Under the pieces are notes generated by a model, which did no database searches, was not told where the DNA came from, and saw only the letters and a program-made list of their open reading frames with translations. From assembly GCA_020351775.1 (NCBI GenBank), contig CP070666.1:4016548-4075177 (forward strand): DNA of 58,630 nt, read 5' to 3'. This DNA is from Gemmatimonadota bacterium (GTDB lineage: Bacteria > Gemmatimonadota > Gemmatimonadetes > Gemmatimonadales > GWC2-71-9). Numbering within the stretch: position 1 is the stretch's first letter; every line of letters starts with the position of its first letter. The translations under genes and the position numbers were made by a program. Shown here piece after piece: positions 1 to 58,630 of the stretch.

Positions 1-865
1 TCTGCGTGTTGCCGTGCTTTCGAGCCAGGTTGTCCTGGTGGCGCTGCAATGGCTGAATGAAATCGATGTGCTCGAACTTGTAGGACAGGTCCAGCCAGCG
101 CTCGCCTCCGGTGTCGGCGTAGAGATCGACCATCACCTCGTTCATACCACCGAACTCGGTGTTCAACATCTGCTGGATCTGGCGCTGGTCGAGCCCAGCT
201 AGAATGCCCTCGGCCCACGCCGCGAACTCGATCTCCAAGTCCAACGCGGTGCGGTTTCCAGTGAAGCGGTAGGCGTCTCGCAATCCTGCGTATGTCTTGT
301 GCAGCGTGTACCATGGCGACCACTCGCCGTTCAAGTCGAACGCGGCGGAACGGATCTCACCCCGCGCGAGCTCGCCAAAGGCTCTGCGGCCCCCTTCCAG
401 TGCGCTCAAGTAGCCATCCCCGTGTCTGTCCTGAACTTGCTTCAGTTCCTCGACTATGTAGTCCGCACGCTGCTTGAATCGCTCGTCACCGGTTGCCGCC
501 CACATGAGACTCACGGCGGACAGGTAGTGTCCTGCTATGTGTCCTGTGAGGTTCCTGCCGCCACCGTCCCAGCCGCCGTACGGCTCCGCTTTGGGCGCGA
601 GTCCGGCCCGCTCGCGGTAGTACGCCAACATCCGATCGGGCTCGAGCTGCAGTAGATAATCGGCGTTCAGGTCCTGGGCATGCTTCAGCGGGCCGCCGAG
701 TAGGCGAATGTTGCTCAATGGCAGAGGTCGGGTCCGGATCAGCTGGCCTTCTGGCGTGAGGGTCGGCGGGGCGGCTGGCTGCTGGTCGATAGGCAGGTGA
801 ACCAGCAACGGTGTCGCTCCGACCCCTAGCCCCACTTTGAGGGCTGCGCGGCGAGATAGTGTCAT
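1..865 (-). CDS. GH127-type glycoside hydrolase (beta-L-arabinofuranosidase family), partial
   Basis: The gene is read from ATG at 865 and runs off the left edge, leaving about 288 residues of the N-terminal part. A purine-rich stretch (AAGG) lies just upstream of the ATG. The leader has the twin-arginine-like SRRAALK followed by a short hydrophobic stretch, so Tat export is likely. Hallmarks of the DUF1680/GH127 family are visible: LLGGPLKHAQDLN near residue 55, PYGGWDGGG, GHIAGHYLSAVSLMWA and GGMNEVMVDLYADTGGERW. Family members remove beta-L-arabinofuranose from plant or algal glycoproteins and arabinans. The next gene (1039-3078) belongs to the same family and strand, so the two probably share an operon and a substrate class. 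The catalytic Cys/Glu region lies beyond the window. Confidence 0.88.
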   Translation of the reverse strand, partial: MTLSRRAALKVGLGVGATPLLVHLPIDQQPAAPPTLTPEGQLIRTRPLPLSNIRLLGGPLKHAQDLNADYLLQLEPDRMLAYYRERAGLAPKAEPYGGWDGGGRNLTGHIAGHYLSAVSLMWAATGDERFKQRADYIVEELKQVQDRHGDGYLSALEGGRRAFGELARGEIRSAAFDLNGEWSPWYTLHKTYAGLRDAYRFTGNRTALDLEIEFAAWAEGILAGLDQRQIQQMLNTEFGGMNEVMVDLYADTGGERWLDLSYKFEHIDFIQPLQRHQDNLARKHGNTQ

Positions 866-1038
866 GGAGACCTTCTGGTCGTGGGTGCGATTTCCTAACG
901 TATTCCTTAATACAGTAGTACAGTTCGTTGCCAGCCAGGTCGCCATGCATTCCCTGTGGCTCAAGGCCCGATGACGGCCCGCTGCCTCCGTATCAGGCGT
1001 CGAGCGGCAGCGGGTGGTTTTGCGGAGGCTGCAAGCCG

Positions 1039-3078
1039 TCAGCCGGCCAACCGTGGGAACTCCGTCACCCGGATGTTGGTACAGCCGTAGGGTATGAGGT
1101 CGAGTTCCTCCAACGGTTCAGCGGATTGGTGCGTGCCTGGCCCGAACTCCCCGGCCCATCCGTGCGCCAGCTTCCAATCGGGCAGCAGCCGGCCCCTGAC
1201 GCGTGCCACCATTCCGGCTCCTTCGGGGGAAAATGGTCGCTCGCCCACGGGTCGCTCTTCGAACCGGATTGAACCTTCCATGTCCGCGTCCGGCAGGAGC
1301 AGGCCGTAGTTCCAGGAGGACGCGGGCCGGACCTCGAAATCCCCGTGCGGCAGCTCCCGTCCCGGCTGGTCGGCGTTGATCCGAGTCCAGCTTTCCTCGA
1401 GCCTCAAGGCATAGACCAGAGGCCCACGTTCCACGGCCGCTCCCTGGTTGTAACGCAGCGTTACATGGGGACGCATGGGAAGTCGCAGCGAGAGGTGAGT
1501 GGTTCCTCGCCATTCTCTCTCGATGCGGTGAAAGGTCCCTTGGGCGAGCGACCGCTCACTTTCTCCCTCTACGCTGAGGGTCGCGTTCTCAGCCCAGGCG
1601 GGAACCCGCAGCAACAATGGAAATGACACCGGGGTTTCGGTCGAGACAGAGAGGGCAAGGTGCTCCCGGAACGGGTAGTCGCTGTCGAGAGCGACCGTGA
1701 CGGGCACCCCGCGCGATGTGAACCGTGCCTCGCTGGGAGCGTAGGCGACGGCGGCGAGTCCTTCGTCCTGGGTTCTCATCCAGAGATGCGCGGACAGCTT
1801 GGGCCATCCCTGGTGCATGTTGGAGGTGCAGCAGCCGTAGTTCGGCTCCAGCCCATAGAGGTTCGACTCCGGGCCGTTGGACGTCCACATGTGGTCGGGG
1901 TTGAGCGTGCACTGCACTTGGTTGGCCTGCTGGTCGTATTGGTGTGCCCACATGTCAGGCGTGAATGTGGCCGGGAGCGCATTGAACGCTACGCGTTCCA
2001 GCCGGTCGCCGAGCGCGGGTTCGCCTAGAACGGACAGTGCCGTCTCCAGAGAGTAGAGAAACTCGACCACGGCACACAACTCCGAGCCCTGAACCGGGTT
2101 CTTTCCTGCCAGGCACTCATCGCCCGTGAACATCCCCGTGGCCTGACCGTGATAGCGATCCAATAGCGCGATCATGCGGGACGGTTGGCTCCGCTGCTGC
2201 TCCAGTCCCTCCAGGCGCCACGCCAAAGCGCCGGCCTTGACCGCCATTCCCGTGTTGACCACGTGCTTGCCCCACGTCCACAGTCCCCTGCGGGGGGTGG
2301 GGTGCGTCACGTCCTCCTCCCGGTAGAACTCTTCGTAGTCGAACCCCTGTCGTTTCAGGCGGCGGGCCAGATCGAGCAGCCACGTCTCCCGGGTCCTCTC
2401 GTAAACGTAGAACACCGGAATCAATCCCTCGAACCAACGATACCGGCCCCAATTGTAGAGCGGTGTCCGCTCAACCCCGGCGGCCAGAGCACGAAGGCTG
2501 GCCTCCACCGCGCGCATGACGGCGTCCTCTCCAGTGGCCTCGTGATGCTGTGCCAGCATCTTGTTGGCCAAGAGGATAGCCCAAAGGTCGTACGGACGGG
2601 CCGCAGCGTCGGTGGGGTAGGGGGAGTACCAGCCATCGGGGCGCTGACCCCGTACAATCGTGTCGACGTATCCGCTGACCCTGGCCTGCAGTGTCTCGTC
2701 ACCCAGCGACCACGCCAACGCGATGACGCCATCCAGCCAATAGGGTGCCCGCTCCCATCCCTCGGCGTGGCCGCCGAACCACTGGCTGTCAGCCACGTCG
2801 GGCCAGAATTCGTCCAAGTGCCCGCTCAGGCCGTCGGCCTGGATGCGGAGTTGGCGCGCCAGCCAGCCCCGAGGTCGAATGGAACCCAACGGAAGGGGCC
2901 GGAAAGCGGGTTCCCGTAGTCCCGAACCCTGGCCCGTCGTCGTGTTGTGGGGATTCATGTCTGAGCCATCCGGTTTCCCAGCGGCGCCGTATGACTTGGG
3001 TATCGCACCGGCCGCGGCCCAGGCTGTCGTGCCCGCGGCCAGCCTGCCGAGGAAGCGGCGGCGGTCCATATCACGCAT
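1039..3078 (-). CDS. GH127-type glycoside hydrolase with Tat signal
   Basis: A 679-residue protein starting at ATG 3078. The open frame extends upstream to 3345 but would then overlap the divergent gene, whereas the chosen start gives a clean Tat leader (MDRRRFLGRLAAG). An AAGGA sequence lies about 11 bases upstream of the ATG. The (alpha/alpha)6-barrel family signatures are GSIRPRGWLARQL near residue 65, GGHAEGWERAPYWLDG, GSELCAVVE and the paired cysteines YGCCTSN at residues 416-417. In characterised GH127 enzymes such a Cys pair contributes to the zinc-bound catalytic cysteine. It is about 40% of the way from duplication to difference: clearly the same family as its downstream neighbour but not a close copy. 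The exact sugar specificity cannot be told from sequence. Confidence 0.88.
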   Translation of the reverse strand: MRDMDRRRFLGRLAAGTTAWAAAGAIPKSYGAAGKPDGSDMNPHNTTTGQGSGLREPAFRPLPLGSIRPRGWLARQLRIQADGLSGHLDEFWPDVADSQWFGGHAEGWERAPYWLDGVIALAWSLGDETLQARVSGYVDTIVRGQRPDGWYSPYPTDAAARPYDLWAILLANKMLAQHHEATGEDAVMRAVEASLRALAAGVERTPLYNWGRYRWFEGLIPVFYVYERTRETWLLDLARRLKRQGFDYEEFYREEDVTHPTPRRGLWTWGKHVVNTGMAVKAGALAWRLEGLEQQRSQPSRMIALLDRYHGQATGMFTGDECLAGKNPVQGSELCAVVEFLYSLETALSVLGEPALGDRLERVAFNALPATFTPDMWAHQYDQQANQVQCTLNPDHMWTSNGPESNLYGLEPNYGCCTSNMHQGWPKLSAHLWMRTQDEGLAAVAYAPSEARFTSRGVPVTVALDSDYPFREHLALSVSTETPVSFPLLLRVPAWAENATLSVEGESERSLAQGTFHRIEREWRGTTHLSLRLPMRPHVTLRYNQGAAVERGPLVYALRLEESWTRINADQPGRELPHGDFEVRPASSWNYGLLLPDADMEGSIRFEERPVGERPFSPEGAGMVARVRGRLLPDWKLAHGWAGEFGPGTHQSAEPLEELDLIPYGCTNIRVTEFPRLAG

Positions 3079-3253
3079 AGTCGGTTCAATCCTTTCTTCC
3101 CGTCCTTCGGTCGCATGGAGCGAGATTGTCGTGGATGAGCGCCTTGCGCAAGGGCCGCTTGCCGCAGTTTCTCCAACCGGCCATGATTCATAGCCACACC
3201 CCTGTGGCGTTATCGACTGCAAAGATCGGGACACAACTTTCGCGGAGTTGACC

Positions 3254-6073
3254 ATGAAGTGGGCCATCCCTTCCGCTACCCTGACATCGCTGTTGCTCAC
3301 TCTTGCCTGTACTTCCGGCGACGGTGGCTCAGGACTCGATATCAACTACGAGAAGTACCAGCTCGACAACGGCCTGGACGTCATTCTGCACGTGGATCGG
3401 TCCGATCCTGTGGCTGCCGTCGCCATGACATTTCACGTCGGCTCGGCGCGAGAGGTAACGGGTCGCACCGGATTCGCCCACCTGTTCGAGCATCTCTTCT
3501 TTCTGGACTCGGAAAACCTCGGGCCCGGGGGGTTGGACAAGCTGATGACCCGAATCGGCAGCTCCACCAATGGCTCGACCAATAACGACAGAACGAACTA
3601 CTTCGAGGTGGTGCCCAGTGATGCGCTCGAGAAGGCGCTGTGGGCCGAGGCGGACAAGCTCGGGTTCTTCATCAACACCGTGACAGAGTCGGTGGTCGCC
3701 AAGGAGAAACAGGTCGTAAAGAACGAGAAACGCCAGGGCGTGGACAACAACCCCTATGGACACACGGGTTTCGTGATCAGTAAGGCCCTATATCCCGAGG
3801 GGCACCCCTACAGCTGGCAGGTCATTGGATCGCTCGCCGACCTGGACGCGGCATCGCTCTCCGACGTGCAGGACTTCCATGGAAAGTGGTACGGACCCAA
3901 CAACGCAACGTTGGTGGTGGCGGGCGACATCGATATCGCGCAAACCAAGGAGTGGATCGAGAAGTACTTCGGTGACATTCCAGAGCGTCCTACTCCGGAG
4001 ACGGTGAAGCCGCAGCCGGTCACGCTCGCCTCCTCCGTGCGTTTGTTCCACGAGGACAACTTCGCCCGGTTGCCGGAATTGCGCATAATATGGCCGACCG
4101 TGCCGATCTACCATGAAGATTCCTACGCACTGAGCATCTTGGCGGATCTCTTGACCAACGGGAAGAAGACGCCGTTCTACGTGGTGATCGTGGAGGAAGA
4201 GAAGTTGGCACCTTCGCCCACGGCGTTCAGCAGTCACAGAGAGCTGGCCGGAGAATTCTCCCTGCGCATCAGGACGTATGCGGGAGTCGATCTCGATTCC
4301 GCGCTGGCAGGCGTCGAGAAGGCGTTCGCCCGGTTCGAAGAGGGCATCGCGCCGGAGGAACTGGAGCGCGTCAAGGCGCGATACGAGACACAATTCTACG
4401 GTCGGATCTCCAGCGTGCTCGGCAAGGCCTTCCGCTTGGCCCAGTACAACATCTTTGCGCCGACGCCGGGCTATGCCCGGGAAGACCTGGAACGATCGCT
4501 AGCCGTGACGGACGCGGACGTGATGCGCGTGTACGAGACATACATCAAGGATCGTCCTCATGTGGCGACGAGCTTCGTGCCGCGGGGCCAGACCGAGCTC
4601 GCTCTGGAAGGTTCGGAGGAGGCGGATGTCGTAATCGAGCCCATCGTGCAGGGTGCAGAGGCGGAGTTCGTGGTGCGGCGCGGCATGGAGAAGACACCGG
4701 CGGTCGGAACGCTCGACCGCTCCATTGAGCCACCGTTCGGTGACCCACCCGCTCTGACGGTTCCGCAAGTCGATCGTGATGTGCTGGCCAACGGCCTCCA
4801 GGTACTCGTGATCGAGGACCGTGAGATCCCGTTGGTCCAGTTCGAGATCCGGCTGCGCGGTGGGCACTTGCTGGATGATCCCGCCAAGCCGGGGGTCGCC
4901 AACCTTCTGGCACAGACCATGACCGAAGGGACAGCCAGCAAGACGCCTGACGAGCTCGAGCAGGCGATCGATCTGCTCGGTGCCAGCATCAACGTGAGTT
5001 CTGGATCGCAGTCTTTCATGATCCGGGGCAGCACGTTGGCGCGCAACTACGCCGCCACCATGGAGCTCGTTGAGGAAATACTGTTGGAACCGCGCTGGGA
5101 CGAAGAGCGATTCGAGCTTGTGCGGCAGCGCGTGCGCAACACGCTGCGCCAGCGCTCGGCCAGCCCCAATGCGTTGGCGAGCGACATATTCCAGAAACTG
5201 GTATACGACGACCACATCCTGGCGCAGAGCCCGATCGGCGACATGGCTGTGATCGATGAGATCACGATTGAGGATCTGCAGGCCTACTACGAGCGCGCGC
5301 TAGTGCCCGGCGTCGCAGCGTTCCATGCCGCAGGTGCCGTGACACTCGGGGACGTGACGGCATCCCTCGCCGGCATAGCGGAGCGGTGGCAGGGTGGCGA
5401 GGTCAGCTTCCCTGAGGCGCCCGAGTGGAACACGAGCCGTGCTGGCCTCTATTTCCTCGATGTACCCAACGCGGCGCAGTCGCGCCTGATGATCGGCAGA
5501 CTCGCGTTGGCGGAGTCCGATCCGGACTTCTATCCGGCGACGGTCATGAACTTCCGCTTGGGAGGTGGCGGCTTCGCATCCGATCTCACCCAGGTGCTGC
5601 GCGAAGGTAAAGGATACACGTACGGCATCGGATCCCGCTTCAGCGGCACGGAGTTCCCAGGTCCCTTCTCGATCTCATCGGGTGTGCGCTCCAACATCAC
5701 CCTCGAAGCACTGGAACTCATCAAGGACATCGTCGAGCGCCATGGAGCCGAGTACGACGAGGAGGATCTAGCCGCCACCAAGAGCTTCCTCATCAAGGCC
5801 AATGCGCGCGCGTTCGAGACGCTGGGTGCGAAATTGGGCATGCTGGCCGACATGAGTGCATACGGGTTCCCTGCTGACTACGTGATCCAGCGGGAGGCGA
5901 TCGTGCAGAACATGACGATCGAGCGCATTCAGGAGCTGGCTGATCGATATCTCGACACGTCGGACATGGTGTGGTTAGTGGTGGGCGACGGGCGCACACA
6001 GCGCGCCCGGCTGCGGTCGCTGGGGCTGGGGAATCCGATTGCGATCAGTCGGGAGGGAGAGAGGGTGCGGTAA
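3254..6073 (+). CDS. M16 family zinc metallopeptidase, two-domain lipoprotein
   Basis: A 939-residue protein. ATG at 3254 is chosen over the upstream TTG because GGAG lies seven bases before it and the peptide then opens with a lipoprotein signal (lipobox LTLAC, Cys19). The inverted zinc motif HLFEH is at residues 76-80, with the third ligand Glu about 78 residues later in VVKNEKR. A second M16 half from about residue 490 lacks the HxxEH motif, as in other tandem pitrilysin-like proteins, where the inactive half helps enclose peptide substrates. It probably degrades oligopeptides in the periplasm, tethered to a membrane. It is divergent from the GH127 pair, with 175 bases between them for promoters. 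Confidence 0.93.
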   Translation: MKWAIPSATLTSLLLTLACTSGDGGSGLDINYEKYQLDNGLDVILHVDRSDPVAAVAMTFHVGSAREVTGRTGFAHLFEHLFFLDSENLGPGGLDKLMTRIGSSTNGSTNNDRTNYFEVVPSDALEKALWAEADKLGFFINTVTESVVAKEKQVVKNEKRQGVDNNPYGHTGFVISKALYPEGHPYSWQVIGSLADLDAASLSDVQDFHGKWYGPNNATLVVAGDIDIAQTKEWIEKYFGDIPERPTPETVKPQPVTLASSVRLFHEDNFARLPELRIIWPTVPIYHEDSYALSILADLLTNGKKTPFYVVIVEEEKLAPSPTAFSSHRELAGEFSLRIRTYAGVDLDSALAGVEKAFARFEEGIAPEELERVKARYETQFYGRISSVLGKAFRLAQYNIFAPTPGYAREDLERSLAVTDADVMRVYETYIKDRPHVATSFVPRGQTELALEGSEEADVVIEPIVQGAEAEFVVRRGMEKTPAVGTLDRSIEPPFGDPPALTVPQVDRDVLANGLQVLVIEDREIPLVQFEIRLRGGHLLDDPAKPGVANLLAQTMTEGTASKTPDELEQAIDLLGASINVSSGSQSFMIRGSTLARNYAATMELVEEILLEPRWDEERFELVRQRVRNTLRQRSASPNALASDIFQKLVYDDHILAQSPIGDMAVIDEITIEDLQAYYERALVPGVAAFHAAGAVTLGDVTASLAGIAERWQGGEVSFPEAPEWNTSRAGLYFLDVPNAAQSRLMIGRLALAESDPDFYPATVMNFRLGGGGFASDLTQVLREGKGYTYGIGSRFSGTEFPGPFSISSGVRSNITLEALELIKDIVERHGAEYDEEDLAATKSFLIKANARAFETLGAKLGMLADMSAYGFPADYVIQREAIVQNMTIERIQELADRYLDTSDMVWLVVGDGRTQRARLRSLGLGNPIAISREGERVR

Positions 6074-6083
6074 TGCGCCAGGG

Positions 6084-7394
6084 TTAGTCTATGACCGCCG
6101 CGAAGATGTAGTCCTCGATGATGGTGTTGAAGTTGAGGGGCCTGGTATCGTAGTACCCACCGGCCGTGAAGACGATGACCATGTCCAAATCGGGCATGAT
6201 ATAGATATACTGGCCGCCCCAGCCGGCGGCCCTGTAGTAGTCAATCGTGGTCTGCCGATAACGGAGACATCCCAGCCAGAACTGGTAGCCATACCCGTAC
6301 AGCGTTCCGTAATCTCCGACCAGGGATATCGCCATATCCCGCGAGGCATCGATCCAAGAGGTGGAGATGATCTGCTCCCCGTTCCAGGACCCGTCATTCA
6401 GATACAACGCGCCGAATTTCGCCATGTCGCGTGGTCTGAGATACAGGCCACCGGAAGCAAACGTGATGGAATCCGCGAGTGTCAGCCTGGTCCAGCGATA
6501 CGAATCGATGCCGAGCGGCCCGAACAGATGTGCTTCGGCAAAGTCGGCGAGGTAGCTCGAAGCAGATGTCCTTCGGACAACTTCCCCCAGGATGTTGGTG
6601 TCGCCACTGTTGTACAGGAACTCGGTGCCCGGCACGGCAACGACAGGACGGCCCAACAGAAAACGAAGCGGGTCACTGGTGTTGAACATCTGATAGTGCG
6701 AATCTCGTGGATCGTCGAACCCGTATTCGAACTCGTTCCAGTCATATCCCGAACACATCGCAAGCATGTGATGCAGCGTGATCTGTGCCTTGTCACTGTT
6801 GTTCAGGTCCTGGTAGTCCGGGAAGAAGGAGAACACCGGGTCGGCTACACCGGCTATCAGCCCTTGGTCTATCGCAATGCCGACCAGAGCGGATGTAACG
6901 CTCTTGGACACCGACGCCATGTAGTGCAGCGTCTCGCGATCAAACTCTGTTGTGATCGGATCCAACCCTCGAGCGATGTCCAGGTCCATCCCGTCCCAGT
7001 ACTCTTCGAAAACCAATCTCTGGTTTCTGACAATCAGGATGCTGTGAATCATGTGATCGCCCGTTGCCGCGATCAGACCCAGCATGCTCTCCAACGGGTC
7101 GCGCTGCATCCCGACCGACTCGACCGTCGCCGTGGTCCAACCGTCGTTGGTCTGTATCGGGACTCTATAGCTTTGCTGCAGATCTGTAGGAGTCTCACAG
7201 GAGAGCGCGAGCGTGGCGAGGGGAAGGAACAGCAGACAACACCACGCGATGATCTTATTCCTGGTCGTCCTCCCGTGCTCCCTCAGCGTACTGCTGAGGG
7301 CGATCACGAGCAGGAGAGGGATGGCCGTCAGCTGGGCGACGTAATAGCAGCTCGACCCGAGTCGACTTAGTGCTCCCGCTGGTTCATTTCGCAT
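6084..7394 (-). CDS. Serine hydrolase, class C beta-lactamase family, membrane-anchored
   Basis: The domain from about residue 95 to the end is a PF00144-type serine hydrolase. The nucleophile motif SVSK is at residues 161-164 and a YNS tyrosine motif follows in FLYNSGDTN. The start is uncertain: the open frame begins with TTG at 7484, and ATG 7394 is used here (436 residues). Two hydrophobic segments follow (about residues 17-36 and 48-65). The second ends in the lipobox-like LALSC, so a shorter lipoprotein form is also possible, although no good internal start is seen. Members include esterases, D-aminopeptidases and penicillin-binding proteins; true beta-lactamase activity should not be assumed. 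It ends 10 bases from the convergent M16 gene. Confidence 0.85.
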   Translation of the reverse strand: MRNEPAGALSRLGSSCYYVAQLTAIPLLLVIALSSTLREHGRTTRNKIIAWCCLLFLPLATLALSCETPTDLQQSYRVPIQTNDGWTTATVESVGMQRDPLESMLGLIAATGDHMIHSILIVRNQRLVFEEYWDGMDLDIARGLDPITTEFDRETLHYMASVSKSVTSALVGIAIDQGLIAGVADPVFSFFPDYQDLNNSDKAQITLHHMLAMCSGYDWNEFEYGFDDPRDSHYQMFNTSDPLRFLLGRPVVAVPGTEFLYNSGDTNILGEVVRRTSASSYLADFAEAHLFGPLGIDSYRWTRLTLADSITFASGGLYLRPRDMAKFGALYLNDGSWNGEQIISTSWIDASRDMAISLVGDYGTLYGYGYQFWLGCLRYRQTTIDYYRAAGWGGQYIYIMPDLDMVIVFTAGGYYDTRPLNFNTIIEDYIFAAVID

Positions 7395-7487
7395 GGTGTC
7401 TAGCCACCCTACGAAACCGAGATGATGGTGATTCAGCCAGCCTGGTAGCCGTTCCAGGGTCGCATCCTGAATTCCGCGAAACAAGCG

Positions 7488-7525
7488 CGCCGTGAAGGGC
7501 GTAGCGGGATGCGCCCTTCACGGCG
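7488..7525. terminator. 14-bp perfect hairpin, probable terminator of the DUF4136 gene
   Basis: Bases 7488-7501 pair perfectly with 7512-7525 (CGCCGTGAAGGGCG arms) around a 10-base loop. It sits just downstream of the minus-strand gene ending at 7572 and before the next minus-strand gene. On the minus strand only a loose T-rich stretch (CTTGTTTCG) follows, so it is not a textbook U-tract terminator. Confidence 0.55.
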
Positions 7526-7571
7526 TATTGCGTAAGCGCCGAGGTGGTGCTTACGAGTTGGGCATCGTCGT

Positions 7572-8144
7572 TCAGCCTCCGGGCGGGAAGTCTTTCAGAA
7601 TGCCCTCGACGGCCTCGTTGATTCGCCTCTGCGATTCCTCAGGGCTCAGATTGCCGGACGCCAGCTCCCTGGAGCCGGAACCCATGAAAATCATCTGGTC
7701 CTTGGATTCATCGAATAGGGCGACCACCAGTGTCCCAACTTCATAGCGGGTCTCCGTAGTGGTGCTCGTCGCCATACCGCCGCCGGTGCCGTACCAGCCG
7801 GCCCTACCGTATCTCCCATAACCACCCCAGCCGGTAGTGACGGTTTGGAACGAAGATCTCTCGTCAGTCGTGAGCTGCCACCCCACTGCCGCATCCGCGT
7901 TGTCGGGGTCTTCCACCTGGCGCATCCCCTTGGCGACCAGTGTGCTGGCGATCGCGTTCTTGATCCGCCCCCGGGTCAACTGGTCTATCTGTGCGCTGCC
8001 GGGAGCCTCGTCCAGTACCGCGAAGGTCTGGTATTGGGAGAAGTCCACAGCCGGGTCCCAGTCGCTCGTCACCTGAATGCTAGGGCCGCAAGCGGATGCG
8101 ATGACTGCCAGAGCCGTAGTGATGGCCAAACGTTGCATCCTCAT
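7572..8144 (-). CDS. DUF4136 lipoprotein
   Basis: A 190-residue protein from ATG 8144, which has GGAGGG five bases upstream. The open frame begins at 8165 but lacks a better ribosome site. The signal peptide ends at a lipobox (IASAC), followed by the DUF4136 pattern: VTSDWDPAVDFSQYQTFAV, a region of repeated Gly/Tyr/Arg, then TLVVALFDESKDQMIFMGSGS near the end. The family is of unknown function and is found as surface or periplasmic lipoproteins in many Gram-negative bacteria. A GYGRYGRAGWYG low-complexity loop sits in the middle. It is divergent from the small lipoprotein at 8330. Confidence 0.9.
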   Translation of the reverse strand: MRMQRLAITTALAVIASACGPSIQVTSDWDPAVDFSQYQTFAVLDEAPGSAQIDQLTRGRIKNAIASTLVAKGMRQVEDPDNADAAVGWQLTTDERSSFQTVTTGWGGYGRYGRAGWYGTGGGMATSTTTETRYEVGTLVVALFDESKDQMIFMGSGSRELASGNLSPEESQRRINEAVEGILKDFPPGG

Positions 8145-8329
8145 GTTGTCCCTCCGAAAAGTCACGGTTCTTGTCGAAGGTGGAGAAAATACCCCGTTTC
8201 ACCTGGCCAGGCAACCGTGAGCCCGCCCACCCTAGTCAGGGTAGCTCGGCGTCGATCCCGCGCGCCGATACTTGTGACCCTCCGATGTCGGCCAGGGTAT
8301 GATTCGTGAGTGTGAGCGAGGACGCAGGG

Positions 8330-8779
8330 ATGCAGAATCTACGTGTCATACTTCTGATGGTCCTCGGCGTGGGCTGCTCGACGACCACTGGGCCCCAATC
8401 GGGTGACGAGTTCCAGCTTCGGGTAGGCGAGAGCGCCGCGCTGGAGGACGTGGGGCTGTGGCTCGCATTCCTCGGCGTGAGTGAGGACTCACGCTGCCCC
8501 CGCCAACTCGCGTGTCTTTGGGAAGGTGACGCGGCGGTTTTGGTTGAGACGGCACCGTTTCCCGGCGGCCTGGCGATTTTGGCAGAAACGGCAGGGTTTC
8601 CTGACTTCCTGGGGGCGGATTCCAAGACCGATACGCTCCACACCAGCCTGGACCCCAAGTCATTGCGGCTGGGACCCCGCGAGCTGGTCCTGGTAGGGCT
8701 GGACCCCTATCCCGAAACGCCGTCGCCGATCCCGCTCCACGCTTACGTCGCGAGGTTCATCATCAGGCCCGCTCAGTAG
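8330..8779 (+). CDS. Small Cys-containing lipoprotein of unknown function
   Basis: A 149-residue protein from ATG 8330. GTG at 8306 is an alternative that adds eight residues. The leader ends in LGVGC, a lipobox. The rest is a short beta-rich domain with two conserved-looking cysteines in DSRCPRQLACLWEGDAAV, a pattern I have seen in uncharacterised Gemmatimonadota lipoproteins. These cysteines could form a disulfide in the periplasm. No enzymatic motif is visible. It ends 32 bases from the convergent S9 peptidase. Confidence 0.7.
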   Translation: MQNLRVILLMVLGVGCSTTTGPQSGDEFQLRVGESAALEDVGLWLAFLGVSEDSRCPRQLACLWEGDAAVLVETAPFPGGLAILAETAGFPDFLGADSKTDTLHTSLDPKSLRLGPRELVLVGLDPYPETPSPIPLHAYVARFIIRPAQ

Positions 8780-8811
8780 CCGTTTCCTGCTCCCATCTGT
8801 CACCCGCGACT

Positions 8812-10935
8812 CTAAGGCATGAGCCTGCGTTCCAGGAACTCCGCCGCCGCACGGTATACGGCGAGCACGTTGGCGTGCCGCATGAAGTGGTGCGTGTCAC
8901 CGGGGATCACAAGGGTCTCATAGGGGACACCGTGGGCCTCCAGCCGGCGCACCAGGTCGGTGCTCTGGTTGAACCGCACGTTACGGTCGTCGTCTCCGTG
9001 GATCACCAGTACTGGCGACCGCCAGGTCGCCAAGGACGATACAGGCGAAGACTTCCAGGCCACCTCCAGCGCCCGCATCACGTCCGGCGCTTGCTCGTAC
9101 TGTTCCCGAGTCGTGAGACCCCGCGCCCGCTCTGCTGTCCAGTCGTGCACACCATTGATGTCCACGCCTGCGGCAAACACGTCGGAATCACGGGCCAGCG
9201 CGAGCGCGGTCATGAAGCCGCCGTACGATCCGCCGTAGATCCCGATGCGCGAACCGTCGACCTGCGGCAGGCCACTCAGGTATTCCGCTGCCGCCAGCAC
9301 GTCGAGATACTCCGCCGCCCCGCGCCATCCGGCGTTCGGCGGTTGGTGGAATGCGTATCCGTAGCCGATGCCGAGCCGGAAGTTTACCGACAGCACCACG
9401 AAGCCACGGCTCGCGAGATACTGGTTCACCGCGTACGCGTTGGAGTAGTAATCCGAGTAGTGCCAGCCCAGCAGCATCTGACGCGGCGGGCCGCCATGCA
9501 CGAAGATCACCGCGGGTTTCTGTGCCGGCCCGCCGACTGTTTCAAACTGTTGCGCGTGGATTGTGACGCCGTCTGAGGCCTGGAAGATCACCTGCGTCGG
9601 CATCACGAGTTGATCGAGCGGGAAATCATTCGGAATACGGTCTCCGGCCAGTTGTCGCGTGGGCCCGCCAGCGAACGGCATCACGCTGGGGAGGGGTGGG
9701 CGCTGTGGGTCGGCGCCGATGAATGCCACAGTCGAACCGTCGCCTGTGACCACCGGGTACCAGCCGAGCTGTGCACCCTGTGTCATAACCTCGGGCGTCG
9801 CCCGATCCACAGGTACACGCACCACGTGACGCCGGTCGATGTCGAGCGGATCGCTCCCCGCGTTGGCGGTGAACACCAGCCACTCTCGATCCTGACTCAT
9901 CGCAATGTGCTCGGCCATGTACTGACCGGGGGTCAGCAACAGTGGCGGGCCGCCGGTCTCTGGCATCGAGTAGAGGTGGGGCCAGCCATCGTGGTAGGAC
10001 AGGAACACGATCCGGCCTGCCGCCCAGTGGAGGTTGGTCCCGCCGTGGGTTCGGGGGACCGAACCCTCCAGCGTCTCGGGTGCCTGCCAGAGTCGCTGTG
10101 CCTCGCCCGTCGTTGGATCCGCGGTCCAGATCTCCCAGGGGCTGTGTCGCCGCGCGAGGATTGAGTCGGGCGCGCCGCCCGAGCCCGGCTGGCGTACGAA
10201 CACGATCCGCTCGCCGTCGGGCGACCATCGCGGCGAACGGTCGCGCGCGAAGGTCGGCGCGAGCCACACTATCGGGGTGGAGTCGCTGGCGTACACGCCG
10301 ACGAATGCATGATCGCCGCGGTTGGAAACGAAGGCGAGCCGCGTGCCGTCGGGTGACCACCGCGGGTCGCCGCTCCTTCCGGTCGCCGCGAATAGGGGCT
10401 TTGCCTCCTCCGCGCCGTCGATCGGCACCGTCCAGATGCGACCACCCTTGGTGAAAGTCACGATGTCGCCAGTGGGTGAGATGGTTGGCTCCTCGCCATC
10501 TCCCAACACCACAGGCTCGCCGCCCTCAAACGGGACGGCGAGGATCTCCACCGTGGGGAGCACGGGGCTGCTTAAGACGTTGACTGGCAGGTGATCGTCC
10601 CAATTCGAGCCGTGGTCGCCGCCCCGCACGTAGACCACCCATTGCCCGTCACTTGAGAGCGATACGCTCGTGAGCTCCTGACCATCGTCGGTCATGTAGT
10701 CGGTTAGCTGCCGCGCTGTGAAATCAGGAGCCTCGGCCACATAGATGTTCCGCCTGCCCTGTTCGTTGAATGCCCAGGCGAGACGTGAGCCGGTTGGGGC
10801 GGCTGTGAGCTCGGTGGGGAACGGATAGGAACGTACTTGCTCGAAGGTGAAGCCGGTGTTTGCAGTGTTTTGCGCCGACGCCGCTCCGGTTGCGAGCGTA
10901 ACTGCTAGCGCACATGCTATGAGACGGTGATGCAT
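8812..10935 (-). CDS. S9 family (prolyl oligopeptidase-type) peptidase, secreted
   Basis: A 707-residue protein from ATG 10935 with GAGG about ten bases upstream. A cleavable signal peptide ends near ASAQN. Residues 30-430 form a TolB-like beta-propeller with repeated PRWSPDG-type blades. The C-terminal alpha/beta-hydrolase carries GGSYGG with nucleophile Ser570, then Asp in HGDDDRN and His in GDTHHFMRH. This is the dipeptidyl-peptidase/acylaminoacyl-peptidase arrangement, in which the propeller filters small peptides into the active site. It is likely a periplasmic exopeptidase for peptide scavenging. Nothing appears missing. Confidence 0.94.
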   Translation of the reverse strand: MHHRLIACALAVTLATGAASAQNTANTGFTFEQVRSYPFPTELTAAPTGSRLAWAFNEQGRRNIYVAEAPDFTARQLTDYMTDDGQELTSVSLSSDGQWVVYVRGGDHGSNWDDHLPVNVLSSPVLPTVEILAVPFEGGEPVVLGDGEEPTISPTGDIVTFTKGGRIWTVPIDGAEEAKPLFAATGRSGDPRWSPDGTRLAFVSNRGDHAFVGVYASDSTPIVWLAPTFARDRSPRWSPDGERIVFVRQPGSGGAPDSILARRHSPWEIWTADPTTGEAQRLWQAPETLEGSVPRTHGGTNLHWAAGRIVFLSYHDGWPHLYSMPETGGPPLLLTPGQYMAEHIAMSQDREWLVFTANAGSDPLDIDRRHVVRVPVDRATPEVMTQGAQLGWYPVVTGDGSTVAFIGADPQRPPLPSVMPFAGGPTRQLAGDRIPNDFPLDQLVMPTQVIFQASDGVTIHAQQFETVGGPAQKPAVIFVHGGPPRQMLLGWHYSDYYSNAYAVNQYLASRGFVVLSVNFRLGIGYGYAFHQPPNAGWRGAAEYLDVLAAAEYLSGLPQVDGSRIGIYGGSYGGFMTALALARDSDVFAAGVDINGVHDWTAERARGLTTREQYEQAPDVMRALEVAWKSSPVSSLATWRSPVLVIHGDDDRNVRFNQSTDLVRRLEAHGVPYETLVIPGDTHHFMRHANVLAVYRAAAEFLERRLMP

Positions 10936-11050
10936 GACGGGATATCCTCGGGAGGGGACAATGCTCCAAAATGTATGCGGCGGGAGATACAGTATCCAGG
11001 AGGCCGCCGGCCCCCGGCCTCCCTGTAACGGCTACTTCAGCCCGGACAGC

Positions 11051-11164
11051 TCACACATATGCATCGAACAGAGCGCCTGCCGTCAGCGCCGTGTTCTGCA
11101 TGGCGCCCTCGGAGCCGTATACGTACACTGCACCGGTACCGTGGATCCGGGCGTTCAGAACCAC
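11051..11164 (-). other. Short reading frame, possible gene remnant
   Basis: The minus strand holds a 37-codon frame (GTG to TGA) with a protein-like composition (GTGAVYVYGSEGAMQNTAL). It is bounded upstream by an in-frame stop, has no clear ribosome site and lies downstream of the 97-residue gene. It may be the 3' end of a decayed gene or chance. I cannot assign a family. Confidence 0.2.
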
Positions 11165-11176
11165 GAGCCTGCGGAT

Positions 11177-11470
11177 CTACGTTTCGTGATATACGGGCTC
11201 ACCCATGTCTGCAAACGAGAAGTTGTAGAACACGTTGTGACCGTTGTAGTCCATCACCCTGAGGTCGTCAGTCTGGCTCAGGTCGCCCATGACCACTGCA
11301 TAGTGGTTGCCGTACTTCTGCTTCACCTTGTCGACCGATACCTCGCGTGCCACGAATTTCTTGACTCCCTTGGCTTCCATCTTTGCGAGGAAATCCGGTT
11401 CGGTGAAACTCTCATAAGTCGTGAGAATGAGAATGGGACCGGAGCCCGTGAAGAAGATCCCCGCTTTCAT
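11177..11470 (-). CDS. Conserved-looking small protein of unknown function
   Basis: A 97-residue protein with no signal peptide, so probably cytoplasmic. GGAGGT six bases before the ATG supports the start. The sequence begins MKAGIFFTGSGPILILT and has an alternating beta/alpha look, with acidic and aromatic residues toward the end (DDLRVMDYNG). I believe relatives with this opening occur in several bacteria, but I know no function. There are no cysteines or catalytic motifs. It appears to be a single-gene unit. Confidence 0.72.
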   Translation of the reverse strand: MKAGIFFTGSGPILILTTYESFTEPDFLAKMEAKGVKKFVAREVSVDKVKQKYGNHYAVVMGDLSQTDDLRVMDYNGHNVFYNFSFADMGEPVYHET

Positions 11471-11745
11471 CGTACCACCTCCGTTCCACTTTGTTGTGGT
11501 GCTGACACGGCGCCGGGAATCCGGATCGTCCTAGGATAAGTATCGCTAGAGTACGGCGCGCGTCCATATACGTTCGGTGGACATCGCCGGATGGCTGGTG
11601 CCCTGTGCCGCGCTCGCCGATTACGTGTACGGGATCGTGGGGGGGTGTGAGCTGGGGTGACAGGCGCTGTGTCGCGCCAGAGAGCGTACACCGAGAGGGG
11701 GACGCCGACGTCGCGCCCGGGTGTCGTGGTGCTGATACTGGTACG

Positions 11746-12837
11746 CTAAGCTGCCTCGTATACTGTTGTCACTTGGGCCTTTGCGTCACGGAGGACGTCC
11801 ACCACCTGCGGGTCAAACTGACCTCCTGCGGCTTCCTGCAAGAGCTCGATGGCCTGCCAATGGTGCCGCCCGGCCCGGTAGGGGCGGTCGCTCACGATCG
11901 CATCGTAGGCGTCGGCGACGGCTAAGATGCGGGCTCCGATAGGGATTGCCTCTCTGCCGTCGTCGTAGCGGCGATGATGGTCGAGCACTATCGGAATGGC
12001 GTCCTGCAACACGGTTCCCGCAGTGAGGAGGAGTTGGGCCCCCAGCTGCGTATGACTGTCGACTTGCTCCTTTTCTTGGGGATCCAGTTCCGCCGCCCGC
12101 TGAATCAGCTCGATGACTTCAATCTTGCCGATATCGTGCAGCAACGCTGCGATCTTGATGTTCTGGACGGCCTCGGCAGGCAAGCCGAGGCGGATCGCCA
12201 ACTCAGTAGACACGGCAGCCACGCGCTCGGAGTGGCTCTTGGTGTATGCATCGGCCGACTCGAGATACTTGGTCAAGATCGAGATGATCCCCACATATGC
12301 TTCCTGCAGCTGTGCCAGGTGGATTTGATTCTTCTCCTGCAGTCGACCGACGATCGCACCGGTGAGAATCAGGAAGCTCGACCAGATCAGGAGATTCCAG
12401 AAGTTGAACGCCGCGGGTGCTTGTGCACCGCCGCCTCCCTGCATCAACGTAGTATAGACCACGAAACCCGTGGCCAGGAGCGCGGCAAACACGGCTTGCT
12501 TTGTCCCGACATAGAATCCGGCGAGGAGCACAGGGATAAAGTAGAACAGCAGGAATGCAAACTTGTGTACCACAAAGAAGTTGATGAACAACAAGCTGCT
12601 CAACAGCACGAGTACGAGGGCCGCTTCAAAATTCTTGAACAGTACCGTCTTGAGCTTGAAGAACCAGTCATTCCCGGCATGCTGCGCTGCAATCGCGGTT
12701 TCCAGCTGGCGAATACTCGGACCCGGATGAATGGGCGTCGCGTGGGTCGTCAGTAGACCACCGAGTCCCTGCGACTGCATGTCTCTCGCGTGTTCCATAT
12801 TGGCCTGCGCTTGAATCTGGTTCAGTCCAGTGTCCAA
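11746..12837 (-). CDS. Membrane protein with degenerate HD-GYP domain
   Basis: A 363-residue protein starting at TTG 12837; ATG 12798 is an alternative. The N-terminal half holds about four hydrophobic helices (residues 70-160), and the C-terminal half is HD-GYP-like. The HD pair is present in LLHDIGK, followed by HTQLG, DHH and the downstream signature ADAYDAIVSDRPYR. The GYP tripeptide itself is lost: where HHE-DG-GYP is expected the sequence reads DHHRRYDDGREAIP. HD-GYP proteins hydrolyse cyclic di-GMP (or relatives) using a di- or tri-iron centre. Because the metal-binding HD and HH survive, it may still be an enzyme, perhaps with altered nucleotide preference, or a sensor. Confidence 0.85.
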   Translation of the reverse strand: MDTGLNQIQAQANMEHARDMQSQGLGGLLTTHATPIHPGPSIRQLETAIAAQHAGNDWFFKLKTVLFKNFEAALVLVLLSSLLFINFFVVHKFAFLLFYFIPVLLAGFYVGTKQAVFAALLATGFVVYTTLMQGGGGAQAPAAFNFWNLLIWSSFLILTGAIVGRLQEKNQIHLAQLQEAYVGIISILTKYLESADAYTKSHSERVAAVSTELAIRLGLPAEAVQNIKIAALLHDIGKIEVIELIQRAAELDPQEKEQVDSHTQLGAQLLLTAGTVLQDAIPIVLDHHRRYDDGREAIPIGARILAVADAYDAIVSDRPYRAGRHHWQAIELLQEAAGGQFDPQVVDVLRDAKAQVTTVYEAA

Positions 12838-13225
12838 GGTACGGCCTGAGGCGTGTGGCTGCGTGTGAGCTTCGTCACCATGGCCTTAGGGCAGGAATCT
12901 CACCGCCGCACACCGCCGGTGAGGTAACGTGGCGGCCAAAAGTGGAGTCCTCTGACCATGTTGGCAGTAGCTTGCGAGAGCCTCGACCACTGATCGGCTT
13001 CAGCGGATGTCGGTGGCGGCCGACGGGTGGTAATCGCGCGGCGCTTCGGACTACACCGCCCGCATATCCACCTGTGGATCGACTCCGTCTCCCGGGGATG
13101 CGACGGTCTACCCTCTTCCCGTTCGATGTCCCACCCCTCATCGTTATGTTGATGCTCCTGTGTTCCAGTGTCACTCGACGCCACAGTATCCGATGCTTCG
13201 GGCACGGGATACCGAGATCGCCGTG
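12838..13225. other. Intergenic region without recognisable genes
   Basis: A divergent 388-base gap between the HD-GYP-like gene and the emfourin-like gene. Reading frames here have random composition (Arg/Pro/Ser-rich). It presumably contains both promoters; I cannot place them with confidence. Confidence 0.6.
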
Positions 13226-13675
13226 ATGGCAGTTCGTTGGTCTGCAGCGCACGCATCTCTGGGAGTGATGCTTTTCTGGCTCGGCGTTCTCGCGGCGGTT
13301 GGTTGTAGCACCAACGCCGAGCGCTCTGTGACTAGGGATGGTGCGGCCGGGAATTTGTCGCCAGGGGACACGATGCGCATTCACTTCGAACGAACGGGTG
13401 GTTTTGCCGGTCTGCGGCTAACGGTCGACATCGAAACCGACACGTTGTCTCAGGAGGACCAGCGGCGCCTGCAGCAACTGGTTGAGGAGGCGGACTTCTT
13501 CACTCTGCCGGCGGAGTTGCGCGATACCAGCACAGCCAAGGATCAGTTCGTCTACAGAGTCACGGTAGAGAAAGCCGGAATGCGCCACACTGTGGAAACC
13601 ACCGAGAGCGCCGCTGGACCCCTGTTGCAGCCGTTGCTCGAGTGGCTGACTCGAGCGGCCCGGCGGAGGACGTGA
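13226..13675 (+). CDS. Emfourin-like M4 protease inhibitor with lipoprotein leader
   Basis: Residues 50-149 match the emfourin (protealysin inhibitor) pattern: MRIHFERTGGFAG, a LQQLVEEADFFTLP helix, YRVTVEKAG and a final LLEWLTRAAR. Emfourins bind and block protealysin-like M4 proteases, and the next gene encodes exactly such a protease. Two starts are possible. ATG 13226 gives a 149-residue lipoprotein whose signal ends AAVGC (Cys27). ATG 13373 gives the classic 100-residue cytoplasmic emfourin, with AGGGGA upstream. The continuous leader with a good lipobox argues for the long form, or for both. The known Serratia inhibitor is cytoplasmic, so lipid anchoring would be unusual. Confidence 0.82.
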   Translation: MAVRWSAAHASLGVMLFWLGVLAAVGCSTNAERSVTRDGAAGNLSPGDTMRIHFERTGGFAGLRLTVDIETDTLSQEDQRRLQQLVEEADFFTLPAELRDTSTAKDQFVYRVTVEKAGMRHTVETTESAAGPLLQPLLEWLTRAARRRT

Positions 13676-13766
13676 TCGGACGCGATGGGCTGCAGCCGCC
13701 GCTCCGAACTCCCGATTGGGCCACAACTGATTCCTCCCGACTGATGTAACGAAGAAAGGAGTCCCC

Positions 13767-14897
13767 ATGCGGCACCGCCACCCACTGCATTGCATCGTGC
13801 CCCCGCATATGCTCGAGTCCATTGCCGAGCGCGGCACCGCGCGACAACAGGAGATCGCGCGAGCCACCATGGTCGCTTCGGACCAGATCAGGACCGAGCG
13901 ACTGGCGGTAACCGCGCGGGCAGTCGCTGCGGTCCAGCCCGGCGCGAAAGAACGGATCGTCTACACGGCCAACTCGGGTACTAGCCTACCCGGCCAGCGG
14001 CTGCGGGGAGAAGGGGAGCCACCCACTGGTGATGCGGCCGTGGACGAAGCGTACGACGGCTCTGGTGACACCTACGATCTGTACCAGCAGGTGTACGCCA
14101 GAGACTCGATCGACGGTTCCAACATGCGCCTCGATTCCACAGTGCACTATCGCCAGAGTTACGACAACGCATTCTGGAATGGGCGGCAAATGGTCTACGG
14201 CGACGGTGACGAGGACCTGCCCGAGGATGAGCGTCTGTTCAACCGATTCACGAAATCACTGGACGTCATCGGACACGAATTGACGCACGGCGTGACTCAG
14301 TTCACGGCCAACCTCGTGTACCGCAATCAGTCGGGTGCGCTGAACGAACACTTCTCCGATGTGTTCGGGTCGCTGGTTAGACAGTGGAAGCTGGACCAGA
14401 CGGCAGACCAGGCAGACTGGCTGGTCGGTGCCGACCTCCTTACCGCCAACGTGAATGGCGATGGCATTCGCTCTATGAAGGAGCCCGGTACCGCGTATGA
14501 CGATCCGGTGCTGGGCCAGGATCCACAACCCGGGCACATGGACGGCTACGTGGACACGATGCAGGACAACGGCGGTGTCCACATCAATTCGGGAATTCCC
14601 AACCGAGCGTTCTACGTGGTGGCGACCGAGATCGGCGGACGGGCCTGGGAAAAGGCCGGGTTGATCTGGTACAGGACACTGACAGACGGTCAGTTGAGCG
14701 CGCAGGCCGAGTTCCAAACAGCCGCGGACCGCACGTTTGTGATCGCTGGCGACGTGTATGGTGCCAACAGCCTGGAGCAACAGGCGGTTAAGGCGGGCTG
14801 GGAGGCCGTTGGCATCACCATCGGGGCCGAGGCACCGAGCCCGCCGTCGGGAACCGGATGCCTGCTATCGGCCTTGACGCTGGGGCTGTTGCGGTAG
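13767..14897 (+). CDS. Protealysin-like M4 metalloprotease
   Basis: A 376-residue thermolysin-family zinc endopeptidase with AGGAG before the ATG. The short propeptide carries the protealysin-type CIVPPHML box at residues 9-16 and lacks the FTP domain of secreted thermolysins. The zinc site is HELTH (170-174) with Glu194 in NEHFSD, and the catalytic His272 lies in NGGVHINSG. There is no classical signal peptide, as in protealysin, which is cytoplasmic or released by a non-classical route. An extra tail, SPPSGTGCLLSALTLGLLR, follows the catalytic domain. It is 91 bases downstream of the emfourin-like gene on the same strand, so the inhibitor and protease are probably co-transcribed. Confidence 0.94.
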   Translation: MRHRHPLHCIVPPHMLESIAERGTARQQEIARATMVASDQIRTERLAVTARAVAAVQPGAKERIVYTANSGTSLPGQRLRGEGEPPTGDAAVDEAYDGSGDTYDLYQQVYARDSIDGSNMRLDSTVHYRQSYDNAFWNGRQMVYGDGDEDLPEDERLFNRFTKSLDVIGHELTHGVTQFTANLVYRNQSGALNEHFSDVFGSLVRQWKLDQTADQADWLVGADLLTANVNGDGIRSMKEPGTAYDDPVLGQDPQPGHMDGYVDTMQDNGGVHINSGIPNRAFYVVATEIGGRAWEKAGLIWYRTLTDGQLSAQAEFQTAADRTFVIAGDVYGANSLEQQAVKAGWEAVGITIGAEAPSPPSGTGCLLSALTLGLLR

Positions 14898-14963
14898 CGC
14901 GCGGGGATCAGCCGCGATTCTGGGATGCGGCCAACGCGCTCGTGGGTGGATCTGCGATGACCG

Positions 14964-15479
14964 TCAAGACGCGGTGTGGTAGCCAGGGTGCCCGGCAAAT
15001 GCGTGCCGTTGTATCGTCCGGCGCGGGGCACCCGCGCGGCGCTCGGGACCAGTGTAGTTGGGATCCTGAGCTACACGGCGGTCGCCGGTCCTGGCAGTCA
15101 TGGTGTCGCGGAAGCCGAGGTACGCCATCAGGAAGGCTACGGGGCTGACGATCAGATACACGGCCAGGGCAAGGACCGCCATCAGTCGGCGTAACGGTGC
15201 CAGCTTGCGGACGACTCGCGGCCACGTGCGCTTGCGCACATCCGCCAGCCACCACAGATAGCCCAACACGACCAGACCTGCCAGTTCAGCCGCCAGCATG
15301 GCGCTCAACAGGTCCGCGCTAGCTAACGACCACAAGTGCAGTGCGACATCGCGGCACCACTCCAGTGTGAGGAATTGCGCAACATCGTTGCGCACAGACC
15401 ACAACGCAGTGGCCCCCGCGAGCGCGAGAAAATAGAGTCCCGCGAGTAGATAGAGTGCTCGTCTGGGTCGCTTTTTCAT
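14964..15479 (-). CDS. Hypothetical inner-membrane protein
   Basis: A 171-residue protein with a basic N-terminus (MKKRPRR) and about three hydrophobic helices near residues 8-28, 55-78 and 95-120, then a soluble Arg-rich tail containing YTGPERRAG. The start at ATG 15479 has no strong ribosome site. No family is recognised. It converges on the protease gene, with 66 bases between. Confidence 0.65.
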   Translation of the reverse strand: MKKRPRRALYLLAGLYFLALAGATALWSVRNDVAQFLTLEWCRDVALHLWSLASADLLSAMLAAELAGLVVLGYLWWLADVRKRTWPRVVRKLAPLRRLMAVLALAVYLIVSPVAFLMAYLGFRDTMTARTGDRRVAQDPNYTGPERRAGAPRRTIQRHAFAGHPGYHTAS

Positions 15480-15617
15480 AGAGCAGAACGGGTGCGTGAC
15501 GCCTAATTAACGCCTCACGATGCCCGGCCACAAGGCCGCCTGTGCCACCCTTAAGGGGATTCTCCTGCTATCTTCGTTCCGGCAAGACGCGCTAGCCAAC
15601 GTGGATGGGTGGGTCTA

Positions 15618-16409
15618 CTAGTACGCCCGGCTGACCTCGTTCAAATAGAACCGATGGAGCACTCCCGCGATTTCGTTGGCGGCGAAGTTGAGCGATGCTC
15701 CGAGGCTGTCGAGCCATGGCTGAGTCTTGTCTGCGAATAGCGGGTTCATCTGCTCGGCCGCGAGAATGTCACCCTGGCCCTCTGAAGTTGCCCTTGCGAT
15801 CCGCTGGACGGCGGTATACGGGCGACGTCGGACCAAGTCGCCAGCCTTGAGGTAGGACCCGAATGCGTCTGCTGTGAAGTCCTTCGTGTAACGCTTGATC
15901 CAGCGCGAGTAGGCCGCCCGCTGCTTCTCGCCGGGATAGGCGTGGCCGTGCTGGCTCACGTCTCCGATGTAATGAGCCATCGCACCCAGGTAGAACGCCG
16001 CCGCGGCTAGATCGCCGTCCGCGAACGCATCCACGGCGTTATCGTATTCCTGTTGCGCCCGCATCCCCGCCCGAGTCACCAGCGTCTCCGTGGAGTCTTT
16101 GCTCCACTGAGCCCCACCGCCGTAGCGATCGCCGTAACCGGTATTGGGAGCGCCGCACGCCACTGGAATATCTGCGTGTTCGGGCGCCTCAGTTCCCAAG
16201 AGGTATGCGCTGCGGAAAGGTTCGAGCCAAGCTCTCTCCTCAGATGGCAGCAGCGCCCGTGCATTGTCGGCAATCCAGTCGTGGATTGAATAGGGCGGGT
16301 TGCTATATTCGCTCCGCCGCTTTGTGTAAGCGACGCCGCTCGACCCACCGCTCCATGCTTCCAGGCTCACGGCGATGACGATGAGGAGGAGCAGTGTGGA
16401 GAATCTCAT
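15618..16409 (-). CDS. Zinc-dependent phospholipase C/S1-P1-fold protein, exported
   Basis: A 263-residue protein with an N-terminal signal peptide. It has the all-alpha, multi-histidine pattern of bacterial zinc phospholipase C: an early SIHDWIADNARALLP helix and, near residue 150, FYLGAMAHYIGDVSQHGHAY, which matches the His/Asp metal-binding core. Family members hydrolyse phospholipids or single-stranded nucleic acids with three zinc ions. Which substrate applies here cannot be told. It is monocistronic and divergent from the coiled-coil gene. Confidence 0.78.
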   Translation of the reverse strand: MRFSTLLLLIVIAVSLEAWSGGSSGVAYTKRRSEYSNPPYSIHDWIADNARALLPSEERAWLEPFRSAYLLGTEAPEHADIPVACGAPNTGYGDRYGGGAQWSKDSTETLVTRAGMRAQQEYDNAVDAFADGDLAAAAFYLGAMAHYIGDVSQHGHAYPGEKQRAAYSRWIKRYTKDFTADAFGSYLKAGDLVRRRPYTAVQRIARATSEGQGDILAAEQMNPLFADKTQPWLDSLGASLNFAANEIAGVLHRFYLNEVSRAY

Positions 16410-16715
16410 GGGCTAATTCGGCATTTCCCCCACGGCCGTGGTTCAGCGGTCTCCCAGGCGACCATAAATCCTGAAGTCCGGTACCGGTTTCCGCAAGGTC
16501 CCCCCAGCCTCCCGCACGAGCCGCGCGGTGGGGCGCCGCTCCGGTCGGACCGGCGCGCAGAGCCGTTGCCACCGAATCCAGGGCCTTCTCGTGACTTCCC
16601 TCACAGCCGAATCCGGATCGTAACCGCACTATGACAGGGTAGAACCACCGGGCACTGCCGAGGTCACCGCGCTGGAGGACCCGAGCGAGCCGGAGGAAAC
16701 CGAGGAGAGGGTCAA
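16410..16715. other. Divergent intergenic region with a 12-bp palindrome
   Basis: A 306-base gap. The perfect palindrome CCACGGCCGTGG at 16430-16441 lies about 20 bases upstream of the phospholipase-like start and could be an operator. No coding potential is seen. Confidence 0.45.
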
Positions 16716-19376
16716 ATGGCGTCGTTCTTGAAGTCGCTGATGGGGAGTGGACAGGCTGAGGAGGCACTGTCGCAACACGCCCAAGAGATCATCGCTAGCA
16801 TGGAGCGCGAGCGAACCGCACTGGAGGAGGCTGCGCACAAGGCGCAGCAGGCAACAGCGCGTCTGACGGAACTGACTCAGCCCGTTGCGGAAGTCGATCA
16901 GAAGATATCTGATGCAACGGCTCGCATTGAGAAGATTCGCGACGAGGTACAGGGGATCGAAGCCTATGTGTCCCAGATCGCCGCGCTGAAACAGGACGCT
17001 GAGTCGCTGTCCAAGGGCCAGCGACGCTCGGAGACGCAGCTTGCCAAGGCGGCGGAAGACATCGAGCGGGTGCAGGCGGACGTGGCAGAACTCGCTCACA
17101 AGGCAGACATGGCGCTGTGTCTCAAGGACGATCTAGGTGAGTTCCTCGACTTGAAGGCCCCGTTCGAAGAGCTGCAGGGCCGCACCGATGGCCTGGCACG
17201 GCACCTGGATCAGGTGGCAGACCGAGTGGCCCACATCGACCGGGAGCAGGAGCGAGTCGTTCTGGCGCACGACCAAGCGGAGTCCAGATTCCGAGCGGCC
17301 GAAGAGCGGTACCAACAGCTCCACACGGGCGTTGAGGCAGCCGAGGGCAGAATCCGCGAGCTCAAGCAGGTGATGGCAGATCTGCAGCAGGTAGCGGACG
17401 GGACCGCCGACACCAAACGTCAGCTGGTGACTCTCCAGGCCATTACCGACTCGGTGGGCCAGAAGATCGCCGCCATCGAGCAGCACCGTGAGGCGGTGGA
17501 GCGGGCCACGCGACAGGCGAACAACCTCAGCGAGTTGGTGCGCGGGATAGACGTGCAGATGCGGAAGCAGGAGGAGAAGGCGCAGGTGATGCGTGATCTC
17601 CGGACTGAGGTCGGGAAGCTCACCGCCGAACACGCGCAGTTCCTGAAACAGGCGGAGGAGATCGGAATCAGGCAGCAGCGGGTGGTGGAGCTGGATCAGG
17701 CGACCCGTGCCCGGCTCAACGCACTGGAGTCCGAGCTCAAGTCCAGCGCCGACAGGATGGTGATGGAGCGCGACGGCATGGACGCAGTGAGTCAGCGGAT
17801 TGTGGATCTACGGCGCGACCTGGCGAACTTCGAAGAGAGGTTCCAGTCGGTGGAAGATTCGACTAGGAACTTGCCAGAGTTCCAGGCTACCGTGACCGAG
17901 ATCACTGGCAGGCTCGCGGGCGTGGCATCGGAGATTGATCGATTGGCAGAGCTGGCGCAGCGGGTCCAAACGGTCAGGGCCGACATCAAGCGGTTGGGTG
18001 ACGGCGTGCTCACGGTGGGCAAGCGGCTCGAGGCGGTGGAGGAGGCGCGACCGGGAGTCGAGTCGATGCTGAGTGATTTCAACAACCTGCGGCGCAGTCA
18101 CGAAACGCTGCGGGATGCGTTGGATCAGGTGCAGTTTGCCGCCAGCGAGGTGCGGCGGTTCAGGGATGACCAGCACGATACGGAGCGGTGGCTGGCCGGC
18201 GTGCAGCAGTTGCTGAACGAGGTGCAGGCCAAGGCCAGGGAGCTGAATGGCGCCCGCCCGACCATAGACCTCGTGCGCAAGGAGGTCGACCGGGTCACTA
18301 CTGCGCTCGATTCGATCGAAGAGCGCCAGGCGTTTCTGGACGACCTCAACAGGCGTCTGGCCGAGGTCAGTGCCATGGGAGCTGAGCTGGATGAGCGGAG
18401 CAAGGGTTTGATCACTCGCATGAGTACCGCCGACGATCGGCTCCAGGCGCTCGTGTCTCGGGCGGACGAAGCGGCCGAGGTGGAGAAGTCGGTAACCAGA
18501 GCGTTTACGGAACTGGAGGGGCTGGAGCAACGAAGTGGGGAGTTCGGGGAATCGCTGGCGGCACTTGAGGGGCGCTCACACGACTTGGAGTCGCTCTCCC
18601 AGAGTATGGAACAGTTGGGTCGGGAGCTGGACAGGCGGCAGAGCGCCCTGGAGAGGTCTTCCGAGCATCTGGAGCGCGCGTCTGAGCTGCGGCAGGAAGC
18701 GGCCGCAACGGCACGGCAGCTGGAGGAACAGTCGCAGCAGTTCACCAGTGCGCTCGAGAGTGCGGAAAAGAGGGCTGCGGACCTCACGGATCTGGCGCAA
18801 CAGCTCGAGGACCGCATGAATGGCCTGCGCTTCGCCGAAAAACGGCTGGGTCAGTTCGAAGACAAACTCTCCCAGTGGGGGCACACGGAACAGCAGGTCA
18901 AGCACGCGCTCGAGCAGCTGACCGAGCGCCAGTCTACCATCCAGACGATGCAGGCGGATATTCGCAGCTTGCTGCAGATGGCCGAGCGGACCGTGGAGGA
19001 CGTGAGGGCCATCAGTGGCGCGCAGCAAGAGATCGCCGCGGCGCGTTCCACGCTGGACGGTGCGCTGGACCGGCTGCAGGCCGCGGACGAGAAGGCCGAC
19101 TTGCTGGAGGATCGGCAGCGGCAAATCGAGCGGGCCGAGCAGCGCTTGGCCCGGGCAGAGGCAGTGACGCTACAAGTGCAGTCGACGCTGGAGACACTGC
19201 AGGGCCAAAAGGCAATGTTGGATCACGTGATGGACAAGGCCGGCTCGCTGACCTTCCAACTCAAGCAGGCCGAGGCGCTGATCCAGACCATCCGGGAGGA
19301 GCGGGACCTCACCAACAAGGTGCGGGCGGCAGTAGCCGAGGTGCGCGACGGTGCACCGGAGGCGCGCGCGGGGTAG
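16716..19376 (+). CDS. Very long coiled-coil protein of unknown function
   Basis: An 886-residue protein with GAGGAGAGG just before the ATG. Almost the whole length is heptad-like (Glu, Gln, Leu, Arg and Ala rich, with very few Pro or aromatics), predicting a continuous alpha-helical coiled coil that could be over 100 nm long. There is no signal peptide, membrane helix, Walker motif or SMC hinge, so it is not an SMC ATPase. The N-terminal MASFLKSLMGSG could be a small membrane-touching or docking segment. A cytoskeletal, tethering or scaffold role is plausible but unproven. It is monocistronic and ends at a strong hairpin terminator. Confidence 0.85.
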   Translation: MASFLKSLMGSGQAEEALSQHAQEIIASMERERTALEEAAHKAQQATARLTELTQPVAEVDQKISDATARIEKIRDEVQGIEAYVSQIAALKQDAESLSKGQRRSETQLAKAAEDIERVQADVAELAHKADMALCLKDDLGEFLDLKAPFEELQGRTDGLARHLDQVADRVAHIDREQERVVLAHDQAESRFRAAEERYQQLHTGVEAAEGRIRELKQVMADLQQVADGTADTKRQLVTLQAITDSVGQKIAAIEQHREAVERATRQANNLSELVRGIDVQMRKQEEKAQVMRDLRTEVGKLTAEHAQFLKQAEEIGIRQQRVVELDQATRARLNALESELKSSADRMVMERDGMDAVSQRIVDLRRDLANFEERFQSVEDSTRNLPEFQATVTEITGRLAGVASEIDRLAELAQRVQTVRADIKRLGDGVLTVGKRLEAVEEARPGVESMLSDFNNLRRSHETLRDALDQVQFAASEVRRFRDDQHDTERWLAGVQQLLNEVQAKARELNGARPTIDLVRKEVDRVTTALDSIEERQAFLDDLNRRLAEVSAMGAELDERSKGLITRMSTADDRLQALVSRADEAAEVEKSVTRAFTELEGLEQRSGEFGESLAALEGRSHDLESLSQSMEQLGRELDRRQSALERSSEHLERASELRQEAAATARQLEEQSQQFTSALESAEKRAADLTDLAQQLEDRMNGLRFAEKRLGQFEDKLSQWGHTEQQVKHALEQLTERQSTIQTMQADIRSLLQMAERTVEDVRAISGAQQEIAAARSTLDGALDRLQAADEKADLLEDRQRQIERAEQRLARAEAVTLQVQSTLETLQGQKAMLDHVMDKAGSLTFQLKQAEALIQTIREERDLTNKVRAAVAEVRDGAPEARAG

Positions 19377-19414
19377 AGTCCGCCGGGGCTTGGTCCGGCG
19401 GCGCGAGCCGCAGC

Positions 19415-19443
19415 GGCCCCGATGTCACAGAGACATCGGGGCC
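19415..19443 (+). terminator. Intrinsic terminator of the coiled-coil gene
   Basis: A perfect 12-bp stem (GGCCCCGATGTC with its complement) with a five-base loop, followed by TGCTTTAT. It lies 39 bases after the stop codon. Confidence 0.8.
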
Positions 19444-19597
19444 TGCTTTATCTATCGGCCATTGCCCGTCTCTGGTGGCGGCACTGACGCAGCACGGATC
19501 GCGTGGGTCGATCCCGGGATGGGCGCCACACACCTGAGAGGGCGGCCGAGCCGACCCCGAGCGTTTAGGTTTCACGGCGAGATGTCTCAGACTTCGT

Positions 19598-19840
19598 TTG
19601 ACACGGCTTACCTTTGTGCTGAGGCCCCGCCTCTTGGAGGCTAAGAGGGGCAGATCGGAGAACACGCGCGGTGGTGGGTGCGGGGAGCGGCGCACAGCGT
19701 GGCAGCAGCAGTACGAGCTATTCCCTCAACACGATCGCTGTCCCGCGTGCGGCGGGCGGCTGAGCACCAGGCTCGACGGGTTCGGTCAAACCTACGAGCA
19801 ATGTGGTAAATGTCAGCGCCGCACGTACTTACAGCGCTAG
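19598..19840 (+). CDS. Small zinc-ribbon protein
   Basis: Up to 80 residues from TTG 19598; GTG 19616 and TTG codons further in are alternative starts. The C-terminal half has a clean four-cysteine zinc ribbon: CPACGG, then CGKC 24 residues later, within DGFGQTYEQCGKCQRRTY. The N-terminal half is low-complexity and may not be translated. Function is unknown; such ribbons bind nucleic acid or protein partners. No clear ribosome site is seen, so the call rests on the cysteine pattern. Confidence 0.5.
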   Translation: MTRLTFVLRPRLLEAKRGRSENTRGGGCGERRTAWQQQYELFPQHDRCPACGGRLSTRLDGFGQTYEQCGKCQRRTYLQR

Positions 19841-19983
19841 TGCCGCTGATCTGCAGGCCGAACATGTTGAGTCTTCCCTGTTGCCCTCAACACGGCCGCG
19901 GAGTCTTGAGTTGACATGGCATCGAGTGGCTGCATACCGCGATGCCTGATGGTCCCGTTGCTACTACATGATGGAGGACTGGC

Positions 19984-20397
19984 ATGGCCCTGACGATTGA
20001 GAGAAGGCTTGAGTCGGTGGCACCGCCCGAGCGCGTATGGCAGGCGCTAGCCGATCCGAATGAGATCGTCCAGTGGTTCGGGGACCGCGCTGAACTGGAT
20101 CTTCGACCTGGGGGACCGGGATCGTTCAGCTGGGACGGCCACGGCGACTTCGCGGCGCGGGTTGAGGTGGTAGAGCCTCCGTACCGCCTGTCCTGGCGCT
20201 GGGCCCAGAAGCCCGGGACGGCCATTGAGGAGGGCGTTTCGACGCTCGTGGAGTGGGTGCTGACCAGGCGCGCGGATGGCGGCACGATTCTCGAGCTCAC
20301 GGAGTCTGGGTTTGTCGAAGAAGAGCACTACAAGGGGAACGCCACTGGGTGGGCAGCCGAGCTCGGCGAGCTGAAGGCGCTGCTGGAGCTAGGGTAG
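19984..20397 (+). CDS. SRPBCC (AHSA1-like) domain protein
   Basis: A 137-residue cytoplasmic protein with GGAGG before the ATG. It is a single START-like ligand-pocket domain: IERRLESVAPPERVWQAL, then EIVQWFGD, LRPGGPGSFSW and the C-terminal helix GWAAELGELKALLE. AHSA1-type members bind hydrophobic ligands or act in stress response and are often paired with ArsR regulators; none is seen here. The ligand is unknown. Confidence 0.88.
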   Translation: MALTIERRLESVAPPERVWQALADPNEIVQWFGDRAELDLRPGGPGSFSWDGHGDFAARVEVVEPPYRLSWRWAQKPGTAIEEGVSTLVEWVLTRRADGGTILELTESGFVEEEHYKGNATGWAAELGELKALLELG

Positions 20398-20478
20398 CAC
20401 CCAGTGACCGGGCGCGGTGAGAGGTGTTGTTCGATAGATTGGAGGTCCACCGTTAGACGGGGACCGGAGCGTTACTCA

Positions 20479-21120
20479 ATGAGAATCAAGGTGAGCGGAT
20501 TCATCGTGCTGTCACTTCTGGGTGCCGCAGCTACGGGTGCGACGGCTCAAGGGGTGTACATCGGCGGCAAGGGAGGGTTCGGCAGTAGCAGTTACAGCGT
20601 GACGGAGGGTGGTGAAGAGGTCTCGGGGCTCAACGCCAGATCGGGAGTCCTGGCCGGCATTCTGGGCGGATACCAGATCGGTCACCTGTTCGCCGTAGAA
20701 CTGGAGCTGCTGTTTGCCCGAAAGGGGTTCGAATCGGAGGTGGAAGGGGGTGACGAGTTTCGGGTGGATTATGTGCAGCTCCCGATACTCGCACGGATGA
20801 CTTTCTCGCAGGAGAATCTCGTGAACCCGCGGGTGTTTGCGGGTGCCATAGTTGGTTTCGAGACAGCGTGCGGTTGGAAGGCAGCGGGTCAGTTGGAGAC
20901 CGTCGCGTGTCCGTTCGAAACCAACTCGACGGAAGCGGGCATTCTGGTGGGAGGCGGCGTTTCTATCAGCGATCCGGTTCAATTCACCGTTGACGCTACT
21001 TTCGATTTCGGGTTGACCAACGTGCGCGGCGCTGAGAGCGGTGAGACTTCATTCAAGAGTAGACGCCTGTCGTTTGTCTTCGGAATCGAGTACGCGTTCT
21101 GGGATCGAGGCGGATACTAG
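20479..21120 (+). CDS. Outer-membrane beta-barrel protein (PorT/OmpW-like size)
   Basis: A 213-residue protein from ATG 20479, with a signal peptide ending near ATAQG. The mature part alternates polar and apolar residues with Gly- and Tyr-rich strands (VYIGGKGGFGSS, VDYVQLPILARMTF, FVFGIEYAFWDRGGY), typical of the small eight-stranded OMP_b-brl family. Two cysteines (ACGW and VACPFE) may form a surface-loop disulfide. Its function is probably as a structural or small-molecule porin. The open frame continues upstream to 20404, but that would place 25 charged residues before the signal. Confidence 0.82.
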   Translation: MRIKVSGFIVLSLLGAAATGATAQGVYIGGKGGFGSSSYSVTEGGEEVSGLNARSGVLAGILGGYQIGHLFAVELELLFARKGFESEVEGGDEFRVDYVQLPILARMTFSQENLVNPRVFAGAIVGFETACGWKAAGQLETVACPFETNSTEAGILVGGGVSISDPVQFTVDATFDFGLTNVRGAESGETSFKSRRLSFVFGIEYAFWDRGGY

Positions 21121-21352
21121 CGCGTCACTTGTGCGTCTGGCCCGTTTCTCGGGTCGAGTTCCATGGATGGTTGTTCCGAGCCAGTAGCCTCCGGTCACAG
21201 GCGGAACTCTCGCAGCGCCGCGTGGCTTAGCCGTGGTCTCGGCTGTCGCTTCGCACGATATTGAGGATCGGAACATGCCGAGATGGTCGCAAAGGAACAC
21301 GGCCATACTGAGAAACAGCCAAATCGCGAGCAGCGGAGTCTGTCGGCCTGGC

Positions 21353-21541
21353 TCAGGCGCGTTTGAGGCTCTTGCGGCGCCTCCTCGCGCTGGCCTCCTT
21401 CAGCCGGCGGGCGAGGCTCGGCTTAACGAAATAGCGCTTCTTGCGGAGGTCCTTCAAGACGCCGGAGCGCTGTACCTTGCGTCGAAACGCCTTGATAGCC
21501 CAGTCGACGTGGTCGTGTTCGCCCAAGATGATCTCGCTCAC
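21353..21541 (-). CDS. rpsU: 30S ribosomal protein S21
   Basis: The protein has the S21 layout: a short acidic N-terminus, AIKAFRRKVQRSG, LRKKRYFVKPS and a basic tail of RRRRK. The start is taken as GTG 21541. GGAG lies six bases before it, and the resulting MSEIILGEHDHVDWA aligns in length with the usual S21 N-terminus. ATG at 21547 overlaps the ribosome site and would add two residues. S21 sits near the anti-Shine-Dalgarno of 16S rRNA and influences initiation. The cold-shock gene lies just upstream on the same strand. Confidence 0.93.
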   Translation of the reverse strand: MSEIILGEHDHVDWAIKAFRRKVQRSGVLKDLRKKRYFVKPSLARRLKEASARRRRKSLKRA

Positions 21542-21570
21542 AAGCATCTCCACTATGAGTCAGATGTGAA

Positions 21571-21597
21571 CGGGCCGCCCAGGATTGGTGCGGCCCG
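21571..21597 (-). terminator. Hairpin between the cold-shock gene and rpsU
   Basis: The 8-bp stem CGGGCCGC/GCGGCCCG with an 11-base loop lies after the cold-shock stop codon and before rpsU. It has no U tract. It may terminate or attenuate read-through into rpsU. Confidence 0.5.
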
Positions 21598-21622
21598 CTT
21601 GTAGTATCAGCGCCGTGGGCTA

Positions 21623-21832
21623 CTAGCTGACGACGGATACGTTCTCGGCGGCCGGGCCTTTTTGGCCCTCGACGATGTCGAACTCGACCTCCTCACCCTC
21701 ACGCAGCGACTTGAAGCCACTGCCCTGGATCGCGGTGTGATGAACGAAGCAGTCCTTGCCACCGTCCTCGCGCGTGATGAACCCGAATCCTTTGCTGTCG
21801 TTGAACCACTTGACGGTTCCCTTGGTACGCAT
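21623..21832 (-). CDS. csp: Cold-shock protein (CspA family)
   Basis: A 69-residue single-stranded nucleic-acid-binding OB fold from ATG 21832, with GAGGGAG seven bases upstream. RNP1 (KGFGFI) and RNP2 (DCFVHHT) are intact, and the usual GPAAENV end is present. It acts as an RNA chaperone that melts mRNA structure. A paralogue is at 47400. It precedes rpsU on the same strand, so the pair of translation-related genes may respond together. The 320 bases upstream hold no gene and may include a long 5' leader of the kind that makes cold-shock mRNAs temperature-responsive. Confidence 0.96.
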
Positions 21833-22152
21833 TGCCGTACTCCCTCGTGATGTTGCTGTGGCCGGGGTGCGGTTAATGCCGTACCAACCGACTACAATTC
21901 CGCGGATCGCTGCCCCCGCGTCGGGCTGCCACGCATTCGGTGCGCGGCGTATCGTGTGCTCAAAACAACGGGGCATCCGATCGTAGCCGGATCCCCCGTC
22001 AACGTTCGTCCTGGTCGAGCCTGCTGTTGCCGCGCTCGACTCGAACGAACAGTAGTCGGTTGGGACTGTTGCGTCAAACTCCGATCGGGTGCAGCCGCAG
22101 GCAAGGAACGCTCCCGGCAGCCGGTCCAATCCCGGGAGTAGGTCCCCGGAGA
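21833..22152. other. Upstream region of the cold-shock gene, no gene seen
   Basis: Minus-strand reading places this 320-base stretch between the gene at 22153-22563 and the cold-shock start. GC-rich inverted pieces such as TCCCGGGA-like segments around 22110-22140 could form structure. No coding pattern is seen. Confidence 0.45.
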
Positions 22153-22563
22153 CTACTGCGTCTGTTCCAGCAAGCCCCGTAGATCGGCGTCGGTTCGCGC
22201 ACCGAGCCCGTCCCTGAAGGGATACGGACCCTCGTGCACTGCGAACTGCTCCGAGATGAACTTGACCAGTAGCACGTCGGCGCTGTTTGGCTCTGAGCGT
22301 ACCACCAGCCGTGCCTCCCATTCGACTCCCTCAGAGTCGGCGAACCAGCGGACCGCCGGATCGGCCGCCAGCGCCGCGACCTCATCGAGCGTGCTGACGG
22401 CCTGCCCTGGGAGAGGCCGGACGTGCATTCTGGAATGCGGTGACTCCGCCAATACGAGCGAGAAGAGCTGCTTCTGCGGCCCGGCCCGCTTTTCCTCGGT
22501 CACCTCCCAGGTGTTGCCCTCGATCTCCACGGTTCCGGTTAGCATTGGCGTGCCTTTGATCAT
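22153..22563 (-). CDS. Hypothetical cytoplasmic protein
   Basis: A 136-residue protein from ATG 22563; ATG 22545 ([13 protein letters not shown]) is an equally good start. There is no signal peptide or membrane helix. It begins with a beta-rich segment ([19 protein letters not shown]), continues to [15 protein letters not shown] and ends in an acidic helix. No family is recognised. It is divergent from the two-repeat protein at 22751. Confidence 0.6.
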
Positions 22564-22750
22564 GTTCCAACCTGAATACTACCGCTATCCGGGTGAAAGT
22601 CGAGCAGATCGCGGCCCGTGGCAGCCTCTCGATCCTACGATTCTGCGGAACTTATTGCTGGCCAATCCCGTAGAGGTATCTACAACACGCGGTGCACTAG
22701 TAGGCTTCTTAGCAGCGTTCACAATCTCTGTGGGAAGGCTGGAGGAGACG

Positions 22751-23707
22751 ATGCCGTTTGGACGGAAATTCTGGGCCGGTATCCCGATAGTCTTGGTCGT
22801 AGGTGCAATCATAGCAGTGACTTACGGCAAGAAGAACAAAGAGAGAGTGGTGCGGATCATCGAGGCTCCGCGAGTGGTGGTCACGCCGAATCGGATCAAG
22901 GTCGACCGTCCCCCGCCGCCGCCGCTCAACGGCTCTTTCGTCTCCCTCGTCGGCATCGGTGATGATGAGATGGTATCGGAGGGCTTCAAGCTGTCGCGCC
23001 CCTATGATGTCCGCATCCTGGCGCTGGGTGAGGGTATCAGCGGCGAGATGTACGACTACGGGTGGATAATCAACATGGGGAGCCACGAGACCGTGTGGCG
23101 GATGGGTTATCACGACACCGAGCACGCCGGCGGGGCGCAGAAGAACCGTATGGTGGACGAGGTGGTGACCCTGGGACCCGGCAACTACATGGTCTACTAC
23201 GTCTCCGACGGATCCCATTCATGGGATGGCTGGAACGCCAGCGCTCCCATCAAACAGGAAGCATGGGGGATCTCACTTCTCGGCGCGGACGGGACCGTGG
23301 ACCAAACGGCTGTAGGGGCTTACGAGGTGTCCTCCGATCCTGCCATCGTGGCACAGCTCATCGGGATTGGCGACGGCGAACGCCACAGTTATCGCTTCTC
23401 GCTTGATGAGGAGACCAAGGTCCGCGTCTATGCTCTAGGGGAAGGTGACCGGAGCGAGATGTATGACTTTGCCTGGATCGAGAACGCCGAGACGGGACGC
23501 GCCGTGTGGGAGATGACGTTCCGCACATCACAGCATGCTGGTGGCGCAACCAAGAACCGGCTGTTCAACGACATGATCGTGCTGCCAGCCGGCCAGTATA
23601 TCCTCCGCTATCAGAGCGATGGCTCGCATTCGGCGGACGATTGGAACAGCACACCACCCAACGATCCGGCCAACTATGGGGTTACGCTGACGAAGGTGAA
23701 GGGCTGA
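22751..23707 (+). CDS. Membrane-anchored protein with two tandem GIGD...GSHS repeats
   Basis: A 318-residue protein from ATG 22751 with GGAGGAG before it. One N-terminal helix (residues 8-25) anchors it, followed by a Pro-rich linker (RPPPPPL) and two homologous domains of about 125 residues. Shared landmarks are GIGDxE, ALGEG, EMYDY/FxWI, xxHAGGAxKNR, LPAGxYxxxYxSDGSHSxDxWN and a closing beta strand. The strand-rich pattern suggests a beta-sandwich, perhaps a carbohydrate- or ligand-binding module exposed in the periplasm. I recognise similar single modules in uncharacterised proteins but no function. It ends at a strong shared terminator. Confidence 0.8.
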   Translation: MPFGRKFWAGIPIVLVVGAIIAVTYGKKNKERVVRIIEAPRVVVTPNRIKVDRPPPPPLNGSFVSLVGIGDDEMVSEGFKLSRPYDVRILALGEGISGEMYDYGWIINMGSHETVWRMGYHDTEHAGGAQKNRMVDEVVTLGPGNYMVYYVSDGSHSWDGWNASAPIKQEAWGISLLGADGTVDQTAVGAYEVSSDPAIVAQLIGIGDGERHSYRFSLDEETKVRVYALGEGDRSEMYDFAWIENAETGRAVWEMTFRTSQHAGGATKNRLFNDMIVLPAGQYILRYQSDGSHSADDWNSTPPNDPANYGVTLTKVKG

Positions 23708-23732
23708 AGCGAGTTCGAGTAAAGCGCACCTC

Positions 23733-23760
23733 AAAGGGCCGCCCTTTAGGGCGGCCCTTT
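23733..23760. terminator. Bidirectional intrinsic terminator
   Basis: A perfect 12-bp stem (AAAGGGCCGCCC/GGGCGGCCCTTT) with a four-base loop lies between convergent genes. The A-run on one side and T-run on the other allow it to work in both directions. Confidence 0.85.
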
Positions 23761-23810
23761 CCGCGTCAATCGGCCCTCATCCGCGCAAATCCGCGGCCCT
23801 GCCAGCGGCC

Positions 23811-25631
23811 CTACTCCCACTCGATCGTGCCGGGTGGTTTGGAAGTAATGTCGAGAGCCAGGCTCCCAACCCCCGGCAACGCCAGTATGGTACGGCGGAG
23901 TTCGTCCAGCATCCTCTCAGGCAACTCAGCCGGCGACGCCGTCATGGCGCGCTGCGAGAGGACCGGTCGGACCACGATCAGCTCGCCCTGTTTGTCATCG
24001 AGCTGAACGGGCACCATCACCGTCGGGCACTGCCAGATCTCATGGTACAAGCCGTGGCGGGCCAGTGCCTGCATCACTACGTGGTCCGCTTCCCGCAGCA
24101 CGTCGAGCCGCTCGCGAGTGACGGTGGCCGCCAGTGGTCGAATGGCCTGTGGGTGAGCTCCACCCAGATTCCAGATGCAGCGGTTGATGCCTGGGACGTC
24201 GGCGGTGATCGTGGATGCGGCGTCCGTCAGGGTTGGCCAGGGGACCGACCCGCTCAGCAGAACGGGGTGCTCATAGGCGCGCAGGTCCGCTTTGACCCCG
24301 ACCGAGCGGATCGGAAGCAACATAGTATCCAGGCCGAACCGTTCGCTCACCTGCTCCAGGGCCGGTTCGATGGTATCGAATCCGCTGCGATCGGCCGTGC
24401 CGTCGCTGCACAGCAGCCGCACACCGAGGCCGGGCCCCGGGAACGGGTGGCGCCAAACCACGTCGTGCGGGATGCCGAGCCGCTCTCCCAGTTCGCGCAC
24501 CTCGACCTTGTAGAGATCGGCCAGCGGCTCGATCACCTTGCCCTCGGCGATCATCTGCTCGATGATCGGAACGCGATTGTGGTGGGTCTTGATCGTGTCG
24601 GACCGCTTGGTGGCACCGGTCTCGATGGTGTCGGGGTATATGGTTCCTTGGCCCAGCAAGTGGTTCTCCAGGCCGAGCCGCACTGCCTCAACCTGGAAGA
24701 CGTCTATGAACGTATCGCCGATGATACGGCGCTTGCGTTCCGGATCGGTCTCATCACCCAAGGCGGAGAGAAACGTCTCGCTGGCATCGACGAAGTTCAC
24801 GTGTGCGTCCAAACCGAGTTGGTGAATCAGCTGCAACACCTGGCTGCTCTCGTCTTTTCGCATCAGACCGTTGTCGATGTGCAGCAGGTGCAATCGCTCC
24901 GGGCCTATTGCGCGACCGATGATTGCTGCCGCCACGGTGGAATCGACACCGCCGGAGGCCAGCAGGAACACCGATCCACCGTCAGCCTGGTTGCGAATCC
25001 GCTCACATTGCTCTTCCAGGAAACCGTCCATGCTCCACGTCGGGCGGCAATCACAGATATTGAGCACGAAGTTCGCGATCATCTCATCGCCGTGTACAGT
25101 GTCATCGACCTCGGGATGATATTGGAATCCGTAACGCCTGAGCGAATCCGAGCCAATCGCTGCAAACCGATGATCGGTCGAGCCGTCTGCATTCACCGTA
25201 AAGCCCAGTTCTTCGAACTCTGGTCCCACCGCCGCCACCGAGTCGAAGTGGCTCATCCACACCTGCTCGACGGGTCCGAGCCCGGCGAAGATCGGATGCT
25301 CACGATTCAGATGAAGCTGGGCCCTACCCCACTCGCGTCCACCGTGTATGACCTTTCCACCGTAATGCTTGGCGATTTCCTGGTGACCGAAACACAGTCC
25401 CAGAATCGGCACTTTCAGGTCATAGATCCCTTTGGTATAGGCCGAGTCTTCTCCGTGGGATGACAGACTGGGGCTGCCGGAGATGATGATTCCCCGGTAC
25501 TTGCGGAAGGCATCCAACTGGTCCTCAGGCTGCCGGATCTCGGCCAGTACACCGTGGTGCCGCACTTTGGTGGCGATGAGGTGTGCGTATTGTCCTCCGA
25601 AATCGACTACCGCAATCGCATCATGTTCCAT
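23811..25631 (-). CDS. guaA: GMP synthase (glutamine-hydrolysing), long form
   Basis: Converts XMP to GMP with glutamine and ATP, the last step of guanine nucleotide synthesis. The class I amidotransferase domain has Cys80 (GLCFGHQ) and His172/Glu174 (YHPEVDD). The ATP pyrophosphatase P-loop SGGVDS is at 226-231, followed by a GMP-synthase C-terminal domain ending GTIEWE. At 606 residues it is about 80 longer than the E. coli enzyme. The extra length lies in the dimerisation region, as in the eukaryote-like long form. No guaB or other purine gene is adjacent. Confidence 0.96.
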   Translation of the reverse strand: MEHDAIAVVDFGGQYAHLIATKVRHHGVLAEIRQPEDQLDAFRKYRGIIISGSPSLSSHGEDSAYTKGIYDLKVPILGLCFGHQEIAKHYGGKVIHGGREWGRAQLHLNREHPIFAGLGPVEQVWMSHFDSVAAVGPEFEELGFTVNADGSTDHRFAAIGSDSLRRYGFQYHPEVDDTVHGDEMIANFVLNICDCRPTWSMDGFLEEQCERIRNQADGGSVFLLASGGVDSTVAAAIIGRAIGPERLHLLHIDNGLMRKDESSQVLQLIHQLGLDAHVNFVDASETFLSALGDETDPERKRRIIGDTFIDVFQVEAVRLGLENHLLGQGTIYPDTIETGATKRSDTIKTHHNRVPIIEQMIAEGKVIEPLADLYKVEVRELGERLGIPHDVVWRHPFPGPGLGVRLLCSDGTADRSGFDTIEPALEQVSERFGLDTMLLPIRSVGVKADLRAYEHPVLLSGSVPWPTLTDAASTITADVPGINRCIWNLGGAHPQAIRPLAATVTRERLDVLREADHVVMQALARHGLYHEIWQCPTVMVPVQLDDKQGELIVVRPVLSQRAMTASPAELPERMLDELRRTILALPGVGSLALDITSKPPGTIEWE

Positions 25632-25748
25632 GGGAGAGACCTGGCGTGGCTCCGTGTTTCCGATCGCTGAGCTTAAGAAGTGAGGGCAGGGTTGGGAAGG
25701 GGGCGTCCAGGGGGCCGAGGCTGGGCCTGCGGCCGGGCTCGCGCACGG

Positions 25749-26954
25749 CTACGCTGGTATGGTCAGGCTCTCCGCATCCCGCGGGTAGTGCGTCAGTATC
25801 TCTATCCCATTCGCCGTAACGGCAACCGTATCGGAGTGGCGGAAGCCCCCTAGCTCCGGTACGTAGAATCCTGGCTCAACCGTGAACACCATTCCCTCCT
25901 TGACCACCGTGTGATCGCCGCTGTCCAAGAAAGGACCCTCGTGATAGCGCAGCCCGACGCTGTGGCCGGTATGGTGCTTCCAGTAGGGCATCAGATTGTG
26001 ATCTGCATAGTACGTCCGAACCGCAATATCGACGTCACTGCACTCGATGCCTGGCCTGAGTGTGGAGAACGCGACTTCCTGGGCTGCCAGCACATGCTCG
26101 AACATCTCTCTCTGTTTCTTGGTCGGCTCACCGACGAACATGGTGCGCTCGAGTTCCGACGTGTATGCCCATACGGGACAGGACGCTTCCGACACCAACA
26201 CGTCGCCCGGCTGGAATACGATGTTGTTGGCCAGCGTGTGAGGTATCGCCCCGGAGCGCCCGATCTGACCGCGGTACTCGGCTCGCGGCCCGGTCTCGGG
26301 CCAGCTCTGCGCATGGAATATCGGACCGATCGCATCCAGCATAGCCAGGGTGGCCTCTTGGCTCGCCCGCATGCTCACGCTGGTCTCGCTTTCGCCGACA
26401 GCCGTGTAACGCTGCAACAGCGTGTGGGCCAGGTTGGCCCACTTGCAGCTCTCACGAATCAACTGCAGTTCCGCTTCGCTCTTGACTGCTTGGAGCCGGT
26501 TTATCTCGCCCTGGGCCTTGACGACCGTGACGCCAGCCAACTCGGTGAGTGTTGGGCCCTCGTAACCGAAGATCCAGGGATACCCGTCGAGGTCGGCGGC
26601 GATGCGGCCCGTGCCGGCTCTGCCGATGCCCAGCTCCGCCAGCATCTCCTTGAATCCATGCATCGGGTGCCTGTCCCCAGGATACTCCAGGTAGTGTTCC
26701 ACCCGATCCACGTTGGTTGCCGACTTTGCGTGTTCGACTTCGAGACGTGGCACGAACAGAGCTCGTTCGCCAAGGGCATTCATAGCGAAGGCCATCGGTC
26801 GTTCCGTGGGGATGAACGCGAAACCGGTGAAGTAGAGGATGTTGACCGCGTCGAAGAGCACCACACCGTCAGCCTCAATCTTGTGAACGCGTTCCAGTAG
26901 AGCCGTGCAACGTCCCGTGAACTCAGTGGCCGTGATGCTGATCGATTGCAGCAT
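25749..26954 (-). CDS. M24 (Xaa-Pro peptidase/creatinase fold) protein with altered metal ligands
   Basis: A 401-residue protein with a creatinase-type N-terminal domain and a pita-bread C-terminal domain. In canonical M24 dimetal enzymes the ligands are Asp, Asp, His, Glu and Glu. Here the positions read Glu256 (VLVSEAS), Glu267 (YTSELERT), His331 (HHTGHSVG), Glu360 (FTVEPGFY) and Ser374-Asp375 (FRHSDTV instead of the usual R-x-E-D). Two Asp-to-Glu swaps and loss of the last Glu suggest a different metal occupancy or a non-peptidase reaction. No signal peptide is present. It may be cotranscribed with the HAD gene upstream, 263 bases away. Confidence 0.87.
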   Translation of the reverse strand: MLQSISITATEFTGRCTALLERVHKIEADGVVLFDAVNILYFTGFAFIPTERPMAFAMNALGERALFVPRLEVEHAKSATNVDRVEHYLEYPGDRHPMHGFKEMLAELGIGRAGTGRIAADLDGYPWIFGYEGPTLTELAGVTVVKAQGEINRLQAVKSEAELQLIRESCKWANLAHTLLQRYTAVGESETSVSMRASQEATLAMLDAIGPIFHAQSWPETGPRAEYRGQIGRSGAIPHTLANNIVFQPGDVLVSEASCPVWAYTSELERTMFVGEPTKKQREMFEHVLAAQEVAFSTLRPGIECSDVDIAVRTYYADHNLMPYWKHHTGHSVGLRYHEGPFLDSGDHTVVKEGMVFTVEPGFYVPELGGFRHSDTVAVTANGIEILTHYPRDAESLTIPA

Positions 26955-27217
26955 AGTTCGGAATCAAGTGCCTGCGGTTAGTGTGATGTCTCCGTCAACA
27001 GTGGCCAGCGGCAGATCGGGCAGCCACCTGGCCGCTCCATTCGAATTCCTGTCCGTCCAGTCCACTGGAATCGGAGCAGGCCAATAGCACGCTGTCACCG
27101 GTTTTGTCGCTGAGACAATCCGTGAGCAGTCCATCTCTGCCTCGAGTGCGGATCCGCGCGTTCGGACTACACGCTCTCGTGGGGAGCACGTTTACAGGGA
27201 GCACCTTGGTAGCTCTT

Positions 27218-27874
27218 TCACGAGCCAAACACTCTGTAGATGGCGTTCTCTAGGTGCTGGCTCAGCCGAATCGACACCGGGAACGTATCCTGCCTGAACG
27301 TCGAGACCTTGGCTGAGCGAGCTCCTGCCAGGTTTGCCGACGCAATGTCCGTGAGGTATTGGTCACCCACCACCAGCACTGCCTGCGGATCTGCCTCCCC
27401 GAGAACCCGCATGCCGTAGCGGACCAACTCGCCGCTCGGTTTGCGAATCTGCGTGCCACGATTCGACTGGATATGACGCAGGGCTTCTGAGGTGTGCGTA
27501 TCGGTACCGTGCCACAGGTGACGAAACACTGGTCCTTCATCGGTGGCATAACCCCGCAGCAGCGGGATCTCGGGAAAGATCTGGCCCAATTGATCGAAGC
27601 GTCGTTCGTCACAGTTGGAGAGAATTGCATGTCGGGCCGGCCCGTCGCGGAATAGAACTCTTATGAGCGGGAACCGCGCGTCCACATCCCCCGCGTGATA
27701 GGCCATCAGCGTACCGTCCACATCCCACAACACGACACGAAAGCCCTGTTCGGTGATGAACGACGCATCGATATCTGCCACTGTATCGAACCGAAAAGTC
27801 GGTTCGATATGGGATATGAGTTGCCGCAATCGGGGGATTGACTGGCGCAACGTGGCAAGGTGCTCTGTGGCCAT
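27218..27874 (-). CDS. HAD-superfamily phosphatase (YqeG-like)
   Basis: A 218-residue protein from ATG 27874. All four HAD motifs are visible: nucleophile VDGTL in LWDVDGTLM, motif II in ILSNCDE, Lys in RKPSGE and motif IV in VVGDQYLTDIASAN. The GDQ-LTDI form with no large cap is typical of the YqeG/HAD-IIIA group, which dephosphorylates small molecules. The substrate is unknown. No ribosome site is evident, so the start could differ. Confidence 0.87.
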   Translation of the reverse strand: MATEHLATLRQSIPRLRQLISHIEPTFRFDTVADIDASFITEQGFRVVLWDVDGTLMAYHAGDVDARFPLIRVLFRDGPARHAILSNCDERRFDQLGQIFPEIPLLRGYATDEGPVFRHLWHGTDTHTSEALRHIQSNRGTQIRKPSGELVRYGMRVLGEADPQAVLVVGDQYLTDIASANLAGARSAKVSTFRQDTFPVSIRLSQHLENAIYRVFGS

Positions 27875-28059
27875 GACGATAAAGGTAACCGGCCCATCAT
27901 GACGAGTCTGCGGCGCGCGGTTCCTCGTGCAGTGGGACTCGGGGTTGCACGCCACGGCCCTCCCGAAACCGCGTTGTGGAACCTGACGTAAGGTAGACGT
28001 ACGAGATGGAGGCCCATCTCGCGAGAGTCCTCTCGCCCGTCCCACACGAGGAGTGGCAA

Positions 28060-28404
28060 ATGTCGTCCGAAGTCGTGCGCCGCGGCAACGTTCCCCAGGC
28101 GATGGCCTGGATGATCGGGCTGTCCGTAGTGTTGTTCTGGATGCCGCTGCTGGGGTCCTTGATCGCCGGGTTCGTCGGCGGAAGGAAGGCCGGGGGTGTG
28201 GGGCCCGCAGTGATCGCTGCGCTGCTCCCTGGCGTGATCCTGCTGCTGGCCTCGATCCTACTGGGATCCGTGCTCGGGTGGATTCCGGTTGTCGGCCAAC
28301 TGGTTGCCTGGGTACTGGGGTTTGGTGCTTGGGTCTTGGGGTTCGTGAACGTGATCCCGCTGCTGATTGGCGCGGCCGTCGGGGGTGCCACCGCCAAACG
28401 TTGA
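28060..28404 (+). CDS. Small integral membrane protein
   Basis: A 114-residue protein from ATG 28060 with GAGGAG seven bases upstream. It consists almost entirely of hydrophobic helices with Gly-rich turns (AGFVGGRKAGG, LLIGAAVGGATAKR), giving three or four membrane spans. The glycine-zipper character resembles DUF5518-type or phage-shock-like membrane proteins, but I cannot assign a family. It converges on the Sfp-type transferase gene. Confidence 0.72.
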   Translation: MSSEVVRRGNVPQAMAWMIGLSVVLFWMPLLGSLIAGFVGGRKAGGVGPAVIAALLPGVILLLASILLGSVLGWIPVVGQLVAWVLGFGAWVLGFVNVIPLLIGAAVGGATAKR

Positions 28405-28424
28405 CACCGCGACCATACGGCGGC

Positions 28425-29225
28425 CTACTTCAACCGCCGGAACAGCGGCGCCAGGTCGTTGTACCGATCCGGCCATTCTGGCAGCTGGAATAGTTCAACT
28501 GACCAATCCGCGCCTTCCGCGACGAGCGCAGCTGAAAACTGATCGGCTGGGTGCAGGTCCTCTACGGACCAGCGCGAGACGTCGTTCGGGTCTGCTACGG
28601 AGCGGAGCAGAACCGCTTGATCCCGTGACTGCACTGTTATCGAGAATTCGCTCAGGGGCATCGTTAGGCCCTCTCCCCTGGCCTTGATATAGGCCTCCTT
28701 GCGAGTCCAGCAGCGGAAGAAGCCTTCTTGCCACCGGTCGGGCGGTAATGCTTCGAGTTCCTTGATCTCCTCAGGAGCGAAGAACCGCCGTGCGATACCA
28801 GGACCGTCGTCCACTGTGTGCCAATGCTCGATATCTACTCCGACTTCCCGGTTGAGAGCAAACGCATACAGCGCCATCTCGTGGGAGTGAGCCAGATTGA
28901 ACCTGATGGACCCAATTGCTTGGCTTGACCGCAGTGCGGGCTTGCCGTGTGGCCCGTAGGTGAAATCCAAGTCTCGCGGCGATTGTCTCAGATAGTCACC
29001 CAACAGGACACGCAGACACGCTCGTCCCATAATGAAACGGAGACGCTGCCGCTCAAACGCGATCTCCTCGGTCCGCTCGCGCTCGCGATTCGAGAGCACC
29101 GTCTTGAGCTGTTCCACGATCGACCGAGGGGCGTCGAGCGCGACGCGCCAGACTTGAACCATGCCTTCGGTTAGCTGTGGTGCAGTGGATCGCGTTGTCC
29201 AGCAGTTCCTATCGGGTGCAGCCAT
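28425..29225 (-). CDS. 4'-phosphopantetheinyl transferase, Sfp/Gsp type
   Basis: A 266-residue protein from ATG 29225 with GGGAG nine bases upstream. The magnesium-binding motif VGVDIE and the FFxCWTRKEAYIKARGEGL motif are intact. It transfers the phosphopantetheine arm from coenzyme A to carrier-protein serines. No carrier protein, polyketide or peptide synthetase is present in the window, so its partner must lie elsewhere (fatty-acid ACP or a biosynthetic cluster). The sulfatase gene lies 28 bases upstream on the same strand, so the two may be cotranscribed, though their functions seem unrelated. Confidence 0.94.
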   Translation of the reverse strand: MAAPDRNCWTTRSTAPQLTEGMVQVWRVALDAPRSIVEQLKTVLSNRERERTEEIAFERQRLRFIMGRACLRVLLGDYLRQSPRDLDFTYGPHGKPALRSSQAIGSIRFNLAHSHEMALYAFALNREVGVDIEHWHTVDDGPGIARRFFAPEEIKELEALPPDRWQEGFFRCWTRKEAYIKARGEGLTMPLSEFSITVQSRDQAVLLRSVADPNDVSRWSVEDLHPADQFSAALVAEGADWSVELFQLPEWPDRYNDLAPLFRRLK

Positions 29226-29252
29226 CAGCGTGTACTCCCGTGAGGGGTGAGA

Positions 29253-30749
29253 TCATGGGCTTCGTCTGCGGTTCAAGGGAAACAGGTCAGACTCGGTGTG
29301 GGCTGATCGCATTATCGCCGTGATTGCAGCAACGACGGTGGGATGGTCGTTCGCCACGTCGAATTGCTCTCCGATGTCTGTCTCCAGATCGTACAGTTCG
29401 ACGTCCCCGTCGATGCTATGGCGCACCGCCTTCCACTGGCCCATGCGTACCGCCTGGTGACCCTGATACTCCCAGTACAGATACTCGTGTTGCTGCTGTA
29501 GTCCATCCCCCAATAAGGTCGGCAGCATGGAGAGCCCATCGATGTCCTGCGGGCTAGTGGCCCCGGCTAACTCGGTGAACGTGGGGAGATAGTCCCAGAA
29601 GGCGGAGATATGGTCGCTAACCGATCCGGGCTCGATCCTGCCGAGCCAGCGCGCGATCAACGGTACACGAATTCCGCCTTCATAGATCTCGGTTTTCAAA
29701 CCGCGGAGTGGACCTGCACTCTTGAAGAACTCCGAATCGGTGCCACCGTTAAAAGTGGGCCCATTGTCGGACGTGAACATGACCAAGGTGTTCTCAGCGA
29801 GCTCCAACTCTTCGAGCAAATCAAGCAGCCGGCCGATCTCTCGATCCATCCGCGTAATCATGGCTGCGTAAGCGGCCCGGGGTGCTCGGTGCGGCAGATA
29901 ACCTCGATCACCGGTGTAGGGAGCTTCAGGAAAGGTGCCCTCATATTCCTTCAATGACTCCTCCGGTACCTGCAGCGCCACGTGTGGTACCGTGAACGGC
30001 AAATACAGGAAGAACGGATCTTCCCGATTATCCCGGATGAATTGCAGTGCCTCCTCCGCGATCAGGTCCATGGAGTATTGGCTCCCAGAATAAGGAGCGT
30101 ACGATTCTGGTTCATTGGGATCGGCTTCTGCCGGAAGGCGTTGGTGTGGATGGAAATACTCGTTGCCCTCCAGCACATGTTTCTCACCGTTGCGCCACAA
30201 GTGGATGGGGTAGTAGTTGTGGGCCATGCGTTGATCGAGATAGCCGTACCAGTAGTCGAACCCCAGCTTGTTGGGCTCACCCGTGCTGCCGGGTCCGCCA
30301 AGTCCCCACTTCCCGGCGGCTCCAGTCGTGTATCCAGCCTCCTGAAGCAAAGTCCCGATCGTGCGTGTACCCTGCGGCAGCGGTCGTTGCCCCTCCAAAC
30401 TGAGGTCGTGCCACACGTCGCCACGTTCCGGCATCTCATCGTTATCGCGGATGTAGGCGTGGCCGGTATGCAATCCCGTCAACAGCACCGCTCTCGACGG
30501 AGCGCAAACAGGACTACCGGAGTAGTGATTGGTGAATCGCATTCCCTCTGCAGCGAGTCGGTCCAGGTTGGGGGTGCGTATGTACTGCTGACCGTAGCTG
30601 CCAAGCTCACCGTATCCCAGGTCATCCGCGACAATCAGGACTATGTTTGGGGGGCCTGACGGGGTGCACGATGCAATCGCCGTGGCTAGAATCGCCCACA
30701 GGACGGGCTGTGCAGCTCGGCGCCCGAAGAAGCCGGTGATGTTCACCAT
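29253..30749 (-). CDS. Arylsulfatase-type sulfatase lipoprotein
   Basis: A 498-residue protein with AGGAGG eight bases before ATG 30749. The signal peptide ends in a lipobox (AIASC). The maturation motif CAPSR starts at Cys82, the residue converted to formylglycine by a sulfatase-maturing enzyme. Metal-binding VADDLGYGE is near the N-terminus and TSDNGP is in the middle. The overall match is to the arylsulfatase A/N-sulfatase group, which removes sulfate from polysaccharides or lipids. Such enzymes are abundant in marine polysaccharide degraders, fitting with the GH127 genes, though these are 26 kb away. Confidence 0.94.
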   Translation of the reverse strand: MVNITGFFGRRAAQPVLWAILATAIASCTPSGPPNIVLIVADDLGYGELGSYGQQYIRTPNLDRLAAEGMRFTNHYSGSPVCAPSRAVLLTGLHTGHAYIRDNDEMPERGDVWHDLSLEGQRPLPQGTRTIGTLLQEAGYTTGAAGKWGLGGPGSTGEPNKLGFDYWYGYLDQRMAHNYYPIHLWRNGEKHVLEGNEYFHPHQRLPAEADPNEPESYAPYSGSQYSMDLIAEEALQFIRDNREDPFFLYLPFTVPHVALQVPEESLKEYEGTFPEAPYTGDRGYLPHRAPRAAYAAMITRMDREIGRLLDLLEELELAENTLVMFTSDNGPTFNGGTDSEFFKSAGPLRGLKTEIYEGGIRVPLIARWLGRIEPGSVSDHISAFWDYLPTFTELAGATSPQDIDGLSMLPTLLGDGLQQQHEYLYWEYQGHQAVRMGQWKAVRHSIDGDVELYDLETDIGEQFDVANDHPTVVAAITAIMRSAHTESDLFPLNRRRSP

Positions 30750-30893
30750 GATCTGTTCCTCCTACAGCAGGGGCGGCTACCGGATTGGTAAACTAATACG
30801 GACTACCATCCCAACCCCTGATGCGACACTATTAGCCAAGCCAGGGATTTCGCTTCAGTTCGCTCAGGTGTAGTCCCACGTAAGGAGTCGACC

Positions 30894-31829
30894 GTGCTCT
30901 GGTTGTTCCTGATCATCTTTGTTCCGGGTGGCGCCCTGGCGGTGTTGTGGCTCGTTGGCGAGCGCGGTCACGTCATATTACCCTCCACTCGAGCCGCAAT
31001 CCGCCAAGGACGAGGTAATGCTACTCGTGGAACAGCCGTCAGGGCTGTGCATGGGTACGTGTATGCACGGTGGCCCTACCAATACATCAAGTTCTACATC
31101 AGCAGGTTGCTGCCGCATATGTCGGCCGGATTCAAGCGGTGGTGGGCCGATCACTATCACGGCAAGGTGCTGCCCACGGAGCTAGCATGTGAGATAATCA
31201 GATTGGATCACGACATCAGGCGGACGGATCTAGATCAGGTCATTCCCTATCCGATGGCGCGTGACATCGTGCTCAACAGTTCGCCTGCCGTAACCTTGCT
31301 CGAATGTCCGTGCCGGCATGCCCGTGAGAACCCGTGCCAACCGACAGACGTGTGCATGATCGTAGGTGGTGGTGACTTCGTGCTGGAACACCATCCCGGC
31401 CGGTCACGTCGAGTCACACAACGAGAGGCGCTCGACCTGTTGAGAGCTGAGCACGAGCGGGGCCACGTCCATACTGCGTATTTCAAAGACGCGTGCGACG
31501 ACCGCTTCTACGCGATCTGCAACTGTTGCTCGTGTTGTTGCGGTGGGCTCGAGGCCATGGTAGAACATGGCGTCCCGATGGTTGCGTCATCGGGTTACGT
31601 GGCACAGGTCGATGAGTCGGCCTGCATTGCGTGCGGTGATTGTGAAGCCGCTTGTCCGTTTCACGCGATCTCGTTGAACGGAAAGTCGGCCGTAGACTGG
31701 GAGAAGTGTATGGGATGCGGAGTCTGTGCCGGTCGGTGTGAAATGGACGCCGTCACACTGATGCTCGATGAGCGCAAGGGAGTACCGCTCGACGTGCGCA
31801 CAATCGGGGTGCCGGCATCGGCGTGTTGA
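30894..31829 (+). CDS. Membrane-anchored 2[4Fe-4S] ferredoxin-like protein with extra Cys clusters
   Basis: A 311-residue protein from GTG 30894, with AGGAG six bases upstream. One N-terminal membrane helix is followed by a soluble domain with two unusual cysteine clusters: ECPCRHARENPC...VCM near 140-155 and CNCCSCCCGG near 205-215. Two ferredoxin motifs then follow, CIACGDCEAACP and CMGCGVCAGRC. The first clusters likely bind another metal or Fe-S centre. Proteins with this pattern are annotated only as 4Fe-4S proteins. It is likely an electron-transfer subunit. The HEAGH fusion gene begins 10 bases after its stop, so the two are likely co-expressed. Confidence 0.85.
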   Translation: MLWLFLIIFVPGGALAVLWLVGERGHVILPSTRAAIRQGRGNATRGTAVRAVHGYVYARWPYQYIKFYISRLLPHMSAGFKRWWADHYHGKVLPTELACEIIRLDHDIRRTDLDQVIPYPMARDIVLNSSPAVTLLECPCRHARENPCQPTDVCMIVGGGDFVLEHHPGRSRRVTQREALDLLRAEHERGHVHTAYFKDACDDRFYAICNCCSCCCGGLEAMVEHGVPMVASSGYVAQVDESACIACGDCEAACPFHAISLNGKSAVDWEKCMGCGVCAGRCEMDAVTLMLDERKGVPLDVRTIGVPASAC

Positions 31830-31839
31830 CCCAGGCCTC

Positions 31840-34422
31840 ATGGATCCTGCCTCACGCCTGACACCTAATGCCAGAATCGCGTTGACGGCGATCTTAGCAG
31901 TGTACGGTGTCATGATTCTGCGTGATCCGGCTCATTTCCGGATGCTGGACCATGTCGATCTGGCAATCCACGAGGCTGGTCACGTGTTCTTTGGGCCGCT
32001 TGGTGAGTTCATCGGCCTTCTGGGTGGGACGCTCCTACAGCTGATGGTTCCGACGGCTTTCCTAGGGTATTTCCTGTACCACGGCAATCAACATGCTGCG
32101 TCGGTTCTGCTCTGGTGGGTGGCGCAGAATCTGTGGAACATCTCCGTCTATATCAAGGATGCCAGAAGCCTGGAGTTGCCACTTGTGGGCGGTGGCGAGC
32201 ATGACTGGGCACACCTGCTCGGCGAGCTGGGATTGCTGCATCGTGATCAGACGATTGGCCAAACCGTATATCTTGCGGGAGTCTTGCTCTTCACCTTCTC
32301 GATCGTGTGGGGTCTCATGACTGCTCGGGTCAAGCGCAACGGGAATGAGCGCCGTGGCACCACAGTGCTGCTCGCAGTTCTCCTACTTCCGTGTGTCGTG
32401 GGGTGCGATGCGCAGCGAGACGATTCGATGCCAGGCGAGATCGACGCTCAGCTGTGGCAGACGATGCTCACGGCCGAGGACGCGCGCGCGGAGACTGCGG
32501 AAGAGATGTCACCGCTATATCAAGGCTTGCGGTCCGAAGATCCCGTGGTTCGCCAGATTGCAGTCCGAGCCTTGGGCCGGCTGGAGCGGCCGGCTCTGGT
32601 ACCGTCCATAGTGCGGTTGCTGACGGACTCCGCAGCCAGCGTCCGGGCGGAGGCTGCAAATGCGCTGGGTCAGGCGGTGTATCGCGGTGGAGCCTCCGCT
32701 GCGGTTGCTCCGCTGTTGAGCAGGCTGCAGGCGGAGAGTGATCCACACGTCACTGGTGTTTTAGGCCAGACACTTGGACGTCTACCGTACGAGTCCTCCG
32801 ACACGGTCAGGTTGGTCGAGGCTGCCCTGGTCGGCGTCACTGGTGCTGCTGAAACGGCCACGCTGGTCGGAATCGCCCGGGGGTTGGAGTCCTTGATCCG
32901 CCGGCAGGGGAGATCCAACCCGCCGACACCCGGTACCATCGCAGCCTTGAGCGCTTTGTCCGTGTACTCCGTGGGATCCGGCTCGGGTCGGTTGGCCAGC
33001 CACGCGGCTCGAATTCGACGCTTGGCAACCGCAGCCCTGGTGCGTAGTGGTGCGGGTGCCGATCTACCCCAGCTGCTGCTCTCGGATCCAGATCCCGGAG
33101 TGAAGCGCTTGGCTGTAGCAGGGGCCGCTGCGATTGAGCCAGCAGCACGCCGCGCACAGGTTATAGGCCTCTACCTTGCGGACCGGTCTGCGGCGGTCCG
33201 GTATGCGGCGCTGCAAGCGTACGGCAGATACGTGCAGCCCACGGAGGGCTGTGAGCCGGTGCGTGAGGCGCTGAGCGACGCCGATCCACACGTCGCGTTG
33301 CTCGCTATCGATCTCCTGGGAAACGGTTGCGGAGCAGACGAGGAAGTTGCAGAGACGCTACTGGGTATCGCCGACTCGCTGTCGCGGGATCGTACGTGGC
33401 ATCGGCCGGCTCACGCTCTAGTCTCGTTGGCCAAGGTGTCGCGAATACCGGCGGAGCTGTTGCTGCCGCGGTTCACCGCACACGAATCGTGGTGGGTACG
33501 CATGTATGCCGCGCGCGCGGCCAAGGAGATGGGTCTGACCGGGAGTCTGCGCCGGCTGGCGTTCGATCCCCACGACAACGTGCGCCAGGTGGCGATTGCG
33601 GCACTCTCCGAGCTGGAGCAACACGAGGCGGACTCCATATACATCGCTCAGCTCGTGCGTCCCGACTACCAATTGGTGATGACCGCTGCGCAAGCGCTTG
33701 AAGGAAGTAACAAGGCGGCCAACGCGATGCCGGCTCTGCTCGGAGCGCTGGCTCTGGTCACGGCCGAGCAGCGGGAGACATCACGCGACGTGCGCCGTGC
33801 AGTCATACGGCGGGTCGAGGAACTCGGGGGGCCAGCCCAGGCAGAGGCGCTAGAGCCCTATCTCGGGGACTTCGATCCGGTGATTGCGAGTGAGGCCGCA
33901 AGGGTGCTTACCGGGTGGACGGGAACGCGGTATGGTACCGCCCCGTCGCCGCTTGCGGCGGAGCCACTACCCTCTTATCGGGAAATCAAGGAACTGGCGG
34001 ATTCGCGTCCCGTGCTGGTGATGCGTGGTCTGGGAGACATCGAACTCCGGTTGCTGGCGTTCGAGGCGCCAGCCAATGCGGCACGCTTTGCTCGCCTGGC
34101 TCGAGCGGGCTATTTCGACGGCCTCACGTTTCACCGCGTGGTCCCGGGCTTCGTCATCCAGGGCGGCAGTCCCGGTGCCAACGAGTACTCTGGTGATTGG
34201 CCTTACACGCGCGACGAGCTCACCATGCGTTCTCACCTGCGTGGCACGGTGGGCGTGTCGACGCGCGGCCGTGATACCGGCGACGGTCAGATATTCGTGA
34301 ACCTAGTGGACAATCCCCGGTTGGATCACAACTACACGATCTTCGCTGAGGTGGTAGACGGTATGGAGCTGGTGGACCGGCTGCTGGAAGGGGCGACCAT
34401 AGGGCGCATCGTGTGGCGCTAG
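31840..34422 (+). CDS. Fusion of membrane HEAGH domain, HEAT repeats and cyclophilin
   Basis: An 860-residue protein from ATG 31840 with no internal stop. Residues 1-160 form a multi-helix membrane domain with HEAGH (44-48), LGGTLLQL and LPLVGGGEHDW, resembling membrane metalloprotease-like proteins of unknown function. Residues 160-189 look exactly like a lipoprotein leader (Met160, a hydrophobic core, VVGC at 189). About 210-700 is a HEAT-repeat solenoid (SEDPVVRQIAVRALGRLE and similar). The C-terminus (about 715-860) is a cyclophilin domain ([32 protein letters not shown]). Such lipoproteins and HEAGH proteins normally look like separate genes. Here they share one frame, so translation gives a fusion, possibly alongside an internal start at 32317. 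Confidence 0.85.
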   Translation: MDPASRLTPNARIALTAILAVYGVMILRDPAHFRMLDHVDLAIHEAGHVFFGPLGEFIGLLGGTLLQLMVPTAFLGYFLYHGNQHAASVLLWWVAQNLWNISVYIKDARSLELPLVGGGEHDWAHLLGELGLLHRDQTIGQTVYLAGVLLFTFSIVWGLMTARVKRNGNERRGTTVLLAVLLLPCVVGCDAQRDDSMPGEIDAQLWQTMLTAEDARAETAEEMSPLYQGLRSEDPVVRQIAVRALGRLERPALVPSIVRLLTDSAASVRAEAANALGQAVYRGGASAAVAPLLSRLQAESDPHVTGVLGQTLGRLPYESSDTVRLVEAALVGVTGAAETATLVGIARGLESLIRRQGRSNPPTPGTIAALSALSVYSVGSGSGRLASHAARIRRLATAALVRSGAGADLPQLLLSDPDPGVKRLAVAGAAAIEPAARRAQVIGLYLADRSAAVRYAALQAYGRYVQPTEGCEPVREALSDADPHVALLAIDLLGNGCGADEEVAETLLGIADSLSRDRTWHRPAHALVSLAKVSRIPAELLLPRFTAHESWWVRMYAARAAKEMGLTGSLRRLAFDPHDNVRQVAIAALSELEQHEADSIYIAQLVRPDYQLVMTAAQALEGSNKAANAMPALLGALALVTAEQRETSRDVRRAVIRRVEELGGPAQAEALEPYLGDFDPVIASEAARVLTGWTGTRYGTAPSPLAAEPLPSYREIKELADSRPVLVMRGLGDIELRLLAFEAPANAARFARLARAGYFDGLTFHRVVPGFVIQGGSPGANEYSGDWPYTRDELTMRSHLRGTVGVSTRGRDTGDGQIFVNLVDNPRLDHNYTIFAEVVDGMELVDRLLEGATIGRIVWR

Positions 34423-34441
34423 GGTGGTCACACCCCCCAAC

Positions 34442-34744
34442 TCACTCAGCCCCGCGCATGGTTGCCGCGATCGCCTGCACCAGGTGAGGATGCAGTGACA
34501 TGAGTCGGTCGCTGGTCGATCGAAGCAACATTGCGCGTAGCTGCTCGACGATCTCGCCAGCTCGGTCCATTGGAAGCGTATCTACGGCCGCCATCTCCTG
34601 ACAGAGTGCGCCGAGCTCGTCAGCGATTCTGGATAGCTCGGCCTCCTCCCCCGCAGTGTCTGCCGGTAGCTCAGTACGGAGTCGTGTCACTACGTCCTGC
34701 GCGTCTCGTAGAGCAAGAACAAAATCAGCAAAGTACTCGGACAT
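34442..34744 (-). CDS. Small helical protein of unknown function
   Basis: A 100-residue protein from ATG 34744 with GGGAG seven bases upstream. It is acidic and Leu/Ala-rich (FADFVLALRDAQDVVTRLRTELP, then AELSRIADELGALCQEM), predicted to be all-helical and cytoplasmic. No family is recognised. It converges on the HEAT-cyclophilin gene 20 bases away. Confidence 0.6.
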   Translation of the reverse strand: MSEYFADFVLALRDAQDVVTRLRTELPADTAGEEAELSRIADELGALCQEMAAVDTLPMDRAGEIVEQLRAMLLRSTSDRLMSLHPHLVQAIAATMRGAE

Positions 34745-34938
34745 GGGGCTGCTCCCAGGGCAGGGCGCTGACTTCCGCGCCCGTGACGCGTGCCGTGTTG
34801 ACATCACCTAGGTTAGTGATTCTGGCCGCAGTGGCAAGGCACGGCGTCACAGCACTGGACAGCCGGTCACCGGCCGTCTCTAATGCCTCGTTCTGGCTGC
34901 TGACTGTCTTGTCAAATCGCTTTGGGAGTGTCGAGGGG

Positions 34939-35094
34939 ATGTGGGAAAAAATGTCTGAAGGTCAGATGCCACTGCGGAGCTATACGCTGATGCATCGGGA
35001 TGTACGGCTGACCGATGAGGAGCGCGAATTACTGCTGAAGTGGATGCGTGCCGAGCCGCCGCGCGTGCGGGGCAAGAGTGATCAGGGGAGATGA
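34939..35094 (+). pseudogene. Fragment resembling the C-terminal end of a haem-binding-domain protein
   Basis: The last 50 codons of this frame read EGQMPLRSYTLMHRDVRLTDEERELLLKW, which matches the end of PF14376-type haem-binding proteins (the MPL-Y-x-x-H-x-x-A-x-L-x-x-x-E pattern). The expected upstream CxxCH part is absent, and the codons before it look random. It could also be a tiny real gene from ATG 34939 or 34951, although no proper ribosome site is seen. Confidence 0.4.
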
Positions 35095-35100
35095 CCCGCG

Positions 35101-36108
35101 CTACCGTACGGCCTTGCGCAGCTCCTCGAGCCTGCGTTCGACTTCGGCTGGCACGGCAAGGCCGTCTGCGATAGCGGCGATTTCCTCTGCTTCCTGCCAC
35201 GCCATCTCGATCAACCACATTTCTCCCTCGAGCAAGCAACGCTCGGTCTCCTCGTTGGCGGCCATCTCGATCGCGAGCCGCACATCGGTAGGCAGGCTGC
35301 GCAACGTACCGGGTGATCTTCCGGGGCGCGAGCTGACAGCTGCGGCAGATAGCAGGTAACGGGTCGGGTCGTCGAAGTTCTCCAGCCGAGCCACCGCTCG
35401 ATCGACTATTCTGCGTGTTCCGCCTGTTCCATTGATGGCAGGCATGATAGTCGCGGCGGCGCGCAGCGCATACTCATCGCGCAGTTCGGCAACACCGCGA
35501 GAGTGGGGCAATCGCAGAGACCATCCCGTACTTTCGCCCACCACTGTTGACAGCCGCGCGCCTGACAGGTGCTCGCCCAACACCGTCAGCGTCTGGCCAT
35601 CTGCAGCCGGGATGCGTGCGATGAGGCGGCGGCCACGCAGGCGCAAAGCGACCTCCTCACCGGCCCGGTATATCCAGTAGCTTCCGGCCGCCGCAACCCC
35701 CAGGGCGAGGACTCCGGCAGCTGCAGCGCCGCCTGCTAGCGCGAGCGCAGCGCCGCTGACTATCGAGCGCCGCCGTCTTCGTCCGAATTGGTCACCGTAG
35801 CGCCAGGCTGCGAATTCGGGACGCAGCGCCGCGCCGATCCGGACCAACTCCAACTGTTCTGCGACCCGGGCCAGACCGATGTTGTCGGTGCACACCCGCT
35901 GCCGGGCGGTTCTGAACATCCGTTCGCAGTCCTCTACTGCCTCCCACCGCTCCTCTATGGGTGTGAGGTTCCAGCGCTCGCAGTGGTGACATACAACCCA
36001 GAGTCGTCCCTTGGCTGCATCGAAGGCGAGCCGGTGCCCGACGGGAAAGGACTCCATCGTGGTGTTGCTCCCCAAGGCCTGATGGCAGAAGAGACAGGTG
36101 CTGTACAT
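35101..36108 (-). CDS. CxxC zinc-ribbon membrane protein, Gemmatimonadota type
   Basis: A 335-residue protein if read from ATG 36108 (MYSTCLFCHQ); the frame opens at 36135 and ATG 36132 is possible. The N-terminal region has two CxxC pairs (CLFC and CHHC) forming a probable zinc ribbon, with the phrase ESFPVGHRLAFDAAKGRLWVVC. A membrane segment (about residues 115-145, AGGAAAAGVLALGVAAAG) separates it from a C-terminal helical domain rich in Glu/Arg. I associate this arrangement with uncharacterised Gemmatimonadota proteins. No function is known. It is monocistronic. Confidence 0.75.
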   Translation of the reverse strand: MYSTCLFCHQALGSNTTMESFPVGHRLAFDAAKGRLWVVCHHCERWNLTPIEERWEAVEDCERMFRTARQRVCTDNIGLARVAEQLELVRIGAALRPEFAAWRYGDQFGRRRRRSIVSGAALALAGGAAAAGVLALGVAAAGSYWIYRAGEEVALRLRGRRLIARIPAADGQTLTVLGEHLSGARLSTVVGESTGWSLRLPHSRGVAELRDEYALRAAATIMPAINGTGGTRRIVDRAVARLENFDDPTRYLLSAAAVSSRPGRSPGTLRSLPTDVRLAIEMAANEETERCLLEGEMWLIEMAWQEAEEIAAIADGLAVPAEVERRLEELRKAVR

Positions 36109-36309
36109 GGGTCGAATTGACTGAGCCAGCATCAATCTGGCCTGGTACGGTCTGGCAGGCCACCTCCGTGCTGCGGCCGTACTTGAGCAATCGATGATTC
36201 ACGTGCCGTCGTTCACTGATCACAACTCGGGCAGTGGAATGCCAGAGAACAGCCGTGTGCGACGCAGCGGTCAGCCACGAGTCGCAAAACCGTGGCCGGG
36301 TCGCGCGGC

Positions 36310-39021
36310 CTACTCCGTCTGCAGCGCAGTCAGCGGATCGACTCTCAGCGCCCTCCAGGCTGGAATCAGGCAGGCGATCGCCCCGATCACGGCAAAGAAC
36401 ATGCTAACCGTGACGAATGTCGCCGGATCCGTGGGTTCTATCATGAAGAGCATCTGCTGAATCAGACGGGTGATCCAGAAGGCACCCACGAGCCCAAGCA
36501 GGATTCCAACGACCACTAAGGCTACTCCACGCCTCAGCACCAAACGGACGATGTCTCTTGCCCCGGCCCCCAGCGCAACCCGTATGCCGATTTCGTGGGC
36601 GCGGCGGCTCACGTAGTACGCCAGAACCCCGTACAATCCTATCGCGGCAAGGGACATCGCCACGGCAGCGAATAGGGTCAGGGAAAGGGCCATCACCTTG
36701 TCGCGTGACACTGTGCGAGCGATGAGATCGCTCATCGTCGAGAGATCGGTTACCGGGATATCGCGATCCTGGCTCCACACTGCTGCACGCAGGGCTCGAG
36801 CGATCGAGGTCGGGGCGACAGCCGTGCGGACTGCTATACCCATGTTGTAGTACGGCCTCTGGAAGTACGATCCGTACATGGCGAGCCGTGGGTTGTACCG
36901 CGGGCCGGATATCCGCACATCACCTACCACTCCGATCACTTCGAAGCTCACGTCCTGGCCCATGTCGACGACTACCTGACGTCCAATTGGGTCCTCGTCG
37001 GGAAACAGCGTCTGCGCCATGGTTTCATTGACGACCAGGACCGGCGGGGAATCTGCAACATCCGAGGGCTCAACGTCACGCCCGCGCAGCAACGGAATGC
37101 CCATGGCATCGAAGTATCCCGGGAAAACCGTGCGGGTGAAGGCTACGTCGCGGTCGGTGGGATTGGTTGGGGGGCGGTCAGCAGCGTAGACGTAGATGTT
37201 GTTGCCGGGGGTCCTGACGGGCAACTGGTTGATGAGCGCCACGTGGGTCACTCCCGGGATGCTCTGCACGTCTTCCATCAGTTTGGTGAAGAAGTTGACG
37301 CGCTGTTCTGCCTCGGCATACTTGTCCTGAGTGAGCCGGATCTCAGCAGTGAGCAGTTGCTCGGTCTCGAATCCGGGGTTCACGCCTCGGAGGGTGGCGA
37401 AACTCCTGATGAGGAGTCCTGAGCCGATCAACAGGACTACGGAAACCGCCACCTGAGCCATTACTAGAGCGCTGCGGAAGCGCGAACCGCCGGAATCGAT
37501 AGTCCTGGCACTCGACTTGATGTCCTCCACGACATTTGTCTGGGCAGCACGCATGGCAGGTAGCATCCCGAACAACAGACCCGTAGTAGCGGAGAGTATC
37601 ACTGCGAATGCCAACATCGAGCCGGAGATCCCCAAGCCCTGCATGCCGGGGATATCGATCGGCATGATCTGCAGGATTAGCTGCTGCAGCCAGACTGCCA
37701 GTGCCGTCCCCAGGATGCCTGCGGCGGCGGCCGTCACCGCCGATTCCGTCAACAGTTGACGCAGCAGCCGTGAGGCCGACGCGCCCAGCGCCGCGCGAAC
37801 CGAGAGTTCGCAACGGCGCACCGAGCCGCGAGCCAGCAGTAGGCTCGCCACGTTGCCGCAGGCAATGAGTAGGACGAGGGCAACCGCTCCCATGAGCAGG
37901 AAGACGCTGGTGCGATAGTCCTCTGCCAACGCCTCATGCAGCTCCGTTAGTAGCAGCGCCTTGTCGCGGTTGGTTTCCGGATACTCACTGGCGAGCTGAG
38001 CCGATATCACATCCATGTCAGCCTGGGCTCGCTCGAGTGTCACTCCGGACTTGAGCCTGCCGACCAGCAACCAGTTGTGCCAACGTCGCGCTTCCGCAAA
38101 CGGTCCGTCACGCCGCATCGGTACCCATACGTCGGCGTCGTAGAGGAATTGGAAGTCCGGTGGCATGACGCCAACAACGGTCAGCGGAAAGCCGTTGACC
38201 GTGATGCTCTGGCCCACGGCATCGGGTACTGAGCCAAACCTCCGCTGCCAGTAGCCGCCGCTAAGCATGACTACTGCTGGGCCGTCTGGTTGGCCTTCCT
38301 CGGGTGTGAAGTGCCGGCCTGCCGCGGCCGGTATACCGAGGGTGGGGAACAAGTCCCAGGAGACCAACACCCCCGCTACCTGCTCAGGCTCCTCGCCGCC
38401 GGTCACCGTGACGTCCAGGGGACCGAAGTTGATGGCGCCGAGCGACTGGAATACCTCGTTTCTTTCGTGATAGTCGAAATAATCGTAGGCGGACATCAAG
38501 GGATTGATGTTGCCGTTGAAGGTGGCTCGTCCGAGGACGAGCCTCTCGGGCTCTTCGTAAGGCAACGGCCTTATCAATGCCTGGTTCATGGTGCTGAACA
38601 TGGCGACGTTAGCGCCGATCCCTACCGCCAATATCAGGACCACCAGCGCGGTGAACCCGGGATTCCTCCCGAGATTACGAAGCGTATAGCGCACGTCCTG
38701 CAAGACCGAACTAGTCATGTTCCCGATCCCCGGTTTGGTGATTGTCGCCGCTCGTCGGCGGCGTGATCGCGAGCTGCGGCTCTTGCGTTCCAGAACCGTT
38801 GCGTGGCGCCGCAGCGCGGCTAGGACCGTGTCGGTCAGGATATCCAGGCCGAAACGGAGGCGACCCGACAGCCCGTTGTAACGTGTCTCGCTGCGCTGAG
38901 CGACATATGCTTCGATGAGCTGCTCGCGGTATGCGTGCCGGAACCTACGCGGGAACAGCAGCAGCAGCAGCAGAAACAGCCGACTACCGCTGCGGCGGTG
39001 GGACGGTTGGTGCCGGTGCAT
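36310..39021 (-). CDS. ADOP-type ABC transporter permease (MacB/FtsX duplication)
   Basis: A 903-residue protein. Residues 1-95 form the permease-prefix region (FPRRFRHAYREQLIEAY). Then comes a MacB periplasmic core between the first membrane helix (ALVVLILAVGIGANVAMFS) and the FtsX triplet around residues 385-480, followed by a second periplasmic core and final FtsX triplet. This duplicated orphan permease is common in Acidobacteria and Gemmatimonadota, usually encoded beside PadR and without its own ATPase. It probably partners with a MacB-type ATPase encoded elsewhere and moves peptides, lipids or drugs. It overlaps the upstream PadR gene by one codon position (TGATG), so it is translationally coupled. 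Confidence 0.93.
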   Translation of the reverse strand: MHRHQPSHRRSGSRLFLLLLLLFPRRFRHAYREQLIEAYVAQRSETRYNGLSGRLRFGLDILTDTVLAALRRHATVLERKSRSSRSRRRRAATITKPGIGNMTSSVLQDVRYTLRNLGRNPGFTALVVLILAVGIGANVAMFSTMNQALIRPLPYEEPERLVLGRATFNGNINPLMSAYDYFDYHERNEVFQSLGAINFGPLDVTVTGGEEPEQVAGVLVSWDLFPTLGIPAAAGRHFTPEEGQPDGPAVVMLSGGYWQRRFGSVPDAVGQSITVNGFPLTVVGVMPPDFQFLYDADVWVPMRRDGPFAEARRWHNWLLVGRLKSGVTLERAQADMDVISAQLASEYPETNRDKALLLTELHEALAEDYRTSVFLLMGAVALVLLIACGNVASLLLARGSVRRCELSVRAALGASASRLLRQLLTESAVTAAAAGILGTALAVWLQQLILQIMPIDIPGMQGLGISGSMLAFAVILSATTGLLFGMLPAMRAAQTNVVEDIKSSARTIDSGGSRFRSALVMAQVAVSVVLLIGSGLLIRSFATLRGVNPGFETEQLLTAEIRLTQDKYAEAEQRVNFFTKLMEDVQSIPGVTHVALINQLPVRTPGNNIYVYAADRPPTNPTDRDVAFTRTVFPGYFDAMGIPLLRGRDVEPSDVADSPPVLVVNETMAQTLFPDEDPIGRQVVVDMGQDVSFEVIGVVGDVRISGPRYNPRLAMYGSYFQRPYYNMGIAVRTAVAPTSIARALRAAVWSQDRDIPVTDLSTMSDLIARTVSRDKVMALSLTLFAAVAMSLAAIGLYGVLAYYVSRRAHEIGIRVALGAGARDIVRLVLRRGVALVVVGILLGLVGAFWITRLIQQMLFMIEPTDPATFVTVSMFFAVIGAIACLIPAWRALRVDPLTALQTE

Positions 39022-39383
39022 CAGGCCGGCTTGGTCCTGCGGAGCGAGGACCGGGCGTAGTCAACGATCTCTGCGAGTCGGGCAACCTCTGCCTCGAGCA
39101 CTTGCTTGCCGAAAGGGGTCAGACGGTAGTAGCGGCGCTGGGCCTGATCGCCCTGCCGGCGTCGTCGCTGGAGCGCCTCCTCGATCAGACCGAGCTCAAC
39201 CATGCGCTGAATCGACTCGTACAGCGTTCCGGGACCCATCTTGACCACGCCCTTCGTACGCTGTTCTACTTGCTGCTTCACAGCGTAGCCGTGCCTCTCG
39301 CCTTCCGACAGCACCAACAGGATGTGCAACACCGCTGGCCTGAGCGGCTGCAGCCGTCTGATCCGGAGGGGTATATCGCTCAT
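39021..39383 (-). CDS. PadR-family transcriptional regulator
   Basis: A 120-residue winged-helix repressor with the PadR pattern: AVLHILLVLSEGERHGYAVKQQVE, GPGTLYESIQRMVELGLIEE and RRYYRLTPFGKQVLEAE. It overlaps the ADOP permease start. Two perfect inverted repeats lie 31-65 bases upstream of its start (39414-39430 and 39434-39448), ideal for dimer binding and autoregulation. The shared region also serves the divergent YtxJ gene. The likely inducer is an exported compound of the ADOP transporter. Confidence 0.94.
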   Translation of the reverse strand: MSDIPLRIRRLQPLRPAVLHILLVLSEGERHGYAVKQQVEQRTKGVVKMGPGTLYESIQRMVELGLIEEALQRRRRQGDQAQRRYYRLTPFGKQVLEAEVARLAEIVDYARSSLRRTKPA

Positions 39384-39413
39384 AACGTGTTCCAGTGCTC
39401 AGCGAGTTAGAGC

Positions 39414-39448
39414 ATATCGTACTACGATATACGTATCGGAATCCGATA
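39414..39448. promoter_or_regulatory. Two tandem palindromic operators for PadR
   Basis: ATATCGTA-c-TACGATAT (39414-39430) and TATCGGA-a-TCCGATA (39434-39448) are both perfect. Their centres are 19 bases apart, close to two helical turns, so two repressor dimers could bind the same face. The half-site core TATCGNA is shared. They lie between the padR and ytxJ-like genes. Confidence 0.75.
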
Positions 39449-39545
39449 TGGTTTCAGGAGGGAGCTGGCGGGGGAATTCCGCGGCCCACGGCACCGGGCA
39501 TGGTGGCCGCTATATTGCGGGAGGGGGCCAACCGGCGAGGACGAG

Positions 39546-39902
39546 ATGCTGTTTGGACGGGACAAAAAAGCGAAGCAGGAGCAGGACCGAGCGACCGACA
39601 ACGCGTTGAACGAAGTGTTGCAGGCGGATCTGGCGATAATCTACAAGCACAGCACGCTGTGTCCCACCTCGGCGCTGGCAATGCGGCAAGTGCAGGACTT
39701 CATGACCCGCAATCCGGCCGTCCCTGTCTACGTAGTAGACGTTATCCGAGACCGGAAGCTGGCGCGACAGCTAGCCGGCGATCTGCGAATTCAGCACGAG
39801 TCGCCCCAGGCTATCGTGCTGCGGAACGGCGTTCCTAGGGCTCACTGTTCGCACTACGATATCACGGCTGATCAATTGGAGACTTGGTGCTCCACTGATT
39901 GA
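39546..39902 (+). CDS. ytxJ: YtxJ-like monothiol bacilliredoxin-type protein
   Basis: A 118-residue thioredoxin-fold protein. The diagnostic KHSTLCPTSALAMRQ segment has a single cysteine (TLCPTS), as in YtxJ, and the cis-Pro segment is in SPQAIVLRNG. YtxJ proteins are thought to reduce bacillithiol-mixed disulfides, implying that the organism makes bacillithiol or a related thiol. It is divergent from PadR and shares its operator region. Further Cys residues (HCSHY and TWCST) lie near the end. Confidence 0.88.
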   Translation: MLFGRDKKAKQEQDRATDNALNEVLQADLAIIYKHSTLCPTSALAMRQVQDFMTRNPAVPVYVVDVIRDRKLARQLAGDLRIQHESPQAIVLRNGVPRAHCSHYDITADQLETWCSTD

Positions 39903-39984
39903 CTCTGCTCGGCCGTTGTCTGTTCGATTCACGAACTGGCGACGCGGGTGAGCCGTCAGGCGGCTCGGTATGTGGCAACCGGCC

Positions 39985-40689
39985 CTATACAGCGGTCCCG
40001 GGAAGAAGTGGTCTCCGGTCCAGAGCAAGCGGATGGCGCGGCCAAGCAAGCACATCGATCCGGGTGAATGCCTCGGTGTGTAGATCACCTCGAGTTTTCG
40101 GCCGCCCAGATCGATGAGGTCGCTGTCACTGAGGAGTAGCGTCGGCTCGATGGGCGGAATCGTCCGCTTGTCAGGGTCGAATCCGTCAGGCAGCGGCTTC
40201 CACAGGTATTCTGCGGTCACGTACCGCTGAAGCGTTATCGCGACCTCGGGCCAGCACCCCCAGGGCAGCGGGATCGGCGACCGCCGCAACGTAATCAAAG
40301 CGATAGGCTCCGCCAATGTGATCGTGGTGCTCGTGAGTGAGCACGACCGAGACCGGAAGATCTGTCAGACGCTCGACAGCCTGTCGTATGTTTCCGACCC
40401 CGGTACCGGCATCGATCAGCACTCCCCGGTCAAGCCCAAGGACCAGATAGGTGATCGCCTCATCGAATTGGTTGGGTTCATGGATGGCGTAGGTGCCTTA
40501 GGCGAGCTCATACATGTCGAACCATTGCTGGAACGTACCTGCTTTCTCGAGGCTGGCGTAGACAGGTCGAGGATGGACCCGCCACCATTCGCTGGGTTGA
40601 ACGAGTTCCGGCGCTTCCTCTCGGGCTGCACATGGAGTTGTGCTCGAAAGCGCTACAAACAGCGCTGCGGCAGTGGCCAGGTATTTCAT
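39985..40689 (-). pseudogene. Broken metallo-beta-lactamase-fold hydrolase gene
   Basis: From ATG 40689 (GGAGG five bases upstream) the frame begins with a signal peptide and WWRVHPRPVYASLEK, then hits an in-frame TAA at 40498-40500. The same frame resumes with TYAIHEPNQFDEA, LIDAGTGVGNIRQAV and the intact metal motif THEHHDHIGG. Near 40246 a one-base shift moves the homology to another frame (WPEVAITLQRY, TPRHSPGSMCLL, LWTGDHFFPGPLY), which then loses similarity after GPLY at about 39985. One nonsense codon, one frameshift and a lost C-terminus make this a pseudogene, unless two sequencing errors are involved. Confidence 0.85.
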
Positions 40690-40874
40690 CACAACCTCCG
40701 GCATCTACTCCGACCAGGATGCCAGTCGCGAAGTCGGCATGCGGCTACAATGACGCGGCGCCGCACAGATATGACCACTGCACACGGCACACTAGATTGG
40801 TGTCGGGTCGCGCTTGCGTTGCATTAGATTCAAAGACCGTCAGCCTGCAGCACGGACAACCTGGTGAGGTCGCC

Positions 40875-41150
40875 ATGACATTCGTTCCTCCTCCGACTTT
40901 TGTACCTCCCAGACAGGCCAGTCTCGAGGCCCAGGATCTGGCTCGCGAGATCGAGAACACCATCGTTGAGTTTCAGAAGCGACGTCCACGAACGAGCCAC
41001 GGCGATGTCAAGCAGGCCATGACTATCGTCGAGTTTCGAGCAGGGATGCGTGGTACAAGGCCACCGAGAGCTGCCTTGATGGTCGCGGTAGTGCTCGGTT
41101 TGCTGGGGGCTCTCGCGGCGGGTATATTCGCGTTCTTTGGCGCCCGATAG
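40875..41150 (+). CDS. Small tail-anchored membrane protein
   Basis: A 91-residue protein from ATG 40875 with GAGGT just upstream. The N-terminal Pro-rich start (MTFVPPPTFVPPRQ) precedes a charged helix (EAQDLAREIENTIVEFQKRRP), and the last 25 residues form a single membrane helix (AALMVAVVLGLLGALAAGIFAFF). The soluble part would face the cytoplasm. No family is known. It could be a regulator or assembly factor. Confidence 0.65.
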   Translation: MTFVPPPTFVPPRQASLEAQDLAREIENTIVEFQKRRPRTSHGDVKQAMTIVEFRAGMRGTRPPRAALMVAVVLGLLGALAAGIFAFFGAR

Positions 41151-41228
41151 GATCGTAGAGCAGGTCCGCGCGGTGCAAAGCGACACGCGCTACCCCTACT
41201 CGAGCCCATCAGCGCACCGCGGCGTACG

Positions 41229-41795
41229 TCAGTTGTTGCTACTGCACGCCTTCAAGATGATCACCGGCTCGTGCGGTGCTTCGTTCGGGCCGGTTGGCAA
41301 TGCCGCGATCCGGTCGACCACATCCATCCCTGCAACGACTCTACCGAACACGGCATAGCCGAAGTCGCGTACTCCGTGGTCCAAGATCTCGTTGTGCTCG
41401 AGGTTGATGAAGAACTGCGATGTGGCGCTGTTGGGATCCGGCCGTCGAGCCATGGACAGCGTCCCACGTTCATTGAGTAGCCCGTTGTCAGCCTCATTCG
41501 CGATCGGAGCCCGTGTTTCTTTCATTCCGGTCAGCGTTCGCCCGCCACCTTGAATGACGAATCCGGGCACGATCCGGTGAAACAGTGTGGAGTCGTAGAA
41601 GGCAGCATCCACGTAGGCGAGGAAGTTCTCCACCGTGATCGGCGCCTCATCGGGATACAATTCTATGGTCATTTCTCCGTGGTTGGTGGTGAAGATCACG
41701 GTGTTGTCTGTCTCGGGACAACGTGGTTGGTCTGCCGCACACGCGGCTCCAAGCATGATCGAAATCAAGCCCAGAACAGCCGGGTTGATATGCAT
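41229..41795 (-). CDS. Cyclophilin-type peptidyl-prolyl isomerase, exported lipoprotein
   Basis: A 188-residue protein with GGAG about ten bases before ATG 41795. The signal peptide ends in the lipobox LGAAC. The cyclophilin fold is clear: [34 protein letters not shown] and SQFFINL with [18 protein letters not shown]. It accelerates proline isomerisation of secreted and outer-membrane proteins in the periplasm. It is the second of two cyclophilin domains in the window; the other ends the HEAT fusion at 34422. Confidence 0.94.
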
Positions 41796-41992
41796 CTCTA
41801 TCGATCTCCGTATTGAATTAGCGTGAGGTAGATTCTCTCATAGTCGGTGTTGCGTCAAGGGCTAGGATGGGCTCGCGCAACACTGGTGGAGTGTGTAGCG
41901 GAGACGTAGTTTCCTGGGGCTCGAGTGTCGGATCGCTGAGGCTACCCGGGCGAACAGCGGTAGGAGGTTCGCTTGATGACAGGTGGTTCATC

Positions 41993-44629
41993 GTGACGGG
42001 ATCGAAGATATCGCCCCGGACAGCCAACCGGAGCCGTCGCACCCTGGTGGCACTGCCGCGACGCTTGCGTCCGGCTCCGTTCATTGCACTGACTGCGGCA
42101 AGCCTCTCCCCCGTTGCAGCTTTCAGTCAGATAGACCCCTCTTGCATGGATTCCACGGTGGTGGTCGTTCCAGGCGAGCGGTACGCCATGGGCAGCTTCG
42201 GTCGGTTCTTCTGGGGCGATCATTACCGCGAAGCCTGGACCACGGCGGTGCGCGTGCCCGTGCTGGACCTGGAACGGTGTGCGGGCGGGTTGATTCCCAC
42301 CGAGCGCGGCGGTGGCAGACAGACCAAGTCGCTTCGGTTCCGCGACGCTGACGGCCGCGAGTACTCGTTCCGATCGATCGATAAGGATCCGGCTGCTGCG
42401 CTCCCCCCGCTGCTGAGGACAACGATCGCGGCGGATGTGATGCAGGACCAGATCAGCTCCCAACACCCCCTCGGCCCCCTGGTGTGCTCTCCCATTCTGG
42501 AGACGGCAGGAGTGCTGCATGCGGAACCGCTGCTCGTCGTTATGCCGGACTACGAACGCTTGCGTGAGCACCGCGAGGAATTCGCTCACATGCTGGGGAT
42601 GATCGAGGTCAGACCGGACGACTACGACGCCGACGTCGCTGCGTTCGCCGGTGCGGAACGGGTAATCAAGAGTGAGACGCTGCTGGAGAGAATCCGGGAG
42701 GACCCCGCAGACCGTGTAAACGCCCGTGCATTTCTCAACGCCCGCCTGATAGACTTCTACCTGGGTGACTGGGATCGGCACATCGATCAGTGGCGCTGGG
42801 CTGAGTTCGGTAGCGATTCACTGCCGGGCTGGTACCCCATTCCGCGGGACCGCGATCAGGTGTTCTCCAAGCTGGATGGCCTGTTTCCGTCTCTGGCACA
42901 GTGGAGCATGCCCCAAATCGTGGGATACTCCGACAAGTATCTGAGTGTCTTCAGCCTTCACTGGAACGCCCGTCACATCGACCGACAATTCTTGTCCGAT
43001 CTCGAGAGGTCGGTTTGGGATTCGATAGCCACGAGCATAACGAACCGGATCACGGACGAGACAATCGAACGAGCCGTGCGGCGGTTGCCGGACGAGTTGT
43101 ACCAGGTGGATGGCGCGTGGCTGGAGGCAACCCTGAAGAGTAGGCGCGATGGGTTGAGTGGGGCCGCGGCCAAGTTCTACGAACTGCTGGCGCGGGACGT
43201 GGAGATCCACGCCACGGACAAGGCGGAGATAGCGCTAATTCAGGAGGGCGCCGGCGGTTACGTGGACATTCTCCTGGCCGAGCGCTCCAACGAGACGGCT
43301 CCCTATTTCACAAGACGGTTCGATCCGAGAGAGACGCGGGAGGTGCGTGTTCACCTCTACGGCGGTGACGATAGCGTTACGGTTCGTGGTTCGAAGAGAC
43401 TGGGAACACTAGTCCGGATAATCGGTGGGAAAGGTGACGACACTTACGCGTTCGAGACACCCACTGCCAATCTGAAGCTGTACGATGCCTCCGGCGACAA
43501 TCGAGCAGTCGGTGACCGACCCAGAGCTACTGGCATCAACGACAAGCAATACAGCTCGAAGCAGCAGACCGCCCCCAGAGACTGGGGATCCACAATCCTG
43601 CCTACGGGATACGTAGCCTACGGGACCGATTACGGTGTGCTGTTCAAAGCCGGGCTATCGCGACAACAATTTGGCTTCCGCAGAGACCCCTATGCGGCTG
43701 AACTCACGCTGTCGGCCTCTGTGGCCACACGCAATCGTTTCGATCTGTCGCTCGAGCACGACTACCGGTTCGAGAACTCCGCCCTACACTTCCGTACGCG
43801 TGCATTCGGCACATCGTTTGACGTGATCCACTTCTACGGACTGGGCAACAATACGAGTGACAGCGGTGGCAGCGACTTCCACGAAGTCCAACGTCGACTG
43901 GTGACCGTGGAGCCGATGCTCGCTCGCTCATTTGGCAGCCACGTGGATGTGCGGGTGGGGCCCACGGCGCGGTACTCGCGGACCGGTGCCAACGAAGGAA
44001 AGTTCATCAGTACGGTGCCGGATCTATACGGTGCCGCCGGTTTCGGTCACGTGGGACTCGGCGTGCACGCTGTGTGGGACACCCGCGAAGGAATGTCGCT
44101 GGACAGCGTGGAACAACTCGGTGATCTGACTGGGGTAGCGTTCGAGCTTGAGAGCTGGCTGTATCCCGAGCTGGGGGACGTGGAGAGCGCGTACGGCACG
44201 GTGCGCGCATTGGGCCATGCCTACTTGCCGACCGGCGTGATTCCCAACACGATGCTGGCCCTGCGGGCTGGAGGAGAGAAGGTGTGGGGTGACTATCCGT
44301 GGTTTGACGCTTCGTTTGTAGGCGGAGCAGGATCGCTGCGGGGGTGGCGAGCCCAACGCTTTGCAGGAGATGCATCGCTGTACGGCAGTGCCGAACTCAG
44401 AGTCTATCTGGCGAACTTCAGACTCCTCGTGCCACAACTGTTTGGCGTGTACGGTTTGTTCGACGTGGGGCGCGTTTGGGTCGATGGCGAGTCCCCCGGT
44501 GGCTGGCATACCGGATACGGTGGAGGCGTCTGGCTGGGGTTTCTCGGCGCGCGATACTTGCTGTCGGCTTCATTCGTGGCGAGCAAGGAAGGGGGTGGGT
44601 TGTACGTTGGGTGGGGGTTTGACTTCTAG
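41993..44629 (+). CDS. Outer-membrane protein: kinase-like exported head plus Omp85/BamA-like barrel
   Basis: The frame opens with ATG 41867, but a signal peptide (LRPAPFIALTAASLSPVAAFSQ) begins much later. GTG 41993, with AGGTGG upstream, is taken here (878 residues); GTG 42047 is possible. Residues 90-400 carry a HipA/Fam20-type pattern: LGDWDRH (Asp259, Asp261, His263), then PIPRDRDQVF (Asp286, Asp288), with SFRSIDKDP earlier as a possible ATP-binding Lys. The second half is beta-rich and ends SASFVASKEGGGLYVGWGFDF; the last Phe is the usual signal for the BAM machine, and the barrel resembles bacterial surface antigen/Omp85. Proteins with this order are known in Bacteroidota but their biochemical role is unclear. 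Confidence 0.78.
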   Translation: MTGSKISPRTANRSRRTLVALPRRLRPAPFIALTAASLSPVAAFSQIDPSCMDSTVVVVPGERYAMGSFGRFFWGDHYREAWTTAVRVPVLDLERCAGGLIPTERGGGRQTKSLRFRDADGREYSFRSIDKDPAAALPPLLRTTIAADVMQDQISSQHPLGPLVCSPILETAGVLHAEPLLVVMPDYERLREHREEFAHMLGMIEVRPDDYDADVAAFAGAERVIKSETLLERIREDPADRVNARAFLNARLIDFYLGDWDRHIDQWRWAEFGSDSLPGWYPIPRDRDQVFSKLDGLFPSLAQWSMPQIVGYSDKYLSVFSLHWNARHIDRQFLSDLERSVWDSIATSITNRITDETIERAVRRLPDELYQVDGAWLEATLKSRRDGLSGAAAKFYELLARDVEIHATDKAEIALIQEGAGGYVDILLAERSNETAPYFTRRFDPRETREVRVHLYGGDDSVTVRGSKRLGTLVRIIGGKGDDTYAFETPTANLKLYDASGDNRAVGDRPRATGINDKQYSSKQQTAPRDWGSTILPTGYVAYGTDYGVLFKAGLSRQQFGFRRDPYAAELTLSASVATRNRFDLSLEHDYRFENSALHFRTRAFGTSFDVIHFYGLGNNTSDSGGSDFHEVQRRLVTVEPMLARSFGSHVDVRVGPTARYSRTGANEGKFISTVPDLYGAAGFGHVGLGVHAVWDTREGMSLDSVEQLGDLTGVAFELESWLYPELGDVESAYGTVRALGHAYLPTGVIPNTMLALRAGGEKVWGDYPWFDASFVGGAGSLRGWRAQRFAGDASLYGSAELRVYLANFRLLVPQLFGVYGLFDVGRVWVDGESPGGWHTGYGGGVWLGFLGARYLLSASFVASKEGGGLYVGWGFDF

Positions 44630-45024
44630 AGCGGGGAGCAGAAGCTGACTGCCGCGACCGCCGGGCGCGCGTGAGCGCCGGAACACCGTTAGTAACGGTG
44701 GTGGCCGCCGGGATACCGGGATAGCTCGGTGACTCCAAGGAAGGTGAGATGCGAGCTGGGATGCGTGGCGACTGACTGGTGTCCCTGAGTTGACACCTCC
44801 ACGGCGACTGCAGACGCCGTCACGGACGGCTAGCTGGCCCACTCCGTATTCGGATTCGCGGTGTGTCGAGCGCCGGCTGAGGAAACCAAAGCGGGAGTCG
44901 GGGCGTACCTGTAGAATAGGGGCCTGAACTAGTCGAGCGCGGCGAGAGCGATCTGCGACTCGGCGGCGCTTCGTCGTCCTGAGCGACGGCGATCCGTGGT
45001 GAAGGCCTGAGCGAAGGAGGGTGG
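44630..45024. other. Intergenic region with a perfect 17-base palindrome
   Basis: A 395-base gap before the first kinase. CACCGTTA-g-TAACGGTG at 44684-44700 is a perfect inverted repeat, 55 bases after the barrel gene. It could terminate transcription (no T tract) or be an operator. The rest shows no coding potential. Confidence 0.5.
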
Positions 45025-47169
45025 GTGACGGACGTTCCCAAACAGCTCGTTGCGGCCCTCACGCACCGCTACGTGATCGAACGCCCGCTCGGCAGCGGGG
45101 GGATGGCGACTGTCTACCTTGCACGCGACATGAAGCACAATCGCCAGGTAGCAGTGAAGGTCCTTCGTGCGGAACACGCTGCTGAGCTGGGAACCGAGCG
45201 GTTCCTTCGGGAGATCGGGATAGTCGCGCAGCTCAGCCATCCTCACATACTGTCACTGTACGATTCGGGCGAGGCCGACGGGCTGCTCTACTTCGCGATG
45301 CCCTTTGTCGAGGGAGAATCACTGCGCAGGCGGCTCGAGCGAGAAACTCAGTTGCCGCTCGACGAGGCGATTAGCATTACCGTGGACATCGCAGACGCAC
45401 TGCATTATGCACATTCACACGGCGTGGTGCACCGTGACGTGAAGCCGGGCAACATCTTGCTCGATGCCGGGCATGCAGTGATCATGGATTTCGGCATTGC
45501 CTTGGCCGATCGAGCGCTAGTGGGTGAGCGTGTGACGGAAGAGGGGGCGTATCTCGGTACTCCAGAGTACATGAGCCCGGAGCAAGCCACCGGCGAGCAC
45601 GAATTAGACGGCCGCAGTGACATGTACAGCCTGGCGTGTGTGCTCTACGAGATGTTGGTCGGTCAGCCTCCCTTCGTCGGCTCCACAGCGAGGGCGGTGA
45701 TAGCCAAGCACATCACCGATCCGGTCGCCCCAATCACGACCGTCCGGCCCGAGGTGGGAGTCGGGATTGAGCGGACCGTCAATCGTGCGCTCTCAAAGCA
45801 GCCCGCGGATCGCTTTGCCACGCTGGCCGATTTCGCCGAGGTTGTGGCCGGTAGTGCCGGTTCGGATGTGGCCTCTCTGCCCGCTAGATCGATTGCGGTT
45901 CTGGCTTTTGCGAATATGAGTGCGGATCCTGACGATGAGTACTTCAGTGATGGTCTCAGCGACGAGATCATCAACGCGCTGACGAAGATCGAAGACTTCA
46001 ATGTGGTGTCCCGCACGTCGGCCTTCGCATTCAAGGGCTGCAACGAAGATATCCGGTCTATCGGGAGGCGCCTGAACGTCAGGTCCGTGCTCGAAGGCAG
46101 TGTGCGCCGGGCGGGTAGCAGGCTGAGAGTCACAGCGCAACTGATCAATGTCGACGACGGATACCACTTGTGGTCAGAGCGCTATGATCGTGAGCTGGAG
46201 GACGTGTTCGCCATCCAGGATGAGATCGCTGAGAGCGTAGCGAGTGCGTTGGAAGTGGTGCTGAGTGATGAAGAGAAGCGTGCCATTCAGAAGGTCCCAA
46301 CCCAGCATCTCCAGGCGTATGACTACTACCTGCGCGGCCGCCAGTTCTTCTACCAGTTTCGCAGGAAGAGTCTCGAGTTCGCCTGCGAGATGTTCAATGA
46401 GGCGATCGCAATAGACCCTGATTATGCCCTGGCGCATGCGGGTGTCGCGGACTGTTGTTCGTTTCTGTACATCTATTGGGGCTCGAACCAGCAGGACCTG
46501 CAACGGGCTGAGGCGGCGAGCCAAAGAGCGTTGGAACTTGATCCTGAGTCGGCGGAGGCTCACGCAGCGCGTGGCTTGGCGGTGTCGCTGAGCAAGAGGT
46601 ACGACGAGTCGGAGCGTGAGTTCAAGGAGGCCATAAAACTGAATCCCAACCTCTTCGAGCCCTACTATTTCGACGCCCGAGCCCAGTTTCAGAAAGGCGA
46701 GTTCGAGAGAGCAGTTCAGTTGTTCGAACAAGCTGCGAAGTTGCAGGACGACTATCAGGCCCACTTCTTTGCGGCTCAGTCGTATGCAGCGCTGCACCGC
46801 ATGGACGAAGCAACGGCCACCTACCGCAGGGCGCTCGCTGCGATCAGGCGGCACATGGAACTGAATCCGGATGACGCCAGAGCCGTGACGATGGGAGCAG
46901 TGTCCCTGTGTCGTTTGGGCGAGAAGCGTGAGGGCCTTGAGTGGGGTCAAAGAGCTGTCGCTATCGATCCAGAAGACGCAGGCGTGTCATACAACGTTGC
47001 GTGTTTGTTTGCCCTGGAAGGTGAGCCGGAAGAAGCCATCCGCTACTTGGAGGAGGCGGTCAGAGGTGGGTTCTGGCACCGCGAATGGGCGGAGCGGGAT
47101 CCGGACTTGGACTCGCTGAGGGATCATCCCAAGTTCCAAGCCATACTAGAGCGACAGCGGGGAAGCTAG
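45025..47169 (+). CDS. Hanks-type Ser/Thr protein kinase with TolB-like and TPR regions
   Basis: A 714-residue cytoplasmic protein from GTG 45025, with GGAGG four bases upstream. The kinase domain (about 1-275) is complete: glycine loop GSGGMATVY, Lys45, HRDVKPGN (Asp138) and DFG (155-157). Residues 290-410 match the TolB-like domain often found fused to such kinases (IAVLAFANMSADPDDEYFSDGLSDEI). The remainder to 714 has about seven TPR repeats (ALELDPESAEAHAARG, AIAIDPDYALAHAGVAD) for partner binding. There is no membrane segment. Targets are unknown. It ends before a long hairpin at 47247. Confidence 0.95.
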   Translation: MTDVPKQLVAALTHRYVIERPLGSGGMATVYLARDMKHNRQVAVKVLRAEHAAELGTERFLREIGIVAQLSHPHILSLYDSGEADGLLYFAMPFVEGESLRRRLERETQLPLDEAISITVDIADALHYAHSHGVVHRDVKPGNILLDAGHAVIMDFGIALADRALVGERVTEEGAYLGTPEYMSPEQATGEHELDGRSDMYSLACVLYEMLVGQPPFVGSTARAVIAKHITDPVAPITTVRPEVGVGIERTVNRALSKQPADRFATLADFAEVVAGSAGSDVASLPARSIAVLAFANMSADPDDEYFSDGLSDEIINALTKIEDFNVVSRTSAFAFKGCNEDIRSIGRRLNVRSVLEGSVRRAGSRLRVTAQLINVDDGYHLWSERYDRELEDVFAIQDEIAESVASALEVVLSDEEKRAIQKVPTQHLQAYDYYLRGRQFFYQFRRKSLEFACEMFNEAIAIDPDYALAHAGVADCCSFLYIYWGSNQQDLQRAEAASQRALELDPESAEAHAARGLAVSLSKRYDESEREFKEAIKLNPNLFEPYYFDARAQFQKGEFERAVQLFEQAAKLQDDYQAHFFAAQSYAALHRMDEATATYRRALAAIRRHMELNPDDARAVTMGAVSLCRLGEKREGLEWGQRAVAIDPEDAGVSYNVACLFALEGEPEEAIRYLEEAVRGGFWHREWAERDPDLDSLRDHPKFQAILERQRGS

Positions 47170-47246
47170 ATTGACATGGCGGCGGTACGTAACTACGCTT
47201 ATTCAGCGTTGAGTAGAGGTTTTTTAGATCGTAACAAGCTTGATCA

Positions 47247-47285
47247 GGAAGAGGGGACCTGGCGGACGCGTAGGTCCCCTCTTCC
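47247..47285. terminator. Perfect 14-bp hairpin after the first kinase gene
   Basis: Bases 47247-47260 and 47272-47285 pair exactly (GGAAGAGGGGACCT arms) with an 11-base loop. It lies 78 bases after the kinase stop and 115 before the cold-shock start. No U tract follows; it may be a terminator or part of the cold-shock leader. Confidence 0.55.
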
Positions 47286-47399
47286 ATCTGCATATGCCCG
47301 ACGCGGGGGCTTTGCCGCGGGTACAATGTTGAGCGTTCGGCAGGTACGGCATGCCCGGACTCCGACGAAATCAACACAGCAAGAGAAAAGGAGTGCGGG

Positions 47400-47612
47400 A
47401 TGCGCATCAGTGGAACCGTTAAATGGTTTAATGACCGCAAAGGCTTCGGGTTCATTGCACGGGAAGACGGGGAAAAGGACTGCTTCGTGCATTTTTCCTC
47501 CATCCAAGGTGATGGCTACAAGAGCTTACGGGAAGGTGAACGGGTGGAGTTTGATGTCGTACAGGGCGACAAAGGGCCAGCCGCTGAGAATGTTACTCGA
47601 ATTGAGGCTTGA
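47400..47612 (+). CDS. csp: Cold-shock protein (CspA family), second copy
   Basis: A 70-residue OB-fold protein with AGGAG before the ATG. RNP1 KGFGFI and RNP2 DCFVHFSS are intact. It is about three-quarters identical to the cold-shock protein encoded at 21623-21832. It acts as an RNA or ssDNA chaperone. Its stop codon is followed immediately by the FKBP start (TGAGGTG), suggesting translational coupling of an RNA chaperone with a protein-folding enzyme. Confidence 0.95.
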
Positions 47613-47613
47613 G

Positions 47614-48324
47614 GTGTCGAGAATAGCTGGTAATGTCGCCAAGACAGCTGCAATTGCAGTTCTGGTATCCGGCCTTGCAGCGTGTGGCTCAGAGCGGACC
47701 GCCGAGTTGGAGTCCTTCGAAGAGCAAGCGAGCTACGCCGTAGGAGTGGATATTGGGTCCACCTTGCGGCCAAGCCAGGCGGAGATCGACATGCCGTCAC
47801 TGGTTCAAGGGATCTCCGACGGGTTGGCTGACCGAGAGTTGCTAATGAGCAACGAGGAGATGGATCAAGTTCTGCGAGAGTTCGCGTCGCAGATGCAGCA
47901 GGCTGAGGCCGAGCGCCTTGCTTCGCTCGCTGAATCGAACAAGCAGGAGGGGGAGGCATACCTGTCGGAGAACGGTGCCAGGTCGGGCGTCGTGACTACT
48001 GCCAGCGGCTTGCAGTACGAAGTATTGGCACAAGGTGCGGGACCCAAGGCGACCGCGAGTGACAGAGTCAAGGTACACTATCGGGGGACACTGACAGACG
48101 GCACGGAATTCGGCGCCACCGATAGGTCTGGTGAGCCCGCGAGTTTCATGGTGGACGGTGTCATCGCGGGCTGGACCGAGGTGTTGCAGCTCATGAATGT
48201 CGGAAGCAAGTACCGAGTTGTGATACCCTCAGATCTGGCGTACGGCTCTGGGGGCGGCGGGCCAACCATCGGTCCCAACGCGACCCTGGTGTTCGAGATC
48301 GAGTTGATTGAGATCGTTCAATAG
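47614..48324 (+). CDS. FKBP-type peptidyl-prolyl isomerase lipoprotein (Mip/FklB-like)
   Basis: A 236-residue protein from GTG 47614, chosen because it gives a proper lipoprotein leader ending GLAAC and has GAGG six bases upstream; the open frame extends to 47176. An N-terminal dimerisation helix region (SYAVGVDIGSTLRPSQAEI) is followed by the FKBP domain (VKVHYRGTLTDGTEFGAT, IPSDLAYGSGGGGPTIGPNATLVFEIEL). It catalyses proline isomerisation in the periplasm. The start overlaps the end of the cold-shock reading frame by one base. Confidence 0.93.
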   Translation: MSRIAGNVAKTAAIAVLVSGLAACGSERTAELESFEEQASYAVGVDIGSTLRPSQAEIDMPSLVQGISDGLADRELLMSNEEMDQVLREFASQMQQAEAERLASLAESNKQEGEAYLSENGARSGVVTTASGLQYEVLAQGAGPKATASDRVKVHYRGTLTDGTEFGATDRSGEPASFMVDGVIAGWTEVLQLMNVGSKYRVVIPSDLAYGSGGGGPTIGPNATLVFEIELIEIVQ

Positions 48325-48353
48325 GGACCACCCCGCAAGGTCTGGGAGTGTAG

Positions 48354-48378
48354 GGGCCGCCTCACGGGCGGCCCTTTT
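48354..48378 (+). terminator. Intrinsic terminator after the FKBP gene
   Basis: GGGCCGCC and GGCGGCCC form an eight-base stem with a five-base loop, followed by four T residues. It lies 30 bases after the stop and also near the end of the convergent DinB gene. Confidence 0.8.
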
Positions 48379-48407
48379 CTTGCTCTGGCACTGACTGGCG
48401 GCGGGGC

Positions 48408-48905
48408 TCAAAGCCCTCCGGTCTCATCAGCCGACGGTCCGTAGATCATGGGCAGTGGCACGTCATTCAGTCGTAAGAACACGGTGAGTTGGCCACGGTG
48501 ATGCACCAAGTGGTTCATCACCATGTTGCGCACCACGGCAATCTTGGGTGCCGCGAAGACCTCCTTCCCCTCATGCTTCATAGTCCAGGTCTTCATGAAT
48601 TCGGCGTCCGGCGTCTCGCCGAGGATCACGCGGAATTCGGATACATTCTTGTCGAACAGTCCGACCATCTCGGAGACAGTCTTGAGAATGGTGGGCTGGA
48701 AGCCTCCGATGTCCAAGACGTCTTGTTCGATCGTCACTTTGCCCCAACCAGGCAATTCGGCAAGGTGAGTCGCGAGTCGACCCAGCGACATGGACTTCTC
48801 GTGGGGTTTCCAGTCCAGTTTGTCTTCCGGTACTCGTTCTAGGAGTCTGCGGGTTGCTGCTGCCTCCTGATCGAGCTCCGGGATGAGGGCTTCGCTAATG
48901 GGCAC
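48408..48905 (-). CDS. DinB-family metalloprotein
   Basis: A 165-residue protein from GTG 48905 with GGAGG six bases upstream; the open frame extends to 48965. It is a four-helix bundle with the DinB histidine pattern: THLAELPGW near residue 50 and HLVHHRGQL near residue 130. DinB/YfiT-like proteins are thiol-dependent or metal-dependent transferases, often using mycothiol or bacillithiol. That fits the YtxJ protein at 39546, but this is inference. It is a single-gene unit. Confidence 0.9.
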   Translation of the reverse strand: MPISEALIPELDQEAAATRRLLERVPEDKLDWKPHEKSMSLGRLATHLAELPGWGKVTIEQDVLDIGGFQPTILKTVSEMVGLFDKNVSEFRVILGETPDAEFMKTWTMKHEGKEVFAAPKIAVVRNMVMNHLVHHRGQLTVFLRLNDVPLPMIYGPSADETGGL

Positions 48906-49204
48906 CAAACACCTCCTGGATCCGGGTTCTAGCCGCGAACACGAAGATTCGCTCTGTTCGTGCACGACTGCAATGGTGCAGCTGGATCCAGCTACTGTGC
49001 ATGAGAGGCATGTGATGCGAGCGGTCGGCTGACCGTTGGAGTTGTTCCGTTCTGCGGCATGACCGCTCGGACGGCGAGTTCTCCGCAGTGCTCCGATTGA
49101 TGGGCGCGTTGCAGTGAGCTGGGGAGGAGCGAGATCGACAACGGTGGTCCCAACGTTGCGAATTGGGGTGGTGCCGGCGCACTGAGGTACGATACCTTAC
49201 ACCC

Positions 49205-50761
49205 ATGCTGGACATCCCTGAGGCCCTGAAGACGGGCCTTGCAGAGCGATACAAGTTTGGGCGCGTCATCGGTCACGGTGGTATGGCGACCGTGTACCTT
49301 GCACGGGACCGTAAGCACGGGCGGGATGTTGCGGTCAAGGTGTTGAGGCCGGAACTGGCAGCGTCACTAGGCACAGAGCGGTTTCTCCGCGAGATCGAGA
49401 TCGCCGCGCAACTCAATCACCCACACATTCTGACATTGATCGACTCCGGAGAGCTGGAAGGCCTTCTTTACTTCGTGATGCCGTTTGTCGACGGCGAATC
49501 ACTGCGTCAACTGCTCAACCGTAAGGGTTGCCTCGATGCCGTTCGAGCAGTTGCAATTACCTCAGAGGTGGCTGATGCTCTAGGCTATGCACACCGTAAG
49601 GGCGTCGTACATCGTGACATCAAGCCGGAGAACATTCTGCTTTCAGAGGGTCACGCCGTCGTCACCGACTTTGGCATCGCAAAGGCAGTGATCACCGCCG
49701 GTAGCGATAACCTCACGCGCTCCGGATTCCCGCTGGGAACTCTGGGCTACATGAGTCCTGAGCAGGCGGCGGGCAGAACGGATCTCGATGCGACGACCGA
49801 TGTATACAGCCTGGCCTGCGTGACGTACGAGATGCTGATCGGGGAAACGCCGGGTCTCTGGCCTACCGACGAAGCCGTGTCGTTGCAGTATTTCGTCGAT
49901 GCACGGCCGGCGCACCGCGAGGGCCTCGACCGATTGCCCGGCTCGCTGGAGCAGACTCTGGTGACTGCCATGTCGATGCGCACCGAACAGCGGTTTGAGA
50001 CGCCCAACGATTTCGCCCGGGCTCTGGAGCAAGGCCTCACGAGCAAGCCTCGATTCGACCGGCAACAGGTAAGTGAGATAGTCAAGCGCGCTGCGGACAT
50101 TCAGGCTGCCAAACCCACAGGTGAGGAATTGTCGTTGGCCGGCGTGCAGCGCATTGCGGCCGAAGTCGGAATCGAGCCGGGGCAAGTACGAGATGCGGTC
50201 GATGCAATTGCAGGTGGTCAGGAGGCGCTCGTACGGGGGGGCGTTCTCGGGGTGCGGCCCGAGCTACTGCTGGAGCGGTTTGTGGACGGAGAGGTCGCAG
50301 CATCCGAATACGCGAGCCTCCTGGAGGAAATCCGAGTGACTCTGGGTGAGGTCGGCGAGATCAACGAGACACTGGGGACGGCCTTGTCCTGGAGCTCATC
50401 CTCCAAGGGAACCGGCCGTAAGGCGCAGATTCTGGTGAGCCCCAAGGGTGGCCAGACGCGAATCCGGATTCACGACCTCGAAGGGACACCTTCTGCGGTG
50501 ATCATGATTCCCATCTCCCTGGTCAGCCTGTTCTTGGTCGGTATTTCTGGTGCAATCCTCGATAGTGTGGGACTCCCCGCAGGAATCGTTACTGCAGGAG
50601 CGATCACAGCATCTTTGAGCTTCTTCAGCAGCACGTATTGGCTTGCAAGGCGTTCGTTCAAGCGAGAGATGAAGCGTCGTAGTGAGAAACTCACTGATTT
50701 GATGGAGCGGCTGGTAGAATTGACGAAGGGAAAGGGCCACAGCACCCTGCCGGTCGAATAA
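49205..50761 (+). CDS. Membrane-anchored Hanks-type Ser/Thr kinase
   Basis: A 518-residue protein from ATG 49205. No ribosome site precedes the ATG, but TACGAT lies about ten bases before it, so a leaderless message is possible. The kinase domain has GHGGMATVY, Lys45, HRDIKPEN (Asp138) and DFG (155-157). A linker with a short helical LSLAGVQRIAAEVGI segment follows. Two membrane helices lie near residues 425-470 (IMIPISLVSLFLVG and the next). The last part is a basic tail. It is a paralogue of the kinase at 45025 (shared FLREI/HPHIL/GESLR blocks). It may phosphorylate the neighbouring exported proteins' regulators; no target is visible. Confidence 0.93.
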   Translation: MLDIPEALKTGLAERYKFGRVIGHGGMATVYLARDRKHGRDVAVKVLRPELAASLGTERFLREIEIAAQLNHPHILTLIDSGELEGLLYFVMPFVDGESLRQLLNRKGCLDAVRAVAITSEVADALGYAHRKGVVHRDIKPENILLSEGHAVVTDFGIAKAVITAGSDNLTRSGFPLGTLGYMSPEQAAGRTDLDATTDVYSLACVTYEMLIGETPGLWPTDEAVSLQYFVDARPAHREGLDRLPGSLEQTLVTAMSMRTEQRFETPNDFARALEQGLTSKPRFDRQQVSEIVKRAADIQAAKPTGEELSLAGVQRIAAEVGIEPGQVRDAVDAIAGGQEALVRGGVLGVRPELLLERFVDGEVAASEYASLLEEIRVTLGEVGEINETLGTALSWSSSSKGTGRKAQILVSPKGGQTRIRIHDLEGTPSAVIMIPISLVSLFLVGISGAILDSVGLPAGIVTAGAITASLSFFSSTYWLARRSFKREMKRRSEKLTDLMERLVELTKGKGHSTLPVE

Positions 50762-50829
50762 CGGGGACGCGCGCAAACCACGCCGGCAGGTTGAGACACC
50801 GAATCGCAAAGGTGAAGCCAGAGGAAATT

Positions 50830-51336
50830 GTGAAGAAGCGATCTTGGCTAATGTCATCAGGCATCCTGCTGCTGGGATGCGGTTCATCCGATACGACGCT
50901 GCAAGAGGTAGCACTTCCAGCTGAGGAGCAGCAGATCGTGACAGTAGTACAGCGACTGTTCAACGGCATCGAAGCTCGAGACACAGCCTTACTGGCGAGG
51001 CTACTCGATTCCGGCGCTCAGTTGGTGTCTGTTAGAGAAGTCGCTGGGGTCCCTCGTTGGGCTCGCAGAACAAAGACTGACTTCCTGACCGGAATCGCTG
51101 CCAACGAGGCAACGATGGTCGAACGGATGTGGGATCCCGAGGTCCGAATCGATGGAGATATCGCAACCCTGTGGGCCCCGTACGATTTTTACATCGATGG
51201 AGAGTTCAGTCACTGCGGATACGACGCGTTCCACTTGACGCGCCACAATGGTAGATGGTCGATCGCAGCAATCACCTACACGGTACGGACAAGTGGATGT
51301 GAGGACGCGCCACCAGCAACATACCCGGAGAACTGA
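50830..51336 (+). CDS. NTF2-like (SnoaL-type) lipoprotein
   Basis: A 168-residue protein from GTG 50830 with GAGGAA just upstream; the open frame extends to 50791. The leader ends LLGC, a lipobox. The body fits the cone-shaped NTF2-like fold: a helical start (VVQRLFNGIEARDTALLARLL), then beta strands (IDGDIATLWAPYDFYIDGEF, CGYDAFHLTRHNGRWSIAAITYT). Many such proteins are ligand-binding or enzymatic without conserved catalytic residues. The hydrolase gene starts one base after its stop, so the two are probably translated together. Confidence 0.82.
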   Translation: MKKRSWLMSSGILLLGCGSSDTTLQEVALPAEEQQIVTVVQRLFNGIEARDTALLARLLDSGAQLVSVREVAGVPRWARRTKTDFLTGIAANEATMVERMWDPEVRIDGDIATLWAPYDFYIDGEFSHCGYDAFHLTRHNGRWSIAAITYTVRTSGCEDAPPATYPEN

Positions 51337-51337
51337 C

Positions 51338-53089
51338 ATGAAGAAGAGGAACATGTGCAGGTGGGACGCGCTGGTTGTATCCGTTCTGCTCGTCGGGTCG
51401 CCGCTGCACGCGCTATGTCAGGACCGATCCAGCCTGATAGAAGAATTGGTGGGGCAGTATCACGAATTGCGTCAATTCAATGGTGCGGTGCTCGTGGGCC
51501 AACATGGCAACGTCATCTACGAGGGCGGGTTCGGCTACGCCAACATGGATTGGCAGATACCCAACACACCTGACACAAAATTCCGTATCGGTTCGGTGAC
51601 CAAACAGTTCACTGCCGCGGTCATCCTCAACTTGGCGGAGCAGGGTAAGCTGGATTTGGAGGGAACCATTACGGACTATCTGCCAGATTATCCCAGTGAC
51701 GTTGGTGGCAAGGTCACGATTCACCAATTGCTGACGCACTCGAGTGGCATACCGAGCTACACGGGTTTGCCGGACTTCGACGAAATGGCGCGTGATCGAT
51801 ACGCACCCGACTCGTTCATCACGGTGTTCTCAGAGTTGGACCTGGAGTTCGAGCCGGGCTCGGCATTTAGGTATAACAACTCTGGCTACTTCCTGCTCGG
51901 TGTGATCATTGAGCGTGTCACCGGCACCTCGTATGAGGAAGCCCTACGGACGATGGTGCTCGATCCGCTCGGGCTCGATGAGACCGGCTATGATCACCAC
52001 GAACGCATCATAGACGGACGAGCGACTGGGTATTCGAAGAGACTGACCGGATATGACGTCGCGGCGTACCTCGACATGTCACTGCCATACGCGGCGGGGT
52101 CCATGTACTCGACCGTGCGGGATCTGCATAAATGGGATCGTCTTCTCTACTCGGATAGTGTTTTTGGCAATTCTGCCAGCAAGGAACTGATGTTCACCCC
52201 ATACATTCAGGACTATGCTTACGGATGGATCGTTCGGGACATACCGGTGGGTCCAGATAGCAGCATGGTGAAGCTTGTCGGGCATGGTGGTGGCATCAAC
52301 GGATTCGTCACGGGATTCTGGCGGCTGGTGGATGATGGCTATGTCGTGATCGTGATGGATAACACAGCCGGAGATCGCGTAGCTGATATCCAGCGCGGCA
52401 TAGTAGACATTCTCTACGGAGAAATCCCTGCGACGCCAAGGCGCTCGATTGCGGAGGCGCTGCTCGGGATCGTCGAGGAGCGAGGATTAGATGCAGGCGT
52501 GTCACAATATCGCGAATTCAAGGAGTCTCGGCCCGATGATTTCGACTTCCGAGAGAGCGAGCTGAACTCGCTCGGTTACCACTATCTGAATATGGGCGAT
52601 ACAGAAGCGTCGATAGCTATGTTCAAGCTCAATGTTGAAGCCTACCCGGATGCATACAATACGTACGACAGCTTGGGAGAAGCGTACCTGGCGGCTGGAG
52701 ATAGTGTGCGTGCAATCGAGAACTACGTGAAATCTGTGGAGCTCAACCCGCGCAACGAGAACGGCAGGACGGTGCTGGCTCGGCTCGGAGTGGAGTCGGA
52801 CGAAGGTGGGGGCGAAGCGATCGCTGTTCCCGTGGAAGTCCTCGAGCGCTACGTAGGCGAATACCAGCTCGGTGGGGAGCTGAGAATCGCCATCACAATC
52901 GAGAATGGGCAGTTGATGGGGCAGGCAACAGGCCAGGGCAAATACGAACTCGCAGCCGTGTCGGAGACCCAGTTCACCATAGAGGCGGTGAACGTGCGAA
53001 TAACTTTCGTGGTTGAAGATGATGGCGCTGTCGCCGGGTTCAACCTTTCCCGAGGCGGTCAGACGCTGTTTGCGAAGAAGATCGGGTAA
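51338..53089 (+). CDS. Serine hydrolase (beta-lactamase class C family) with C-terminal TPR and beta domain
   Basis: A 583-residue protein from ATG 51338 with GGAG eight bases upstream. The signal peptide ends near ALCQD. The catalytic domain has SVTK (Ser86, Lys89), YNN (Tyr179) and HGGG near residue 310. After it come TPR-like helices (LNSLGYHYLNMGDTEASIAMFKLN, YDSLGEAYLAAGD) and a final beta domain like DUF3471 (YVGEYQLGGELRIAI). Such enzymes are periplasmic esterases or peptidases. It forms a probable operon with the lipoprotein gene just before. Confidence 0.91.
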   Translation: MKKRNMCRWDALVVSVLLVGSPLHALCQDRSSLIEELVGQYHELRQFNGAVLVGQHGNVIYEGGFGYANMDWQIPNTPDTKFRIGSVTKQFTAAVILNLAEQGKLDLEGTITDYLPDYPSDVGGKVTIHQLLTHSSGIPSYTGLPDFDEMARDRYAPDSFITVFSELDLEFEPGSAFRYNNSGYFLLGVIIERVTGTSYEEALRTMVLDPLGLDETGYDHHERIIDGRATGYSKRLTGYDVAAYLDMSLPYAAGSMYSTVRDLHKWDRLLYSDSVFGNSASKELMFTPYIQDYAYGWIVRDIPVGPDSSMVKLVGHGGGINGFVTGFWRLVDDGYVVIVMDNTAGDRVADIQRGIVDILYGEIPATPRRSIAEALLGIVEERGLDAGVSQYREFKESRPDDFDFRESELNSLGYHYLNMGDTEASIAMFKLNVEAYPDAYNTYDSLGEAYLAAGDSVRAIENYVKSVELNPRNENGRTVLARLGVESDEGGGEAIAVPVEVLERYVGEYQLGGELRIAITIENGQLMGQATGQGKYELAAVSETQFTIEAVNVRITFVVEDDGAVAGFNLSRGGQTLFAKKIG

Positions 53090-53119
53090 CCTGGTTATCT
53101 GGGAAACCGGGCAACTAGG

Positions 53120-53821
53120 TCAATGTCCGGTATCCCCTGGCTCCATTTGAGTGGCTGGTCGCACATCGTGCTGCATCTGTGAATGGTCGCCCTCAGCGCC
53201 ATGACTCATCGTGTGCTCGCCCAGTATTCCTTGCCGCAGCCCAATCGACCACAGCCCGGCAACGAGCACGCCCGCTGCAACCAGCCGTCGCACCCGGATG
53301 TCACGTGCCACGATGCGCCGCACGCCAAGAGCGATCACCGACAATGTGGGAACCGTACCGAACCCGAATGCGACCATTGCCAGCGCTCCCCAAGCAGGGT
53401 GTCTTACGGCCACGGGCACGGCAAGGGCTGCGTACACGAGGCCGCACGGTAACAGTCCGTTGACCACGCCGAAGCCGTAGCGCGCCAGATAGCTGGCGTC
53501 GCCGGCCATGGCAGTGCCGAGCCGCTTCAGACCTGGTATCACCAGACGTGGTTCCGGCACGAGGCCGGCAAGAGCAGTCGAGAACCACAGCATCAGGCCG
53601 ATCGATATCACGGCCGCAAGCCACGAGGGGCCGGGGATCATCGCCCCGAAAGTCCCAGCAAGAGTACCTAGTGCAGCGTAACTCGTGATCCTACCTATGT
53701 GCCAAAGTGCAGTGTCAGCGACCTTGCCGCCGCACAGGATGGCGAAGCCACCGCACATGCCGATACAGTGTGGGCTACCGACGAGGCCCGCCACCGCTGC
53801 GGCCGCCATTGCCGCAATCAT
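53120..53821 (-). CDS. SafE/TauE (DsbD_2-like) membrane protein with His/Met-rich tail
   Basis: A 233-residue protein with six hydrophobic helices. The first contains CIGMCGG (Cys19, Cys23), the mark of the UreH/SafE-like branch found beside cbb3 oxidase genes and linked to copper supply. The last 30 residues are rich in His and Met (GEHTMSHGAEGDHSQMQHD), a plausible copper-binding tail. It is divergent from ccoN. Role: probably delivery or export of copper for CuB centre assembly; this is inference from context. Confidence 0.87.
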   Translation of the reverse strand: MIAAMAAAAVAGLVGSPHCIGMCGGFAILCGGKVADTALWHIGRITSYAALGTLAGTFGAMIPGPSWLAAVISIGLMLWFSTALAGLVPEPRLVIPGLKRLGTAMAGDASYLARYGFGVVNGLLPCGLVYAALAVPVAVRHPAWGALAMVAFGFGTVPTLSVIALGVRRIVARDIRVRRLVAAGVLVAGLWSIGLRQGILGEHTMSHGAEGDHSQMQHDVRPATQMEPGDTGH

Positions 53822-53848
53822 CAGTGTTCCTCCGCCATTGCGACAGCC

Positions 53849-53876
53849 TTACAGTTTCACTAGGCCTGGTTATATT
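53849..53876 (+). promoter_or_regulatory. Candidate promoter for the cbb3 operon
   Basis: TTACAG (53849-53854) and TATATT (53871-53876), 16 bases apart, resemble -35 and -10 boxes upstream of ccoN. No FNR-type TTGAT-N4-ATCAA box is seen. Weak evidence. Confidence 0.3.
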
Positions 53877-54004
53877 CTGCGTCTGAAACCCTCACAGGGC
53901 CGAACTGTATGTGGGGGCAAGCAGCGATCCCCAGGCCGCCGATCGCTCTTGGTCAGACGCCGGATCAATCCCAAACCACCAACTGGCTGGAGTCAGTTGA
54001 CCCA

Positions 54005-55450
54005 ATGCAATATACCAACCCAACCAAAGTGGACGAGTCAACCTACGATGATGACATAGTGCGCATGTTCTTTGGCGCCACTGTGTTGTGGGGTGTCGTC
54101 GGCATGCTCGTCGGCGTTGTGATCGCGCTGCAGCTCGCTTGGTGGCCGGCGAATCTCGGTCTGCCGTGGACGACCTTTGGACGCCTCCGTCCGCTGCACA
54201 CCAACGCAGTAATCTTCGCATTCGCCGGCAACATATGCTTCGCGGGTATCTACTACTCGATGCAGCGGCTGTTGAAGACGCGAATGTGGAACGACATGCT
54301 GTCACGGATTCACTTCTGGGGCTGGCAGCTCATCATCGTGCTAGCGGCGGTGACGCTGCCGCTGGGCATGACCCAGTCCAAGGAGTACGCCGAACTGGCA
54401 TGGCCGATCGATGTGTTGATCACAGTGATCTGGGTGATCTTCGCGGTCAACTTCTTCGGGACACTCGCTACGCGCAAAGTCAAACACATATATGTGGCGA
54501 TCTGGTTCTACATATCGTTCGTGATCACGATCGCTGTTCTGCATATCGTGAATAGCTTGGCGGTCCCAGCAACCCTGTTTCGCTCCTATCCCCTGTACTC
54601 GGGCATGACGGACGCCCTAGTCCAGTGGTGGTACGGCCACAACGCTGTCGGGTTCTTCCTAACGACGCCGTTTCTCGGGCTCATGTACTACTACTTGCCG
54701 CGGGCTGCCGAGCGCCCGGTCTACAGCTATCGGCTGTCAATAGTGCATTTCTGGGCCTTGGTGTTTCTCTACATTTGGACTGGACCTCACCATCTGCTGT
54801 ACTCCGGCCTGCCCGATTGGGCCCAGACCCTGGGAATGATTTTCAGCGTCATGCTGCTGGCTCCGTCTTGGGGAGGTATGCTCAACGGATTGCTCACACT
54901 GCGGGGTGCGTGGAACCGCGTGCGGACGGATCCTGTTCTCAAGTTCTTCGTTGTAGCAGTGAGTTTCTACGGGATGTCTACTTTCGAGGGACCGATGATG
55001 GCAATCAGGACCGTCAACGGGTTGGCGCACTTCACCAACTGGGTCGTCGGGCATGTGCACAGTGGCGCACTCGGCTGGGTTGGCATGATGACGTTTGGCA
55101 CGCTCTACTGGTTGGTGCCGCGGCTCTGGAAGCGTGAACTCGCGTATCCCAATTGGGCGACGACCCATTTTTGGCTGGCGACCGTAGGAATCGTGCTCTA
55201 TACGGTGTCGATGTGGGCAGCGGGATTGATGGAAGGGTTGATGTGGCGCGCGGTCAACGATCAGGGGTTGCTTGCGAGCCCCGCTTTCATGGACATCGTG
55301 AACCGCCTCGATCCGTTCTACTGGATGCGGTTGTCAGGAGGAGCGCTCTATCTCATTGGCGCACTCATGATGTCGTGGAACTTCATACGCACCATCGCCG
55401 CAAGCCGGTCGGAAGTACAGGCGCCGTCTGCCGCACCGGCAGTTTCTTGA
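54005..55450 (+). CDS. ccoN: cbb3-type cytochrome c oxidase subunit I
   Basis: A 481-residue protein from ATG 54005; the frame opens at 53909, but the later start gives the usual CcoN beginning (TYDDDIVRMFF). Twelve membrane helices are predicted. Metal and haem ligands are visible: His in LHTNAVIFAFAGN (haem b), HNAVGF and GPHH (CuB), and GHVHSGALG (haem b3 and b). The FYGMSTFEGPMM segment holds the cbb3 Tyr that cross-links to a CuB His. It catalyses oxygen reduction to water at high affinity. It is the first gene of the ccoNOQPGHI run. Confidence 0.96.
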   Translation: MQYTNPTKVDESTYDDDIVRMFFGATVLWGVVGMLVGVVIALQLAWWPANLGLPWTTFGRLRPLHTNAVIFAFAGNICFAGIYYSMQRLLKTRMWNDMLSRIHFWGWQLIIVLAAVTLPLGMTQSKEYAELAWPIDVLITVIWVIFAVNFFGTLATRKVKHIYVAIWFYISFVITIAVLHIVNSLAVPATLFRSYPLYSGMTDALVQWWYGHNAVGFFLTTPFLGLMYYYLPRAAERPVYSYRLSIVHFWALVFLYIWTGPHHLLYSGLPDWAQTLGMIFSVMLLAPSWGGMLNGLLTLRGAWNRVRTDPVLKFFVVAVSFYGMSTFEGPMMAIRTVNGLAHFTNWVVGHVHSGALGWVGMMTFGTLYWLVPRLWKRELAYPNWATTHFWLATVGIVLYTVSMWAAGLMEGLMWRAVNDQGLLASPAFMDIVNRLDPFYWMRLSGGALYLIGALMMSWNFIRTIAASRSEVQAPSAAPAVS

Positions 55451-55465
55451 AGCGAGGAAGCTCCC

Positions 55466-56197
55466 ATGGCCCAGACACAGAGGTCGAATGACCAGAGGTT
55501 CCACCGGAGGGCGTTGGAGAGCAAGGCTGGATTGTTCACTATCGTTACCACGCTGGCGATCTCCGTAGGTGGTATAGTCGAAATCGTGCCCATGTTCACC
55601 GCGACTGCCGGTCCTGAGCGGCCCGACTGGGTGTCCCCGTACACGCCGCTCGAGGTGGCTGGACGGGACATCTATGTTCGGGAAGGATGCTACGTGTGTC
55701 ACTCCCAATGGGTCCGTCCCATGCGGGCCGAGTTGCTGCGTTACGGCGAGTGGTCGCGGGCGGGAGAGTACCGTTATGACCGGCCATTCCTGCTGGGATC
55801 CCGACGGATCGGTCCGGACATCCACCGTGTGGGCCGTAAATACCCCGACGCTTGGCATTACGAGCACATGCGCGATCCGCGCACCACAACGCCAGGTAGC
55901 GTGATGCCGCCGTATCCATGGCTGCTGGAGCGCACGATAGATGCTGAAGATGTGGCGGCATCGGTCAGGGCTCTCCGCAGGGCCGGAACCCCCTACTCAG
56001 ACCAGGATGTGGCCAACGTGCATGCGTTGATCGGTACTCAGGCAGACGGCATCGTGCAGCGTCTTGCTGAAGCTGGAATACAGACAGAGGCCGATCGTGA
56101 GATAGTGGCGCTAATCGCGTTTCTCCAACGATTGGGGCGGGATGGCCGGAGAGCCATCGAACAGGGACTTACGAGTCCAACGGAGCCGGCGCGGTGA
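55466..56197 (+). CDS. ccoO: cbb3-type cytochrome c oxidase subunit II, monohaem
   Basis: A 243-residue protein with one N-terminal membrane anchor (residues 22-42) and a haem c motif CYVCH (Cys75, Cys78, His79). The distal Met is in GSVMPPYPWLL. It passes electrons from CcoP to CcoN. It starts 15 bases after ccoN, and its stop overlaps the ccoQ start (GTGA). Confidence 0.95.
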   Translation: MAQTQRSNDQRFHRRALESKAGLFTIVTTLAISVGGIVEIVPMFTATAGPERPDWVSPYTPLEVAGRDIYVREGCYVCHSQWVRPMRAELLRYGEWSRAGEYRYDRPFLLGSRRIGPDIHRVGRKYPDAWHYEHMRDPRTTTPGSVMPPYPWLLERTIDAEDVAASVRALRRAGTPYSDQDVANVHALIGTQADGIVQRLAEAGIQTEADREIVALIAFLQRLGRDGRRAIEQGLTSPTEPAR

Positions 56198-56373
56198 ACC
56201 CAGTGTTGCAGGCGGCTGCAGAGTCGATTTCCCACGGCTGGCTGGCCGGCCTGGTAACCGTGTTCTTCGTCGCGTGGTTCATTGGATGGACGTGGTGGGC
56301 TTTCGCTCCCAAGAACAAGCAGAAGTTCGAGAAGGCGGCGCGCATGCCGCTCTCCGATGGAGGCGACCAGTGA
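56194..56373 (+). CDS. ccoQ: CcoQ-type small membrane subunit
   Basis: A 59-residue protein from GTG 56194. It has one membrane helix (WLAGLVTVFFVAWFIGWTWWAFAP) and a KNKQKFEKAARMPL tail, the typical CcoQ/FixQ form, which stabilises the oxidase. It overlaps ccoO by four bases and ccoP by four bases, so these genes are translationally coupled. Confidence 0.9.
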   Translation: MNPVLQAAAESISHGWLAGLVTVFFVAWFIGWTWWAFAPKNKQKFEKAARMPLSDGGDQ

Positions 56374-56927
56374 GACGCAAAGTCGAGAGAGACCAGATCC
56401 TCGGCCACGAAGACGAGGCCGACGGTATTCAGGAATACGATAACCCGCTGCCGGATTGGTGGTTGGGGCTGTTCTGGTTGACCATAATTTGGTCGTTTGC
56501 GTATCTCGTTCACTACCACTTCATCGCCGACCGTTCTCCGGAGGCTGCTCTGGCGCAAGAGCTGGCGGAGGCACAGGAACGGTGGCCTGCACCAGGTGAG
56601 GGAGAGGGAACGGAGGCGGGCCTAACGCTTACGGCCGAAGCGGTGGCGGAAGGCGAGGGAGTGTTCCAGACCTACTGTGTCGCGTGCCATGGGGCCGACC
56701 TCATGGGTGGCATCGGACCCAATCTGTTGGACGATGAATGGATTCACGGTGGAAGACCCGAGGATGTAATCAACACCATCACCAACGGCGTGCCCGATAA
56801 GGGCATGGTTCCATGGGGACCGGTGATCGGCCCTGAACAGGTCAACCGGGTTGCAGCGTACGTGATCAGCAAGAATGCAGAGGCCCTGGGACGCGAGCCG
56901 GGTGCCGTGCCCCCACCGCCGGAGTGA
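56370..56927 (+). CDS. ccoP: cbb3-type cytochrome c oxidase subunit III with a single haem c
   Basis: A 185-residue protein from GTG 56370. After a cytoplasmic start containing GIQEYDNPLPDWW, it has one membrane helix and a single cytochrome c domain: CVACH at residues 103-107 and axial Met146 in GMVPWG. Classic CcoP has two haem c motifs and about 300 residues; the second domain is missing here. Electrons would therefore pass through one haem to CcoO. No frameshift or hidden second motif is seen before ccoG. Confidence 0.93.
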   Translation: MRRKVERDQILGHEDEADGIQEYDNPLPDWWLGLFWLTIIWSFAYLVHYHFIADRSPEAALAQELAEAQERWPAPGEGEGTEAGLTLTAEAVAEGEGVFQTYCVACHGADLMGGIGPNLLDDEWIHGGRPEDVINTITNGVPDKGMVPWGPVIGPEQVNRVAAYVISKNAEALGREPGAVPPPPE

Positions 56928-56943
56928 GCCGAAAGGGAGATTC

Positions 56944-58290
56944 GTGATCGGTTTCTCGGGCTCGAGACAGTGGATCTACGTACAGTCGATTGAAGGTAGG
57001 TTCACTACGATCCGTCGCTGGACGTTCTTGGCCCTCCATGTCACACTCTTCATCATACCGTGGCTCACCATAGGCGGGAATCCGGCGCTACTGTTTGACC
57101 TGCAGACGCGACAGCTGTTCGTCTTCGGTGCCGTCTTCACGGCAGCTGACACGATCTTTCTGCTCATCATTCTGCTGTTCCTCGCATTCACGCTGTTCTT
57201 TGTAACCTCACTGTTCGGTCGTTTGTGGTGCGGCTATGCTTGCCCGCAGACGGTATTTCTAGAAGCGTGGATTCGTCCGATTGAGAAGTGGATAGAGGGA
57301 GATCGTAGTCGGCGCTTGCGTAGGGAGCGGGCGGGAGTTTCGTTCGATCTGGTTTGGCGCAAGGTCGTCAAATGGGCTGTGTTCCTCGTGGTGGCCTTCG
57401 TCATGTCGATGGCACTGATGAGCTATTTCGCCGGCGCCAGAGATCTCTGGGCCTTCAATGGTGGTCGCGTAGAGTACGCGCTGGTGGCGATATCCACGGT
57501 CGTCTGGTTTCTGGATTTCGCGTGGTTCAGGGAACAGTTCTGCAACTACCTGTGTCCATACGCGCGGTTCCAAGGTGCTCTCACCGACGACGAGACCCTG
57601 CAGATATCCTACCTGCCTGACAGAGGTGAACCCCGGGGCGGCAAGGAAGCGGCAAGGGACGGTCGCTGTATCGACTGTGGCAAGTGTGTCGTAGTCTGTC
57701 CCGCAGGCATCGACATCCGTGATGGGTTCCAGCTGGAATGCATAGCCTGCGCACGGTGTATCGACGCCTGTGTGAGTGTGATGGAGAAACTGGAGCACCC
57801 GACGCTGGTGGACTACACCAGCGTCGCCGAGATGGCGGGCAAGAAGCCGCGGCTGGTGCGGGCACGAACGTTGGTCTACGCTGCAATGCTCGCCGCCTTG
57901 GTTGTGGTCGGCGCAGCGATGGTCAGGGGTCGAGTGCCGTTCGAGGCAACGGTCAACCGTGCGCCAGGATCCCTCTATACGATTGACGCTGACGGGTTCG
58001 TACGAAACACATACCTCCTCAAAGTCACGAACAACAATGCCGGAGGTGAGCCCGTCCTCTACTGGGTCCGGGTCGATGGGCTGAGTGTCGCCGAAGTCGT
58101 GACGCAAGATGTGGAATTGGCTTCTCGAATGAGCCGCACTGTGCCGCTGGTCATTCGCCTACCAGTGAGTGATGATCTGCAGCGCACGATCCCGATTCAG
58201 ATACGAGTCTCTTCACCTGATGGAGAGCTGGTGATAGCTGCCACGTTCAAGACGGGAGCGGAGATTGGAACAGCAACAACGGCGCGGTGA
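56944..58290 (+). CDS. ccoG: cbb3 oxidase assembly Fe-S membrane protein
   Basis: A 448-residue protein from GTG 56944 with GGGAG four bases upstream. Five membrane helices are followed by two 4Fe-4S motifs (CIDCGKCVVVCP and CIACARCIDAC) and a C-terminal immunoglobulin-like domain. Extra Cys pairs (CGYACP and CNYLCP) are typical. CcoG acts as a cupric reductase during CuB assembly. It starts 16 bases after ccoP. The following ccoH-like gene overlaps its end. Confidence 0.95.
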   Translation: MIGFSGSRQWIYVQSIEGRFTTIRRWTFLALHVTLFIIPWLTIGGNPALLFDLQTRQLFVFGAVFTAADTIFLLIILLFLAFTLFFVTSLFGRLWCGYACPQTVFLEAWIRPIEKWIEGDRSRRLRRERAGVSFDLVWRKVVKWAVFLVVAFVMSMALMSYFAGARDLWAFNGGRVEYALVAISTVVWFLDFAWFREQFCNYLCPYARFQGALTDDETLQISYLPDRGEPRGGKEAARDGRCIDCGKCVVVCPAGIDIRDGFQLECIACARCIDACVSVMEKLEHPTLVDYTSVAEMAGKKPRLVRARTLVYAAMLAALVVVGAAMVRGRVPFEATVNRAPGSLYTIDADGFVRNTYLLKVTNNNAGGEPVLYWVRVDGLSVAEVVTQDVELASRMSRTVPLVIRLPVSDDLQRTIPIQIRVSSPDGELVIAATFKTGAEIGTATTAR

Positions 58291-58417
58291 CTGGCGCTGG
58301 CCGGTTGGGATCGCCATAGGTTTGTTGGTGATGATCCTCGTAAACCTGGCATTCATCTACATCGCCGTGTCCGGGGCGGATGAAGTTGTCCCTTCTTACC
58401 AGATCGAAGCACGCTAG
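58265..58417 (+). CDS. ccoH: Truncated CcoH/FixH-like single-helix protein
   Basis: A 50-residue protein from TTG 58265 with GGGAG about seven bases upstream. It has DWRWPVGIAIG, one membrane helix and SGADEVVPSYQ, matching only the N-terminal part of FixH/CcoH (usually about 150 residues, with a periplasmic domain). It overlaps ccoG by 26 bases and ccoI by 38. Its size and position suggest a minimal assembly factor and not a decay product, since the stop is clean and ccoI reads on normally. Confidence 0.7.
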   Translation: MEQQQRRGDWRWPVGIAIGLLVMILVNLAFIYIAVSGADEVVPSYQIEAR

Positions 58418-58630
58418 GTCCTCCTCCGCCAAACCCGAGCGAGCAAAGACGGGTCACTGCCCGCACTGTGGCACTGCCGTTGAGGGATCGCTGGATGCCT
58501 ACTGCTGTTCCGGCTGTGAGCTGGCCGCGACGTTGATTCGTGGGGCAGGATTGGAGAAGTACTATGAAGAGCGGAGCAAATTCGCTCCGCGCTCGAGGAC
58601 GTTGGAGGAGGGCTGGGAGGGTATCCCGGT
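58380..58630 (+). CDS. ccoI: Copper-transporting P-type ATPase, N-terminal part
   Basis: Partial, running off the right edge (about 83 codons visible) from ATG 58380. The start of CcoI/FixI is clear: CPHCG, then AYCCSGCELAATLI and GLEKYYEERS. Family members export copper for CuB loading of the cbb3 oxidase. The catalytic DKTGT region lies beyond the window. The ATG overlaps the ccoH-like gene. Confidence 0.88.
   Translation, partial: MKLSLLTRSKHARSSSAKPERAKTGHCPHCGTAVEGSLDAYCCSGCELAATLIRGAGLEKYYEERSKFAPRSRTLEEGWEGIP

Follow-up and report, generated by a model that had tools for sequence, protein, structure and literature searches.

In a bacterium of the Gemmatimonadota, a HEAGH membrane domain is joined within a single open frame to a HEAT-repeat protein that ends in a cyclophilin, and the same fusion is found in a second species of the genus and nowhere else in the genomes that we searched. 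A preliminary description of this DNA had proposed a genuine fusion, and the one-frame join that it reported is confirmed: the frame occupies exactly positions 31840-34422 (+) of the window (the whole 58,630-nucleotide stretch that was analysed), runs for 860 codons and has no internal stop. The HEAGH membrane domain comes first, followed by a short linker, a hydrophobic stretch with a lipobox Cys, the HEAT repeats and finally the cyclophilin (Table 1). HEAGH residues 44-48, Met160 (32317) and Cys189 (32404) all lie where they had first been placed. We think it probable that the fusion is real and arose in the ancestor of the genus, when two unlinked genes, one for an uncharacterised HExGH protein of the inner membrane and one for a HEAT-cyclophilin protein that is exported, were joined to give an anchored, periplasm-facing product.

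Table 1. Features of the fused gene, its upstream neighbour and genes near standalone HEAGH genes. Unless a locus is named, positions refer to the window.
Feature	Residues	Position	Strand	Evidence or remark
4Fe-4S ferredoxin-type protein, upstream		30894..31829	+	10 bp before the fusion; context, membership in the system putative
HEAGH membrane domain	1-164	31840..32331	+	invariance across 56 sequences; AF2 mean pLDDT 93
Met160 ATG, possible internal start	160	32317..32319	+	conserved in G051
Linker	165-175	32332..32364	+	poorly conserved, gap-free; site of the stop codon in standalone HEAGH genes
Fifth hydrophobic segment, with lipobox VVG-C at its end (Cys189, codon at 32404)		32359..32406	+	sequence, hydropathy
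HEAT repeat region	~223-700	32506..33939	+	Pfam HEAT_2, HEAT
Cyclophilin domain	730-852	34027..34395	+	Pfam Pro_isomerase, 97 bits
DUF2911 or relatives near HEAGH genes		L044 424-1359; L045 3597-4430; L046 4989-6065; L050 4918-5766; L052 959-1807; L033 6943-7476; L035 2759-3286		

The fused frame in a second species

The genome of the window (G000), assembled as one contig of 5.5 Mb, has 1 HEAGH copy. A second genome of the same genus, G051, contains the same fused frame, of 859 aa. The two proteins are 67% and 64% identical in their two halves and align ungapped across the junction; over their full length there is a single gap, of one residue, within the HEAT repeats. Synonymous sites between them are near or beyond saturation. 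In residues 1-164 dN/dS is ~0.09, and in the cyclophilin pN is 0.13 versus a pS of 0.81; substitution patterns thus indicate that both halves are under purifying selection. The linker has diverged between the two species, yet it has acquired neither stops nor changes in length. Because G051 matches without a gap at near-saturated synonymous divergence, the fused frame must have been kept over a long period. The refuter named at the outset, a sequencing error (or an assembly error) hiding a stop near 32300, found no support and can be dismissed, since the diverged G051 has the same open frame. In G052, the third genome of the genus, a contig end falls inside the HEAT region, so that the junction is not covered. 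The fused gene is thus seen in the DNA of two genomes.

A ferredoxin-type gene lies directly before the fusion in both G000 and G051, in the same order. In the window, its product starts with a hydrophobic N-terminal segment, matches Fer4 and carries the extra Cys motifs CPCRHARENPC and CNCCSCCCGG.

Two genes that are unlinked elsewhere

HEAGH is present in 104 of the 288 genomes of the order and also at 59 loci in genomes from many phyla; the plasmid records that we searched held no HEAGH relative. Nearly all of those compared stop soon after the membrane domain: 95 of 97 distinct sequences end 4-52 residues past the last membrane helix (the equivalent of residue 158), and the only 2 that read on are those of the congeners G000 and G051. 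Some standalone HEAGH genes lie in long open frames; these were considered as further fusions and rejected, as they extend upstream only and none is C-terminal. On the stretches retrieved, no relative of the HEAT-cyclophilin half lies beside the other HEAGH genes. That half stands alone in ~27 other genomes of the family, in frames of ~670-800 aa with the same domain order and 39-55% identity over nearly the whole part, and is not linked to HEAGH. Where both genes occur separately (G034, G035, G091, G092 and G093), they sit on different contigs, except in G091, where they are ~52 kb apart. The suggestion that a linked pair had fused is thus not supported. In fact, given that the two genes are separate elsewhere, the fusion joined two unlinked genes.

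Besides its full HEAGH gene, G034 has a partial copy (residues 5-53; L030, G034:C131:9536-9682) ~3 kb away, which may be a duplicate that has decayed or an effect of the contig end. Standalone HEAGH genes at Bacteroidota-type and Gemmatimonadota loci have, next to them or close by, genes for DUF2911 (PF11138, assigned by a test of the copy at L033) or its relatives (Table 1), which may be linked in function to the HEAGH family.

The HEAGH membrane domain

In 56 diverse HEAGH members, H44, E45, G47, H48, F51, G55, G62, G63, P71, Y104, D107, H121 and D122 are invariant. The AF2 model of the domain, of high mean confidence (Table 1), has helices at 9-28, 35-54, 56-80, 84-106, 122-129 and 133-162; H44-H48 lie inside predicted helix 35-54, and D107, H121 and D122 bracket loop 107-121. 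Putative metal ligands are among H44, E45, H48, D107, H121 and D122, and their positions along the predicted helices and loop would fit a metal site. Standalone members from Gemmatimonadota, Thiohalocapsa, relatives of Geobacter, Bacteroidota and others share the helices and these six invariant residues, and differ from the fusion in having no fused partner.

The preliminary description had spoken of a metalloprotease-like site. The invariant HExGH, D107, H121 and D122 and the confident domain model agree with such a site; neither a matching PDB fold nor homology to M50 came to light. M50 site-2 proteases (PF02163, PF13398) likewise carry HExGH in a membrane helix. Their third ligand is an Asp in a second conserved motif, and the candidates for it in the HEAGH family, the invariant D107, H121 and D122, lie in a different motif. 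Residues 1-167 gave nothing above cut-off in Pfam, searches of Pfam, NCBIfam, PHROGs and the PDB with the HEAGH half were likewise empty, and Foldseek of the model against the PDB returned nothing at E 0.001. Neither PF02163 nor PF13398 was among the profile matches of any of the 56 members, and hhalign of HEAGH against an M50 alignment built from relatives gave a probability of 7% with the motifs not aligned. (PF13398 had one clear member in these relatives, too few for an alignment, and DUF3267, PF11667, taken as a comparator, had zero.) On these grounds, the family is not filed under M50. Judged by these searches, the membrane half is a widespread family with no Pfam, NCBIfam or PDB match.

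The HEAT-cyclophilin half

Pfam HEAT_2 (PF13646) matches this half with 113 bits in five stretches, the best at 224-312, and the cyclophilin domain scores far above the curated cut-off of 21.7 bits for Pro_isomerase (PF00160; Table 1). The best solved relative of this domain is 2mvz (E 2e-26). In the alignment with 2mvz, the catalytic Arg and the Phe/Gln core are kept (FHRV...GFVIQGG), and the positions that we take to be Trp121 and His126 of human CypA are Arg and Tyr. By profile and core residues, this part is a predicted cyclophilin-type PPIase. It resembles the PpiA/PpiB cyclophilins but is placed after HEAT repeats.

The leaders of the standalone HEAT-cyclophilin proteins, read by eye, are signal-peptidase-I-like, often end in an AxA-Q-like motif and show no lipobox. 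Thus, on the leaders compared, the lipobox Cys is specific to the fused form, which also differs from these proteins in its HEAGH domain. Since the standalone orthologues carry cleavable Sec-type leaders, the HEAT-cyclophilin half is predicted to be exported in both settings. The genome of the window has, in addition, a second and distant HEAT-cyclophilin frame of ~690 aa (G000:C1:5396524-5396901), and comparable distant relatives occur across the family.

The junction

The hydrophobic segment, the lipobox Cys and the next Asp are kept in both species (VVG-C then Asp in G000, LTA-C-D in G051), and the preceding linker is not. A Cys that ends a hydrophobic segment in this manner is typical of bacterial lipoproteins, but here the leader is internal unless Met160 is used as a start. 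In E. coli, lipoproteins of the inner membrane are marked by an Asp next to the lipidated Cys, a rule that is weak in other bacteria (PMC6469965). The stretch before the lipobox helix is basic in G000; the corresponding n-region of G051, MTARSQPSDSESG, contains a single basic residue against two acidic ones, and this scarcity of positive charge makes the topology of the G051 protein less certain.

The point of fusion can be placed by comparison with the closest standalone HEAGH protein, that of G034, whose tail reads WGLWSARAKPAVKEK-stop where the fused proteins have WGLMTARVKRNGNERRGTTVLL and WGFMTARSQPSDSESGLTTVLL. The MTAR of the fusions aligns with the WSAR of this tail; MTAR is thus native HEAGH tail, and the two genes were joined immediately downstream of it. 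The full-length structure model (mean pLDDT 64) is unreliable around the junction and over the C-terminal third and shows no domain contact; its low quality past the HEAGH domain reflects an input that contained no relatives of the C-terminal half.

How the fusion may work

To explain these results, we propose that translation from the HEAGH start codon would meet no stop before 34422 and give a single chain. Charges and helix count suggest that the HEAGH domain would sit in the inner membrane, its N- and C-terminal ends both cytoplasmic. The former signal peptide would then act as an extra in-to-out segment, delivering the HEAT-cyclophilin part to the periplasmic face, where it would stay anchored either by the uncut helix or by a lipid, after lipoprotein signal peptidase had cut before Cys189. 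There, the HEAT array may hold an envelope client while the cyclophilin isomerises its prolines. In the weakest step of the proposal, the HEAGH domain, should it prove to be a metalloenzyme, might work on that substrate or on one nearby. The most likely product is thus an inner-membrane protein with HEAT-cyclophilin on the periplasmic side. In fact, the uncut, internally started and cleaved forms would all put HEAT-cyclophilin outside a membrane, most simply the inner one. PpiD of E. coli is an inner-membrane-anchored periplasmic prolyl isomerase with a parvulin domain and a single N-terminal helix. The proposed product would resemble it as an anchored isomerase facing the periplasm, but the sequences are unrelated and the fusion is not a member of that family.

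One version of this explanation, which we hold tentatively, is that the precursor is made whole, lipidated and cut before Cys189 by lipoprotein signal peptidase, yielding a membrane HEAGH protein and a lipid-anchored HEAT-cyclophilin. Our confidence in the two overlaps, because the cut precursor is one form of the anchored product. VVG-C and LTA-C fit a lipobox in both species where the standalone leaders have no such Cys, and the basic stretch of G000 is leader-like, but two sequences are too few to claim selection on the Cys, and we found no such cleavage within a polytopic protein described in titles and abstracts, for the part of the literature covered.

The stop could instead have been lost by accident and without functional consequence, leaving the halves to act independently. 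We consider this unlikely. It would agree with the confinement of the fusion to one genus, with halves that are unlinked elsewhere and with the poor conservation of the linker, but such a linker has stayed free of stops and gaps through near-saturating synonymous divergence, and the leader type changed together with the fusion.

The preliminary description had also raised the idea of two proteins from overlapping starts. Met160 could be the start of an additional, separate lipoprotein, and it is kept in both species at equal spacing from the lipobox Cys; the mature part would begin Cys-Asp, and as the equivalent of residue 160 in G034 is Trp, the Met may be genus-specific. That the HEAT-cyclophilin lipoprotein is made mainly from Met160, behind a type II signal peptide of its own, alongside read-through, seems improbable to us, however. 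The ribosome site before Met160 is of background strength, with 31-39% of the gene's codons equal or better (a weakly discriminating measure here, as several clear gene starts nearby score low too), the n-region of G051 would make a poor signal peptide, and MTAR, as native tail, need not be a start.

We also think improbable a polyprotein-like envelope machine, in which a polytopic metalloenzyme of a new family would carry an internal lipoprotein processing site and release a lipid-anchored HEAT-cyclophilin beside it.

A new architecture for known domains

We found no paper on a HEAGH-HEAT-cyclophilin fusion in the part of the literature covered. The architecture is new, and the kind of system is not, because the fusion combines two known domains, HEAT and cyclophilin, with one unnamed family. 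Still, the in-frame fusion hints that HEAGH and HEAT-cyclophilin work together. The junction is moreover a clean case in which to ask whether a polytopic protein can be cleaved internally by lipoprotein signal peptidase. If the halves cooperate, a role could be proposed for the HExGH family on the periplasmic side of the inner membrane, beside a prolyl isomerase. Thus, a widespread family with neither a Pfam or NCBIfam entry nor a solved relative would gain such a proposal.
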